A DNA stretch of 64,000 nt from Corythucha ciliata (lineage: Eukaryota > Arthropoda > Insecta > Hemiptera > Tingidae): NCBI GenBank assembly GCA_038030265.1, contig CM075937.1, positions 43,070,198-43,134,197 on the forward strand, read 5' to 3'. Below the pieces are notes generated by a model. It was given only the letters and a program-made list of their open reading frames with translations. It did no database searches and was not told the origin of the DNA. This document shows positions 1 to 64,000 of this stretch, piece by piece. Positions within the stretch are counted from its first letter, which is position 1. Each line of letters starts with the position of its first letter. The position numbers were made by a program, and so were the translations under genes.

Positions 1-27
1 CGGGGTTTACCCTCCGTTTTACTTTAG

Positions 28-949
28 AAACCAGGCGAGTACGCCCTTTCAGTACATCGAACGGCGACTTCGAAAGAAATGATCCAGCAACTTGGAACTT
101 CCTTCATTTGTTGCCCTGAAGCCATCAAGAGACCCCTGAAAGAGATGCTCGACTTTTCACTGTTGAAGAACGTAACATTTGTTATAATAGCAATTGACAC
201 GTTTCTTTACTATTTTAGCTGCTTCATCCCTTACGTTTACATGACAAGTAGATGACTAAAATATGTTGACCCCACTTCTTGTTAATATTCTTCGGTTTTA
301 ATCAATTAGAAACTTGTCACCAAAAAGGCGTCCATGAATCCACTAGCATTTTATCTATGTCTCTTTTTGGAATCGGAGTCTCAATTTCACGACTATGCGT
401 GGGCCTAGTCTTTATTGCCATTCCTAAAATGTCTCCAATTTATCTGTCGTCTGGAACTATAATTGTCTCGGGTGTGTTTCTTGCTGGAATTTCTTTCACT
501 CTCAACGATGCAGCAATCTTGATATTAGCCTTTGCGGCTGGCTTATTTACTGGTCAGTAGTTTAATGATGTTTGCCAGGCTATTGTGAATAATTTATTTC
601 TACAGGACCTTGGGTACCGCTCAGAAGTGTCCTAGTTGTACATTATCTCGGCCTTGAAAAACTGACGAGTGCCATGGGACTATTATTTGTTGCTCAAGCT
701 TTGGGATGTTTGCTTGGAATTCCATTTGTGGGTACGGTGAACGCTAGCAAGTTGTCAAGAAACGTCGTGATTTCTTTTTTTCGTATTTCAGAATTTGTGA
801 TACACTTATTCGATGAAATTTACTGGAATTTCTACGTAACAGCCATACTGTGGGTTGTAATTGGCATCATTCTAGCTCCGATAGACTTGATTAATGCCAG
901 AAACAGAAAACCAGACAGTCTGAAGGACTCAGCATTGTACAGAAAATAA
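28..949 (+). CDS. SLC16/monocarboxylate-transporter-like MFS protein, 3' end (last four exons)
   Basis: Plasma-membrane major-facilitator transporter of the SLC16 (MCT) type; substrate unknown. The gene begins before the window. Exons by splice sites and frame: 28-247, 310-552, 606-731, 792-949 (stop TAA); all phases join (1, 1, 1). The first exon follows a pyrimidine-rich acceptor ending at 27 and reads ...DFSLLKNVTFVIIAIDTFLYY, matching the start of the MCT C-terminal half (TM7). Exon 2 carries hydrophobic segments with FGIGVSISRLCVG. Exon 3 carries GPWVPLRSVLVVHYLG and LTSAMGLLFVAQALG, very typical of SLC16 TM10-11. The last exon supplies a final membrane segment (VTAILWVVIGIILAP) and a short charged tail. 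The frame is open throughout, so it looks functional. No AATAAA is evident just downstream. The family call is from remembered MCT motifs; the exact subfamily is not determinable. Confidence 0.85.
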
Positions 950-3107
950 CAACAGATTTTGGAGAGCATTTCAAAGTTCTTAATTGTGCCCAGTGATAAA
1001 GGTATCGCTAGAAAAGTAAAAAATTATTTGGCAAATGATTAGGCACCGACTTTTTCTCACAGATCCCCTCCTTCGGAAACATTTTTCTCTGCCAAGCTGA
1101 TTTTGGGTGGAGTCTTGGAAATACTTTGAGCACTTGATGCGCAGTTTTAACTGATGTTCACGTTACAGTGGTCGGCGATTTCGAAGAAGAAGAAGAAGAA
1201 GAAAGAAAAAAAAAAAAATCTATCGTCTTACTATACTTATTTCTTATTACTACAAACAAATAATATTAACATTATACTTGACCTTTTTCTCGTTTTTCAC
1301 CCTACTAATGCATCGTCACCCTGACTTAATGGCTTCCGATTTTTATAATAAAGGCTAGCTCTATCCGTAGCTCCAAAAGCTTGTAGGTGGAGGGCCAGGC
1401 CCAGCTCTCGGAAAGAATTGTGAAGGGGAGTCAACCTCCACACTGCTGAGTTTCCCATCCATAGGAGGCTGTAAAAGTGAGCCCCCCCCCCCTTTCTGAA
1501 AACGGGCAATTTTACCCAGGCAACCTTGCGATTCAGTTCAAGAAACTGTCCATTTGTATTAAAAACTGATCATTTAGAAGTTTTAAGTTCTAGAAACCAG
1601 TGAAAACAAGTCGAAGAAAAAATTGTACCGTGTGTTATTCAACTATAATAAACTCAAAGTGTCATAGCACACAAACCATTAAAGTCATAATGATAAGAGA
1701 CAATTTTATTGTGTATCTGGTAGGAAGAATGATGAAGAAATGTTTTCAAGTTCTCGATATTGTGAAAAAATTAATAATAATTGTATCAAAACATTGTCAT
1801 CATACATCAATGATGGCCACTTTAAGAGGCGATGTCTGCATTGAATTTTTCGCCCGGACGATCTCTTCAAGGTCTCCGTGTCACTCTTGTCCACTTATTT
1901 TACGCTCCCAATAATGACCGTATAATTATAATTTACTAACAGTTGACAGTTGGTGCCGTAAAAATGGTAAAAATCTGACTCAATGCGGCATACAAAAATA
2001 GTCAAACTGACGCTGGCGCTTAGGTCTAAATGGATTACTCCTGTCCTGAAACCGGTAAAATCGACCATTTGTTGCCTTCAAATTGCCTAAACTGACGATT
2101 CGTGCCCTAAAATAGCAAAACTGGCAATCCACGCTCTAAAAATGGCTTGTACTCCAACTGGCATTCATGCTCTGAAAATGGCCAAACTGCGAAGAAAATA
2201 GCGTCTTCAAATGCGTTTTCTCAATTTTATACGCGAATCAGTGATCTTTCTTTGTTTTTTGCATTTATTTTTCATTTCGCCCCTCGAAGTTGCCTTGAAT
2301 TGGAGTTTTCTTCATCTCAGAGGAGCAAAAGTGCCCCAGACGAGCTTTGGTCTCAAACTCCAGGATGTTACCTTCCTAAAGAATAGTTGATCGCCCCTTT
2401 TAGTGCATTTCATTCAAAAAATGCACTATAGGTCTCGCCCTGATGGTCGCACATATGGGTTGTGATACTTTTTTTTCACGTTTCAGAACCCCTAGAACAC
2501 GAATCCGAGGTCGGTTCGATTTGCTATATATATATATGGCCCCTCGCTTGTTAGCACGATCACGGTCGCAATTTTTGACTTAGGGCAACCAAATTTGGTC
2601 TAAAAATCAATAGCGTGAATATCTCGGACGAGTTCGTGATCCAGATGAATCGGTCCACGGGAACGGTGTGAAAGAGGGGTTTGAATTAGTTGAAAATTCG
2701 CTACCGCACGGCTGTTGCTGCAATTGCCCCCAAAATTGACACGAGTAATGAGAAATGAACGCGCTTTCGTATGAGACCCTTGTGAACCAAATCCGTTGAT
2801 ATGCCAGGGGAGTTCTCGGCGGAGGGGAGCTATTAAATTAACGCTATGCCTTACTGGACCACCCATTTACCAAAAAATTTCATTGACACTGAATTTTGAG
2901 CCGTCTCTTTTATTTTATTTGCCTACAGCCTAATAAATATTGAGTAAAAAATCCTGAGGTGGGCCAAAAAGGGAGGAACAAAAAAAAATTAAAAAAAATT
3001 GTTTCGGATTCGCACCCAGGCACTCCGCATTGCGCAATGGTGAAATTGTGACATGCCATTTAACCTAATTTAACTGATCTGAAAATTAACATAACCTGAA
3101 AAAAGTT
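950..3107. other. Intergenic, no gene recognised
   Basis: No credible exon seen. It holds an A/G-rich AAG microsatellite (about 1183-1218), lexicon repeats of the 'AAAATGGCCAAACTGACG' type (about 1955-2200), a short hairpin around 2400-2432 with GTGCATTT/AAATGCAC arms, and a small TA run (about 2527-2537). A segment at 3002-3024 (TTCGGATTCGCACCCAGGC) recurs at 3928-3950. Its complement resembles a tRNA B box, so it may be SINE debris. Confidence 0.6.
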
Positions 3108-3502
3108 TTGTTCCGACAGCAGCCTGTCGGGAAAAGTGCATTTCATTCATGCGACAATCGAGTCAAACCTCATAAGTTAGAACGATATCAATCAATTATG
3201 AATGAAATTTAGGCCGGGATAAAGATTTTAATTGCAAATAACTCCTCTAACAAGAGTCCACCTTCCCATATCGTATAGGCAACCAAACCGACTGTGTTTC
3301 ATTTTCATCATTTTGTTCCCCCTCAGTTGGTGCCAAAAAAAGGGGCCTGCGGTAAAAAGAAACACGATTTTATGATTTTGACTTTCTATACCACGGCCTA
3401 AATGTGATTCATAGTTGATTGATATCGTTCTAACTTATGAGGTTTGACTCGATTGTCGCATGAATGAAATGCACTTTTCCCGACAGGCTGCTGTCGGAAC
3501 AA
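3108..3502. mobile_element. MITE with ~108-bp near-perfect terminal inverted repeats
   Basis: The left arm (3108-3215) and right arm (3391-3502) are near-perfect reverse complements, starting TTGTTCCGACAGCAGCCTGT and running inward through CATTTCATTCATGCGAC to the ATTTAGGCC word. Only a few mismatches are seen near the inner ends. The 175-bp centre has no coding potential. This is the structure of a non-autonomous inverted-repeat element. I could not define a target duplication with confidence. Fragments with the TTCCGACAGG word recur near 34964, so it is probably a family. Confidence 0.85.
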
Positions 3503-4552
3503 TTTTAGCTCTTGAAACCCATTATAAGCCTCACAAATCCAGGAACTGTCGAAAAAGGCTCTTTTTGGACTCATCATTTTTTCTCTGCCGGTGTATTGGT
3601 TCTATCGATCTGAAATTCTCAGGAAATCTTATTCATACTCTCGAGTAAAACTGGTAATTTTTTCAGCCGAATCCGGCGGTAACCAACCGAGATATGCAGG
3701 TTTATTCCTAGGAAGAGGTTAAAAAAAAATCTAAAAGTCTAACGAAAGTCGCTCATAACGCCGGACCCTATTCACGTGACCACAACAAATGTTCACCGAA
3801 GTTGCGCACAGGTACCAGTGTCACACCCAATTTTTTTCAGATTTTTAGAAGTGGTGGGTGTTGTATTTATTTTCGATGTAACTTGAACTTTTCTTCATTT
3901 TTACTGTGAATTAGCGAATTTTCTTAATTTCGGATTCGCACCCAGGCACTTTTTTTTTTTTTTTTTTTTTTCCTTACTTGAGTTTTAGTTACGAAGTAGT
4001 TATTTTTTTTTACACTTTATCTGTGAATTTAGCTATTCTCATCAATTTTAGCCGCTAAGTATCGCTTCAGCCCGTGCGGTGAATTAGCTATTTGTCTCTG
4101 TCAATTTATTTTGTGATTCGTTCCTGTGAATTAACAAATGTTCTCAATTTAACACCCTAAATAGGCATTTTCATTTATTTTAGCCATTTTTATTTATTTT
4201 AGCCGTGAATTAACGTTTTACCTAATTCTAGTCTCTTAGCAAGCCGTAAATGAAAGTTTGTTTTTTTAACCCTATTTTCGCTGCGAATTAACGCATTTTC
4301 CTCCTTGAGCCTTGGATTAGTGGGTTTCTTCTCTTTTTGTCACGAAGTTATCTTCAAAAGCAGAGAGTTGACGTTTTCTCCATTTTAACCGTGAATTAGC
4401 GATTTTGCCCCATTTTAGCTGGGAATTAGCCATTTTCTTCATTTTAGCCGTGAATTCGTGAATTTAGCCGCTTATATCCGTGAATTTCTTAGTTTTTTCC
4501 GCAAATTAGATATTTTCTCATTAATAGCCATGAATTAGCGCTTTTTCTCATG
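3503..4552. repeat. Lexicon repeat A (GTGAATTAGCG / TTTCTCAATTTTAGCC words)
   Basis: From about 3880 to 4550 the DNA is a chain of degenerate units of roughly 30 bp. Each has a 'CGTGAATTAGCG' word followed by a T-rich stretch and 'TCAATTTTAGCC'. Units are not exact tandem copies: spacing and words drift. A poly-T run lies at about 3951-3970. No gene seen. The same family occurs in at least eight other places in this window, in both orientations. Confidence 0.8.
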
Positions 4553-4679
4553 GCGTTTTCCATTCAATGCAATACACTAGTGTGGTGTAAGTTTTCCCAT
4601 CCGTCCTCTCTGAAGTGAAACATATGTTTATCGATAGGGCGCTGCACTACACTTGTGTATTGTGTTGAATGGAAATCGC
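4553..4679. mobile_element. Short MITE, GCGTTTTCCATTC family
   Basis: 127-bp inverted-repeat element. The left end GCGTTTTCCATTCAATGCAA pairs with a right end whose complement reads GCGATTTCCATTCAACACAA; the arms extend about 35 bp through the ACACTAGTGTGGTG word. A related copy with perfect 13-bp ends is at 42258-42395, and one-sided matches lie near 15272. No coding capacity. Target duplication not clear. Confidence 0.75.
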
Positions 4680-4943
4680 TATCTCATTGAACCACGAACC
4701 TGCTATTCTAAATAAGCCAAGAATTTATGTTTAGATACGTAATTTTAGGCGTGAATTAGGCCCGCTTTATCAATTGTTGATTTAGAAATTTAAAGAACTG
4801 ATTTAGAAAAATCATCTGTGAACCATGATGAAAAATGCAATTTATTTGAAAAAACAGTGAATTTTACAAACTAATAACAAAAATACACTAATTTATAACA
4901 AAAATTGTATGGGTTCTTCATCGAAATGCACGACCTTCAACTT

Positions 4944-6029
4944 TCACATTCCCAGCTGAGCAGCTGCTCCATCGCCAAAGCCGAGCTCTGCAGATCTCCA
5001 TTTCTTCCGTGTGCCTCTCAGACACATGCTTGACGCCCGGAGAATTGCCAGCGAGATCCTAGCCCGCATCCAACCTCTTACCGCTGACTGAGGGCGATGC
5101 CACTTATCTGCCAGCCGTTCTCCTAATACCTTGATGAAGACACTCATCTGGGGGGCGAACATTCCATCTGCGGAGCATACAAGTGGCGTGAATGTTGCAT
5201 GTCGATCTTCAGCCACACTGTTGTATTTCCTCATTTTTTCCTGCTCAGTGCTCGACAAAACTGCCGAGACAGACCGGGAGCCGTAAGAGGGGGCGTCAGT
5301 GTCTACGACACGGACGTCAAACAACGCCTCCTTCTGTGGCTCCCAGACCCCCCGGCATGCTAAATCTCCACGCAGTGCTGAAATTGAATTTGAAGCCTCT
5401 CTTATGATTGGCTCCTTCACGCAGTTGCCCCATGCTGTTGCCATCAGTTCACCCAGTACATCCCGGACCTCATTGTGGCGTCTTGTGACCAGGCCTCCTG
5501 TTCTGCAGTCTAACGCGTGTTCCAGTGTGAACTGATTATTGCCACATCCATCACACGTTTTAGGCATCTTGAATGGCTCCCTTTTGTACCTGATGGCGAT
5601 TGCGTCTTTGAACTCGTATGGTGACAGATCGAAATCATGCTTTTGTAAAGGCACGACCGAGAGCCAACCTGAAGCATTATTCTGTGTTTTGGCCTTTATC
5701 GATCTCTCAATGGCTCTCCTTCGGCCTGGGGAGAACAGTGCCAGTGTATGCTCCAATAGAGCGTCCTCCAACTCATTCCTTTTCTGTCTTGCTTCTTTCT
5801 TAGCGGCGATTGACTTTGAGAAATGTTCAGCTGCATTCAACTCCCCACCTGATCTGATGGCTCTTGTCAGTTCCATACTGCATGCCTTCGACGTTTCATA
5901 CGACAATTTGGCCATTCTGACTGGGTCACCTATCGCCAACCCTCCTTTGCAGACCGGCAACGAGAACAAGTCATTTTCTTCTGTTGAAATCGAGGTTGAT
6001 TCGCCAACAATCTTGGGAACAAATTCGGT
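4944..6029 (-). pseudogene. Restriction-like endonuclease domain of the same element
   Basis: Same frame as the RT, directly after the TAG. Numbering from the first Met (5969): a CCHC zinc motif (C139, C142, H151, C155; CDGCG...HALDC), then RHNEVRD (164-170), RGD (200-202) and FDVRVVD (217-223). This order (CCHC finger, then PD-(D/E)xK-like acidic residues) is that of R2-type restriction-like endonucleases, which nick the insertion site for target-primed reverse transcription. The C-terminus (WMRARISLAILRASSMCLRG) matches the conserved tail I recall for this family. It ends with a stop at 4944, about 185 bp from the left inverted repeat. Confidence 0.75.
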
Positions 6030-7214
6030 CTAAATACATTGGCGCAATGGTTCATAGGCCTGATCGGAGCTGTCCAAAACTCTTTGTACAAATGTCCACC
6101 GGTTCTGAAGAGACTTGGTGAAGGCTGCGTAGGCCGACTGTGGCTGAGATTCTCCGGCAGCTGCCAGTTTTCTCACTGAGCTCGTCCAACTGTCAATTTT
6201 TCGCTCGAGATAGAGTTGCTTCCCTTCCTCTGTGCCAATATACCCTCCAAGAAACCGCTGGCCTGTGACTATCTTGATTCCAGTATCTCTAAAAATCCCG
6301 TCGGCTTCGCTTTTATCATCCGTGTGTACCAGTAAGCACGACTTACTACCTTGTGGGAAGTACCCGAAGTGCGGACCCACCTCATTCAGTCTGGCCCACC
6401 AAGTTCTCAGGTTCTGTAGGCCGCCTTGCGCAGAAGAGTCGTCAGCATACCAGCATTGCTGAATTTCTGGATCCCGGAGTGTGTCGATGATTGGCAGCGT
6501 CGAAAGTCCATAGAAGAGCATGGCCAACGGATCCCCTTGGGTGACTCCCTCTCTACTGAGAATTCGCTCTTCTGTGCCACGGAACACCAATTCTGCATGT
6601 CCACGGTAGGTATTGTAGGGGAATCTTGCACAGCGTGGCCATAAGCGGCGAGCCTGCCAAAGGGCCACAATCCGGTTCATTGAGTTAAATGCATTCTTTG
6701 CGTCAACCATTAGCATCCCCCATTTAGAACCTGCCACAGACCATTCCTGAAACAAGGCATCCATTGCCTGCACTCCACCTTCAATCCCAGCACTTAGACC
6801 TCCACAGAGTTGTCTACCTCCACAGGCCTCCGTAACTTCGTCGCCAGCAACTAAGGCCACGCATTTACAGAGGATTCTTCTAAGGCAATCTCCAACACCA
6901 ATCGGTCGCACGCCTGGGCATTTATCGAGAGCCACCATTCTGCTAGCCATTAGTGCTCGAATTGAACTCCATGGGACATCTTCGGCACTAAGCCGGCACG
7001 CCAAAGCAGCCACGGTTTCCCTTAGGCGTATACTCGACCTACCGTGCCTTAATAGGAAGTCAACCCACTGCTCTGCACTTGTCCCATTTGGTCCACCTCC
7101 GCCATGGAGCTTTCTCGCTACTTTCTGCACCAGGTCAGCCGTAATCAGTGGGGGTAGTAACGGAGGTAATTCCTGTCCCTCGGGGAACTCCATTAGACTA
7201 GATTCGGGAATCAA
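6030..7214 (-). pseudogene. Reverse transcriptase domain of the RLE-type element
   Basis: A 394-residue open segment with ordered RT boxes: VRPIGVGDCLRRILCK (about 103-118), DAKNAFNSMN (171-180, the DxxxxF box A), EGVTQGDPLAM (222-232) and WYADDSS (255-261, catalytic YADD), followed by a thumb region ending in SAYAAFTKSLQNRWTFV. This RT type, with its downstream HALDC/RHNEVRD nuclease, resembles proteins abundant in many invertebrates and placed with R2/NeSL/Utopia-type elements. I am recalling the family, not searching. The frame ends at an in-frame TAG (6030-6032), after which the same frame continues into the endonuclease piece. The element therefore carries one frameshift and one nonsense change but is otherwise well preserved, so it died recently. 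Confidence 0.8.
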
Positions 7215-7969
7215 GGGTTCTGGATGTGTTTTTTTTTTAGTTCTTGCATGACTGTTATTCCTTCAGAATCCACTACTGAGTCAGGTTGCAACACAGAGGT
7301 TGTGCCGCTTTCCTCTAACCACTGAACAGCTTCCCGCACTTTCCCTCGTAGCATAAAGTGGTGAAATGTTTTTACTGTCTGATTTTCATTTGGGGTGCCG
7401 CGTTGCTTTCGAATACCTAGTTTCTTGTCTGCATTCAGTGCGTCGGCAATTAGTATGTCAAATTCACCATTTAACCAGAGCTGAGTTCTTCGGGTCAAGA
7501 GAACTCTAATGTCCTTAACTTGCTTCACCATTTTGTCCCTCTGGAGCATTACAGCCAAATAAACAAAGACCCTTTCTGATGGAGCATCATCCGCCCTCAG
7601 CTTTTCAACCTCCTGTGCTAACAAGTCCACAAAACCTGATGATCCTCCCGGTAAGTCATACTTTCTGCCCTGCAACTGAATTACTTTCTTCCATCTTCTA
7701 TCCCAGTTAACATCAGCTCTTTCACCGGGTCCATGAACAAATTGTGACCCATATATACTGGCCAGTTTTTCCTTCCATTCAGTCGTCTGCTCTTCTTGAG
7801 AGTCCTGACTGCCGACAGCCTGATGGTCCTGACTTTCCACTACTGTACGGCAAATCGAGGACCATCTCAGGTGACCGTTCAAGCTTATGAAGTCTCTGCC
7901 ACACCCTCGACATACCACACGGCGAGGCGTTTGATTGAAGATGTCACTTATAGATTCGTCATGAGACAT
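7211..7969 (-). pseudogene. N-terminal part of RLE-type non-LTR reverse transcriptase (zinc-finger region)
   Basis: A 252-residue frame starting at ATG 7969. An N-terminal CCHC-type finger (C20, C23, H33, C40 in CRGCGRDFISLNGHLRWSSI) resembles the nucleic-acid-binding fingers at the start of R2-like proteins. The rest is charged and linker-like. The frame ends a few residues after a run of ten A's (minus strand, about 7229-7238). Adding one A would put it in frame with the reverse-transcriptase piece beginning at 7214. This could be a simple indel or, less likely, a programmed slip. Confidence 0.65.
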
Positions 7970-8269
7970 TATAACATCCTCCGGTTACACTGACGACACC
8001 CCGGTGACCATATTTAACACAACTTTTTGCAAATTCAACAGCAGAATAATTGCCTGCGCCGAAATTCAACCGAAACGCGGTCCGGGACCACTCCCAAATG
8101 TGTTTCCACACCAAATCACTTCCTTTTCAACTCTTTTTACCACTTATTTTCAACTTTTTTGGCAGAGCGATTTTCTTCCTTTGAATGAAATATTGATGAA
8201 ATATTTGAACATGAAACAGATGACTTTTTTAGTCAGCTCTTTAACCAACGATTGATAAAGCGGGCCTTA

Positions 8270-8682
8270 GCCCTTTTTCGCAGAACCATTGGTTAATTAT
8301 TGATTTTTCACTCCGCTATCCTTTAGCATGTTTCGTAAATTTAACCACGAGTTATACTGCTTATTTTTACACTTTATCCGCGATTTTAGTGCTTTTTCTC
8401 AATTTTAGCCGTGGAAGTAACGTTTTACCCCGCGAATTAGCTGTGTATTGTTCTTCATTTTAGCCGCGATTAGGAATTTTCTCGCTTCTGCACGTGAATC
8501 GGAGATTTTTCTCAATAATTTAAGCCGTGAATTAACCATTTATCTTAATTTCAGCCCAAAATTAGCGTTTTTTCAATTTTGGTCCGGATTAAGTTGGCTC
8601 GAATATTACCACTTTCCAAACTTTTATCCGCTTACTTGCCCCAAAAATATCACATAATTGCGCCTTCTCAATTTTGGCCGCC
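8270..8682. repeat. Lexicon repeat A, target of the gypsy insertion
   Basis: Degenerate 30-bp units with ATTTTAGCCGTG / GAATTAGCG words. The gypsy LTR begins at 8683 directly within one such unit (...CAATTTTGGCCGCC). Confidence 0.75.
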
Positions 8683-9053
8683 TGCACCGTAATGATTTTG
8701 ATTTCACTACGAGCACCTAAGGAAGGGAAAATTTGGTAGAAATGATGGGTATGACGTAACCGAATAAAATATTTATATTTGGCGGATTTATAAAAAGGGG
8801 ACAAAACTTAAGCTAGCAAAAAAAAAACAATTTGGTTAAACAATTTACACTTTTATAATCTGACCTCTATGATGACGATCTCAGCTCTTGCTCTCGCTTC
8901 TTCCATGTCCGAAAGTCCTCTCTTCATTTTTTTTTTGCAATTTAATTTTTCTTTCGCCTTTTTCTCGCATCCTCCTGGCGTTGGAGGGGATTAGGGAGGC
9001 GGCCCATACCTCTCCGCTCCACCGTAGGTTTTATTTGCTCGCTTAGCGTTGCA
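8683..9053 (-). repeat. 3' LTR of the gypsy element
   Basis: Starts TGCACCGTAATG and ends TTAGCGTTGCA on the + strand. Identical to the partner LTR except C8971. Purine-rich AGAGGGGGATG on the minus strand just inside (about 9054-9066) fits a polypurine tract. Confidence 0.95.
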
Positions 9054-9856
9054 AACATCCCCCTCTGGGGAAAAGGGGTGCGTCATTGTTGAAGGGCGTT
9101 GTTGCGGACGGATACAGTGTAAGGCGTGCGTCAGCGGCAATGGTTGCAGTCTTTCTTGACTGGGGAAGATTGTGCGTGGTTTGGGGCGTACGACATTGTT
9201 GGCGGGTGTCGTTGTGGATGGCCGACGTTGTGGGCGTTCTTCAGCTTGGTAGGGTTGCTTTCCTCCTTCTGTGGGGAAGGGTAGGTATCGCTGAACGACG
9301 GTGCGTGCGGACGCGGGACGCGTATTAAGCGTGCGTCAGCGGCATTGGTGGCAGTCTTTTTTGACTGGGGAAGACGTGTCGTATTGGGCGTATGACGTTG
9401 TGGGTGGGTGTTGTCGTGGACGGCCGACGTTGTCGGCGGGTGACGTTGTGGACGGGCGAGGATGGCGGCGAGCGTCGACGTGGATTTTTTTTTTTTTTTT
9501 TTTTTTTTTTTCATTTAGTCGCGTATTGATTGTTTTTTTTTTGTTTTTACATTAGTTAAAAATGCGTTTGATCACAGTGACGGATAACTGATAATTTTTG
9601 TTCATTTATTTATTTATAGTGTGTTTTATGTACAATTGAAAAAAGTATTCATTATAACTTATATGTGCATTGACATTTATTTTAATTTATTTTTTTTTAT
9701 TATTTTTTTATTTATTTTAATTTTTGCGAATGTGGACTTTTGCTTGTTATACAAACGATTCTTAGTCTAATTTTTGTATTAAGGTATTTACTCTTTTTTT
9801 TATTTATTTATTTATTTTTTTCTTTCTTTTTTTTTGCTTATTTATTTTTATTTTTT
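9054..9856 (-). repeat. 3' non-coding region of the gypsy element, repeat- and T-rich
   Basis: Between pol and the 3' LTR. About 9075-9480 is GC-rich on this strand and contains imperfect direct repeats (GCGTGCGTCAGCGGCA at 9123 and again at 9330, each followed by a CAGTCTTTYTTGACTGGGGAAGA block). Then come a 29-base T run (about 9484-9512) and a T/A-rich stretch to pol. A minus-strand open frame here (Lys run then repeated QRHPPT) is a product of the repeat, not a convincing gene. Confidence 0.7.
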
Positions 9857-12800
9857 TTACTTATTTATTTTTTTTGTGGGGGAGAGAGTTTTGCGTACAT
9901 AGTACGGCTTTATTTGCGAGGCATGGACATTGCGATATTTTGAGCTGTTTGCGAGATCGTCTAGAGGTGCTACTCGAAATGATGTTCTATTTAGAATTTC
10001 TATAATTTTGTGAGGCGCTGAATATTTCAGACTTAATTTGGACGTAATTTGTTTCTTTGCGTTGCTTAAAATGTGGTGTTTAATTAGGACGTTATCGTGA
10101 AGTTGAAATTTGAATGGGCCGGCTTTCTTGTCATATTGTTTTCGGTTATTTAGATTTGCCCTTTGCAGCTTTTTGACTGCTATTTTTAAGATTTCGGGAT
10201 TTATTTTGGGATGAAGTTGGTGTAATTGCCAAATTAAGGATAAGGGGGTATTAATTGCTTGGTTTAGGAATAATTCGCCGGGTGTGTGGGCAGTGCTTTC
10301 GTGCTTGGCAGTGTTGATGGCTAGCATCACGTGGTGGAGGTGGTCGGACCAATTAGTTTGAGAATCGTGGTGGTAGGCTGTCAAAATTTGTTTGATTGTT
10401 TTAATGACTCGCTCACTCTGATTGGGGTGGGGACGATAAGGAATTAGGCAAACGTGATTCACTCCGTTTGTGAAAAGGAAATTTTTGAATTTAGAATTGT
10501 TGAAGGTGCGGGCGTTGTCAGTAACTAAGTTGACGGGATAGCCGAAATACGCTATAAAACGAGTTTTTAGTGCCGTGATGACTGCGTCCGTAGTCGCTTC
10601 TTTGAGCGGGACGGCGGTTGTGAATTTGGAGAATCCGTCTATGATTATTAGCATATATTTATTGTCGTTGGAAGGTGGTAAAGGGCCTGTAATATCTATG
10701 AAGACTCGTTGCATGGGGAATGTTTGAATGGCGGAAGCGAGGGGGGGTATGGTAGATGTGTTCTTTTGCTTAGAACGTTGACACACGTCGCATGTTTTAA
10801 CATATTGTTTCGCCTCGTGGAACATGTTTGGCCAATAGAAATATTGTTGTATACGGGCGAAGGTCTTATTAATACCCAAGTGACCCGACGTGTAACCGTC
10901 GTGGAAATATCTTAGAATTAGGGGTTTTATTTGATGAGGAACGACTAATTTGGGTGGTGAATTCCTATTTGGGGTAAACATTAGTTTGTTTTGATTGAGG
11001 AAGTAGGGTCCATTATAACTATTTTGTTTTATGTTATTGATGATATCGAGTAACTGGGGGTCTTCCAGTTGATGGGAGGTGAGATCTTTGTACGACAAGG
11101 GGAAGGCAGTCAAATTATTTAATGAATGTGGAGTTGGAGGGGGTTGGGCGATGATAGTAGCCATTTCGTAAGATTTGTCGAGGTCTTCATCTGACGCGAT
11201 TTCATAAGGGTAACGGGAAAGTAGATCTGCTAAACTGTTCTGCGCGCCTGGGATGTGTTTCGACGTAAATGAATATGAATTTATGTGAAGCATGGTTCTC
11301 AAAATTCGGGGATTTTTAGGGGCATGGTGGGACATGTAGGACAAGGCTTGGTTATCAACCATTAGAGTGAAGTGGCGGCCTTTCAAGTATAACTTGAACT
11401 TTTCAAGAGCAAATGCCACGGCCAAGAGTTCTCGGTCGTAAATAGCATATGCACGTTGTCGATCGGTGAGTTTGCGACTTGCAAAATGGATGGGGAGTAA
11501 TGTTCCGTTGCTTTCGTTTGCGAGTACGGCTCCTATTCCGGAGTCACTCGCGTCGGTTAAGACGACGAATGGGAGAGAGAAATCGGGAAGATGAAGGGCG
11601 GGGGGTTTTGAAATACTTCTTAGTAGTGTGTCCCATGCCGCTTGGCATTGAGGAGTCCAGTTGAATGGGCGGTTCTTCTTACGAAGTTCGTTTAAGGGAG
11701 CGATTATCTGGGCCATGTTAGGGATGAATTTTTGAAAGAAATTAAATGCGCCTAAAACTTGGGCTATATTTTTGGACGTACGGGGGCGAGGTAGGGAAAG
11801 AAGAGCATTGATTCTATCTTCGGATAATTTATACTGACCATTGGAAATTACATGCCCTAAGTAGGTGACTGATTCTTGAACGAATTGAACTTTTTTGGGG
11901 TTTGCAGTAAGCCCTGCTTGTCGAAGACGTGAGAAGATTTCGTGGAGCGTATCAATGTGTTGATTTTTTGTTTTTGAAAATACAATTATGTCATCTAAAA
12001 AGGTGAAGATTTCTTTGTATTTTAAATCGTGGAATACCTGGTCTATTAGGTGGGATAAAAGCGCGGCTCCGGAGGAAATACCCATGGGGAGTTTGTTGAA
12101 ACGATATATTCCGAAGGGGGTGGTGAAACTAGTCAAATTTTTACTCGCTTCGTCAAGCGGTATCTGATGGTATGCTTTGGCCAGATCGATAATGGAAAAG
12201 TATCGCGCGTCTTTAAGGTAGCAAAAGGCCTGCTCTATTGTGGGCAATTGATACGAGACGGTTTCAATTTGCTTATTCAAGTGTGTGTAATTAACTACAA
12301 GACGATAGCTTGACGGGATGTTGGGGGCGTGGCGTTTTTTGACGAGAAAGGCGGGAGACGAATAGGGTGATAGGGTCTTCTCTATTACTTTTGCGTCTTC
12401 TAATTCGCGTATTAGGGAGCGTAAAATTTCGAGTTTATCGGGGGCTAAATGATATACTTTTTGTTTTTGGCGGAAATCAGCGTTCTGTTTTACTTCGATC
12501 TTATAAGTCAAGAGGTGGGTGGTCCCTAACTCTTTGGTCAAGACGTCAGGATAGTGGGTATGAAAATAGGAGGCAAATTCTTCTGGAGTATTTAAATGGT
12601 TTAAGTGGAGGTCTTCGAGGGTGTGAGTCGAGGGGGGGTTTTTCCCTACAGAAAATTTGTATTTATTTAGGGGCCTGTTTTTGAAGTAAAACTCGTTGCT
12701 GGAAGGGTCTATTACGATGGAGAATTTCTTTAAGAAATCTAGTCCCAGAATGATGTCTCTGGACAGTTGAGGCAAGAGAAACAAGCGATATTTGAATTTC

Positions 12801-13104
12801 AAGTTGTGAATGAAGAATACTATTTTTGCCGATTTATTAACCATTATTTTATTTTTATTTGGGAGAACAACGGGGAAGTGGTTTTTAACGGATTGGGGCC
12901 TTCTAGTAAATAAGGACTTGAAAAGAGCTTCATTCATGAAGGAAACAGATGAACCTGTGTCGAGAATTCCCTGGGCAAGGTGAGGTTTTGGGGCGTTTAT
13001 GTATAATTCGATTTGATTTGTTGGTGGATGGGGGGTAGGCTGATTAGTGATCATGGATGGATGGTTGGGGGCGGGAGCCTTTGGAGGATCGCCCCCATGG
13101 CTTA
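9857..13104 (-). CDS. pol: pol of the young gypsy element (protease-RT-RNase H-integrase)
   Basis: Read in the -1 frame relative to gag; this frame is open from the gag stop. The first internal ATG is at 13054, giving 1065 residues from there. Domains in order: aspartic protease (ILDTGSSVSF, about residue 30); reverse transcriptase (VVNYTHLNKQIE, IDLAKAYHQIP, FTFLDDIIVFSK with catalytic LDD); RNase H (LTDASDSGIGAVLAN, YDRELLAVAFALEKF); integrase with the HHCC finger (GHLGINKTF...TCDVC) and catalytic residues in FIDITGPLP, VTDNARTF and NQSERVIKTI. The C-terminal tail (IKPYYVRKT) is short; I see no chromodomain. All key motifs are intact, consistent with the near-identical LTRs. Synthesis presumably depends on frameshifting. 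Confidence 0.95.
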
Positions 13105-13111
13105 GTTTTTT
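13067..13111 (-). promoter_or_regulatory. -1 ribosomal frameshift signal between gag and pol
   Basis: On the minus strand the gag frame reads TCA AAA AAC TAA: the canonical slippery heptamer A AAA AAC (13105-13111) in the correct phase, immediately followed by the gag stop. Slipping by -1 continues CTA AGC CAT..., which is the pol frame. After an 8-nt spacer (13097-13104) comes a perfect 7-bp stem, GGGGGCG (13090-13096) with CGCCCCC (13067-13073), with a 16-nt loop. Heptamer, phase, spacer length and GC-rich stem all match known -1 signals. The stem is seen; its in vivo activity is inferred. Confidence 0.88.
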
Positions 13112-14796
13112 GATTTAGTTTTATGCGGTTGCGCTCGAGATGGGAATACCCTGATCTTGGGGTCCGTTGGCGATGAGTTATTACGGGTAGACGAAGACTT
13201 GTGTTCGTCTCCGGGAGTGGGGTTTTTGAATTTATACTCTGGACTGAATTTGAAGTTCGAGTTTCCTTGTTTGAAGGAAGAATCTCGCGGGGTATATCGT
13301 GAGTTACTAGAGTACCCATTAGTAGAACAATTGGGAGAATTTGGACGAGATGTAGTTGGGGAGAGCGGGGTGTAGGTGCCGTCTTTATTGAGGCGGAAGA
13401 TTGGGGGTGGGGTACTTCTTTGAATATGGTGAAGTGAGGACGAGTTGGGATAGTCGCCTCTTTTCGTCTCCCGGTGGGTTGGCGACGTACGGTAGCGGTC
13501 ACTTCTGTTGGGTGGGGGCAGAGCTTCACGCTCGCGATAATAATTCGGGCGAGAAATATTTGCGCTATTTTGCGGATGACGATACGTAAAATTTGGTGGA
13601 GGGGATGGCCGTTGATAAATGTTGGAGGGTCGGGAATAGTGTTTATGGGGGGAATAATTTAATTCTTTTTGCTCGACTTGAGCCACGAATCTTTCCAGTT
13701 CCTCGTAATTTGAGGGGGGCTTTAACGTATAGAAATAATTGCGACTTGCGTGTGCCGCATTATTCAGGGCGATTCCTATTATTTCCTCTTCGGTGTGGGA
13801 CTTTAAAATTTCGTTCGTCCGTTTCAAATGATCTGTAAATTCACGAAAGGATTCTGAGCTGAACTGGGGGCGAAATAAATAGTTGCGTTGGAGGTCGGAC
13901 ATTCCATGGATATTTATAAGTTCATGAAAAATTTTGTTTCTGAGCGTCTCGAAGTCCGAGACTTGTTCCTGGAAAACCAGCCGTTGCAAATATTCATTTT
14001 TTTGTTCTATTGATAAATGGAGCAGGACCTGGTTGAAATTATTTCCTGATATATTGGATATACGTTTTGTTTTTAGTAAAAATTTCATGATGGAGTGAAG
14101 ATTATTGGTTTTTAATTGAGGGACTTGGTCAATTGCATTTAGAATATATTTTGGGAGCTTTTGTTGATAATCGTTGTTATTAAAATGGGAAAAATTGGTG
14201 GGGTGTTTAAACGTAACTTTACCGGTCTGGGGGTCAGTTGTTAATTCGGCATTATTATTTGTATAAATGTTACTAGCGGAGGGGGAGTCTTCAGAGACGG
14301 TGGCATTCTGTTCGGGTTGGGTGGTGGGAGGATTAATATCTGGTAGTTTCTTATGAGTAGATGGGGGCTGTTGGAGGGGGTTCGCGGTTGATTCGTCGTG
14401 GACAAGGTGAAGGGAGGACTGAGTCATCATTTTGATGAGTTGGTCTAACTTTTTATCTATTTGAACCTGGGACTCTTCTAATTTTTTTATTACTGGACTT
14501 TTTTCCAACTCTTTATGGAACCATTCGTTTAGATCGTTTGGGAATGTTCTTTGTTTATCAAGAACCGATCGTACAGCGGATTTAAGGGCTTCGATTTGGG
14601 GATTTATGCTGCAACAATTGTTAACAAAAGATTCTTTTCGTTCTTGATTTAACTTTTTAAAATTTATGAGCGTTATTTTGCTACAATTTTCGCACCTTTG
14701 TGATTGACATTGTGAACAAACAATTGGGGGATCTGAGGATTGTCTTTTGCACGAAGAGCACTTGAAATTTGTGGACGGTTGGGAGGTGGACGACAT
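13102..14796 (-). CDS. gag: gag of the young gypsy element, with an N-terminal zinc finger
   Basis: 564-residue structural polyprotein. Unusually, the cysteine-rich module is at the N-terminus (C13, C16, C27, C30, C35, C38; a RING/PHD/B-box-like arrangement). No C-terminal CCHC zinc knuckle is evident; the C-terminal third is instead proline- and arginine-rich (for example RPSPPPNFTYRHPQNSANIS) and probably binds RNA by charge. The middle region (about 190-380), with LKTNNLHSIMKFLLKTKR and FRPQFSSESFREFTDHLKRT, fits a retrotransposon capsid. The reading frame ends KTKSKN-stop exactly at the slippery heptamer of the -1 frameshift signal. The start ATG at 14796 lies about 80 bp inside the 5' LTR. 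Confidence 0.85.
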   Translation of the reverse strand: MSSTSQPSTNFKCSSCKRQSSDPPIVCSQCQSQRCENCSKITLINFKKLNQERKESFVNNCCSINPQIEALKSAVRSVLDKQRTFPNDLNEWFHKELEKSPVIKKLEESQVQIDKKLDQLIKMMTQSSLHLVHDESTANPLQQPPSTHKKLPDINPPTTQPEQNATVSEDSPSASNIYTNNNAELTTDPQTGKVTFKHPTNFSHFNNNDYQQKLPKYILNAIDQVPQLKTNNLHSIMKFLLKTKRISNISGNNFNQVLLHLSIEQKNEYLQRLVFQEQVSDFETLRNKIFHELINIHGMSDLQRNYLFRPQFSSESFREFTDHLKRTNEILKSHTEEEIIGIALNNAAHASRNYFYTLKPPSNYEELERFVAQVEQKELNYSPHKHYSRPSNIYQRPSPPPNFTYRHPQNSANISRPNYYREREALPPPNRSDRYRTSPTHRETKRGDYPNSSSLHHIQRSTPPPIFRLNKDGTYTPLSPTTSRPNSPNCSTNGYSSNSRYTPRDSSFKQGNSNFKFSPEYKFKNPTPGDEHKSSSTRNNSSPTDPKIRVFPSRAQPHKTKSKN

Positions 14797-14860
14797 TTTT
14801 ACGAATTACTGGATGAAGGGTGAAGGGCTTTTAAAATAACCGAAAAATAATGGGTTCAAA

Positions 14861-14874
14861 ATGTTTGGGCGCCA
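14861..14874 (-). promoter_or_regulatory. tRNA primer-binding site (tRNA-Lys-like)
   Basis: On the minus strand, three bases inside the 5' LTR, the sequence TGGCGCCCAAACAT begins with the TGGCGCC complement of the 3' end seen in lysine tRNAs, the class used by many retroelements. The match is convincing for about the first eight bases; identity of the tRNA beyond that is inferred. Confidence 0.75.
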
Positions 14875-14877
14875 GTC

Positions 14878-15248
14878 TGCACCGTAATGATTTTGATTTC
14901 ACTACGAGCACCTAAGGAAGGGAAAATTTGGTAGAAATGATGGGTATGACGTAACCGAATAAAATATTTATATTTGGCGGATTTATAAAAAGGGGACAAA
15001 ACTTAAGCTAGCAAAAAAAAAACAATTTGGTTAAACAATTTACACTTTTATAATCTGACCTCTATGATGACGATCTCAGCTCTTGCTCTCGCTTCTTCCA
15101 TGTCCGAAAGTCCTCTCTTCATTTTTTTTTTGCAATTTAATTTTTCTTTCGCCTTTTTCTCGCATACTCCTGGCGTTGGAGGGGATTAGGGAGGCGGCCC
15201 ATACCTCTCCGCTCCACCGTAGGTTTTATTTGCTCGCTTAGCGTTGCA
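14878..15248 (-). repeat. 5' LTR of the gypsy element
   Basis: 371 bp, same ends as the copy at 8683-9053; it has A at 15166 where the other has C. Followed outward by CGCC, matching the other flank. Confidence 0.95.
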
Positions 15249-16563
15249 CGCCCACGAGGAGGCGCGAGTTGTAGCGTTTTCCATTTGCACAAAAAACCAG
15301 GATGGGGGGGGGGGTAAAATCAAACATTAAAAAATATAATTTACCACTTCTTGGCCCGCGGACCCTGGGTTGAACCACCCCTCGTGGAGAATATCATCAG
15401 ATTTCATTCAATTGTTCAAAATAAGTTAATGAAATCCCTCCAGGTTTTCCACACTAGTGTAGCACTAGCAAAAAAGAATCGTGCGAGTATACCTACCATT
15501 AATCAACATTGTTATTCACTCTACTTTTCCTTCGAGTGCCCTTTAATACTTGTGGATGGGAGCATTGCTCATAAAGGGGAGGGGGGGTTTGCGTCTAGCC
15601 ATCAGGGGGGATAGATGCCGTTGATCCTGTGAATAGAAAATGGTTAAAAGCGGAGAGAGTGTCACCACGGACGAGTTTTCAATGATGAAAAATCACTTAC
15701 TGGGGTTTCGATTGCAGTTTTCGGAGGGTCATATTTACTGCCATGACATTTTAATAAAACTCAACGATTATAGGCCCAAGTCCACTGCATTTGTTGTGAA
15801 TTAGTCTTTTGGTTATGATGGCTCTGGTGATAGTCTCCCTCCCGCTTCCGTCCCCATCGAATGTCCAACTTCTATTCAAATAGGTCGCAGGCTTAAAATA
15901 AAAGAGATGACAATCATGAACTGTGTCTTTCGGAAGTTAATTTTTTACAACTCGTCCGACCTCGCTGATTTGTTAAGAAAATGCACGGGGTTGTGTTGAG
16001 TTATAGAAAGGGGGGCGGGGGAAGTCTTTGTCGGCAACCCTTTTCGTCGATACCTATGTAGTTAATTATATTATTGTTCCTGCATTCGTTTTCAAATTTA
16101 TAAATCCCTGTGATATAAATATTTTGGTTATCTTTTGGCCAAACGCCGGTTTTATTTTTTCGATTTTTTAAACCTTGAGAATTCTATAATGTTGTGCAAT
16201 TTCTGCTGAGGTCTGAGTCCTTAAATATTTGTTTCTGGAAAGAGGCGGTACAACTTGAATTATTTGAACTTTTATCTTTTCCAGGCGAAGGTCAAAGGAA
16301 CGCAAGCTCCTCAACTGCACCCAAAATTCTCATTCTGAGCATAAGTAAGAGCTTAATATTTAACGCAGTTCGCCCAAATTTAATTAATAATAAATACACG
16401 GTGTAATGCATGCTGCAAATTTTTTACGTTTTTTGTAAGCATAATGGATGAAAAATTAATCCGATTAAAAATATTAATTGAATTTTATACATTGGATTTT
16501 TTTCTCTTCCCTAGGTTAATTCAAACTAACAACAACAACAATAATAATAACAACAACGACAAA
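15249..16563. other. Intergenic upstream of the SUN gene
   Basis: No gene recognised. It contains G-rich runs (about 15302-15313, 15585-15610), a one-sided match to the GCGTTTTCCATT MITE end (15272), and an AAC/AAT microsatellite (about 16528-16560) immediately before the SUN start codon. The promoter presumably lies here, but I see no decisive core element. Confidence 0.5.
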
Positions 16564-19500
16564 ATGCCTCTGCTGCGACCTGTCGAAAGAACGCCGCCGT
16601 CTGGTGCGAGTTCGTGGACGTTTAGCGCTTCTACGAAGGTTGGTACTTTTGTTTTTCTTTCAATAATTTTGAATCAGTTGCGATACAAAGAGCTAACGGT
16701 TCTTTTTAATTGGAAGGCTTTATAACGGTGGCCCCAAGTTTTTAATTAAAATCATTGACTCAGATTTGCGTCTATTTTTTTTTTTAATTATTATAGCGTC
16801 TTTGTTCGGAAAACATTTCTTAGCGTCTTATTTTCTTGCTATCTTTTGTTCGAGTCATTGAAAGGCCCTCAAGCCGTTGTTTGTTTTGTAAGGCTCGTAC
16901 TACTTTGTTTTTGGCCAAGTGGCAGCGAGTAGTGGTGGGTGTTTTGCTTTCCTGGTTCAATTGCAACATGCCACAGCTGATAGGTATATAGCGAGTTGTG
17001 CAGTGACGATCGATATACGGGGTGGGGGAAGGTTTGAATCTATCAATGCTATTTTTAAACTTTTCAAGAACGTCACTCAATTTCTTTACTAGGTAGATCT
17101 GCTAAACTTTTCTTACATTATTTTTACTTTCAGAGGACACCACCAGACGAAGTGGCTCGATTTTACGGCAATCACTTTTTGTAAGTCTTTTTTTTTTTTT
17201 TTGTATGCCATGGTAGTCTTAACGTTTTGTTTAAGGATATTTCGGTTAACCCAAGTAGAATAAGTCACTTACGTATAAGTAGAACCGTTTTTACAAACAA
17301 GCATTCATCATCCCAATGCTTTGAGCTCCCCACCCCACCACCGTAACGCTCTCAGCCACTTCGTACTTGCCCTATGGCGAATGATGAGGGGGAAATTGCG
17401 ATAAAATGTAACGTATTTACATTACTCTTGGTGTACGGTCACTTGTTGCTCCTGAAAATAAACGTTTCAGTGAAAATGGAGAGTGTCTTCCCTTAAAATT
17501 TACCGGTTGAAAGAAGGTGGACACGTGTTATTTGATGCCTTTTGCTTTGACTCTTTGTGTATTTATTCTTCCCAGGAAACGAGAAGTATCGCGTTTCCCC
17601 GGTTTTTAACGCGGTTTTGTGGTTAGTGTATTACAATAGAACGTAAGCCGATAAATGTCACGTTTTCACATTGTACTCTACCGTTACAGATATACTTCTC
17701 CGAATCCAAAAGGTCGAAACCTCATTGTTATGTTGTTTCATATTCATGATCTTCTTTACGCACGGTTTTTAATTGTCTTCCCAGGCCATTCATCAACTCT
17801 TATACATTCAACTCCGGTAAACATTTATTTTTGGATTTTATTAGCGTGCAAATTTAGTGACGACCCGAATGCTAAAAGCTGGGTCACCCCTCCGACCGTA
17901 AATGGGCTGAAAATTTAAGAGACGAGTATTCCAGAGACAAAAAGAAACCATTATTTCCATATTTAATTGTGAATGAGCGAATACAAAATTTGCTTTGTTT
18001 TTTGGAATATTTGATATTGCCTAATTTGAAAAAAGTACCTTGTTGTTGACAATTTTGAGGCCGAAACCAACAAAGTTAGAGTTTTCAACGAAGCTGCCAA
18101 AATTATTTATCTTGTCATCTAGCTTTGCATTGATTTAACGGACCTTAGTGATGTTCCGAAGCTAGAGCTCCGCGTGTTGGCTGAGTGACTATTTGCTCGG
18201 GCTAAAAATAGCCGAACTGGTCAATTCCCACTCTAGAAATGACTTCACGCTCCCTAAAAATGACTAACCTGACGAGTCTCGCGCAGCTCTGAAAATCCTG
18301 GAACAGATCACAATTGCCGTTCTGAAAACAGCTAGATCGGCCGTTCGCGTGCCAAAAATGGCGAATAATTTACGCCATTAACTTGATGGACTATTTGCGA
18401 GTGAAACGGGGCTAAACCGACGAGTTTCCCCCCAAAATGGTTTTACTGGCCAAAGTGACCACTCCGTCCAAAGTGAGCCGGGAATTAGCACTGCCGTGGT
18501 TCTGCTTAGCTTGGCCGTGAATCTGTGATTTCATTACATTTAGCAATGCGAGTTGGCGCTTTTTCCTAATTTTGGCAGCGAATTAGCAATTTGTATCAAT
18601 TTAAGCAGCAAACTTTTCTGTGAGAAGCAGAACTTATGCTGCAAAAATTGAGAAAAATCACTAATGGTGGATTTCACCATCGAGAGTTAAGGTTTGAGTT
18701 ACTTTAAGTCAGAATTGACCGAAAAAGTGATGACGTCACATAACTCTGATTCTAAACAAATCTCAGCTCGTCGTTGTAGGAACTGAAGAATCACTTGAAG
18801 AAAATGAATTGCCTCGTAAAACTCAAAAAATTGCGTAGCACTTGATAAGACTTTGTTTTCAACACATGTAAATTAAGAGGGAAGGATTAATCGCAATTAA
18901 TCGTGTTATAGTTTTACTGCCTACGGCGACGTCACACTTTTTAATCAATTAACGAATAAATGTGTCACAATTTATGTAAACAATGTTAAAGTTTGGTAAC
19001 TCCAACCCTTAACCCCTGGTGGTGAAATTCACCATAATTCGCTGATAAAATAGGGAAAAAGCTCTAATTCATAGCTGAATATGAAAAAAATCGCAAATTC
19101 ATGTCGAAAAAACAAGTAATTTTTCCCCATTTTAGCAGCGAATTAACGGTTTATTTACATATAGCGATGAATTAGCGTTTTTTTTCTCAATTTTAACCGA
19201 GACGAGAATCAAGGTGTACCACTATTTTGACCGCGGATTAGCTAATGACCCCCCCCCCCCCATTACTTTTAGCCCCTCATACTTTCGTCGTTGCGCTGCA
19301 GGTTCCGAATCAAAAACAAAAATCCTGTAAGGCTCATAAAAATAAAAATAAAATATCCATGTTTCGATGAGCGTTGGTCGCCTATGGATAGAAGACGAGT
19401 ATCTTTCTTCAATATTAGAAACAAAATTTGAAGACCTCGTCGACCCACGCGCTGGAGTCGAGAATATCGGCCCAGTAGCGCCGAAACTATATGCGAGGTG

Positions 19501-22500
19501 TAGCAGCCACTGTACACCTCTGTAGGGGGGGGATGGGCATTAACGAGGAGATAAGTTGCATAGAAGTGAAAAGAAGGAAGAGAGGGTTAAAAGGCCCCAA
19601 ACCATGCATCTTTGCTCGAGCTCTAAGGCCCGGAACTTGCATTTCCGTTTAAACTATAACACCCGAAGACCCGAAATGTTCAATATCGCAGACAAACACA
19701 ACTTATATTTTTGTATTTTTGCTATATATGTATACTTGTATTTTTGCTCAAATTTGGGTTCGAATTTGCTAACTTGTACGAATTTATAACTAAATCTTGC
19801 AATTACACGGCTGTTCGACAGGTTATGGGCGTAGTTGGATCCGGCTATCCCAGATTATGTGACCTTTAAAAACAATTGACCTTGAAACTTGCAATTTCGC
19901 TTAAATTAGAACTTGAAACTTGCAATTTCGCGAAAATTGAGCCTGGAAGAATCCAATTTCACAGATATTTGCCTCCTGAATGTTGCGTTCCGTCGTGGCC
20001 GGCTAGTCCAGGGTCCAAGCCCACAAAAAACAATTGCAAACTTGCTATTTCACGGGGATTCAGCACCGAAATTAAAGGCCCCGAACTGTCAATTATTTTA
20101 CTGAAATGAAGACCCGAAGCTTCCCATTTCGTGGATAATCGTCAGGCTATCGCCTGAGTCCGGGGCATGCGCCTGGGTTCCATTGCTATAAAAAATGGTC
20201 TCGAAACTACTATTTGTGATTGCGCGAAAATGAAGACCGTAAATTAAGCAAATCGCGAATTGTATTAAACAACCTTCAACCTTCAAATCGCGAATATTCA
20301 GCCAGTATACTTCCAATTTTGCGGATGTTGGACTTCAGAATGTTGCAATTTTGTGGCTATTTGTCAGGATTCGAGCGCTGTCTGAGTTGGCTCGTCCGAG
20401 ATCCATGACCAGCAATAGAATGCCCGAAGCTTTCTTTTTTGCTGAAATTGAAACGTGAACCTCACAAAATCGCAATTACTCAGCCAGGATAATTCCAATT
20501 TCGTGGATATTTCATTTACAAATGTGGCAAACTACAAGACCGGCTAGACAGGGTTCCGCGGTCACTCCCCGAAACTGAAAATTTTGCGGAAATATAGACC
20601 AGAAAATGGCAATTTCCCGGGAATAAATACCGGAAATTAGCAATATCCGTATAATCAAACTGAAACTGACCATTACGCCGATTTTTAGTCCGGTGTATTG
20701 CAATTTCATGGATACTGTTTTTGTCATTCTTATGTGTGTTGTCGTGGCTGGCTAGCCCTGGGTCCACACCACACAAAATAACGCCCGGAACTTACAATTT
20801 CGCCAATGTTTAGCAATTTTGCTCTGAACTAGGTAATCCCTAGGTCATTTTTTCCCATTTTACATGGTCATTGCAGGAAATTGAAATTTTTGCCTCAGTT
20901 TAAGCCGTAAATTAGCGCTTTTCCTCGGTTACTTTCACACTTTTAGTGTTGAATTAGAGTTTTTCCTTAACTTTATCCGTGGATTCGACCTAAGAATAGC
21001 TCATTAGCACTTTTCACAATTGCATCCACAAATAAGCGATTCTCTTTCACTTGTGTTCTTTCACTCAAGCTAGCACTGTGATTGTAACCTACAAAATTGG
21101 GGTTTTTTAGTGAGCGAAATCCGGGAAACCGGGTTTGCTGGCAAACAAATTTCCCGAAATTAGCTGTTCATAAAATTGACAGTCTCCTCATGAATTTGAC
21201 AATACCTCACAGAATTAAAAATGTTCTCATAAAATTGACAATTTCCTCCTAAAATTGACAATTGCCTCATAAAATTGATTATTTCCTCATAAAATTGACA
21301 ATTTCCTCATAAAATAAACAGTTTCCCCATAAAATTCATTATTTCCTTTGAAAAATTTATAATTTCCTCATAATAGTGACAATTTCATCTTAGAACTGAC
21401 AATTTCCTCATAAAATGGACAATTCCCTCATAAATTCACAATTTCCTCATATAATTGACGATTCTCGCCTCACCACATAAGTCAAACTTTGGATCTGGGC
21501 CTAATGAAGCTCAAACCGTCTCCCTTTGTCTTCGCTTTAATTATAGGATCTGCTTTTTGCCGGTTACAGGGAGCTTCCAACTACTGACTACACGTATTCC
21601 CCTCTATCACCCTTGCATGGACGGGATGTGCTCCCGGGCATACCACAATTACCGGTTTTACGGCGGGGTCTCATTCCGCTGGATGAAAGTAAGTATAAAA
21701 TTCATCACAGTTCACCCCAAGGGGTAATTTTAGGTTGTTTTTTGTTTTTACCTCATTTCAGGAAGGCTGTCGAGTAGTCGACGCGTTCATTATGAAGAAG
21801 TGACTTGGTGGCGAAGGACAATCACAACCATTGTCACCACTATCACGGTACTAACGACTGTATTGTCCCGGTCGGTTGCCGCCGTTCAAACAATATTCGA
21901 GTCGTCGTCTCGCCTGGGAGATCGAAGCCACAACAAAATTTGGTGGTTGATTTTTCCTGTGGTTTTACTCGTACTTTGGTACTTTTCAAGTTCAACCGCC
22001 GATGACGAGAGTTTTGTGGAAACTGGTGCGTTGCGTCAACTCAACGACACCGCCGTCAACGGCGCTTTTAATTGGGCGATTTGGCTGTTTGAATCCGCCC
22101 AGAGCGCTGCCGGAGGAATATTTTCCGCCGCTTATCGAGCGTTTTTCTCATTTTTCATATTTTTAAATTCTATCATAAACGCCATAAACGTAAGAAGGGT
22201 ATTTTGTCTATTCCTCCCCCCCCCGCTCTAAATTGTATACTTTTTCGGAATTATCAGAGTGACAATGCCAAAAACGAAGTACCTGTGATGTCAAACCTGC
22301 CACATCACGCTGAAAATGATGCATCAGTCGAAAGGAGCATCGTTAGTGACAGTGTAAGACTGAATGAAATGATACAGCTTGCCGTCGGTGCAATGGCGAT
22401 AAATTACACGACTGCACTTCAGCTCGTAACCAAAGAAATGCATCAAATAGTAAGTACATAGTCGTTTTAACTCTGATTGTCTTGTTAGCCGTGTTGTTTC

Positions 22501-24105
22501 AATTGTATTTTTTCAACGTTAAGGTGGCTCGGTTGGAAGCCGTAGAAACTAACGTCAAGGTATTTTCAGCAAAATAGTCTCGTTGTTACCCAATTTAACT
22601 GTTTTGTTTCTATTAGGCCCTCGAAGCACGTCTTGACCAAACGACTAGTTATTTCGAGGAGCTTGTGACAGGTATGGGGTACTGTCAGGTAATGCTTGTA
22701 TAAGTATCTGATTAACTGATTAATTTCAACAGCGGACAAACAAGAGAGTACCCAATCAGTTGTACCGCTAAACACTGACAATATTACTTTAGAAGTGATG
22801 AAATCCGTGATGAAGTCGATGCTAGAGACTTATCATGCTGACCGAACCGGAAAACCTGACTTCGCTTTGCAGTCGAACGGTTGTTACAACTACTAACTCG
22901 GAATTTAAATTATTTTATTACACAGTTTATTCATTTCAGGTGGCGTTATTTTGGGTGTCCGATGCACAAAAACTTACAAGGGCCATCAACCTGAAGCCTA
23001 TTTTCTCTCCTGGTTCTTGTACCCTACTAACGACCCCGAAACAATCATAAAAGTAAGTCCTTTTTTTAAAAAAATGAAGCCTCGCCTCCCTCCGCCTTTT
23101 TTAACTCTTGACGATTCGATTTTACAGCCTGGAGTCATGCCCGGCGAATGTTGGGCGTTCGAGGGAGCCGAAGGCTACGTGGACATTGGACTGGCCATGC
23201 CGGTCTTTATAACTGCCTTCACCCTGGAGCACACGCCGAAGGTTCTGACGCCGAAAAAAGACATAAGCTCGGCTCCGAAGAGGTTTTCTGTCTGGGTAAG
23301 TTCTCTTGACGGCACTTTGCCGGGAAAAACTCCCTAATCTGCTCTATTACTGCTAATGTGCTCTAATACGTTTTGTCTTACAGGGAATTGACAGCATTGA
23401 AGACGACGAGATGATTCCTCTTGGACGATTCGAGTTTCAAGACAACGGTGAAAGTATGCAAACCTTCAATGCCGAGGTATGTTTAGTTTTTTTTTTTTTT
23501 TCTTTTTTAAGAGAGAATTGATCGCAGGTACGGTTTTCAACATGGTGAGCGTACCTAGAAAATTGAATTTTTATGTTTTATTCTGGTGGAGAGAATCCTT
23601 TCCCCTCCTGGCCTCCCATCATCCACGTTTCCGCCTTTGCGCCCTTGAGATGTCACCACTGTACCACTTTCCCATAGCCTAGAAGTCCCCCCCCCCCATC
23701 CGCCAGGCTAAAACATCATCGTTAAATAATTCTCCCGAGTGTCTCCTGGAAATCTCAGCACGTTGAGAAGCGTACCTAAACAGTATTTTTATGTACCCGC
23801 GGCTTTTTTATTTTCTTTCCCACTCTAGCCTTATCCTTGATTTCCCTCTTAGCCTCATTCCGCATGACCCTGGAATCCGCTTCTTTTGCCCTAACATTTT
23901 TCGACGGTAAATGCACGGTTTGCTGTTGGGGTTTGTTAATACTGCGAATAAGGTGCGGGAAAATTCAAAAACAAAGCTCTTGCTCTTGTTTCAGCCCGTC
24001 AACAAAGCCTTCAAATTCATCGAGCTCAAAATTGAGAGCAACCACGGCAATATGGATTACACCTGCCTGTACAGATTTAGGGTGCACGGTGTTCCATTGG
24101 GCTAA
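16564..24105 (+). CDS. SUN-domain nuclear-envelope protein
   Basis: Inner-nuclear-membrane partner of KASH proteins (LINC complex), coupling nucleus to cytoskeleton. Exons: 16564-16638, 17134-17180, 21570-21688, 21762-22189, 22258-22449, 22524-22559, 22617-22671, 22733-22879, 22940-23052, 23128-23295, 23384-23476, 23995-24105 (TAA); all phases close to 527 aa. The N-terminus is nucleoplasmic, followed by hydrophobic TITTIVTTITVLTTVLS (about 100-116) and a membrane span at 140-156 (IWWLIFPVVLLVLWYF). A luminal coiled-coil-prone part follows, then the SUN domain from about 358 to the end: FALQSNGGVILGVRC (C375 aligns with the cysteine that disulfide-links KASH), PGVMPGECWAFEG, FTLEHTPKVL, ISSAPKRFSVW, and the C-terminal YTCLYRFRVHGVPLG. 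AATAAA at 24472. Intron 2 (4.4 kb) may hide three small in-phase exons (see findings). Confidence 0.92.
17181..21569. repeat. Long SUN-gene intron filled with several lexicon repeat families
   Basis: In order: unique-looking DNA with three possible micro-exons (17577-17820); family C words (AAAATGGC / AACTGACGAG, about 18185-18440); family A (about 18470-18620 and 19040-19250, with a C run near 19250); family B (ACTTGCAATTTCGC, GAATATTCAGCC, GGCCGGCTAGTCC; about 19860-20830); family A again (20870-21060); and the 20-bp minisatellite at 21168-21462. No other gene recognised. Confidence 0.7.
21168..21462. repeat. 20-bp minisatellite
   Basis: About 15 consecutive degenerate copies of ATAAAATTGACAATTTCCTC, the most regular array in the window. 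It ends about 110 bp before SUN exon 3. The copies abut without unique spacers, so this is a minisatellite and not a CRISPR. Confidence 0.9.
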
Positions 24106-24471
24106 CAACGCTGTTTGCCATTGTGTCTCTCTCTCGTTTTGTCTGACTACCCCACCGTTTTCTTATTTAAATCTTGTTTCCTTCTTTTGTCTCAATATTT
24201 TCGGTGGTTTTATCCACGTTTTTCTCTCAACTAGTCAGTGTTCACGAAGCACGAGTGTTCAAGTGCAATTAGGTTATGAATAGAGAGTTCTAGCGCATAC
24301 CAAATAATTCTAAGTGTGCAAGTAAGTGCCTTTTACCTTATTTGTAGTTTTTTTGTTGTTTTTTTACATTCTAAGTTTTTGTACTTACGAACTGTCTAAT
24401 CTATTTTTATGTTTATAGCATAAAATCAAATCGATCCTTTTTAATGGAAGATTCTATATTGTTGTTCTCAA

Positions 24472-24477
24472 AATAAA
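24472..24477 (+). promoter_or_regulatory. Poly(A) signal of the SUN gene
   Basis: AATAAA about 365 bp after the SUN stop codon, followed by T-rich sequence. Confidence 0.6.
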
Positions 24478-24599
24478 TTTTCTCTTTAATATAAAATCAA
24501 GGAAGCAAAAGAGCTGTGCCGGTAGGATCTGGCCGCCCGCATGACCATCAGCCTTGCCAAAGTGTTGTTGGCCTCCAGAAACCGCGAAGCATTGTTTTT

Positions 24600-27054
24600 T
24601 TCCCCTCAATTTTAACTACGAATGAGCACTTTTCATCAACTCTTTCTTCCAATGCGCGCTTTTTCTTAATTTTAGTCGAGGACTTGTCCCAGAGGGGCAG
24701 CACATTAGCAAGCTTTGTCAATGTAAGTTACGTTAGGACATACTGAAACTTTTTTATTCATTTTTTTTCAATTTTAGCTATGAGGTTGCTTCCATAATAT
24801 GAAATTATCGCTTTTTGTCTAATTCACTCACTACTTTGGCTTCAGAAATGGGGATTTAGCAATTTTAGCCGCGAAAATCTTGAATGGAACAGTTTATCTG
24901 CACCCGTCCTCTCTAAATTTATTTTAATGGAGAGAACGGACAGTACGTTAATGAATTTTTTGCAGCACAATTTGATGGAAATGGAAAACACTCACCCGCT
25001 GCTATCAGTAAAATGTTCATTCGCAACTAAAATTGAGATAAAGAGCCAAGTTCGTGACTTAAATTGAGACAAATCGCGCTAATCCGTGGCTAGAATTATG
25101 TAATCCCGTTCATTCACAGCCGCAGAGAAAAAAATCCAACTTTTGAGGCCAACATTAACACAACGCGCCGCTAATTCACGGCTAAATTTTGAAAGATCGC
25201 CAATAAATTGGTGGCAGTAGCATACTGAGGTAGGGGTGAGGTGGCGCGGGCAGACCGCCCCGTACCCACTGTCAGACGGGGGCTCCCGAATAGCTTAAAT
25301 GCTGAAAAATGAGGATTTTTAGTTTATTCTATTCATGCGAAAACGTTGGACGGTTGGACAGCGAAACGGCCCTTTCTACTAATTTCAGTTTATCCGACCT
25401 GGAGAACATAACGTTGAAAGGAATAATTCGGGATGGCACAATCACAATTGAAATTGCGAAAAATCGTCTATAATACGCATGAAAATAGAATAGACACTAA
25501 TTTGCTGTAAAACCAGCATAACGCGCTATTTCACTGCTGCAATTGACAAAAATCGTTAATTCGCGGATAAAGTTGAAGAAAAACGTTAATTCGCTGAAAC
25601 AAATCAAGAAAATCACTAATTCAGACTCCGCTTTACTATAGAGAGAACAAAGACGCCGACGCTCGCGTCAGCAGCGTCCGACTCGTGCAGTAAAAACACA
25701 TAGAACTGTATCGGGCCTTTTACAGGGACGCGTGCGCGGGAGTCGGTCTTCCCCGAGAAAAAAGACGCCGACTCGGGCGTCGGCGTCTTTTTTCTCCTAA
25801 TGTGAAAAGGCCCCACGGTTGAATTAGAGAAAACGCAAACCCCCGAACTTGAATGGCTTCGAGGCTCAAACTGAAAAACAGCGCTAGTCCATAGCAGAAA
25901 ATAAAAAAAGAAACGCGGTTAACATTTAAAAAAAAACACCAATTAGCGTGACTAAAATTAATAAAAACGCCAATTTTCGGCTCAAATTAAGAAAAAGTGC
26001 TTATTCGGTGCTATAAATGGGTAATCTCTGGCTATAATTGAGGAAAACGCCAATTCGCGACTAAAATTTAGAAAAATCAGTAATGCAGGGATAGATACGC
26101 TACTGTGCTACTAAGATTGAGAAAAAGCGCTAAACTGCGGCTAAAATTGGGGAAAATCACTAAATCACGGCTAAAATTGAAAAAAACGCAAATGCGCAGC
26201 TTCCGTTTGAGGCTAAAACAGAAAAAAAACGCTAATCCATAGGAATAATTTGCCAACGCAGGGTTATATTATAATGTAAAAAAAAAAAAACGTGCCTTAT
26301 ATTGAAAAAAGCTAATTAGCGCGACATAAACAAAAAAGGGTATCTTTTAGCTCAAGTGGGGAAAAAGTGCTCCCTGCCAAAACTGGAGAAGTGGCGAAAA
26401 GTGCTACTTTTCAGCTAAAATCGGGGAAAACGCTATACTTAGCTGCTAAAGTTGAGAAAAAACTCTAATTCCAGGCTGAACTTGAGAAAAACGTTTCACG
26501 TGGCCAAAATTGAAAAAGAGCTAATTTTCTGGTGAAGTTTTAACAAAAAGCGCTCACTAAAATTCGCGGCAAAAACGGAGAAATTCGCCGCATAAACTTA
26601 AGCTATTATAAAGCTTTAATTAGCGGATAGGGTGCGGAACTAGCGGTAATTCGTGGATAAAATAAGGAAAAGGACTTAGTTTAACGCTACGTAAAAATTA
26701 TATTTATGTTTATACATTTAGAAAATCAAGGGCCTCTTGGAAATTTCCGTCCCGGGCCCCCGTTAGGTATAGGTCCGCCAGTTTCTGGTGGTTAAAATTG
26801 AGAAAAAGCACAGTTTTATAAGTCACTGCTAAAATTCATTTTCTAGAAATGCTAATTCGTTGCTAAAATGGAAAAAAAGCGAATTTGTGGTTTCTGGAGG
26901 CAGCTTTGAGGCTAAAATTGGGCCAAAACAGGTAATTAATGGCTAAAAGTAAATTAAATCGCTAGGTACTTAATTTGCGCCTATAAATTGGGCAAAAGCG
27001 GAATCCACTAATACACCTATCATCATCCACTAATTTGTTGCCAACGCTGAGGAA
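24600..27054. repeat. Long block of lexicon repeat A, mostly inverted
   Basis: No gene seen. From about 25010 the family A words appear on the opposite strand (GCTAAAATTGAGAAAAAGCG, CTAATTCGCGG). They continue to 27054, where the first kinase duplication unit begins. A one-sided MITE-like piece with GGAAATGGAAAAC lies near 24980. At 25205-25250 a GTAGCATACTGAGGTAGGGG segment recurs as its complement near 59205-59235, so another dispersed repeat is present. Confidence 0.75.
25755..25796. repeat. Perfect 18-bp GC-rich hairpin within a MITE-like unit
   Basis: The arms at 25755-25772 (GAGAAAAAAGACGCCGAC) and 25779-25796 are exact complements around a 6-base loop. Outside them, GGGCCTTTTACA (25713) and its inverted counterpart ending at 25814 look like short terminal repeats. 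It resembles a bacterial terminator, but in this context is a hairpin element. Confidence 0.75.
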
Positions 27055-27662
27055 ATGTCCCGAGAGGGGTTTAGTTACGAATTAACGCTTTTTCACAATT
27101 CTATCTTATTTGGCTCAGAACAAGCGCTCATTCGCCGCTATTTAAAGATATCTAACCAAATTTCTGTTGACCCTTAACGGGCGGCTGAAACTGCTAATCA
27201 CGGTTGAAATTAAGAAAAAGAGCTCATTCGCACCTTTAAAAAATGGCGGAAACGGAGCGAGAAATAGATCACGAAGTAGGCTCATATTGACAATATTGAG
27301 TAAACTCTAATTCGCGTTTTCTCGAGGCCAAAATTGTATAAAATGGCTAAACGTTGTGAGATATACGTCGCCAATTGCTAATCGCAGGCAAATATTATAA
27401 GATTTATCGGGCTGTAAAATGAGATTTTCGGGCCAAATTTAGCCGGACCGGTACTTCTCATGCTCAAACACAAACACTTGGGCGAATTTTGGGGCCGACC
27501 GTCTAATTCACAGTCAGCGTGGGGTGAATTTCGGATTTGACTGCTTCATTTAAATTACCCTCGGCCACCACCCACACCGGCTATACTTACATAATTCCTA
27601 TTTTTCTGTAGGATTTGTATGCAAATTCCACTCACAGTATTGTTTATATTTGTTGTACTGTC

Positions 27663-27670
27663 TATAAAAG
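27663..27670 (+). promoter_or_regulatory. Candidate TATA box, kinase copy 1
   Basis: TATAAAAG about 430 bp before the ATG, with an identical counterpart at 35575-35582 in copy 2. A second candidate (TATATAAAA) lies near 27859. Which is used cannot be told from sequence. Confidence 0.4.
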
Positions 27671-28093
27671 GTTTTTTTATGGGTGCTATATCTACTACAA
27701 ACCTTTCTTTTATGTCCTAGTCGAGGTAACTTTATTTTTTTGATGGGGTCTTTTCAGTCAACTTAGCGATGACATTCTTGAAATTCACAACCCACCTGCA
27801 ATAAAATTTGTCATTTAAAAGTCTAAAATGATTGCCGTAATTTTATCTATTTAAGTCGTAGGTATATAAAATTGGTAAGTTGAATCGTAAAAGATTGAGG
27901 TAGGGTGATATCGAAATTCACCACCTTAAAAACACAAATAAAAGCAGGGGGAATTCGCTTGAGACTCACCACAGACAACCTGAATAAGGCTCGGTTTATT
28001 CGTTTAACAAATTATTTCTTTTTTTCTCTTTTTCACGCAACGTATTCAGTCCACCCCTCTCCACTCTTTTCAGTCATCTCAACCGCTCTTGAA

Positions 28094-29525
28094 ATGGATG
28101 ATATTTGGTTCACGACAGTCGTTAAAAAATGGCAATGGGAACGCACTGTGGAGCGCGTCTTGAACGTGAAAATGACGCTCGCGGGCAGTGGCAACGAAGG
28201 CTACGTGAGTCAAATATTATTCGTAACACTCGAGGGGATATTGAAATCGGGCGTCAAAACTAGAAAACACTTCGTCGTGAAATTGGCACCTTTACTTGGG
28301 TTTGCCAGTGACATAAACGAAAAACTCGGCTATTTCAGATGCGAAGTCAACGTTGGTTATAACCCCCTCCCCACAGCTCACCAAATTTGCTGTAATTAAC
28401 CCTTTTTTTTTGTCAGACCTACTTAGGACTTTTGCAAAGCATGGAGAATTTAATGGAGTCACACAACGATCACAGAGGCAGACTCTGGCCCCGTTTTTAT
28501 GGAAGATGGAAGTACGAGAGAATTATATTCGACGACCTCACGGTAACATTTGAGTAAAATATATAAGAGACGCGTAAATTTACATCCCACCAGTCCAAAG
28601 GATATGAAATGATGGACCGGAGAAAATTGGCTGATCTGGAAATGAGTTCTCTCGTTCTCAACTGTCTCGGGCGATTTCATGCCATGGGATTAGTGCTTTT
28701 AAAACGGAATGACGTTCAAATCGGTGAATTTGTGTCTTTCTTTTTTGCCACTGAAGAAACTCGCGACGCTTTCTCGCTCAATCCTTTAAAAGAACTGGCC
28801 GAGGAAATCATTAACAGCTGGGGGGAGAAGTGGTGAATACGCAACGTTCAAACACCGATTTCCTCTTCTCACAAAGTGTATCGTCTTTTCCAGGTGTCAA
28901 ATCGGAAAAAAGATGTCAGCGTTCAATGAAAAGATTCCCCAGTTGGTTGAAGAAATATTAAACTTGGACGACTCGCTGCTCAACGTAATAAATCACGGTG
29001 ACTTCAAAGCAACTAATTTAATGATCAAAAGGGATCACCTCGGAAGATCCGTCAAATGCAAATTTATCGACTTTCAATTGTCCAACTACAACACTTTTGC
29101 CACTGATTTACACTTCTTCCTCACAGTATCCGTTGTTCCGGAAATAAGGCGGCTTCATCGTCGTAAATTATTACAAACGTACTACTCAAGCCTGACGGAA
29201 ACTCTGAAATTCTATGATTATCCCATGGATACGTTTCCCACTTTATCTCAAGTAAATTTAAACACAACTTAATACATTTTTTCCCCCACCTCTAGTTTAC
29301 CTGTTTTCTCAGGTAGAAGACGAAATGAAGCGAACCAGTCTTATTGGTTTTATGTTCATACCACTTGGTGCCGGTTTCACGTCGGACATCCAAGAAAAAC
29401 TTACAATAACGCCATCTGAAGATGGCCTCACGTGTGCATGTGACTCGAAAAATTATACAACGGCAAAATTCAAGGAATATTTCAGCCAGGATATTAAACA
29501 TTTCATTGATGAGGGTTATATTTGA
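28094..29525 (+). CDS. EcKinase/CHK-like small-molecule kinase, paralogue 1
   Basis: Member of the CHK kinase-like (ecdysteroid-kinase-like, DUF1679) family: cytosolic enzymes of the aminoglycoside-phosphotransferase fold, thought to phosphorylate small hydroxylated substrates such as ecdysteroids or xenobiotics. Substrate unknown here. Five exons, 28094-28351, 28417-28542, 28594-28832, 28894-29251, 29313-29525 (TGA), phases 0,0,2,0, giving 397 aa, the usual family length. Visible motifs: KHFVVKL (probable ATP-site lysine, about residue 60); KGYEMMDRRKLADLEMSSLV with LGRFHAMG, the family's central block; HGDFKATN (242-249, catalytic Brenner-type loop with Asp244 and Asn249); and FIDFQ (265-269, metal-binding Asp267). 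No signal peptide. Phe245 replaces the usual Leu after HGD. About 23 residue differences from paralogue 2 by hand alignment. Confidence 0.88.
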
Positions 29526-30249
29526 AATATTTCGATAGGAGCTTTCAGAATGTAGTTCTATAACGTCGGATCGTCGTTAAAAAAAAACGATTTTTTTCTT
29601 GCCACGAGTCTGTGAGTAAATCTGATGCTGACTGTTATAAACATTCAAGGATGCATTGAATTGCGGTGGGGGGGGGGAGTAGGTAGTACTAGAAAAAACT
29701 GAGCAATGTATTTTTTTATTTTTCAAGAATCCTGTACTTGTAGCTAAAGTAAATTATTAATTTTCGTCCCGTGCGCCTAATTAATCTTTACTGAACCAGA
29801 ACAGCGAGAACCCCGATGTCTGAGGGCCAAAACATCTTATTTTGGACATTTCTGTACCTGAAGGATTCTAGAACCGAATTTTTTGGAGTTGGCTCATTCA
29901 AATAGCAAGCTAAGGTTGCCAATAGTCCCGGTTTGGCCAATTTTGCCCCGCGTCCCTGGCAAGGTCACCCGGAAGCTCGATTTAAAAAAAAAAATACATT
30001 GAGCGAATACATTTTTTTTTCCTTGGAATGAAGATGCGCGTTGAACCTGCGGCTTGATAAGTGAGAATAACTAATGAAAATAGCCCTATTTCGTTTGATC
30101 AGTCCAGTTTTTTTTCTTTTTCACCTTTCAAATACTTTTTTTTTTTTTTTTTTTAATGAACGTGTCGCGCCAACTTCACGCAACCTGGACGATGAAAGGA
30201 ATCGTTTGTTTTCGCCACACAACGGACAAAACTTTGTTTGTTTTCGACT

Positions 30250-31310
30250 GTTTAGCTAAAATCTTCATAACGTGTTTTTTGTGGTTGAGTGTTTATTGTA
30301 TGTAGTAAGAGCTTTTTTGTGGTTCGTTGAAGCATTTTGTGGTTGAGCGTATTGTGGTCGAGTGCTTTTTGTGGTTGAGTGTTTCTTGAAGTAATAAGAG
30401 CTTTTTGTGGTTTGAGCATTAATTTGTGGTTACAGCATTTTGTGGTTTTGGAACTTTTAGGGTTAGATCATTCTGGGGTTCGTTAGGGCATTTTCCTGTT
30501 AGAGAATTTCGGGGTTAGAACATTTTGTGGTCAGACCTTTTTGTGGTAAGTGCATTTTTTGTTTGAAATTTTTATGTGGTTAGATCCTTTTGTCATTTCC
30601 ACATTTTAGGGTCGCTGCTTTCTGCGGTTCATCTATTTTGTTACTAGAGTATTTCGGGGTTGCAGCTATATGGGCGTTTGATCTCTTTGGTTCAACTTTT
30701 GATGGTTTGATTTTTCTTTAATAGACACTTATTGTGATTTGTGATTGTTTTGTGGTTTGAGCTTCTTTGTGATTCAAGTTTTTGGGAACAAAGCTTTTGT
30801 GGTTGATCCATTTTATGGTTGGACCAGTTTATGTTTAGAGCGTTTTATTGCGGTCAAGGGCTTTTTGTGTTTAGTGTTTTTTGTGGTTAGAGCGTTTTGG
30901 AGTTGCTACTTTCTGTGGTTAAAGCTCTTTGTGTGGTTCATTTATTTTGTGCGTGGTGCATTTTGGGGTCGCAGCCCCGCAGCTTTCGGCGTTTGGTCTC
31001 TTTTGGTTCAAGTTCGGTGGTTTAATTTTTCTTCGGTTAGACTTAATTGCGATCACGCCTTGTTGTTGTCAGAGCTTTTTGTGATTCGAGCTTTTTTGGA
31101 AGCAAGCTTATGTGGTTGGAGCACTTTTAAAGGTTCTGTGGTTTGATTTTTTGTGTGGATAGAGCATTTTGGGGTTGCTGTTTCTTTGATTCGTGCTTTT
31201 TGTGCTTAGAGCTTCTTGGGGATGCATGTTTTGGTATTTTATTCTTTTAGGGTTTCAAGTTTTTGTGGTTCGAGGCCAGTCGTGCTTCTTGTGGTCAGAG
31301 TTGTTGGAAC
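30250..31310. repeat. GTGGTTAGAGCATTTT lexicon repeat (family E), copy 1 unit
   Basis: About 1 kb of degenerate units of 17-25 bp built from TTTTTGTGGTT, AGAGCATTTT and TTTGGGGTT words, downstream of the kinase. The homologous tract in copy 2 is about 38270-39060 and has gained or lost units. Open frames through it (Phe/Trp/Val-rich) are repeat artefacts. Confidence 0.85.
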
Positions 31311-31639
31311 TCAAGCACGTCCTTCGCGAGTGCCCTCTTTGAGGGCACCTAAAGACGAGTGTCCCGGGTTTTTCCTTTTTTGTCCCATCAGATTTTGGAA
31401 TTTGAAACTTTTGTCCCGATTTTGTCAAAGTTCGCGTTGGCAACCCAATAGCAAACAATTTTAGGGGTCCAGCTCATTCTATAAACAAATTCTGTTGGTG
31501 TGGCTCTTTCAAATACTGATTTCGATCTCTTTTCTTGAGTAATTTTCAAACTAAATTGAATTTTATATTATTCATTTTGCCTCTATAATAGCGAATTAGC
31601 GCGTTAACAATGAGCTAACAGCACAACTCGATGGAGATT

Positions 31640-34600
31640 TCACACAATGAACGCTGGAAGTCTCCATGACACGAGACGTTTTCGACTATTATACCTCTCT
31701 ATCGTCACAAAACTTTTCTCAGGATGCTTCAGCCTCTTCTTTCTGTTTCCTTCTTCCAGCAAATCGTCGAATCCCAGCGAGAGAGTAACATTCAGCTCAT
31801 GAAAGCCTTTTTGGATTCAACTTCTCAATCTCAGGGTGCGCTTACCTACACGTCTTGTGGACGCGTCTCGTCGCTCGAAATTGGAAATCGCTAAGTTCGA
31901 CGGTAAAAAGCAGGATCCATCCACCTGGATGAATGTCTACGAAAAATCCTGTGAGGCAAATCACTGGTGTACAGACGAGCAGAAGATATTCAATCTGGTT
32001 ACCCATTTCGATTCGGGTAGCATGGCTGAAAAATGGTTCAATTCCTCACTAGAAAGACATCATGACTACGATTGGCGTGAATGGAAGGAGTCCTTCGTGA
32101 AGGCTTTTGGTCAGAACCCTTTGGAACTGGCTATAATAAAAGCGAATCAGTGGCACTACACAGGAAGGACATATCATGGAGTTTTTCTACGAAAAGCAGA
32201 GGCTGCTTTCTCTAGCTTACGGTGAACTTCCAGATCGGGCATTCATACTTTTAGTCATGCTTGGCCTGCCCCAAACGTTTCAAACTCATCTTTCTCATCA
32301 GGAATTCAATTCAAGAGAGGATTTTCGTCACGCTTTAGAAAAACTTAAGCCGTTAGAGCCTATGGCTTCTTTTAAGGGAGACAAGCAAGAGATGCAAAAG
32401 AAGATTCCATACAAAAATAATTTTTGTGTTGAAGAAGAACCAAAGGAAAAAATTCGGATTTTTTTTCATCATATTTTGTGGCCTACTTAGTTCATTCCCC
32501 TCTCACCCAAAAGTTTCTAGTAAATAATATTCCAATGGAGGTATTGCTGGATACGGGCGCCACTGTCAACATCGTGAGGTCCAAGATAGTTATACGGAAT
32601 AAATGTCCGTGTATGAAAGAAAGTAAAATTTTAAAAGGGTTTAATGGGTCCACTGAGCGGATAAGCACTTCTGTTTCAATTAAAATCGTATCAAATGGCA
32701 TTGAAGTGGAAGAAAAGGCCTATGTGATGGATGACCTGTCTTATGACTTAATCATTGGGCACCCCACGCTAGCCAAACTGGGATACCAATTGGTGCATCA
32801 ACGGGCGACAAGTAACACCAATTTTAACCTGGTTGATAAAAGCCCCATACCTTCCATATCAACCCCCAAGGATAAAAGCAAGGCTCCAAAAATTCTTTCA
32901 ACATCTGATATTCCTTCATTCTTTCCATCACTAATCAATCAAACGAAAACGCCTATTTCAAAATTGACTTTTCTCTAAAAAGCAATGCTCCTATCGTAAA
33001 ACAAAAACCCTATCGTCTGACGAGGCAGAAGTACTCGTGGGCTCAACAAAGGTACAAGAATAGTTAGAAAAGAGAATCATTAGGCCCTCAACTTCCGAGT
33101 ACGCTTCTCAATGCGTAATTGTGCCCAAGGAAAATGACAGTTGGCGTTTATGCCAGGATTATCGGGAAATCAATAAGCATACCGAATTAGATCCTTTTCC
33201 TATTATAGACGACATTATTTGCAATTTCGGTGGTTGTCACTATTTTTCAAAACTTGATTTCAAAGACGGTTTCTTGCAACTCCAGTTATTCGATCATACT
33301 AAAAAATTCACTGCTTTTGTACTTCCATTCGGCCATTTTGAGTTCAACCGGCTTCCCTTCGGCTGGAAGAATTCCCCATCGAAATTTCACTCATGTTCTA
33401 CCACTCGTACACCTTCTCGAAGCCTGAAAACAATTATTCAGTTACTGACAAGGCGAGGCTCTAGCTGTTATAAAAGCCCTAAAATACTTTCGAAGCTATT
33501 ATCGAAAATAGGCCATGCACAATTCATACCGATCACCAGGCTTTAAGCTACCTTTTGACCCTAAAGGAGCCAAAAGGTCGTCATGCAAGGTGGCAAGTAT
33601 TTCTAATGGGTTATGAGTTAAAAATTAACCACAAAAAGGGTAGCGACCTCGAGGATGCTGCGACGCCCTATCTCGGCTCTGTGTTGGCCGTTTAGAAGCA
33701 AATATTACTGAATCAACTACTCAACGAATTCACGGCAGAATTCAAATAAAACCAGAATTGATTCCAGCTGTCCTTCGGAGCTACCACGATGACCCAGAAT
33801 CAGGTGGACATGACGGTTTCCTCAGGACATACCTAGAACTGAGGCAAAGGTTTTACTGGCCAAAAATGAAAGATGACAAATCCAAGTAGGTACGTGAAAA
33901 CATGCTCTGACTGCCAGTTTATGAAGTTTAAATTCAAGCCGAAGCCAGAAGTAATGGTTGTGGCTGAACAGCCTTTTTCTACAATTTCGCGGAATTGAGC
34001 AAGGGAAGTGAAGGCCAAAAAGTATCGAGGTCATTCTTGGTGATAGTGGATGAGTTTTCCAAATACACATTCGCCAAGGCAATGAAAGCCGAGCTCACGA
34101 GCAGTCATTGGCTATTTAAAAAATTTCCCACACATTGAAAAGGTGAAGAAAGTAGTCAGCGACAACGGTCCTCAATTTACGTCTTCTGCAATGTCTACCT
34201 TTCTTAAAAAGAATGACATACAACTGGTCACTTCTTCCCCTTATCACCCGGCGGGAAATGGACTTGCAGAAAGGAAAATTAGAGACTTGAAGCAGTACGT
34301 TTCTTTTTATCCTAACATGAAAGGAGGATGGAAGGTGTGCTTAGAATCTGCTGTGAAACACATGAACAGGTCTCATTCGGCGGCTATTGGGTGTTCACCT
34401 CACTACAAAGCATTTGGAAAGACAAACTTATTTCCAGTGGACCTAAAATTTGGAGTCAGCGACGAAATGATGAACGAGAGTCCCTTTACAAAAGAAGAGC
34501 AACAACGCTAATATTCTAGGATGAAGAAGAACTTTGATTCTAGGCATCCTAAAACCATCCCGAGAATAGTTGGAAGCGAGATTCTGGTTCAATGCGGGTA

Positions 34601-34690
34601 TCAAAATAGAAAGCCGTTCATAAAAGGTCCATTTGTAGTAAAACGGGTTATAAAAATGGATGTCACAATTGTGAATTCAAGGGAGTGGGG
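31640..34690 (+). pseudogene. Decayed Ty3/gypsy element between the kinase copies
   Basis: Broken frames in retroelement order. A gag-like piece (31836-32225, SKLEIAKFDGKKQDPSTWMN) continues in another frame at 32176-32490. The protease motif VLLDTGATVNIV is near 32540. The RT front half (33121-33400) includes CQDYREINKHTELDPFPI and SKLDFKDGFLQLQL; the catalytic YxDD region and most of RNase H are deleted. An RNase H tail lies near 33550. Integrase pieces include GHDGFLRTYLELRQRFYWPK (about 33805) and, at 34143-34511, VVSDNGPQFTSS and HPAGNGLAERKIRDLK. Several stops, frameshifts and a deletion; no LTRs identified. It lies wholly between the duplication units, so it was inserted at the junction or captured during duplication. 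Confidence 0.85.
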
Positions 34691-34771
34691 AAGCTGAAAA
34701 TAAAGAAATTAATCGTTGTTAAATTAAATACTTAATTTTCTTTACTTGTTTTTAGTTCCGAGAAAAAATTG

Positions 34772-34845
34772 CTCCCGAGGTGGGCTTCGAACCCATGACC
34801 TCCTAGTTTCGCGCTAGGCGCTCTCCCATCTGAGCTATCCCGGGA
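34772..34845 (-). tRNA. tRNA-like gene with near-complete cloverleaf, identity uncertain
   Basis: Minus strand. Acceptor TCCCGGG pairs with CTCGGGA (one G-T), D arm GCTC/GAGC, anticodon stem CCTAG/CTAGG (perfect 5 bp), T arm with loop TTCGAAG. The A box (TAGCTCAGATGGG) and B box (GGTTCGAAGCC) are good, and a TTTTTT Pol III terminator follows within about five bases. Oddities: the anticodon loop is CGCGAAA, so position 33 is G instead of U and the nominal anticodon would be CGA (Ser) without a serine long arm. There is also one extra base between acceptor and D stem, and one T-stem mismatch. It may be a tRNA pseudogene or the head of a tRNA-derived SINE. Confidence 0.6.
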
Positions 34846-35574
34846 GTCCACGCAAAGAGCGAATCTATCCAGGAGAAATCCCCTCTCGGAACTCAAACTG
34901 CACCTATCGGGTCAGTGCATTTCATACGTCATTTTTTCCCTAATGTGACCTAATGTTCCGACAGGGGCTTAGTTGTGAACTAACGCTTTTTCACAATTCT
35001 GTCTTATTTGGCTCAGAACAAGCGCTCATTCGCCGCTATTTCAAGATATCTAATCAAATTTCTGTTGGCCCTTAACGGGCGGCTAAAATTGCTATTCACA
35101 GTTGAAATTAAGAAATAGAGCTCATTCGCACCTTTAAAAAATTGTGGAAACGGAGCGAGAAATCGATCACGCAGTAGGCTCATATTGACAATATTGAGTA
35201 AACTCTAATTCGCGTTTTCTAGAGGCCAAAATTGTATAAAATGGCTAAACGTTGTGAGATATACGTCGCCAATTGCTAATCGCAGGCAAATATTATAAGA
35301 TTTATTGGGCTGTGAAATGAGATTTTCGGGCCAAATTTAGCCAGACCGGTACTTCTCATGCTCAAACACAAACACTTGAGCGAATTTTGGGGCCGACCGT
35401 CTAATTCACAGTCAGCGTGGGGTGAATTTCGGATTTGACTGCTTCGTTTAAATTGAGTTGTCACGATTGCCCTCGGCCTCCACCCACACCGGCTATACAT
35501 ATATAATTCCTATTTTTCTGTAGGATTCGTATGCAAATTCCACGCACAGTATTGTTTATACTTGTTGTACTGTC

Positions 35575-35582
35575 TATAAAAG
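35575..35582 (+). promoter_or_regulatory. Candidate TATA box, kinase copy 2
   Basis: TATAAAAG, same relative position as 27663-27670 in copy 1. Confidence 0.4.
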
Positions 35583-36008
35583 GTTTTTTATGCGTACTAT
35601 ATCTACTACTGACCTTCCTTTTGTGTCCTAGTCGAGGTAACTTAATTTTTTTTTATGGGGTCTTTTCAGTCAACTTAGCGATGACATTCTTGAAATTCAC
35701 AACCCACCAGCAATAAAAGTTGTCATTTAAAAGTGTGAAACGATTGCCGTAAATTCATCTATTTAAGTCGTAGGTATATAAAATTGGTAAGTTGAATCGT
35801 AAAAGATTGAGGTAGGGGTGATATCGAAACTCTCCACCTTAAAAACACAAATAAAAGCTGGGGGAATTCGCTTGAGACTCACCACAGGCAACCTGAATAG
35901 GGCTCGGTTTATTTGTTTAACATATTATTATTATTTCTTCTTTTTTTTCACGCAACGCATTCAGTTCACCCCTCTCCACTCCTTTTAGTCATCTCAACCG
36001 CTCTAGAA

Positions 36009-37451
36009 ATGGATGATATTTGGTTCACGACTGTCGTTAAAAAATGGCAATGGGAACGCGCTGTGGAGCGCGTCTTGAGCGTAAAAATGACACTCGCGGG
36101 CAGTGGCAACGAGGGCTACGTGAGTCAAATATTGTACGTAACACTCGAGGGGATATTGAAATCGGGCGTCAGAACTAGAAAACACTTCGTTGTGAAATTG
36201 GAACCTTTACTTGGATTTGCCAGTGACATGAACGAAAAACTCGGCTTTTTCAGATGCGAAGTCAACGTTGGTTATAACCCCCTCTCCTCAGCTCACCAAA
36301 TTTGCTGTAATTAACTCATTTTTATTTTTATTTTTTTGACAGACCTACTTAGGACTTTTGCAAAGCATGGAGAATTTAATGGAGTCACACAACGATCACA
36401 GAGGCAGACTCTGGCCCCGTTTTTATGGAAGATGGAATTACGAGAGAATTATATTCGACGACCTCACGGTAACATTTGAGTGAAATATATAAGAGACGCG
36501 TAAATTTACATCCAATCAGTCCAAAGGATACGAAATGATGGACCGGAAAAAAATGGCTGATTTAGAAATGAGTTCTCTTGTTCTCAACGGTCTCGGGCGG
36601 TTTCATGCCATGGGATTAGTGCTTTTAAAACGGAATAACGTTCAAATCGGTGAATTTGTGTCTTTCTTTTTTGCCACTGAAGAAATCCGCGACGCTTTCT
36701 CGCTCAATCCTTTAAAAGAACTGGCCGAGGAAATCATTAACAGCTGGGGGGAGGAGTGGTGAATACGCTACGTTCAAAAACCGATTTCTTCTTCTCACAA
36801 AGTGAATTGTCTTTTCCAGGCGTCAAATCGGAAAAAAGATGACGACGTTCAATGAAAAGATTCCTGAGTTGGTTGAAGAAATATTAAACTTGGACGACTC
36901 ACTGCTCAACGTAATAAATCACGGTGACCTCAAAGCAACTAATTTAATGATCAAAAGGGATCACCTCGGAAGATCCGTCAAATGCAAATTTATCGACTTT
37001 CAATTGTCCAACTACAACACTTTTGCCACTGATTTACACTTTTTCCTCACCGTATCCGTTGTTCCGGAAATAAGGCGGCTTCATCGTCGTAAATTATTAC
37101 AAACGTACTACTCAAGCCTGACGGAAACTCTGAAATTCTATGATTATCCCATGGATACGTTTCCCACTTTATCTCAAGTAAATTTAAACACAACTTAATA
37201 CACTTTTTCCCCCACCTCTAGTTTACCTGTTTTCTCAGGTAGAAGACGAAATGAAGCGAACCAGTCTTATTGGTTTTATGTTCATACCACTTGGCGCCGG
37301 TTTCACGTCAGACATCCAAGAAAAACTTACCTTTATGCCATCTGAAGATGGCCTCATGTGTACATGTGACTCGAAAAATTATACAACGGCAAAATTCAAG
37401 GAATATTTCAGCCAGGATATCAAACATTTCATCGATGAGGGTTATATTTGA
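36009..37451 (+). CDS. EcKinase/CHK-like small-molecule kinase, paralogue 2
   Basis: Same architecture as paralogue 1: exons 36009-36266, 36343-36468, 36520-36758, 36820-37177, 37239-37451 (TGA), with identical exon lengths and phases, 397 aa. Catalytic loop HGDLKATN (242-249) has the canonical Leu after HGD, and FIDFQ is at 265-269. Differences from paralogue 1 are spread over the protein (for example ERAVERVLSV, KLEPLLGFASDMN, DRKKMADLEM, HGDLK) and no exon carries a stop or frameshift. Both copies therefore appear to be under selection. Roughly 94% amino-acid identity by hand count. Role and location as for the family: soluble kinase, possibly hormone or detoxification metabolism; substrate not inferable. 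Confidence 0.88.
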
Positions 37452-38269
37452 AGTAGTTCGATAGGAGCCTTCAGAATGTAGTTCTATAACGTCGGATCGT
37501 CGTTCAAAAAAAACTTTTTTTTTCTTGCCACGAGTCCGTGAGTAAATCTGATGCTGACTGTTATAAACATTCAAGGATGCATTGAATTGTGGTGGGTGGG
37601 GGGGGAGTAGGTAGTACTAGAAAAAACTGAGCAATGTATTTTTTTATTTTTCAAGAATCCTGTAGTTGTAGCTAAAGTAAATTATTAATTTTCGTCCCGT
37701 GCGCCTAATTAATCTTTACTGAACCAGAACAGCGAGAACCCTGATGTCTGAGGGCCTGAACATCCTATTTTGGCCATCTCTTCACCTGGAATATTCTAGA
37801 GCCGAATTTTTTGGAGTTGGCTCATGCAAATAGCAAGCTAGGGTTGACAACTTGGCCAATTTTGCCCCGCGTCCCTGGCAAGGTCATCCCGGGAACTTAA
37901 TTTGTCCCTGATTCTGCTCTAAATTTCTGAAAAAAAAAAAAAAAAAAAAAATGACATTGAGCGAATACACATTTTTTTTTTCGTGGAATAAAGATGCGCG
38001 TGAACCTGCGGCTTGATAAGTGAGAATAACTAATGAAAATAGCCCTATTTCGTTTGGTCAGTAGATTAGTTTTCTTTTTCACCTTTCAGATCCTTTTTTT
38101 TTTTAAACTGTACGTGTCGCGCCAACTTCACGCAACCTGGACGATTAACGGAATCGTTTGTTTAGCGTCACACAACGGTCAAAACCTTGTTCGTTTTCGC
38201 CTGTTTAGCTAAAATCTTCATTAACGTGTTCACTGATGTGTTTGCTTGTTTAAACTGAAGAACGTTTTT

Positions 38270-39060
38270 ATTTGTGCATGAGGCTTATTATTTGTGGTTA
38301 GAGCATTTTTGGAAACAAAGTATTTTGGTTAGAGCATCCTGTGGTTAGAGCATTTTGGGGTTTGAACATTTCGTGGTTGGAGCAGTATTAAAGGTTTTGT
38401 GGTTTGAATGTTTGTGTGGATAGAGCATTTTGGGGTTGCTGTTTCTTTGATTCGTGCTTTTTGTGTTCAGAGCTTCTTTGGGGATGCATGTTTTGGTATT
38501 TTATTCTTTTAGGGGTTCAAGTTTTTGGGAACAAAGCTTTTGTGGTTGGACCATTTTATGCTTAGAGCGTTTTATTGTGGTCAAGGGCTTATTGTTTTTA
38601 GTGTTTTTTGTGGTTATAGAGCGTTTTGGAGTTGCTGCTTTCTGTGGTTAAGGCTCTTTGTGTGGTTCATTTATTTTGTGCGTGGTGGATTTTGGGGTCG
38701 CAGCCCCGCAGCTTTCGGCTTGGTCTCTTTTGGTTCAAGTTTGGTGGTTTACTTTTTCTTCGGTTAGACTTGATTGCGATCAGGCCTTGTTGTTGTCAGA
38801 GCTTTTTGTGATTCGAGCTTTTTTGGAAGCAAGCTTATGTGGTTAGATCACCTTGTGGTTAGAGCATTTTGTGGTTGGAGCACTTTTAAAGGTTCTGTGG
38901 TTTGATTTTTTGTGTGGATAGAGCATTTTAGGGTTGCTGTTTTCTTTGATTCGTGCTTTTTGTGTTTAGAGCTTCTTGGGGATGCATGTTTTGGTATTTT
39001 ATTCTTTTAGGGTTTCAAGTTTTTGTGGTTCGAGGCCATGCAGTGCTTCTGTGGTCAGAG
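38270..39060. repeat. GTGGTTAGAGCATTTT lexicon repeat (family E), copy 2 unit
   Basis: Counterpart of 30250-31310. Blocks are shared in order, but several units are missing or rearranged, so the tract has changed faster than the flanking single-copy DNA since the duplication. Confidence 0.85.
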
Positions 39061-39573
39061 TTGTTGGAACTCAAGCACGTCCTTCGCAAGTGCCCTCTTT
39101 GACGGCACCTCAAGACGAGTGTCCCGGTTTTTTCCTTTTTTGTCCCATTAGATTTTGCGCTTTGAAACTTTTTGTCCCGATTTTGTCAAAGTTCGAGTTG
39201 GCAACCCACTAGCAAAACAATTTTAGGGGTCCAGCTCATTCTATAAACAAATTCTGTTGGTGTGGCTCTTTCAAAAACTGATTTAGATCTCTTTTCTTGA
39301 GTAATTTTCAAACTAAATTGAATTTTATATTATTCATTTTGCCATAATGAAATCCGCATGTACGTTCTGGGTTCGTTCTCGTTCATTTCAGCGTCGTTTC
39401 TTCCGTATCCGTTCACCGTTCAAAACTCCTTATCAACTTCCTATCCATCCAATCTGGGGCTATCATCAAATGCGGCTAGTGCGGCGGGAATGTCTCCAAG
39501 TTTGTACCGGCCTCCCGTAACGTAATAAAAACGTGCTGTTCTTACCCGACTTTAATCCTCTTCCGTACGTGTG

Positions 39574-42500
39574 ATGGCGACGAAAAAAAGCTCAACGGTG
39601 ATCCTGATGGACGTCTCGACCGCGAGCCAAAGAGTGTGCGTTCAACCGGAGGAGCCGAACGCCGACGAGCGGCGGCGTCTTTTCATCGACGAAGCCAAAT
39701 GGGTGGCGTCGAGAATACTTTTGAGAAAAATCTTCTCCACAGAGTCCGACGAAGTGGGCGTCGTTGTAATGGGCTCCAATGTCACCGACTGCATGATGGC
39801 AAGACGGTGCACAGGCAGCTACGAGAACATCGAGGAACTCGTCCAGGTTGATTTGCCCACGTTTGACGGCGTTGAAGCGGTACCTACTCAACAGTTTTAC
39901 TTTTACCTTGGTATAAATCTCACGGGTTAATTTACAGGTAATGCGGCTTCAGCCCACTAAAATTGATTTTGTTGATTGGATGGCCGGTTTGGCCGCCGCC
40001 GCCAGTTTTTTACACGAGTCAATCGGAAAACGAAGATTTGGAATTAGACAGCTGGTAGTCATGTCTCCTATGGCCACAGAATTGGAGTACGATTCACAGG
40101 AAGTGGAAAGTGTCATCGCGGGAATCAACTCTTTGAACGTAAGTCCGACCCGTCCATGAATTCCCATTTTTAACAGCCCGTGCAGGTTTCATCAAGCTTA
40201 GGGCGCTCGGCCCCAAAACGTGCAGTTTCGATTGAACCTGGGATGTGGAATTTCGCGAAAATTGTCCCTGGAAAAATCCAATTTCGCTGTTATTTGCCCT
40301 CAAAATGTAGCTAATTTGTTCGGAGCCAGGCGTAGGCCCTTGTCAGTAGCTATGGCCTGGTCCGTTGTGAGCCCACAAAAAACAATTGCAAACTTACAAT
40401 TTCGTGGATGCGGATACTTGTAATTTCTCAGAAATTCTAAAGGCCCGTTCACAAGCTCTATGTTTTCGTTGGGTGGTGTCTACGCAACCTATCAAAATGC
40501 TTCATTTTTCGATGGAATAAATTTGTTTGGTTGCATAGAGTGGTGTCTATGCAACCTAACAAAATACTTCATTTTTTGAGGGCATGCATTTGTTTTGTTG
40601 CATAGACTCCACACTGCTCAAACATAGAGCTTGTGAACGGGCCTTAAAATAAACCGCCACTGACCTCATCAAACAATAATTAGGACCCGAAATTTGCATA
40701 TTTGCCACAATTAATAACACATGAAGCTTGCATTTTCGCAGAAATGAAATCTGAATCTCCAATATCAAGCCGGTTACTCACGTGCGGTACTTGCCAAGTA
40801 ACTTGCAAAATATTCAATCAATATCTAGCAATTGCCTAGAAACCAACCAGCTGAGAATTTCAAAAATGTGTTGCTAGTTACTTGGTAACATAATAATGGG
40901 TAAAACTGTAATGTTGCTTTGATTAATTCCCTCACTGGCAATTTCGCCGAAATGAAAACGTCCAAACTGTCAATATCGCTAGGGTGACCAGATGTCAAAA
41001 TGGTTTCCAAGGACGCCTGGCACGAAAAAGTAGGACGCTATCGACGGGAAGTAGGACACAGCAGTAGGTCGGCTAAAATCAATTTACTTAACAATTTGTT
41101 TGAAATTAGTTCTTCGGACAAGCTAAATATTTTAAAAAGAGCTAAAGCCACGAAAATGGTTTTTGAAAGACAGAAAATAGTCGAAATTACGATTTGAAGT
41201 AGCGAAACTTCGCGAAATTGGGATCTGATTGAGCAAAATTTGCGACATTTGGTTATAGGAGAGCGAACACTCGCCGCTAAATTATGGTTGAAGGAGCCAA
41301 AATCGTGATTGGGTTTTCCGTAGATCATCTTCGAACTGGACAAACCCCTTGCGAAACTGATTTCAGGAATATCAAATTACCGAAATTGAGGTTATAAAAT
41401 GCTACTATCTGTAAAATTGAGGTTTAAAGGAGCGAATCCGCGAAGTTTGTAAGAGCCAAAAATTACAAAGTTATGGACCTAAATTAGCCAAATAAAAGAA
41501 TTGGGTTTTTTGGAAGAGACAAATTTGCTTTCCGAAGTAGCTAAACCTCTGAAAATTATTGAACTAAAAGCTAATACCACGAATTAGGTTTTTAAAAGCG
41601 TGAAAATTCGCGAAATTGTAGTTTGAAATAACAAAAATACGTGAAATTATATGTTGATGTGCCAAATCTGAGAGATCGTCGGCAAAATTGGTGTTCGAAA
41701 AAGTCAAAATCACGATTTATTTTTATATCGCTCCTTTTCCGCCGAATTTTTTCACTTTAACCATTTTCCTCCATTTTCTCAATTTTAGCCATGAATTAAC
41801 AGTTTTGGCCGCGAATGACGGCTTTTTCTAAATTTTGTCCGGTTATTTCTCACATTAACCGTGAATTAACACTTTTCGCCATTTTTCTAGTGGGTTTGCC
41901 CCAAGAACCGCACAGTAGCGCGCCTTTTCGCCCAAGGATCCAGGAACCGGGAAATTAGCTAATTTTCTTTATTTTGCCGGAAAATTGCCTCTAGAAGCCG
42001 CGAACTATTTAAACAAGGCCGTCCGCGTAGGCCCTTACAATTGATTCACGATTATCTTTTAATGTTTTCCGCGGACTTGTCCCAGTGTCAGCAAATTAGC
42101 ACTTTCTCTTAATTTTAGCGGCAAATTAGCGCTGTTTTCTTGATTTTTGTCCGAATTCAGCGTTTTTCTCTGTTTGAGCCGCGAACGAGCTATTCTTCTC
42201 AATTTTATCCTGTAATTAGCTTATTTTCCATACTGTGAAAGTGCAGCCTTTCTCATAGCGTTTTCCATTCTCTTGAAGTTCTGCAAGGGGAGCAGTTCAA
42301 TTCAACTCGAAGTCACCAGCCACGTCCATGTCCATCGGAGAGGACAGGTGGAAATTGATAGTTCCGTGGCGGAGTTTTGTGCGAATGGAAAACGCAGTTC
42401 GGTGAGTTTATGGCGTGGAACTTGCAATATATCGTGAATATTCAGTCAGGGAGCTTCCAATTTCTTGGATATTCGCCTACGAAATGTTGCAACTTAACGG

Positions 42501-45293
42501 CTATTCGTCAGACTTCAAGCGCTGCAGTGGCCGGCTGGTTCGCCCCCCCCCCTCCACAACCGAAACACGCAATTTCACGAAACAAAGACGTAAAAATAAA
42601 CAATTTCGTGAATATTAAGACGCCAAACTTGCAATTAGCCCGTGATCCGCGGCCTTTTTAATAAAGAAAAAGGCCCGAAACTATCAATTTCACTGGAATT
42701 GAGACGTGAAGTTTGCAGCTTCGCGAATATTCAGCTACGAAAATCCCAATTCCGCGGATGTTTACTTTCAAAATGTTCCAATTTTGCGGCTATTCGTCAG
42801 AAGACTTTGGGCACTGTTGTGACCGGCTAGTCCTGGTTCCACAATCACCGGGAAATATTCCCAAAACTCAAAATTTTGCTGAAATAAAATCCAGAAACTG
42901 GCAATTTCATGAGAATAATTACCGGAAATCAGCCAGATTAGACCTGAAACTGGCAATTCGGCAGATTTCCTGCTCTAAGTGTGGTGATTTCTTGGCTATA
43001 TTTATCAGGTTTGGGCGCTGGCTAGCCCTGGGCCTCTAAAAAACAACGAAAACCTGAAACTTGTAATTTCGCCAAAGGTTAAGACCATAAACTTACAATT
43101 TGCAGGGTATTTAGACCCGAAAATTACAATTTTGCAAATGATTAGCTGAATAATGTAATTATCCCGTTATTTCTCTCAATTTCGCCCGCGAATTGTAGAG
43201 TTTTCTTCAATTTTAGCTGTAAATTTGAGCATTTTCTCAATTTTATCGGCTGAAAATTGCTGATTTTTTTACTTATAGCGTTGAATTAGCGTTTTTTCTT
43301 AATTTTATTCGCGAGTTAAATGCGACAAGTTGAGAATTAGGTTTTTAAAAAACACTTTATTTTAATTTACACAAAATAACAACAACTTAACACGCCGCGC
43401 TTCTACAATCGACTAACTACTAGAGCATCTTTACAGGAAAATTTATATTAATAGGAAGACGCCAACTAAGCGATTCCCAGCAATATCCTATTACAAGAAA
43501 ATAAGGGAAAATAGCCTTATAACTCGCGGACTCGACCCTTGAACAGAACATAAGCGTTTTTCACAATTTCAGCTGTGAAAGCGATTTTCAGAAACTTTTC
43601 TTCACGTTAGCCTCGAGTTTGCCTACAGAAACCGGAGAGATTTCGCGAAAAATGACCATTTTTGTTGTGGAAAATCTGTTTTTCGGTGAAGTTAGGTAGG
43701 CCGTAATGCCGTTTCAGACGGAAATTGATTACCATTTGAACATCGCTTTGGTCCCGAAGGCTGACGTACTGCACATAAGGCCTCCCAGACACCTTTTTTT
43801 TCAACTCTGTTTGGTCGTGCCGGTTGAAGCATGTTCATTGCTCACAATGTTTTTTTTGTTGTTTTTTTCAGGTAAAGGTCGTTTTCATAGGCATAGATCC
43901 GAAAGATTCGTTATTCGAAGATGGAGCCTTGCGATTGGTTCGCAACGCTTTCGACCTGTTCAAAGAAGCGATTTTTTTGTCTTGGGATGAAGCGCGGGAA
44001 ACGTTTAAGCTCTTCGCGAAAAAGGAGAAAGCCCTTCGATTCACGAAAATGCCTTTACAAATCGGCGATAAAATTTCAATACCGATGCGACAGATGAAGA
44101 TGAACATCGATGAAACACGGCTCAAGTGGTCGATTGTTAGGCCGTTCAATGCAGAAAAGCCGGTACTTAGCGATCAATCAGCCCCTTCGAATAGCAACCC
44201 GGCGCCGCCATGCCAAGCGCCGGAGGCACAGGCTGGTGGTTCGAGGTTAAAAGAAGACCAGAGCGTTGAAATGAAACCCGTCGAAGAACAGAAAAAACCG
44301 ATTGAAGTTCGTTACACGATGGACGATTGCAAGGTCGCCGTCTACGGAGCGACCGAGGTACTCCTGAGCTATGCTGACATTGAAGCGTTAAAGATTAGCA
44401 CAGGGCCGCCGTCACTTCGCTACATCGCCGCCGTGCCACGGAAATCGATCACTCGATCCATGCTGATACCGAATGATACTTACATGTTGATACCTGAAGC
44501 GAATTCGCGATCCAAGGCCATTTTCTCCGCTTTCGTTGACACGCTGATCGAAGAGGATCGCTTCGCTTTGGCCCGCCGAATAGCTTCGCAGAACGGCAAA
44601 GTATATCTTGGAGCTCTAATTCCCATTCGGGACGATCTCGGTAGAGCCCTGTACTTTGTTCGGCTTCCGTATGCCGAGTATATTCGTGGCGTTCCGCAGA
44701 AAGATCTGCCGAAAGAGACTGATCCAAAACTTGAAGAAATAATCACCAATGTAAAAAACAAACAAACACAAAATTGTATGAATCGTAGATTTTGTTGACT
44801 AATTTTAAATGTTTTTCTTTTAAAGATTGTCGACACAATGCGGTTGGAAGTCAGTGGCCGTGATGTACTTTTCAAGGATCCAAACTTTCAACTGAGATCC
44901 AACTTGGTGACCAAGGCCGCTCTCGGTGAACCGTTTGCGTCGAGCTTGATGCTCACCGACGATGATATCGATCGTCTCTTCAATCCTACCAAAGAATTGA
45001 CGGCAAAAGCGAGACCATTTATCGAAGAGCTGCAACGCCTCTATCCGATACAGTTGCCGCCGCCGAAAACTCACCGCAAGAAGGGCCAAACAGAGGAAAC
45101 GGTGGGGAAATCGGCCGGGAATGATGTCTTCCTAGCGCCACCGCCTCCGTTGTCGTCGAACGATACCGGAAGTTCAAAGGCATCGGCGCCGGACAGTCAA
45201 AGCTTACAGGAGGCTTTAAGCGATATGGAGGCGTACCGTACGAAAGTTGATGGCAGCCAGCAGAATACTGAAGACCTACTGGCTGATTTGTAA
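39574..45293 (+). CDS. XRCC5: Ku80 (XRCC5), DNA end-binding subunit
   Basis: With Ku70 forms the ring that binds DNA ends for non-homologous end joining in the nucleus. Exons: 39574-39879, 39938-40138, 43872-44750, 44826-45293; all junctions phase 0; 617 aa. N-terminal von Willebrand A domain (about 1-215): KKSSTVILMDVSTAS, VASRILLRKIFS, EVGVVVMGS, RQLVVMSPMAT, VKVVFIGID. Central Ku beta-barrel/arm (about 240-530): LQIGDKISIPMRQMKMN, IEVRYTMDDCKVAVYG, YMLIPEANSRSKAIFSAFVD, KVYLGALIPIRDDLGRALYF, LPYAEYIRGVPQ, and the C-terminal arm around SSLMLTDDDIDRLFNPTKEL. The protein is shorter than vertebrate Ku80 and lacks room for the globular C-terminal helical domain, yet it ends TEDLLADL, resembling the acidic C-terminal motif that recruits DNA-PKcs. 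Intron 2 is 3.7 kb of repeats. Confidence 0.92.
40441..40644. mobile_element. PIF/Harbinger-like MITE with perfect 25-bp TIRs
   Basis: The ends at 40441-40465 (AGGCCCGTTCACAAGCTCTA...) and 40620-40644 are exact inverted copies, flanked by TAA on both sides (40438-40440, 40645-40647). The interior has two direct near-copies of a GGTGTCTAYGCAACCTA block (about 40475 and 40532). No coding capacity. TSD and TIR termini fit PIF/Harbinger. Confidence 0.88.
42258..42395. mobile_element. Short MITE, GCGTTTTCCATTC family, copy 2
   Basis: Perfect 13-bp ends GCGTTTTCCATTC / GAATGGAAAACGC, 138 bp in total. Same family as 4553-4679; it shares the word GTCC...TCGGAGAGGACAGG with the CCGTCCTCTCT region of that copy. 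Confidence 0.75.
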
Positions 45294-45713
45294 GTTCGTG
45301 CTCGCTGCGTTTAAAAGAAAATGCCCGTCCTGTGATAATTTGTTAATATTTTTATAATAATTAAGTTATCTACAAATTGAAGTTTTTTTGTGAAACTCAG
45401 TGTCAACTCAAATTGAACGAACAATTTACTTGACAGGGAAGTTGCCTATCGGGGTCCTAGTGAATGCCCACAGTGCAGGTGGAAAACCAGTTCCGCGAAA
45501 TTAGAAGTTTACTGGTTGAAAATTCGCTATATTGAAGGTTGAAGGCTGAAAGTTGCTTTACAAAATTCGATTGCTTAGTTTCCGGTCTTCATTTTCACGA
45601 AATTACTAGTTGAAGGTCTCACAGCCATGAAATTACATCACACTGTGGAATTGTCAGCCTTGGGTCTAATTATACCAGTGACATGGCTAGTTTCCTGTGA
45701 AATTGTCAGGGTC

Positions 45714-45716
<3 letters not shown>
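45294..45716. other. Intergenic after Ku80
   Basis: No gene. Family B-like words (GCGAAATTAGAAG, GAAATTACTAGTTGAAGG). The Ku80 transcript presumably ends here, but I see no strong AATAAA. Confidence 0.5.
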
Positions 45717-45747
<31 letters not shown>

Positions 45748-47806
45748 CAGTGGGCCCGCACCCGGCCATGCCGAGACTGAGGGCGCCAAAGCCGTTATTG
45801 GCTCATACGCCATACCCAAGGCTGTTAAGGTCGGACTCGGGAGACCTAATGCGGGTCCACAAACCTCGCCGCCCTCCTTACAAACTCCAAAACTCGAACC
45901 CTCTCGGTTCTGGAGAATGCCAGGGCGGGTAGCCTATCCCTTCCAAAAACTTGGAACCTGATCGCCGCGAACCTATCGCAGCTACCAAAAAAGTGTGCCG
46001 TCGTCTCTTCCTCCCCTTCACACTCCCTACACATCGGGTCCACCACTATGCCCATCTTGAATAGATGCCTACGGACAGCATAGTGGCCCGTAAACATCCC
46101 CATTGCTCTGATTACGCCTATGTAGAGACAACAGCCAAGCTGTTGCTCCTCTATCCCAACTTCTTATGCACAACCTCGCCTGCCTGCATGCCGATGTTCC
46201 TTGCCAGGAACTAATCGCGACACCGTCTGCCCATTTTTTTTCATCTGACCTTTCCCTACTTTCTTTGAAACCGCAATGGACGGCTCCGGTCCCACGTTGC
46301 TAAGTGAAGCTCCTCTTTTAGCCAGCATGTCCGCCCTCATGGATGTTACCCACATGCAACCTCCAGGACAACTTGGAGCTCATTGTTACACCCAGATACT
46401 TAACCTCCGTCACCCTCTACACCTCTTTTCCGTCAATTTTAATCCGTCTCCATCCAGTGATGTTCCTTTTCCTCGTGAAAAGGAGAAGCTTGGCCTTCTC
46501 TAGGTTTATAGCCAATCCCCTCCGTGAACACCACTCCTCCAGTACATGTGCTGCCTGGTTCATCAGGCCACACAAAGTTCCCAAATCCTTACCCCTAACA
46601 AGCGCGCCTCGATGGTGTAATGGATACAATGCTCGCTTCGCAACTCAGCGGGCCTGGGTTCGAATCCAGCCATTGCCCATTACACTATAAGGCTGCGGCG
46701 AGCTGTGACACGGCACACTCGGCTTCGTGTGGGCGTTCCCGGCGGTGTGCGTTCATCAACAAACCGCGCACCGACCGAAACGCCCGCGTAGTACGGGTGT
46801 GAAGTGCACAGTTAGATCTGGGTATGGCGTAGAAGCCCAATAGAGGCTTAGGCGCCTGCCGGGTTCAAAGCCCGGCGCCCCCGACAAAAAAAAAAAAAAA
46901 AAAAAAAATACCCCTAACAACTATCACTCCGTCATCAGCAAAAAACTGACAATACACACCTTCTTGCTCCAATGCTCTGATAAGACTATCTATCACTAGA
47001 CACCACAAAAGGGGCGAAAGGCACGAGCCTTGAGGATTCCCCCTCTCAGCCTTCACTTCCACCACATCACCTCCAAACGTGGCCTCAATCATGTCGACCA
47101 CAATTTGATCGACTCCGAAGTCCTTCAGTGCTCTTTCCATGCACTCCCGCGAAACGTTATTAAAAGCACCCTCAATGTCAATAAACAATCCCAAACAGTA
47201 CTCTTTAACCGACAAACTGTCCTCTACCAGCGACATTAGCGCATGCAAAGCGGCATCCGTCGACCTGCCTGCATTATATAGTCATGCGGTTGCCTACTAA
47301 GCTCTCTAACGGGCGATATCTCCTGACGGATGTACAAGTCAATCACCCGATCCAATATTATTAGTCCCACACAGTTTATACTTATAGGACGGAAATCCGT
47401 CGCTCGGTTATGAAATCTTCCACCACCTTCGGGTATAAACTGAACTCTTACCCTCTTCCAGGACGTTGGGATTTCTCCCATAGCCAAACCTTTAATCATT
47501 ATCTGACGGAGACGCTCCCTCATCTCATCCGTCGACTGCTGGCGGGAGAACACCGTCATGACCCGCCACTTTATATGGCCCCAACGCCGAGAGTGCCCAA
47601 TTAAAACGTTCCATCGTGCAGATATGTTGACTCTGTTCCACTCGCCATTCATTCGCCCTTTCCTCGCCACAGCGAGAAACTGGCTGCCTCTCCGACCCTG
47701 GAAAATGAGTACTGAGCATTATGTTCCAAAATTCCCCATTATTCACCAGTACATTTTCCATTGACTTTTTCTCAACGAGGTCTGTACCGAGAGAGAGTTT
47801 TTTCAC
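45717..47806 (-). pseudogene. I-clade-like LINE remnant (RT, RNase H, CCHC), 5'-truncated
   Basis: Minus strand. RT pieces: YKVAGHDGVLPP (about 47560), TDFRPISINCVGLIILDRVI (about 47390), LFIDIEGAFNNVS, GNPQGSCLSPLLWCLVIDSL and QFFADDGVIVV (46865-47248), then, beyond a SINE insertion, GLAINLEKAKLLLFTRKRN (about 46500). An RNase H tail (RADMLAKRGASL, 46320) and a C-terminal CCHC motif (CRECE...HFFGSC, about 46015) follow. The 3' end is a (TAA)n tract (complement of 45717-45745), characteristic of I-type elements. Frameshifts, an internal deletion between RT and RNase H, and the nested SINE make it dead. Confidence 0.82.
46602..46909 (+). mobile_element. tRNA-derived SINE nested in the LINE
   Basis: 308 bp with a 25-base poly(A) tail (46885-46909) and a perfect 12-bp target duplication TACCCCTAACAA (46590-46601 and 46910-46921). 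The head has Pol III promoter boxes: A box TGGTGTAATGG (46613-46623) and B box GGTTCGAATCC (about 46657-46667). Before the tail is a second T-arm-like hairpin, CCGGGTTCAAAGCCCGG. The exact duplication implies recent insertion by a LINE's machinery. Confidence 0.93.
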
Positions 47807-47859
47807 GCATGTGCCCTATAAAAATATAGGGGGTGATCAGGATTACCCCTCCAGGGTAG

Positions 47860-48540
47860 GGCTTGAATAGTACGTCAAACTAAGGCGAAAACGGTCAGTT
47901 TGAACATTTTTTTAGTGGTCGAACGGTCGATTTAGCCATTTTTAGAGCAGGAATCACCATTTCATGCATTTTCAGGGCGCAAATTGTCATTTAATCCATT
48001 TTTAGGACTCTTACATTCACTTCAAACATTTTTATAGAGGAGTTCACAGTTTGGCTTTTTCATCGCACAAACAATCAGTTCAGCAATTTTTAAGGCGCTA
48101 TATTCGTCAACTTTTCCTTCTTTATAGGGCGAATGGTCCGTTTGTCTATTCTTGGTGCGTGAATTGGTCGATTTTACAATTCGCAGGACAGGAATCATTT
48201 TTTCTGTATTCTTCTCCTGGGCGTGAGTTTAGCCGGTTTTAGAGCGCAAAGGGCCAGTCAAGCGAATGATTAGTCTGGTCATTTTTGGCACGCTGATGGC
48301 TATAGTTTAGCAATTTTCATGACGGAAATCATTTATCTTCTCGAATTTTCAGGGCCGCACAAATCGTCGGTTCAGTCATTTTTGGCTATCTTTAGGGCAC
48401 AAAATAGTCAGTTTTGCCATTTATGGGCACGATTATAGTCGGCCTAGTAGTAGGTATAGTCAGGCTAATAGATGGTAGAAATAGCTAGTTTAGCAATTTT
48501 TAGGCAGCGAATGCCTGTCCAGCCATTTTTAGTATAGAGC
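47860..48540. repeat. Lexicon repeat C (GGGCGCGAATTGTCA / TTAGCCATTTTTA words)
   Basis: Roughly 20 degenerate units of about 30-35 bp. The same words appear at about 1955-2200 and 18185-18440 on the other strand. Confidence 0.8.
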
Positions 48541-50181
48541 GAAGCACACAATTTCTGAAGCCCCTCCTACGCGCCTGGTCAGTGGTATAAACACCGCGGG
48601 GCAAAACAAATCCGGTTTTTGTTGTTTCTTTCTTTCTTTCTTTCTTTCTTTCTTGTGTTTGTTTGTTTTTGTTGTTGTATTTATAGTTTATTTCCATGTT
48701 TTCATTATGTTTGCTATTTCTTAACTTTACTGGGCTGAAGTTCTCTCGGAGGGGTTCTGACCCCCACAACTCTCCCCGTGGGCACGCCACTGCGCACGAC
48801 TGGACATTTTTTATTAATACTTTACCGATTCATATTTTTGGTGCGAATTGGAACTTCTGGTTTTCCGCTGTAACTTACTGTTGAAGACATCAATAACGTT
48901 ACAAAAATTACTTACGTACTTAACTATAAAAAAAATACTTGAACCCCAATGACTAGTTTTCAGTAATTTTTACTTCCAAGTTCCCGTAGGGAATGGAAGG
49001 GAATTTTGCCTTCAGAATGCTACAATTTTACGGCTATACGTCAGGATTCGAGTGCTGTCGAGATTGGCTTGCCCAAAATTCATGGTCACTGATAAAGATC
49101 CCCGGAACTCGAAATTCCGCGGAAATATAAAGAAACAATGGACCTGGGTGGGGTTCGGCTCAGCATATCCCTCGGAGTACGACTCCCAAAGGCGTCTCCG
49201 TGGCGCAATTTGGAGCGTGCTGGATTGGTAATCAAATCCCGCCAGGGAGCCATTTTTTCTCGAAACTCGAATCGTGTTGGGCTATGCCCTGCCAAACGTC
49301 GTCCGGACAATTTTCGCTATGCCGTCGGTCGGTCTGTCGCTTTTTTCTGATAAATTTGTATGAAAATGGAAACCTGGCCATTTCTTGGCATGAGAAGAAC
49401 AAATCTGGCCTTTGTCTTGAGAAAAAACGATTTATCATACATGTTTTCCTTGTACCGAAATATCGTTTTCAGTTATAACTTCAAAACAAGTGGTATCAGA
49501 ATTTTTCAAAATTTTTTTTCGGATTCCTCGTGAAAATTTCTTGCGAAATGACTATACAATGTTGCCCAAAAAATGCAACTTGCTTGTGGCCAAAATCGTC
49601 GTTATTTAGCACAAAAAGACCAGTAGCACAAAATAACGGTATAAATTTCAAAACCTTAATTGCGAATAAATAACCCTTATCTTAATTGCGAATATTTATA
49701 CCCGAAAAAATGGAGATTAGACGAAAATTGTGGAGGAGTAGGATTTGGCGTGACAACGTCAACAATTATTTGCCTCAGAACTACCTAATGGTAATTGAGA
49801 ACTGATTGTTTCTGTGGTATGAAAAAAGTGAATATGACCTTTGTTTTGATGAAAAAATGTTCCCAGGCATGTACTCCCTGTACCGGAATGCCATTTTCGG
49901 TCTTGAACTCAACAGGATCAGGGCAAAACAGGACCAGTATCACAAAATTAATGTCGAAATCTTTATTTTCCTTGTATGCAACAATTGAAGTTCGACTAAA
50001 ATTGGAACATGAAATTATCATGCGGTCCTCCACAGTTTTTTTCATTCTGGTTGAGTGTTAGGAAGCGCGGGTGACTTCACGGACCTGCCCCGTGTTATTG
50101 CCGTGTAATTGTAACTGGAGATATCTGTAATTTTGCAAATTGGGGTCCTAATTTGAGCAAAATTACAATTTGTTTGACTTA
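48541..50181. other. Intergenic with repeat debris
   Basis: No gene. It contains a (TTTC)n microsatellite (48625-48654), a GTGGCGTGCCC-type repeat end (complement near 48727-48795), and a truncated tRNA-like piece at about 49190-49260 (A box TGGCGCAATTTGG, CAAATCCC, then TTTTTT). Two related blocks near 49360-49500 and 49815-49990 share CTTGTACCG/CTGTACCG and ATCGTTTTC/CATTTTCGG words. Confidence 0.5.
48625..48654. repeat. (TTTC)n microsatellite
   Basis: About seven uninterrupted TTTC units. Confidence 0.95.
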
Positions 50182-50331
50182 GGCCCGTATGCTGAGTCAT
50201 TCCTCGAAATTTCCTCGACTCCAACCTTCCTCACAAACTGTAGGATCACATAATATTTTTTTAAATATTTCCAGATTGGGAGGGAGCTTTGAGGTTGAGG
50301 AAAATTCAAGGAACGACTTGGCATACGGGCC
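50182..50331. mobile_element. PIF/Harbinger-like MITE, TTA target duplication
   Basis: The ends GGCCCGTATGCTGAGTCATT and (complement) GGCCCGTATGCCAAGTCGTT continue as imperfect inverted repeats of about 45 bp. They are flanked by TTA at 50179-50181 and 50332-50334. 150 bp, no coding. Confidence 0.82.
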
Positions 50332-50570
50332 TTAATGTCGTGAAATTGAAAGTGTCGTGTCTTCGGGTGTTAATTTGAGCAAAATTGCAAGTGTTTTGGG
50401 GTCTTTTCGGTGGCGGTGGATTATCTGCAAGGTTCCGAGATAAATTGAAGTTGCAGGCACAATCAATTAGAGGCTTGGTGAGAGGGTGGGATGGAAGATG
50501 CGGCTACTAGCTACTACTAAATTAAAGTTCCAAAGAAACATAGCCAAAACATTTGAATTTCCGGGTTTTA

Positions 50571-50928
50571 GGCCCGATTCACATGAGCGTTGGACCAACG
50601 CGGCGTCAACGACGAGCGTCGGCAAAGTACACTAAATAGTATTAATCAGTTCACACGAGCGTTACTCAACGCTGAGTTAACGAGGCGTCGACGCGGCGTT
50701 GAGAATTCTCCCGGCGTTCCCTTTGCAACGCCACGTTAATGCCCAACGCCAGCGTTTGAGAAATACTCTAACAGGCATTGACCTCTTCTTTCCATTCGGC
50801 AAAAATATCTTTTTTACACCAAAAAACTGAAGGACCCTCTTTTTCTGTGAATCTCCACCACCACTCACTCAGAAAATAAACTCACGTCTCAAAACTCAAA
50901 GTCGAGCAACGCTCGTGTGTACCGGGCC
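50571..50928. mobile_element. PIF/Harbinger-like MITE, ACGCCGCGT-rich interior
   Basis: The ends GGCCCGATTCACATGAGCGT and (complement) GGCCCGGTACACACGAGCGT are flanked by TTA (50568-50570, 50929-50931). The interior carries repeated CAACGC / GCGTTG / CGGCGTTG words that can fold. Confidence 0.78.
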
Positions 50929-50931
50929 TTA

Positions 50932-52172
50932 ATTACCGTGAAATTGGAATTTTCAGCGGTTTGTCAATGGGATGGTACGGTCTAAAAGGAGCGCGTTTCA
51001 GGGCTGAGGAGTGAGGAACCGTTTAGGGTGTCGCTTTATCAGATCAGCCCTAAGAAACGAAGCTTTTTTAAATCCCCACCAGTGGATCGGTTCCTCGGTT
51101 TCCCCGGAGGCATTCCTGCTGACTTTCAAGATACGATATTTCGCAGGCAAGAAGCATCTATAGGCTTTAGAATGGCCGATAACGGAGTCAAATGTTTAGT
51201 TTCTGGGTTAAGATACTGATGCACAACCGAAAGCTAAGATTCTGAGGCGACATTATCAGATTCCTGGCCGATGTAGTCACCATTTATGATCAATAAGTGA
51301 ACAAATTCAGTGTCCAGACATGTTTCTGGCTTCGTGGTAAGATGTGCCCGATTTTGCCAGTTTTGACCGATATTTAACCGAAACGCTGGCTTTGTGCTCG
51401 TGCTTAAATTGATAGTTCTCTGGCTTAACTATGATTTTATGAATTGAAGTAGGGCCGAGAACCGATTATTTCTTCTTTTTTTGTTTTGACCACCCCTGCT
51501 TTCTCCTTTTCACTTTCATGTTATTTATCTCCTCCTCGATCACAGACCACCGACCCTATGGAGAGGTGTTTCATCGAAAATAAAGAATAGTGGGAATAAA
51601 AATGAAAATACTCGCAATGGAGAGCTTGCATGAATTGTTTATTTATTTATTTCGTTCTCAGTCGAGAGTGGTGCTAAAACTAAAGTGAATGGTGAAAACC
51701 ACAAGTCAATAGGTGCTGGCAGTGATTTTTAATTGAATTTTAAAATATCCGTGAATTACCAGCTGATTGACTTTGACGGGAGGGTTGGGGATGTGACGTC
51801 AGAACCGCCAACCAACCCCTCTCATAAACGGCACTTCCCCATTCAATCCTCACCTCACTAACCATCTTCCCAACCACTTCACCCCTCATCCAATATCACT
51901 GCAACCATCACAAAATCACAGTTTACAACAACTTGCCCGTTCATTGCTTCGCTGTTTTGCCTCGTCAGAAAAATTAAATGCACTATACAATTTTGTTTTC
52001 CTTGTTGCATCCAAACATATCATGTGCTCAGATGAAGAGCACTGAAACCAGCGTTCAGATTCGGTTGCTTATGATTAGCCTGTCAACTGTCAAAAGACGC
52101 TAGCGGTATTGACGTCACAACGTCACTTCTATCAAAACCCTCTCAATCGCGAAACTCATTACTTTACAAAGT
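50932..52172. other. Intergenic, nothing recognised
   Basis: No gene, and no clear repeat beyond a short TTTATTTATTT run near 51640. A conserved exon with unfamiliar content cannot be excluded. Confidence 0.4.
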
Positions 52173-52322
52173 AGGTCTACTCGTTTGTCGTCCCGGACTA
52201 CTCCGAGCAGCACGAAATTTTGCAACCTCGCGGGTTATCATGTGAAATAATGCGAAAAAATAATGAAAGGTTAGTACTTTCAGTGCTAATAGTGCAGCTC
52301 CGGACGACAAACGAATAGACCT
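52173..52322. mobile_element. MITE, AGGTCTACTCGTTTGTCGTC family, copy 1
   Basis: The left end AGGTCTACTCGTTTGTCGTC and the complement of the right end AGGTCTATTCGTTTGTCGTC match at 19 of 20 positions. 150 bp. A second, longer relative is at 55935-56298. Confidence 0.78.
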
Positions 52323-52969
52323 ATTAATTGAAAATATTTCCCGCGCGATTTTTTTTACTTTTTCTTACTCTTTCCTCAATAACTTCTATCAAAGAACGCC
52401 ATGAGCGAATAAATAAAAAAATAGGCTTGGGCGAAAATCGTTTTTATATTTAGCCCCAAAAAAGAGTAAAGGGGAAAAAAGCTTTGCGGCATAAAAAACC
52501 CTCGAGTACACGTTACATGGATCAATGAAATATTGGATGATGACTGCAATCGTGAACAAATTAATATATGAATTAAGGGATAAAGCACAACAACCCCAGT
52601 TTGATTTGGATAGATTTAAGTTTAACATTATTAAAGTTAGAACTCAATATAGAAGTAATGTGTGTTGTGTTTGTGTGATTGAAATGAGTGTTGTAATTTG
52701 GGCGCCTGCCTAGGGTGACCAGGCGTCCTACTTTCCTCGGACATGTCCTACTTTCAGGGTCCGGGGACGTCCGGGCTCATTTTTCAGGTGTCCGGGGAGA
52801 GGTCAGAATAGTCCCAGCTTGTAACTTCTGGTGAGTTTAACCCCAGAATATTTGTTAATAAATAGAATATTCTTGAAAAAATCAAATTTTGTGGGCTTCT
52901 CTTTTTTCATAATCCAATTTATTGGATTTGGCACCTTCAATCCCCATTTTCGAGGATTTACACTCTTTC
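52323..52969. other. Intergenic, nothing recognised
   Basis: No gene. A short segment at 52715-52800 (GGTGACCAGGCGTCCTACTT, repeated GTCCGGGG words) resembles DNA near 40982-41050 (GGTGACCAGATGTC, GTAGGAC), so it is likely a dispersed repeat. Confidence 0.4.
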
Positions 52970-54800
52970 TTAAAACCAATTTTGATTCGGCTCGTTTGTA
53001 TCACTCCTCGCCCCATTATTATGACCCGTAAAACTCCCCACCGTTAAGCGGTCCACACCGGTAACGTGCCAGCCTTGAGCAATCTGGTACGGCTGACGGT
53101 GAGTGGGGTGGGGATAACCGTGAATTGCACTTCCCGGACGTCCTGACAGGTTGTTCATTCCTTTGAGTAGCTTGTCTTTACGTTGCCGGAATGCGACTGT
53201 GAGCGGTTTGTGGTCAGTGTATATTGTAAAAGTATGAGCTTCAAGGATGTGCCGAAAGTGCTGAATAGTTGAATATACAGCGTGTAGTTCTCGGTAGAAT
53301 GCTGGCCATTCCGATTGACGAGGCGTAAGCTTTTGTGAGAAAAAAGCAAGTGGTTGCCAACTGTCACCGATCTTTTGCTGGAGAGAAGCGCCAATAGCGA
53401 CTTGTGAAGAGTCAGTGAAAAGACCCTGTTCGGTGTCTGCCTGAGAGTGAGCGAGGAGAGTCGCGGTCGAGAGTTGTTCTTTGCAGGCGATGAAGGCCTG
53501 GTCAAATTCTGGAGTCCACGTGAGTTGTTGTTTTCCGTGAATTCCAGCTAAAGCATCGTGTAATGGGGCCTGGAATTTGGCCGCGGAGGGGAGAAACGTC
53601 GATAAAAATTTATCATGCCGAGGAATAGACGAAGTCTTTGGGCGGAAGTAGGTCGACTAAAACTCTGAATAGCGGTGACACGATCGGTGGGAGGTTTGAT
53701 GCCAAGACTTGAGACCTCGTAGCCCAGAAAAATAACTGAGGGCAATCCGAGAGAGCATTTTTTAGCGTTAACCAGAATACCGTGATGAGAAAGACATGGG
53801 AAGACAGTACGAAGACGGGAACGATGTTCGTCGGTGTTGCGGGAGAAAATAAGAATACCATCAATGTAGGGGTAACAAAAATCAAGGCCTTGGAGAACTT
53901 CGTCGATGAAACGTTGGAAGATCTGGCCGGCGTTACGAAGACTGAAGGACATGAAAGGAAATTCAAAAAGACAGCAGGGCGTCGTGATGGCCGTTTGGGA
54001 ATGTAATCAGGATTTACAGGAATTTGGTGGTAAGCTTTGACGAGATCGATGGTGGAAAAGATGGTGCATCCGGCTAGACGATGTGTGAAATCGTGAATGT
54101 GACGAACGGGGTAACGATCGGGAATTGTTCTAGCGTTTAGTGCGCGGTAATCTCGCAAGGGCGCCAACTGCCAGTTTCGGGACCATGTGCAGGGGTGAAG
54201 ACCAGGGTCCATCAGAGCGACGTGCGATCCCAGTTTGAAGCATTGCGTCAAATTCGGCCTTGGCGATACGAAGGCGGTCAGGGGCTAGGCGACGAGGGTG
54301 AAAAGAGATCGGGGGACCTGGCGTCGTATTGATGAAATGGACTGTCGAGTGCTGGACGATGCTTGGGGAGACACGTGGCCTTGTGAGTTCGGGAAAGTCT
54401 TACAGGATTGATGGAAGAGTCGACGAGGTGCAGGTGGATAACACTTGAAACTTGGTTGAGAGTTCCCGGTTGAAGTACAAGGCGGTGAGAGACCCGTGAC
54501 GGAATCAATAAGTCTAGTATTGCGACAATCAGGAAGAAGGGAGAAATGAGAGAGGAAATCAGAGCCAATGAGAAGAATTTGCACGTCGGCTATTACAAAC
54601 GTCCACGTGAGGTCCCGGCGGAGGCCAAAATCGAGTTTTAGACGAATATGTGTGTCTGTCGGAATTGTTGGCAACGGTCAAGTCATAGTCGAGACGGCGG
54701 CGATATTCAGGTACGAAGCGACGGGGAAGGCAACACAAGTCGGAACCGGTGTCAATTAAAAAATCTTCGTTTTGTGCTTCGGTCAACGATGAACAAGCGG
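52970..54800 (-). pseudogene. Decayed Ty3/gypsy element (protease, RT, RNase H)
   Basis: Minus strand. Protease FLIDTGSDLCCLPRRF (about 54760). RT: LRDYRALNARTIPDRYPVRH (about 54150), FSTIDLVKAYHQIPV (about 54050), CYPYIDGILIFSR (53880, catalytic YIDG instead of Y-D-D, so probably inactive), VIFLGYEVSSLGIKPPTDRV. RNase H: LFTDSSQVAIGASLQ (about 53410), ELHAVYSTIQHFRHILEAHT, IYTDHKPLTVAF. The style resembles CsRn1/Kabuki-type gypsy elements, from memory. At least two frameshifts; gag and integrase were not found; no LTRs seen. Confidence 0.8.
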
Positions 54801-54939
54801 CGTCCTTTCGTCGGGCAGTCGGTGCCCGCTACTGCTGACTGCCCTGTAAGTTTGACGCTAAAAAAGAACATGGACGGTTGCACTTGCGGGTGTCGTGAAC
54901 AATAATAAAAAATAAAATGAGGAAAGGTGACGCCAAATA

Positions 54940-55370
54940 TAGCCGCGCAAATTAGCGTTTTTCCCAAAATTTAGCGGCGCGAATTAGCGATTTTTCCCCC
55001 TTTCAACGAGAATGAGCGCTTTTTCTCGCTTTTAGCCACGAATTATAGCGTTTAATCACAACTTTAGCCGTGAATCAGAGTTTGGTCTCAAATTTAGCCG
55101 TGAATTAGCGCTCTTCTCAATATTACCCGCGAATTAGAATTTGATCACAATTTTGGCCGCGCATTAGCTTTTTTTTTGGGGGGGGGGGGCGTGAATTAGC
55201 CCATGTGCCATGAATCAGCGTTTGTCTTCAAATTTGTCAGCGCGAATTGTCCATTTGTATCTCTTTCTGCTTTTTCACCACATTTTAGCCATTATAAGCA
55301 ATTAGCGTTTGCATCGATTTCAACCGCGAAACAGTGTTTTTCTCCAATTTAGTTGAGAAAAAGCGTGTAA
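54940..55370. repeat. Lexicon repeat A
   Basis: Clear run of GCGAATTAGCG / TTTTTCTC / ATTTAGCCGTG words with a G run near 55181-55189. No gene. Confidence 0.85.
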
Positions 55371-56862
55371 ACACTGTTATTTAAAATTTGCTTTAATTTT
55401 TACGTGTAGTAATTATAGTTGAGCCATAGTTTTAATTGAACAAAGAAAATAAATTGAATTTAAGTACCATATCGAGAGAAAATTAGAAATATGATAAAAT
55501 GTGAAACCCAAAAAGCTGGGAAGGATACTCGCTCGCTCTCTATCGGAAAGCCCCTGAATTCCTTCCATTAACCCCATCCTTTTGACTCAAACTCCCTACC
55601 ACCACGAGCCGGGGTAAATAAGCCAATGAAACAACACACACACACAGAGTTGGTCTGATCTAGTCTTGTCGCAATTGGAGACTAGAGTCGCATGGAGCCA
55701 ACTGCAGCAAGCGAACGAGTGCAATTCGAGTCCAAACCGGGAAAAGAGCCACGGAGCAGAAGGTGCAAACGTCGCGATAAGTGCACATCTAACGTCAAGA
55801 GCGAAGTAAAGTGTAGAGCCAGTCGAACCAGTCTGTCGGTTTTCGGTCGTGTACGTGCTGTCGGTTTGCGGTCGGCCGTGGCGTGTGAGCGCCACGCCGT
55901 AAAAGTGCAAACGAAAATTATCAGTCAGTATAAGAGGTTTGTTCGTTTGTTGTTCAGTGTAGTGGTGCAGGTGTCGTTCGAGCAGTCCGGGATTTACGTC
56001 ATTTCTTCAAAGCAAACGAACGCTTTTCGTGCAAATGGCTAACCTTCCGGTAACAAAAACGTTACCATGATTTATTTCCGCTTCTCAGAAGGAAATGATT
56101 GACGAAAGGTAATTATTGAGCAGGTTATAACATTTCGAGCAGCAAGCTCCTCCTAATTTTTCAGTGTGGATGGTGCTGCACTGAACAGTCCGAGATTTGA
56201 CAAACGAACGCTTTCAGTGTAGTTCGGGATTACAAAAGAACGCTTTTCGGACTGTTCGTGCAGTCCAGAGCAGCTCCGGACGACAAACGAACAAACCTAA
56301 TGAGTACTGTGCGCTAAGAGTGTCGGTGCAGTACGAGCATCAGCCCGAAGGGAATTTCGACGCAGAGGAGCAGGCATCTTTCCGACGCCACGGAGCAACA
56401 CAGTGAGCGCAGCACCCACCCAACGCGACATATCGGTGCCTAACCACGTCGAGCAACGTACGAAGCAGCGATAACGCACGGCGTATCGAACCAAGCGCTA
56501 CACCAGCTGACACGAGCCTAACGCACTGCGGCGCTGTCATTCGTATTTGACTACCCAAGACAACCAGTTCCCGACGCGGCTTACCCGGACGAGCTTCACG
56601 TCGCAGACAACGCCTATTGCACTCGGCGCGGAGCAACCACCCTGGATTGACAGTTACCCCGGTCGCCGTTTTGGTGAGTTCAGTCTCCTTCTTCCTCTCG
56701 TCCTCTGTTCACACGCTTAACCCAGTAATTCTTGTAGCCAACCCAGTATTTCGAAGAGCGGCGAGCGAAGTTTCGAATCTAATTTCTGGACGAAATCTCT
56801 TTTCACGTTGCTATAAAAATTAGAACCGTTCTTTTTTATTTCTTACCAGTCAACGAATGATA
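55371..56862. other. Compositionally distinct, GC-richer tract without a recognised gene
   Basis: From about 55680 to 56640 the sequence is richer in GC and CpG than its surroundings and lacks lexicon words. Several frames stay open for 60-116 codons, but none gives a recognisable protein and their composition (Arg/Ser/Val) looks like GC-bias. A MITE occupies 55935-56298. It could be a promoter or 5' UTR tract, or an LTR-like fragment; nothing proves either. Confidence 0.35.
55935..56298. mobile_element. MITE, AGGTYTRYTCGTTTGTCGTC family, copy 2
   Basis: The ends AGGTTTGTTCGTTTGTTGTT and (complement) AGGTTTGTTCGTTTGTCGTC are close to those of 52173-52322. 364 bp. The interior has repeated AGTCCGGGATT / AACGAACGCTTTTCG words. 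Confidence 0.7.
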
Positions 56863-58677
56863 CTAGAAGGAATGAGCGAAAGCAGAAATTTTGACTCCGG
56901 AATCATGTTTGGACTAGTTAGGAGGTAAAAATACTAAAAGTCCTCACCCCTAGGAGGTGAGCCCGAGAGGAGGGAGCACAAAGAAGGTACGGAGGTAAGC
57001 CGTGGGAAAGTTGATTGGTGGAGGGGGGATTTCAATGACGTAGGAGGGCTTGCGTAGTTTAACAGTGGACCAACGCCGCACGGGGATTACGTACCAAAAC
57101 TGTCTAGTAAAAGTCCGATGATCTCAAGACTATATTCCAGGAATTTCGAAATTTTACCATTCTTGTATTTCTAGTAGGATAAGGTGGGTTAGGTATGGAC
57201 AATGTCTGTTTAAGTGTTGCGTTGGGTATAAACGATTTTGTATTCAAAATACTAAAAATTCTGAATGGAGTTTAAGCTCCTAAGATCTTCAGCTTAGAGA
57301 ACAGAACTTCAAGCCCATGTGTTCGGCCCGGGCCTAAGTCCGAATTTCATGAATCATTTGAACTATAACGAACGTCGCTGGTGAACGCTAGGATTCACTG
57401 GTAAATGCTAAGATTTACAAGACGTCGGTCTTTCACCGTATCATATACGTATATTTATGTTCTGCTCACGCTGAGCGTAAATTTAGTAGGTATATGAAAA
57501 GTCTGAACATATCAGATTAACTCAAATAATAAACCACTCCACTTATGAGGGGATGAAGATTTAAACCCGTTGTTTGTCCTGGTCACTAGTCTCTTGAAAC
57601 GATGGCACTAAAACTGTATCTGTGCCATCATCATCATCATCGCCCTTTTTCTGATCGTCAAGTGACTCCTATTGACGCTGCTCCCGTAGCAGCTTCGCAG
57701 ATGTTGAAGCATGGCATCGATGCCTTCCTACATCCAAATTTTCCACTGCTGTGGTCGGTAATACACCGACGAAATAATATAAGATTGAGGTTATAGTGTA
57801 TAGTATACCGGTGCAGTGGAGCTGGTTGCTTGGTTTGAATGGGAACAAGACGGCTGTTGCTGTTCTGATCCCATACCCAGTTTTAGGGCTCAATGCATTT
57901 CCAAACGAAATTTGAGGCCGGAAACCCGGAAACTGTGCTCCTGGGTGACTCCCTCGGTTAGTAGGAGGAATGAAATGCCAAGTTTTATGATCGATGCAGA
58001 CTTTAGGAAGCATTAGAGACGATATGGGTGTTGAGGGAGGTATCCATCTTGTTTGCACCGTACCAGCTTAAAAAGCACCTGTTTCCCATATTCTCAGCTG
58101 GTAAAGCAGTGTGTATTCACACTACAGGTGTTTTCCTTTCCATACCTGTCTCTCAACTTGCCTATTGAGAAAATGTATACCATTCTTGAAGTTTCACAAC
58201 AGTTCAACCAAAAAAGTTGAAATTGGCCAACATTTTTAAAACTCGTGTTTACGTATGTATGTTTATGTAAGATAATTAAATCCTCTAAACTTCCTTCCTG
58301 AGGGCTTTCTCCTAGGATAAACGATTTAGACGATATAAAAGAGTGTTCAACGGTAAACGTAGAATAAAAATATTTTTTTCGGACATTTTTACTTTTGCGG
58401 GGGCATGTATTTCGAGAACGGTTAGGAATTAGTGAAACATGCATATTATGACAAAGTTTTCTGATATTTGTGTCAGCTTTAATTGGTTATCACAAAAGTT
58501 TTGCCTACGATGCTCTGTTTCCGAGATATCAGTGAAAATTCGAAAAATTGTACCTTCTTTGTGCTCCCCCCACTCGGGCTCACCTCCTAGGGGTGGGGAC
58601 TTTTAGTATGTTTACCTCCTAACTAGTCCAAACATGGTTCCGGAGTCAAACTTTCTGCTTTCGCTCATTCCCTCTAG
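56863..58677. mobile_element. 1.8-kb DNA transposon with 128-bp terminal inverted repeats
   Basis: The arms 56863-56990 and 58550-58677 are inverted copies with only about ten mismatches by eye (words GGAATGAGCGAAAGCAGAAA, CATGTTTGGACTAGTTAGGA, GGTGAGCCCGAG, GAGCACAAAGAAGGTAC). Both ends carry CTAG, which may be a 4-bp target duplication or part of the TIR. The interior has no recognisable transposase; frames at 57602-57796 and 57669-58058 are short and unconvincing. A non-autonomous element of unknown superfamily. Confidence 0.85.
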
Positions 58678-58739
58678 ACCACCTTTTTGAACACTCGTTT
58701 ACTGGACTATTATAGTCTTTTTTATTTTATTTTACAAAC

Positions 58740-58813
58740 GTGTCACAAGCGGTTTGTTTCACTTTTAGGCATGAATTAGCGCTTTTTCTCAATGTTAGCA
58801 ACAAATTAGCGTT

Positions 58814-58857
<44 letters not shown>

Positions 58858-59100
58858 GCGATTTTTTTCGTTTATTACTATGGAGTTGCTCTTTTTCTTT
58901 TGATTATAGCCGCGCACTCGGCCGAGGAAAAGTAGGCAAAACGGTTTTTTCATGGAAGGGTCACCATAACCCGTGTACTATAGATTTTTCAAAATTTTAG
59001 ACTGGTAGTTGTTTCGAGAGACCACGAAGTAGCGCATTTTCCCCATTTTAGCCTCTATCGAGCGCTTTAATTAAAATAAAGCCGGTCGAATGGAATGAAA
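58740..59100. repeat. Lexicon repeat A with a 38-base T run
   Basis: GAATTAGCGCTTTTTCTCAA words, a T run at about 58817-58854, more family A to 59060. No gene. Confidence 0.75.
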
Positions 59101-60109
59101 ACCGTCAATATAGGAGCCAAATCGCAGTTTCTTTTCACGTTCCTCCATCCATGAAAATCCCAATTTTTCCGTATTTGAGCTTTTCGGGGGCCAGAGGTGG
59201 TCTGCCCCCCTCACCCTTACCATAGTATGCTACTACGATGACGTCTCCATAGTCGGGGCAAACAACAATTCTAGCGTCAAACGGATCCCGCAAAACAGCG
59301 ATGAATCGTGTATCGGTCAATTCGGTAACTATCAACTGTCAGACAAAGAAATTTTACCGCCGCTAAACTGTCAAACAATGAATTTCTACTTCGGTCAGGC
59401 AATGACGTATTTTATCGATTGTTTTCCGGCTTCATAATCACGCTTTACCACCGGAAGGATAAAAAAAAAAAAAAAAAAAACTATTTCAAACCAAACAAGC
59501 GTGTTATGATGATTTATATGGTTAAAAAACAGTCAAAAATGCCTAATATTGTGTCATTACATTACAATGAAAAGATAAGGCTGCTTTCTGCTTTTGTCTG
59601 CTTTCTGCATTTCTAAAAATGAATACATTTTATAGGATGGTGGTACAACAGTAGGGTGGTGGAGGTAGGGGAGGACCTTATAGGAGTTAATTAATGGAGC
59701 TTAATTGACTTATGACGAACTCAGGAGGTATTAAACAATTTGTTTTTCCGCTCCACAGAAAGTTATAAATACGTCAAACATGATTAACTGAATAGTGAAT
59801 TAATAAAAAAGGGTTCTGTCTTCCCGTTTTTATACAAAAGCGGAAAATAGGAAATAATGAGGAAAAGCGGTCAAATAAATAAAAAAATAAAGTAAAAAGG
59901 TGAAACAACGCTTTTGGCCTCACATCTCACGCACGCGCTTTTTTATTTATTTTTGCGTTGAAACTTGAAAATTCTCGAATACCTCTCCCACGAGGGGCGA
60001 TTTTCCGAAAGTTAATTCCTTCCTTTGCGGGTGTACAGCGTGGAATGATTTTTAACGGTTACTTATTTAAAATTTCTCAACGCGGAAAGGATGTGTGTTT
60101 AACAACTAA
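59101..60109. other. Intergenic, nothing recognised
   Basis: No gene. It includes an A run (59461-59480) and a GGTGGTCTGCC/TAGTATGCTACTACG segment shared (inverted) with 25205-25250. Confidence 0.4.
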
Positions 60110-60290
60110 GGCCGGTCGTTCACTGGAAGCGTTTTCGAGCGGCGCTACAACGAGCTTACATCCAAAAGGGCTTAAATTATGAATTCACTGAAGCTAAGCC
60201 TGCAGTGGACGATGTCACATTCAATTTGAGCCTTTGGGATGTACGCTCGTTGTAGTGCCGCTCGAAAACACTTCCAGTGGACGACCGACC
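60110..60290. mobile_element. PIF/Harbinger-like MITE, TAA target duplication, nearly palindromic
   Basis: The ends GGCCGGTCGTTCACTGGAAG and (complement) GGTCGGTCGTCCACTGGAAG extend through CGTTTTCGAGCGGC and CTACAACGAGC for about 70 bp each, so most of the 181-bp element is foldback. Flanked by TAA (60107-60109, 60291-60293). Confidence 0.85.
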
Positions 60291-60600
60291 TAAAGGAATA
60301 ATAAGCTCTAAAAAAAAGGCCTTGAATGGGTCGGTCGGAAGATCATTAATTATCTTTTTAGGCCTAATCCCTTCGAACAAATGAGTTCATGGACCTTGGG
60401 AGGATTATTGGGTGTATTAGTTGATAGTTTAATTTGATTAACTTGACGCAATTTATTTCAGTAGAAAGCTACTATAAGGAAAAACAATTATTGACTGCGT
60501 TTTATCGGAGGTGTAATAAATAATAAGTCCAAAAACTTTTTAAATAAATAGTAGCAACCTGTTTTTAAACACGGCACTGTCAGTTGAACTTTCTTCAACG

Positions 60601-63247
60601 ATGGATCGCGGAGAAGGTGAAACTCCATTTTTCATACCCTTCCACTTCCTTCACGAGTGGGTACACTTAATAATCCCCTAGTTTTTATTTTATTTTTTGT
60701 ATAGGCGGCGTTTTCGGGGGTTCCCAGGAAAAATCTTTGGCGTGGCCAGAGTTTATCATCGTGATACTCACTCTCATCGTATCGATCGTTCTCAGCTATA
60801 CATTTTACAAACCAGGCGGTAAAAATGGCGGGGGATACTTCACGGGATCGGCGATGCCTGTTTACGCCATTTGTATGTCACTCATTGCTTCGTAAGTTGT
60901 TTATTTTTTATTTTTGAGGTATATATGTATATTAAGGATGAATACCACGCGGAATCTTATAAGGTCCACTTCAGGCGTCTCACTTTTGGGGAAGCCTGCT
61001 GAAGCGTACCAACATGGATTTGAGTTCGTTCTCTCGTTCTCGGCAAATTTAATTGTTACGACCGTATTAGTTCACGCTATACTTCTACCTGTTGTGATGC
61101 AGTTGAAGGGATCATCTGTTTACGATGTTCGAAGCGACATTTTTATTTCTGTGGAAGCACATCATCAACATCGTGTTTAAAATTTTCTTTTTTGCAGTAT
61201 TTTACCCTCAGATTTGGGCCAAGCATAGGAAAAATCGTTACAACGACGCATATTCTCACCAAGGTATTTTTTTTTGGCAGTCGTTAGGTTGCTGCGAACA
61301 CTGAAATTAAAATATTTTCTCCGACAAGATCTTTCATTCCACGCTGGCACTTATCCCTCCAGCAATTGTCATCCATGAATGTAAGTATAACGCTCTAGAT
61401 TTAACTATGAGATGAAAACGATTCGAAAATGGAACGCTGTGTTGCAGTTTCTGGTTTGGACGTCTCCCTTGTTGCGACCACCCTCTCTATCGTCACCGCT
61501 CTCTATACAATGCTTGCAAGAAATACGTCAATATCGTCCGATATATGAACACAATGTTAACCCCACCCCCACCCTTGTTCTGTCACAGGGTGGACTTAAA
61601 GGAGTTATCTGGACGGACGTGTTTCAAGGCGTCATAATGTTTGCAACAATGGTAATTTTGTGCGTTGTAAGCGTCATTAAAGTCGGAGGTCTCGGCGAAA
61701 TATTCAGAATTTCTTACGAGAGCGGTCGTTTTGATTTCAGCGAGTATAAGACACTTGAAAGGGTTTAAAATGTTTGAATGTAATCGAGATCAGTCCCTCA
61801 CCCCCCTCCTCCTCCCATAAATTCCCTCCATGCAGGCCGACTCTAGATCCAACGAAGCGGATACCTCTCTGGGTCTGTTTGGGATCATTGCCGGCCATAT
61901 CACCACTGGCGATCAATCAGGCCTGTTTCCAGCGCTTTAAAAGTCTGTCGACGTTGCGACAAGTTCGAATGTAGATACAACGTGCAGTTGAACGGGAAGG
62001 GGTGAGGGGTTCTAAACTAACAATAATAATGTGTTTATTCGGACAGAGCTTTGTGGTCGAACGTTACGGGTATGATCTTATTCGCTTTTTCGTCGAGTTT
62101 TATCGGATTAGCCGTCAACGCTTATTATTATGGCTGCGACCCGAAATCAGTTAATGTAAATTCAATTACACAGATTTAAATCCGAGGTAATGGATAGATT
62201 TTGTTGAAAATTAGCTGGTCGAGGATTATTCCGGTGTAATTATTTACTGGTTGAAAGACGTAGGAAGTACAATTTTCAGCTTCCGAGGTTTATACATTGG
62301 GGGCATCGTTAGCGCTTCAATCAGGTAAACTCAAACAATGTTTGAGCTTTCAAATGCCGCCTTTTAAATAAAAATGTTTGACGCATGAATTTAGCACGAT
62401 ATCCACCAATCTGAACACGGCCGCCAGTCTCGTCTGTTCAGAAATAACAAAACTGATGGCGGACGGTAAAAAATTGACCGTGTTTCACCATCGTCTTTTG
62501 ACCGTTGTAATCGGAGCCCTAGCCACTGTCATCACTCTGTTCATGGGCAATTCTGACACACTACTTGAACTGTCGCTCAGCTTCTTGTGTCTCGAAAGCA
62601 CTGTTTCCGCTCTTTTCATCCTTGGGGTGCTGTTCGTTCCCGCTAATTTAAGAGTATAGAGTATTCTTTCCCACCTCCCGTCCCTTGCACTCGCCCTACG
62701 GGTTTCAAACTTTAAAATCAGAGTTGATTTTCACAGGGAGCGCAACTCGGTGGTATTATCAGTTTACTCTCAGTCCTCACATTTTTGTTTGGTCGTCGTT
62801 GGTACGCCGCACATGGTGTCATATTTCCGAGCTCCAAGAAATTACTTCGTACAGACTTGTGCCCTTTTAATGTCACATCACCGTCCGGCCCACATTTTGA
62901 GTGATTATTAACTTTTTTTAAAGCACTTAACCCAAGAAACTCATTAAATCCATTTTGACTTTTTTTATTTCAGTTTTACAGGCAACGATAAATTCAACGA
63001 TATGCCCGTAATTTTCAAACTGTCTCCAATAATTGTCGGCATTCTATCGTTTCTCTTAACGCTAGCCATTGCAGTGACGGTGAGTCTTCTTTTTCCCGAG
63101 AAAAAAAGGTCGAAGGAATCGCTCAACCCCAATCTGTACTCAAAGTGGGTACATCGATTTTTACCGGATGTAAAAATCGACGCCGAGTACACCGAAATTC
63201 CTACCGATGAAGCTATGAATACCCTTAGAGTAAAAACTGACTATTAG
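60601..63247 (+). CDS. SLC5-type sodium:solute symporter
   Basis: Plasma-membrane Na+-coupled uptake protein, closest in style to the multivitamin/monocarboxylate branch of SLC5 (SMVT/SMCT-like); substrate unproven. Thirteen exons: 60601-60616, 60705-60891, 60964-61126, 61198-61263, 61329-61380, 61448-61515, 61589-61743, 61836-61970, 62047-62155, 62215-62324, 62395-62653, 62737-62900, 62974-63247 (TAG). All phases close, 585 aa, the family's normal length. Landmarks: GYFTGSAMPVYAICMSLIAS, GVSLLGKPAEAYQHG, YTMLGGLKGVIWTDVFQG (core SSF signature), LAINQACFQRFKSLSTLRQV (the NQxxxQRxLS motif), GLYIGGIVSASISTISTNLN (Na+-site region of TM8). C-terminal membrane segment PIIVGILSFLLTLAIAVTVS and a cytosolic tail. 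One intron (61516-61588) needs a GC donor. AATAAA at 63272. Confidence 0.93.
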
Positions 63248-63271
63248 AGGCAGACAATTCTTATTTAGAAT

Positions 63272-63277
63272 AATAAA
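63272..63277 (+). promoter_or_regulatory. Poly(A) signal of the SLC5 gene
   Basis: AATAAA 25 bp after the stop codon. Confidence 0.7.
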
Positions 63278-63409
63278 AACAAGTATTTTTATGTCTCTCT
63301 AATCATAATACTTGAACTGTGTTCTTTTTGCCATTTCCCTTTATAACTTTCCGACTGAGTCCGCCTCTTGGAACCAACCGATCATACTATTTTATTGCAG
63401 GAATTATTT

Positions 63410-64000
63410 ATTAGCCGCAAATCAGCGCTTTTTGACAATTTTAACGGTGAATTAGCGTTTTTTCCTCAATTTTAAGTAGATACTAAAATTATAGCGCTTC
63501 CTCATAGTTTTATAGGTCTGTGAATAAATGAATTATTGCCGAGAATCAGCGCCTATTCTCAGTTTTAACCGCAAATAAGCGAATTTCTCAACTCGGGCTA
63601 TGGTTTAGCGTTTATTCTCAATTTTATATAACAGACAATAGTTTTTTCTCAATAATTTTAGACGTGAAATGGTGGTTTCCCTCAACTTTTGCTTGGAATT
63701 ATCAGTTATTCTCAGTTTTTGTCGTGAATTAGCGCCTTCTGACAATTTTAGCCGAGAATTAGCTAGTGTAGTTTATTCTGCATTTTAGTCGTGAAATATT
63801 CGTGCTTTTTCTCAATTTTAGCTGCTAATTATTGCGCCTCTTCACAGTTTTAGCCTTGAATAAACGCATTTTTATTTTTCTCCATGTTTGCTGGGAATCA
63901 GCAGCGCCTTTTCTAGACTAGATGTGAATTAGCGTTGTTTTTTTATTTAATTTTAGCCATGAATGGGCTTCTCTCTTTATTTACTCACGAATTTTCCTCC
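63410..64000. repeat. Lexicon repeat A at window end
   Basis: About 18-20 units with GTGAATTAGCG, TTTTCTCAATTTTAG and AGCCGAGAATTAG words, running off the end of the window. Confidence 0.85.

What the first reader, a model, noticed from the sequence alone, without database searches (positions are those of the whole stretch)
4756..8269. Reverse-transcriptase/endonuclease gene enclosed by Harbinger-like inverted repeats with TTA target duplication
Seen: inverted ends beginning GGCCCGCTTTATCAAT, similar over 55-65 bp, with TTA abutting each. The only coding content between them is an RT plus a restriction-like endonuclease (YADD, CCHC, RHNEVRD). Known: RLE non-LTR elements move by target-primed reverse transcription and have no TIRs, while TTA/TAA duplications and GGCC-like TIRs mark PIF/Harbinger. 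Inference: either a clean nested insertion, or an RT gene mobilised in trans as cargo of a TIR transposon. No internal target duplication or 5' truncation was found. The coding region starts about 300 bp from one TIR and ends about 185 bp from the other, which favours a unit.
Basis: partly seen in the sequence, partly recalled or inferred. Interest (0 to 1): 0.8.

Follow-up and report, generated by a model that had tools for sequence, protein, structure and literature searches.

The report
Retrotransposon nested inside a MITE
A copy-and-paste mobile element landed in the middle of a tiny cut-and-paste mobile element, so the two only look like one unit; a few later copies appear to have carried off a scrap of the tiny element at their ends.

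Summary
The inverted ends, the flanking TTA and the RT/endonuclease gene are there, but they are two elements, not one. The ends belong to a 140-bp MITE (TIR GGCCCGCTTTATCAAT, TWA flanks) that exists elsewhere uninterrupted. The RT belongs to a roughly 3.34-kb R2-like non-LTR element with many other copies; none of those scored carries the TIR. The element (4837-8176, minus strand) sits in the centre of the MITE and duplicated 11 bp of it (8194-8204, 4826-4836; one base differs); intact MITEs carry that stretch once. TSD-like matches flank 11 of 21 copies (8% of control pairings). A further point: three other copies, two with TSDs of their own, carry 12-18 nt of this MITE beyond the element's usual 3' end, including a variant found in exact form only at this MITE. 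With a fourth copy they form a star-like clade with the window copy. The simplest reading is that this insertion was the source of a small sub-lineage with 3'-transduced MITE tags. The window copy now has an in-frame stop and a frame change. New member of a known kind, with a modest twist.

The parts
4756..4758 (.). TTA target duplication of the MITE, left
   Evidence: Sequence; TWA on both sides of 9 of 10 intact MITEs, identical on both sides in 6 of 10
4759..4836 (+). Left part of the interrupted MITE (TIR GGCCCGCTTTATCAAT...), including its copy of the 11-bp duplication
   Evidence: 39 other genomic places match up to query position 78 or 81 and stop there; intact 140-bp copies
4826..4836 (.). 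11-bp target duplication TGATGAAAAAT, 3' side of the RT element; differs from the other copy at one base
   Evidence: In intact MITEs the left and right halves of the window overlap here by 8-11 bases, 11 in 7 of 11 loci read
4837..8176 (-). R2-like non-LTR retrotransposon copy, 3340 bp, lacking the 27 nt with which most copies begin
   Evidence: Copies elsewhere match the window between these points only
4944..7969 (-). Broken coding region (first ATG of its frame at 7969): N-terminal Cys/His finger, RT with YADD, CCHC, C-terminal endonuclease-like domain; in-frame TAG at 6030-6032 and a frame change at about 7229-7238
   Evidence: ORFs; homologues P0002-P0005, 996-1010 aa at 54-59% identity; alignment A1
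8177..8193 (.). 17 extra nt between target duplication and 5' end of the RT element, matched to neither element
   Evidence: RT matches end at query 207, MITE matches begin at query 225; 0-24 nt lie there in the 11 copies with a TSD-like match
8194..8204 (.). 11-bp target duplication TGATGAAATAT, 5' side of the RT element
8194..8266 (+). Right part of the interrupted MITE up to the TIR end GCGGGCC
   Evidence: 10 other places match this part and not the RT
8267..8269 (.). TTA target duplication of the MITE, right

Best explanation
A non-autonomous TIR element (a 140-bp MITE, probably moved by a PIF/Harbinger-type transposase that duplicates TWA) was already at this locus. An R2-like, not site-specific non-LTR retrotransposon then inserted into its centre by target-primed reverse transcription: its endonuclease nicked the MITE, the RNA was copied from its 3' end, copying stopped 27 nt short of the usual 5' end, and joining left an 11-bp target duplication and 17 extra nt. 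Shown: the two elements are separate families, the target stretch is duplicated, uninterrupted MITEs exist. Inferred: the priming mechanism and the transposase. Further inferred, with less certainty (about 0.7): this copy was then a source, since three other copies carry 12-18 nt of this MITE beyond the usual 3' end, as read-through transcripts of this locus would.
For: RT without TIR: no non-window row (41 rows, 40 scored of 495 candidates) reaches left of window 4819; 24 of 29 other RT places stop matching exactly at window 8176. MITE without RT: 39 other places, 10; 10 of 11 other loci read are whole, 140-142 bp. The window's two halves overlap by 8-11 bases in intact MITEs, so the window holds a duplication. 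TSDs: 9 of 21 copies score 12 or more against 2.9% of 420 mismatched flank pairings; 11 of 21 score 10 or more against 8.3%. An intact homologue at 59% identity has an R2-like predicted fold. Source role: a 26-nt pattern across element end and MITE is found at 4 places, 3 exact (one the window), 1 with two mismatches at its end, reversed control 0; GTGAACCATGATGAAAAAT occurs in exact form only at the window; two tagged copies have TSDs seen by eye, 14 and 12 bp; of 43 sites where the window departs from 21 other copies, 19 are shared by every covered daughter, none by some only, and no derived base is shared by two or more daughters but not the window.
Against: The window's duplicates differ at 1 of 11 bases, and on flanks alone their match (8.5) is no better than chance (8 or more in 33% of control pairings); the case rests on the empty MITEs. 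10 of 21 copies, the window among them, score under 10, and some high scores are AT-rich simple repeats. L003 shows no TSD where looked at. For the source role: 24 sites are private to the window and it is broken now, so a sister copy could have been the source; 7 of the 19 shared sites are also in L006, which has no tag, 3 more are in one or two other untagged copies, and 7 are covered by L039 alone; L039's 6-nt tag may be chance.
Confidence: 0.97

Rival explanations
1. The RT gene is cargo of a TIR transposon and the 3.5-kb unit moves as one by a transposase acting in trans.
For: TIRs and TTA lie at both ends with only the RT between.
Against: No other scored place has both; the MITE reads straight through at intact loci; an 11-bp MITE duplication flanks the RT; about half of the RT copies read have TSD-like flanks of their own.
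Confidence: 0.01
2. The MITE-like 3' tail was already part of the RT sub-lineage, and its RNA annealed to the matching MITE here: homology guided the insertion, and the tag does not come from this locus.
For: The tagged copies carry the variant base of the left duplicate, not the usual MITE base, as a junction copied from RNA would.
Against: It needs a chance or earlier origin of a 16-18 nt MITE match. The window would then have lost about 5-7 bp of target instead of gaining an 11-bp duplication, unlike L002 and L004. The tags differ in length (18, 16, 12, perhaps 6 nt), as variable read-through would give.
Confidence: 0.12
3. Assembly artefact joining unrelated sequences.
For: None found; reads were not available.
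Against: Both junctions fit one insertion with a target duplication, in a 56-Mb contig.
Confidence: 0.01

Closest known systems
R2 retrotransposons (fold and domain order)
   Same: Cys/His finger at the N-terminus, RT, CCHC, C-terminal endonuclease-like domain; first solved-structure matches by sequence and by Foldseek
   Different: Copies read do not share a target: flanks differ, except L048 and L054, which lie in what looks like the same repeat. Identity to R2 is 14-16% in the structural alignments
BLAG, non-site-specific R2-like elements of Blattella germanica (PMC7650587: passages and sections 17 and 18 read)
   Same: 3.2-3.7 kb, about 1000 aa, not site-specific, 5'-truncated copies; the paper explains sub-families with shared 5' flanks by transcription from the host locus, a parallel to the 3' tags here
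   Different: The BLAG bipartite motif is not found in the window's N-terminal piece
PIF/Harbinger MITEs (family marks recalled)
   Same: TIR beginning GGCC, TWA flanks; DDE_Tnp_4 transposase genes are plentiful in this genome
   Different: No transposase was tied to these TIRs; the two flanking triplets differ in 4 of 10 copies
3' transduction by human L1 (recalled; one search gave a listing only)
   Same: Daughter copies carry downstream flank of the source locus followed by their own TSD
   Different: Only 6-18 nt here; no poly(A) signal was looked for

Membership tests
RLE non-LTR retrotransposon, R2-like group | RT domain with YxDD and R2/LINE-type fold | tested here: met
   YADD; RVT_1 in 13 of 14 aligned members at E<=1, best 2.8e-9, though the window's own piece is below the curated cut-off (E 0.0098, 0.029); R2 first in Foldseek with a homologue's model, 2.3e-19
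RLE non-LTR retrotransposon, R2-like group | CCHC and C-terminal restriction-like endonuclease | tested here: inconclusive
   CDGC-H-C, then RHNEVRD, EP, GDL, FDVRV in the C-terminal part, mostly conserved. R2 alignments reach model residue 989-1007; six of seven L1 rows stop by 797, one reaches 988. The domain was not folded alone and catalysis cannot be tested
RLE non-LTR retrotransposon, R2-like group | TPRT marks: shared 3' region, variable 5' truncation, target duplications | tested here: met
   14 of 20 other copies share the first nucleotide, 6 start 2-32 nt in; L002 and L004 are shorter at the 5' end; TSD-like matches in 11 of 21 copies, none clear in 10
R2 proper | Insertion in 28S rDNA | tested here: not met
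   Flanks differ between copies; the window copy sits in a MITE. Flanks were not searched against rRNA one by one, except L041, L053 and the window, no Rfam match
BLAG | Bipartite BLAG motif between finger and RT | tested here: not met
   Window N-terminal piece scores 27 against a shuffle mean of 26.7; in 2 of 69 proteins (first 400 residues) 2 or fewer of 200 shuffles reach the score
TIR transposon carrying an RT | Same RT between the same TIRs at other loci | tested here: not met
   No scored place other than the window
PIF/Harbinger MITE | TIR plus 3-bp TWA duplication | tested here: met
   TWA on both sides in 9 of 10 intact copies, identical on both sides in 6 of 10
PIF/Harbinger MITE | Shared TIR with a DDE_Tnp_4 autonomous element | not tested
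   150 transposase matches listed, 150 scored of 1301 candidates; the TIR pattern search to link them did not complete

The most novel reading that the evidence does not exclude
This nested copy founded a sub-lineage of an R2-like element whose 3' end includes a scrap of a DNA transposon: a retrotransposon lengthened its 3' terminus by reading into a MITE, and the longer end still worked for insertion, since two tagged daughters have their own target duplications.
Probability: 0.7. Interest if true: 0.4.

Novelty: new member of a known kind. Interest (0 to 1): 0.25.

Why it matters
As a unit it would have broken the line between the two classes of transposons; it is not one. What remains is a clear worked example of how a nested insertion mimics a hybrid element, and a small set of copies whose 3' tags point to one source locus. 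That gives a handle on how R2-like elements outside rDNA are transcribed and how tolerant their 3' ends are.

Tried and rejected
RT as TIR cargo: rejected for the places scored. Known structured RNA such as an R2-type ribozyme: no Rfam match at gathering thresholds in L041, L053 and the window. BLAG membership: rejected. Preference of the RT family for this MITE: no MITE match at E<=1e-4 in loci L002-L004, L006, L007 and L010-L058; short tags cannot reach that threshold. Host identity: a Ku-domain ORF found no homologue at E<=0.001; the window also has an EcKL/DUF1679 kinase piece, so I take it for an animal, species not determined. Strand-biased G-to-A change in the RT copies: weak for singletons (150 at 959 sites against 80 at 691 sites, 26 copies, P 0.03), not pursued. 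Literature: (non-LTR, restriction-like endonuclease and terminal inverted repeats together) found no paper; some searches gave listings in whose titles and abstract starts I saw none that describes this element. PMC7650587 alone was opened (passages, sections 17 and 18).

Full report
What is there.

The two elements come apart. A search with window 4700-5100 scored 40 of 495 candidates and gave 41 rows. Apart from the window itself none begins left of query position 120 (window 4819), so none holds the TIR that starts at 4759; 35 of 40 begin at query 120-152 and 5 at 163-197. A search with window 7970-8272 (40 scored of 362, 44 rows) gave 29 other RT places, 24 of which stop matching exactly at query 207 (window 8176) and 5 at 113-204, and 10 other places that match only within query 225-303, the MITE half. 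A search with 4756-4850 (40 scored of 318) gave 39 other MITE places, all ending at query 78 or 81. No scored place but the window has both. The searches are capped, so counts are lower bounds and an unscored exception is possible.

The empty site. Eleven other MITE loci were read: ten are whole, 140 bp in nine and 142 in one, and L070 lacks its right arm. In them the window's left and right halves overlap by 11 bases (7 of 11), 9 (3) or 8 (1) around TGATGAAATAT or a variant of it, present once. The window has this stretch twice, 8194-8204 TGATGAAATAT and 4826-4836 TGATGAAAAAT: an 11-bp target duplication with one difference, with 17 further nt (8177-8193) next to the RT's 5' end. The flanking triplets of the MITE are TWA on both sides in 9 of 10 copies but identical in only 6 of 10.

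The tags. The window's 3' junction, in RT sense, is element ...TTGC followed by ATTTTTCATCATGGTTCACAG of the MITE. L003 carries 18 nt of this after the element's usual end, L002 16, L004 12, and L039 6, which may be chance. A 26-nt pattern over the junction occurs at four places, three exact (the window, L003's and L002's loci) and L004's with two mismatches at its end; reversed control none. ATTTTT instead of the ATATTT of the intact MITEs read is shared by them, and GTGAACCATGATGAAAAAT occurs in exact form only at the window. By eye, L002 has a 14-bp duplication AATCATTCGGGACT after the tag and L004 a 12-bp one, CTGGCAATTAAC; for L003 none was seen. In two trees these copies and the window group together (support 0.89 and 0.95), with untagged L006 as sister. 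At 43 sites where the window differs from the majority of 21 other copies and a daughter is covered, 19 are shared by every covered daughter, none by some only, and 24 are private to the window. No derived base is shared by two or more daughters but not the window. Of the 19, 7 are also in L006, 3 in one or two other untagged copies, and 7 rest on L039 alone. This fits the window insertion as the source before its private changes; it does not prove it.

How it works, marked. Shown: nested order, target duplication, independent families. Inferred from established knowledge of LINEs (recalled): target-primed reverse transcription. Inferred here: transcription of the source ran a few bases into the MITE. 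Not tested: the transposase of the MITE (one search lists 150 DDE_Tnp_4 matches; the linking search did not complete).

Noticed in passing
window 9857-14805, minus strand: Ty3/gypsy-type element with a 1085-aa open pol (protease, RT, RNase H, integrase domains) and a 567-aa ORF beside it that I take for gag.
   Followed up: no
window 3889-4545 and 8394-8572: 14 copies of a degenerate 33-nt repeat (CATTTTAGCCGTGAATTAGCG-like) lie on both sides of the MITE, so the MITE seems to sit within a repeat array.
   Followed up: no
window 4550-4682: Another possible MITE-like inverted repeat, arms of 38 nt at 84% with 57 nt between, just left of the finding.
   Followed up: no
intact MITEs L061, L063, L065, L066: The flanking triplets of the MITE differ between the two sides in 4 of 10 copies, more than expected for a simple 3-bp duplication.
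   Followed up: partly
26 RT copies aligned (window, L002-L004, L006, L007, L039-L058): On the RT sense strand G-to-A changes exceed C-to-T in pooled counts (given there in window orientation), but singletons show only a weak excess.
   Followed up: partly
window 32433-33546 and 52970-54284: Fragments of further retroelements: protease and RT domains in the first, an RT match below the curated cut-off in the second.
   Followed up: no
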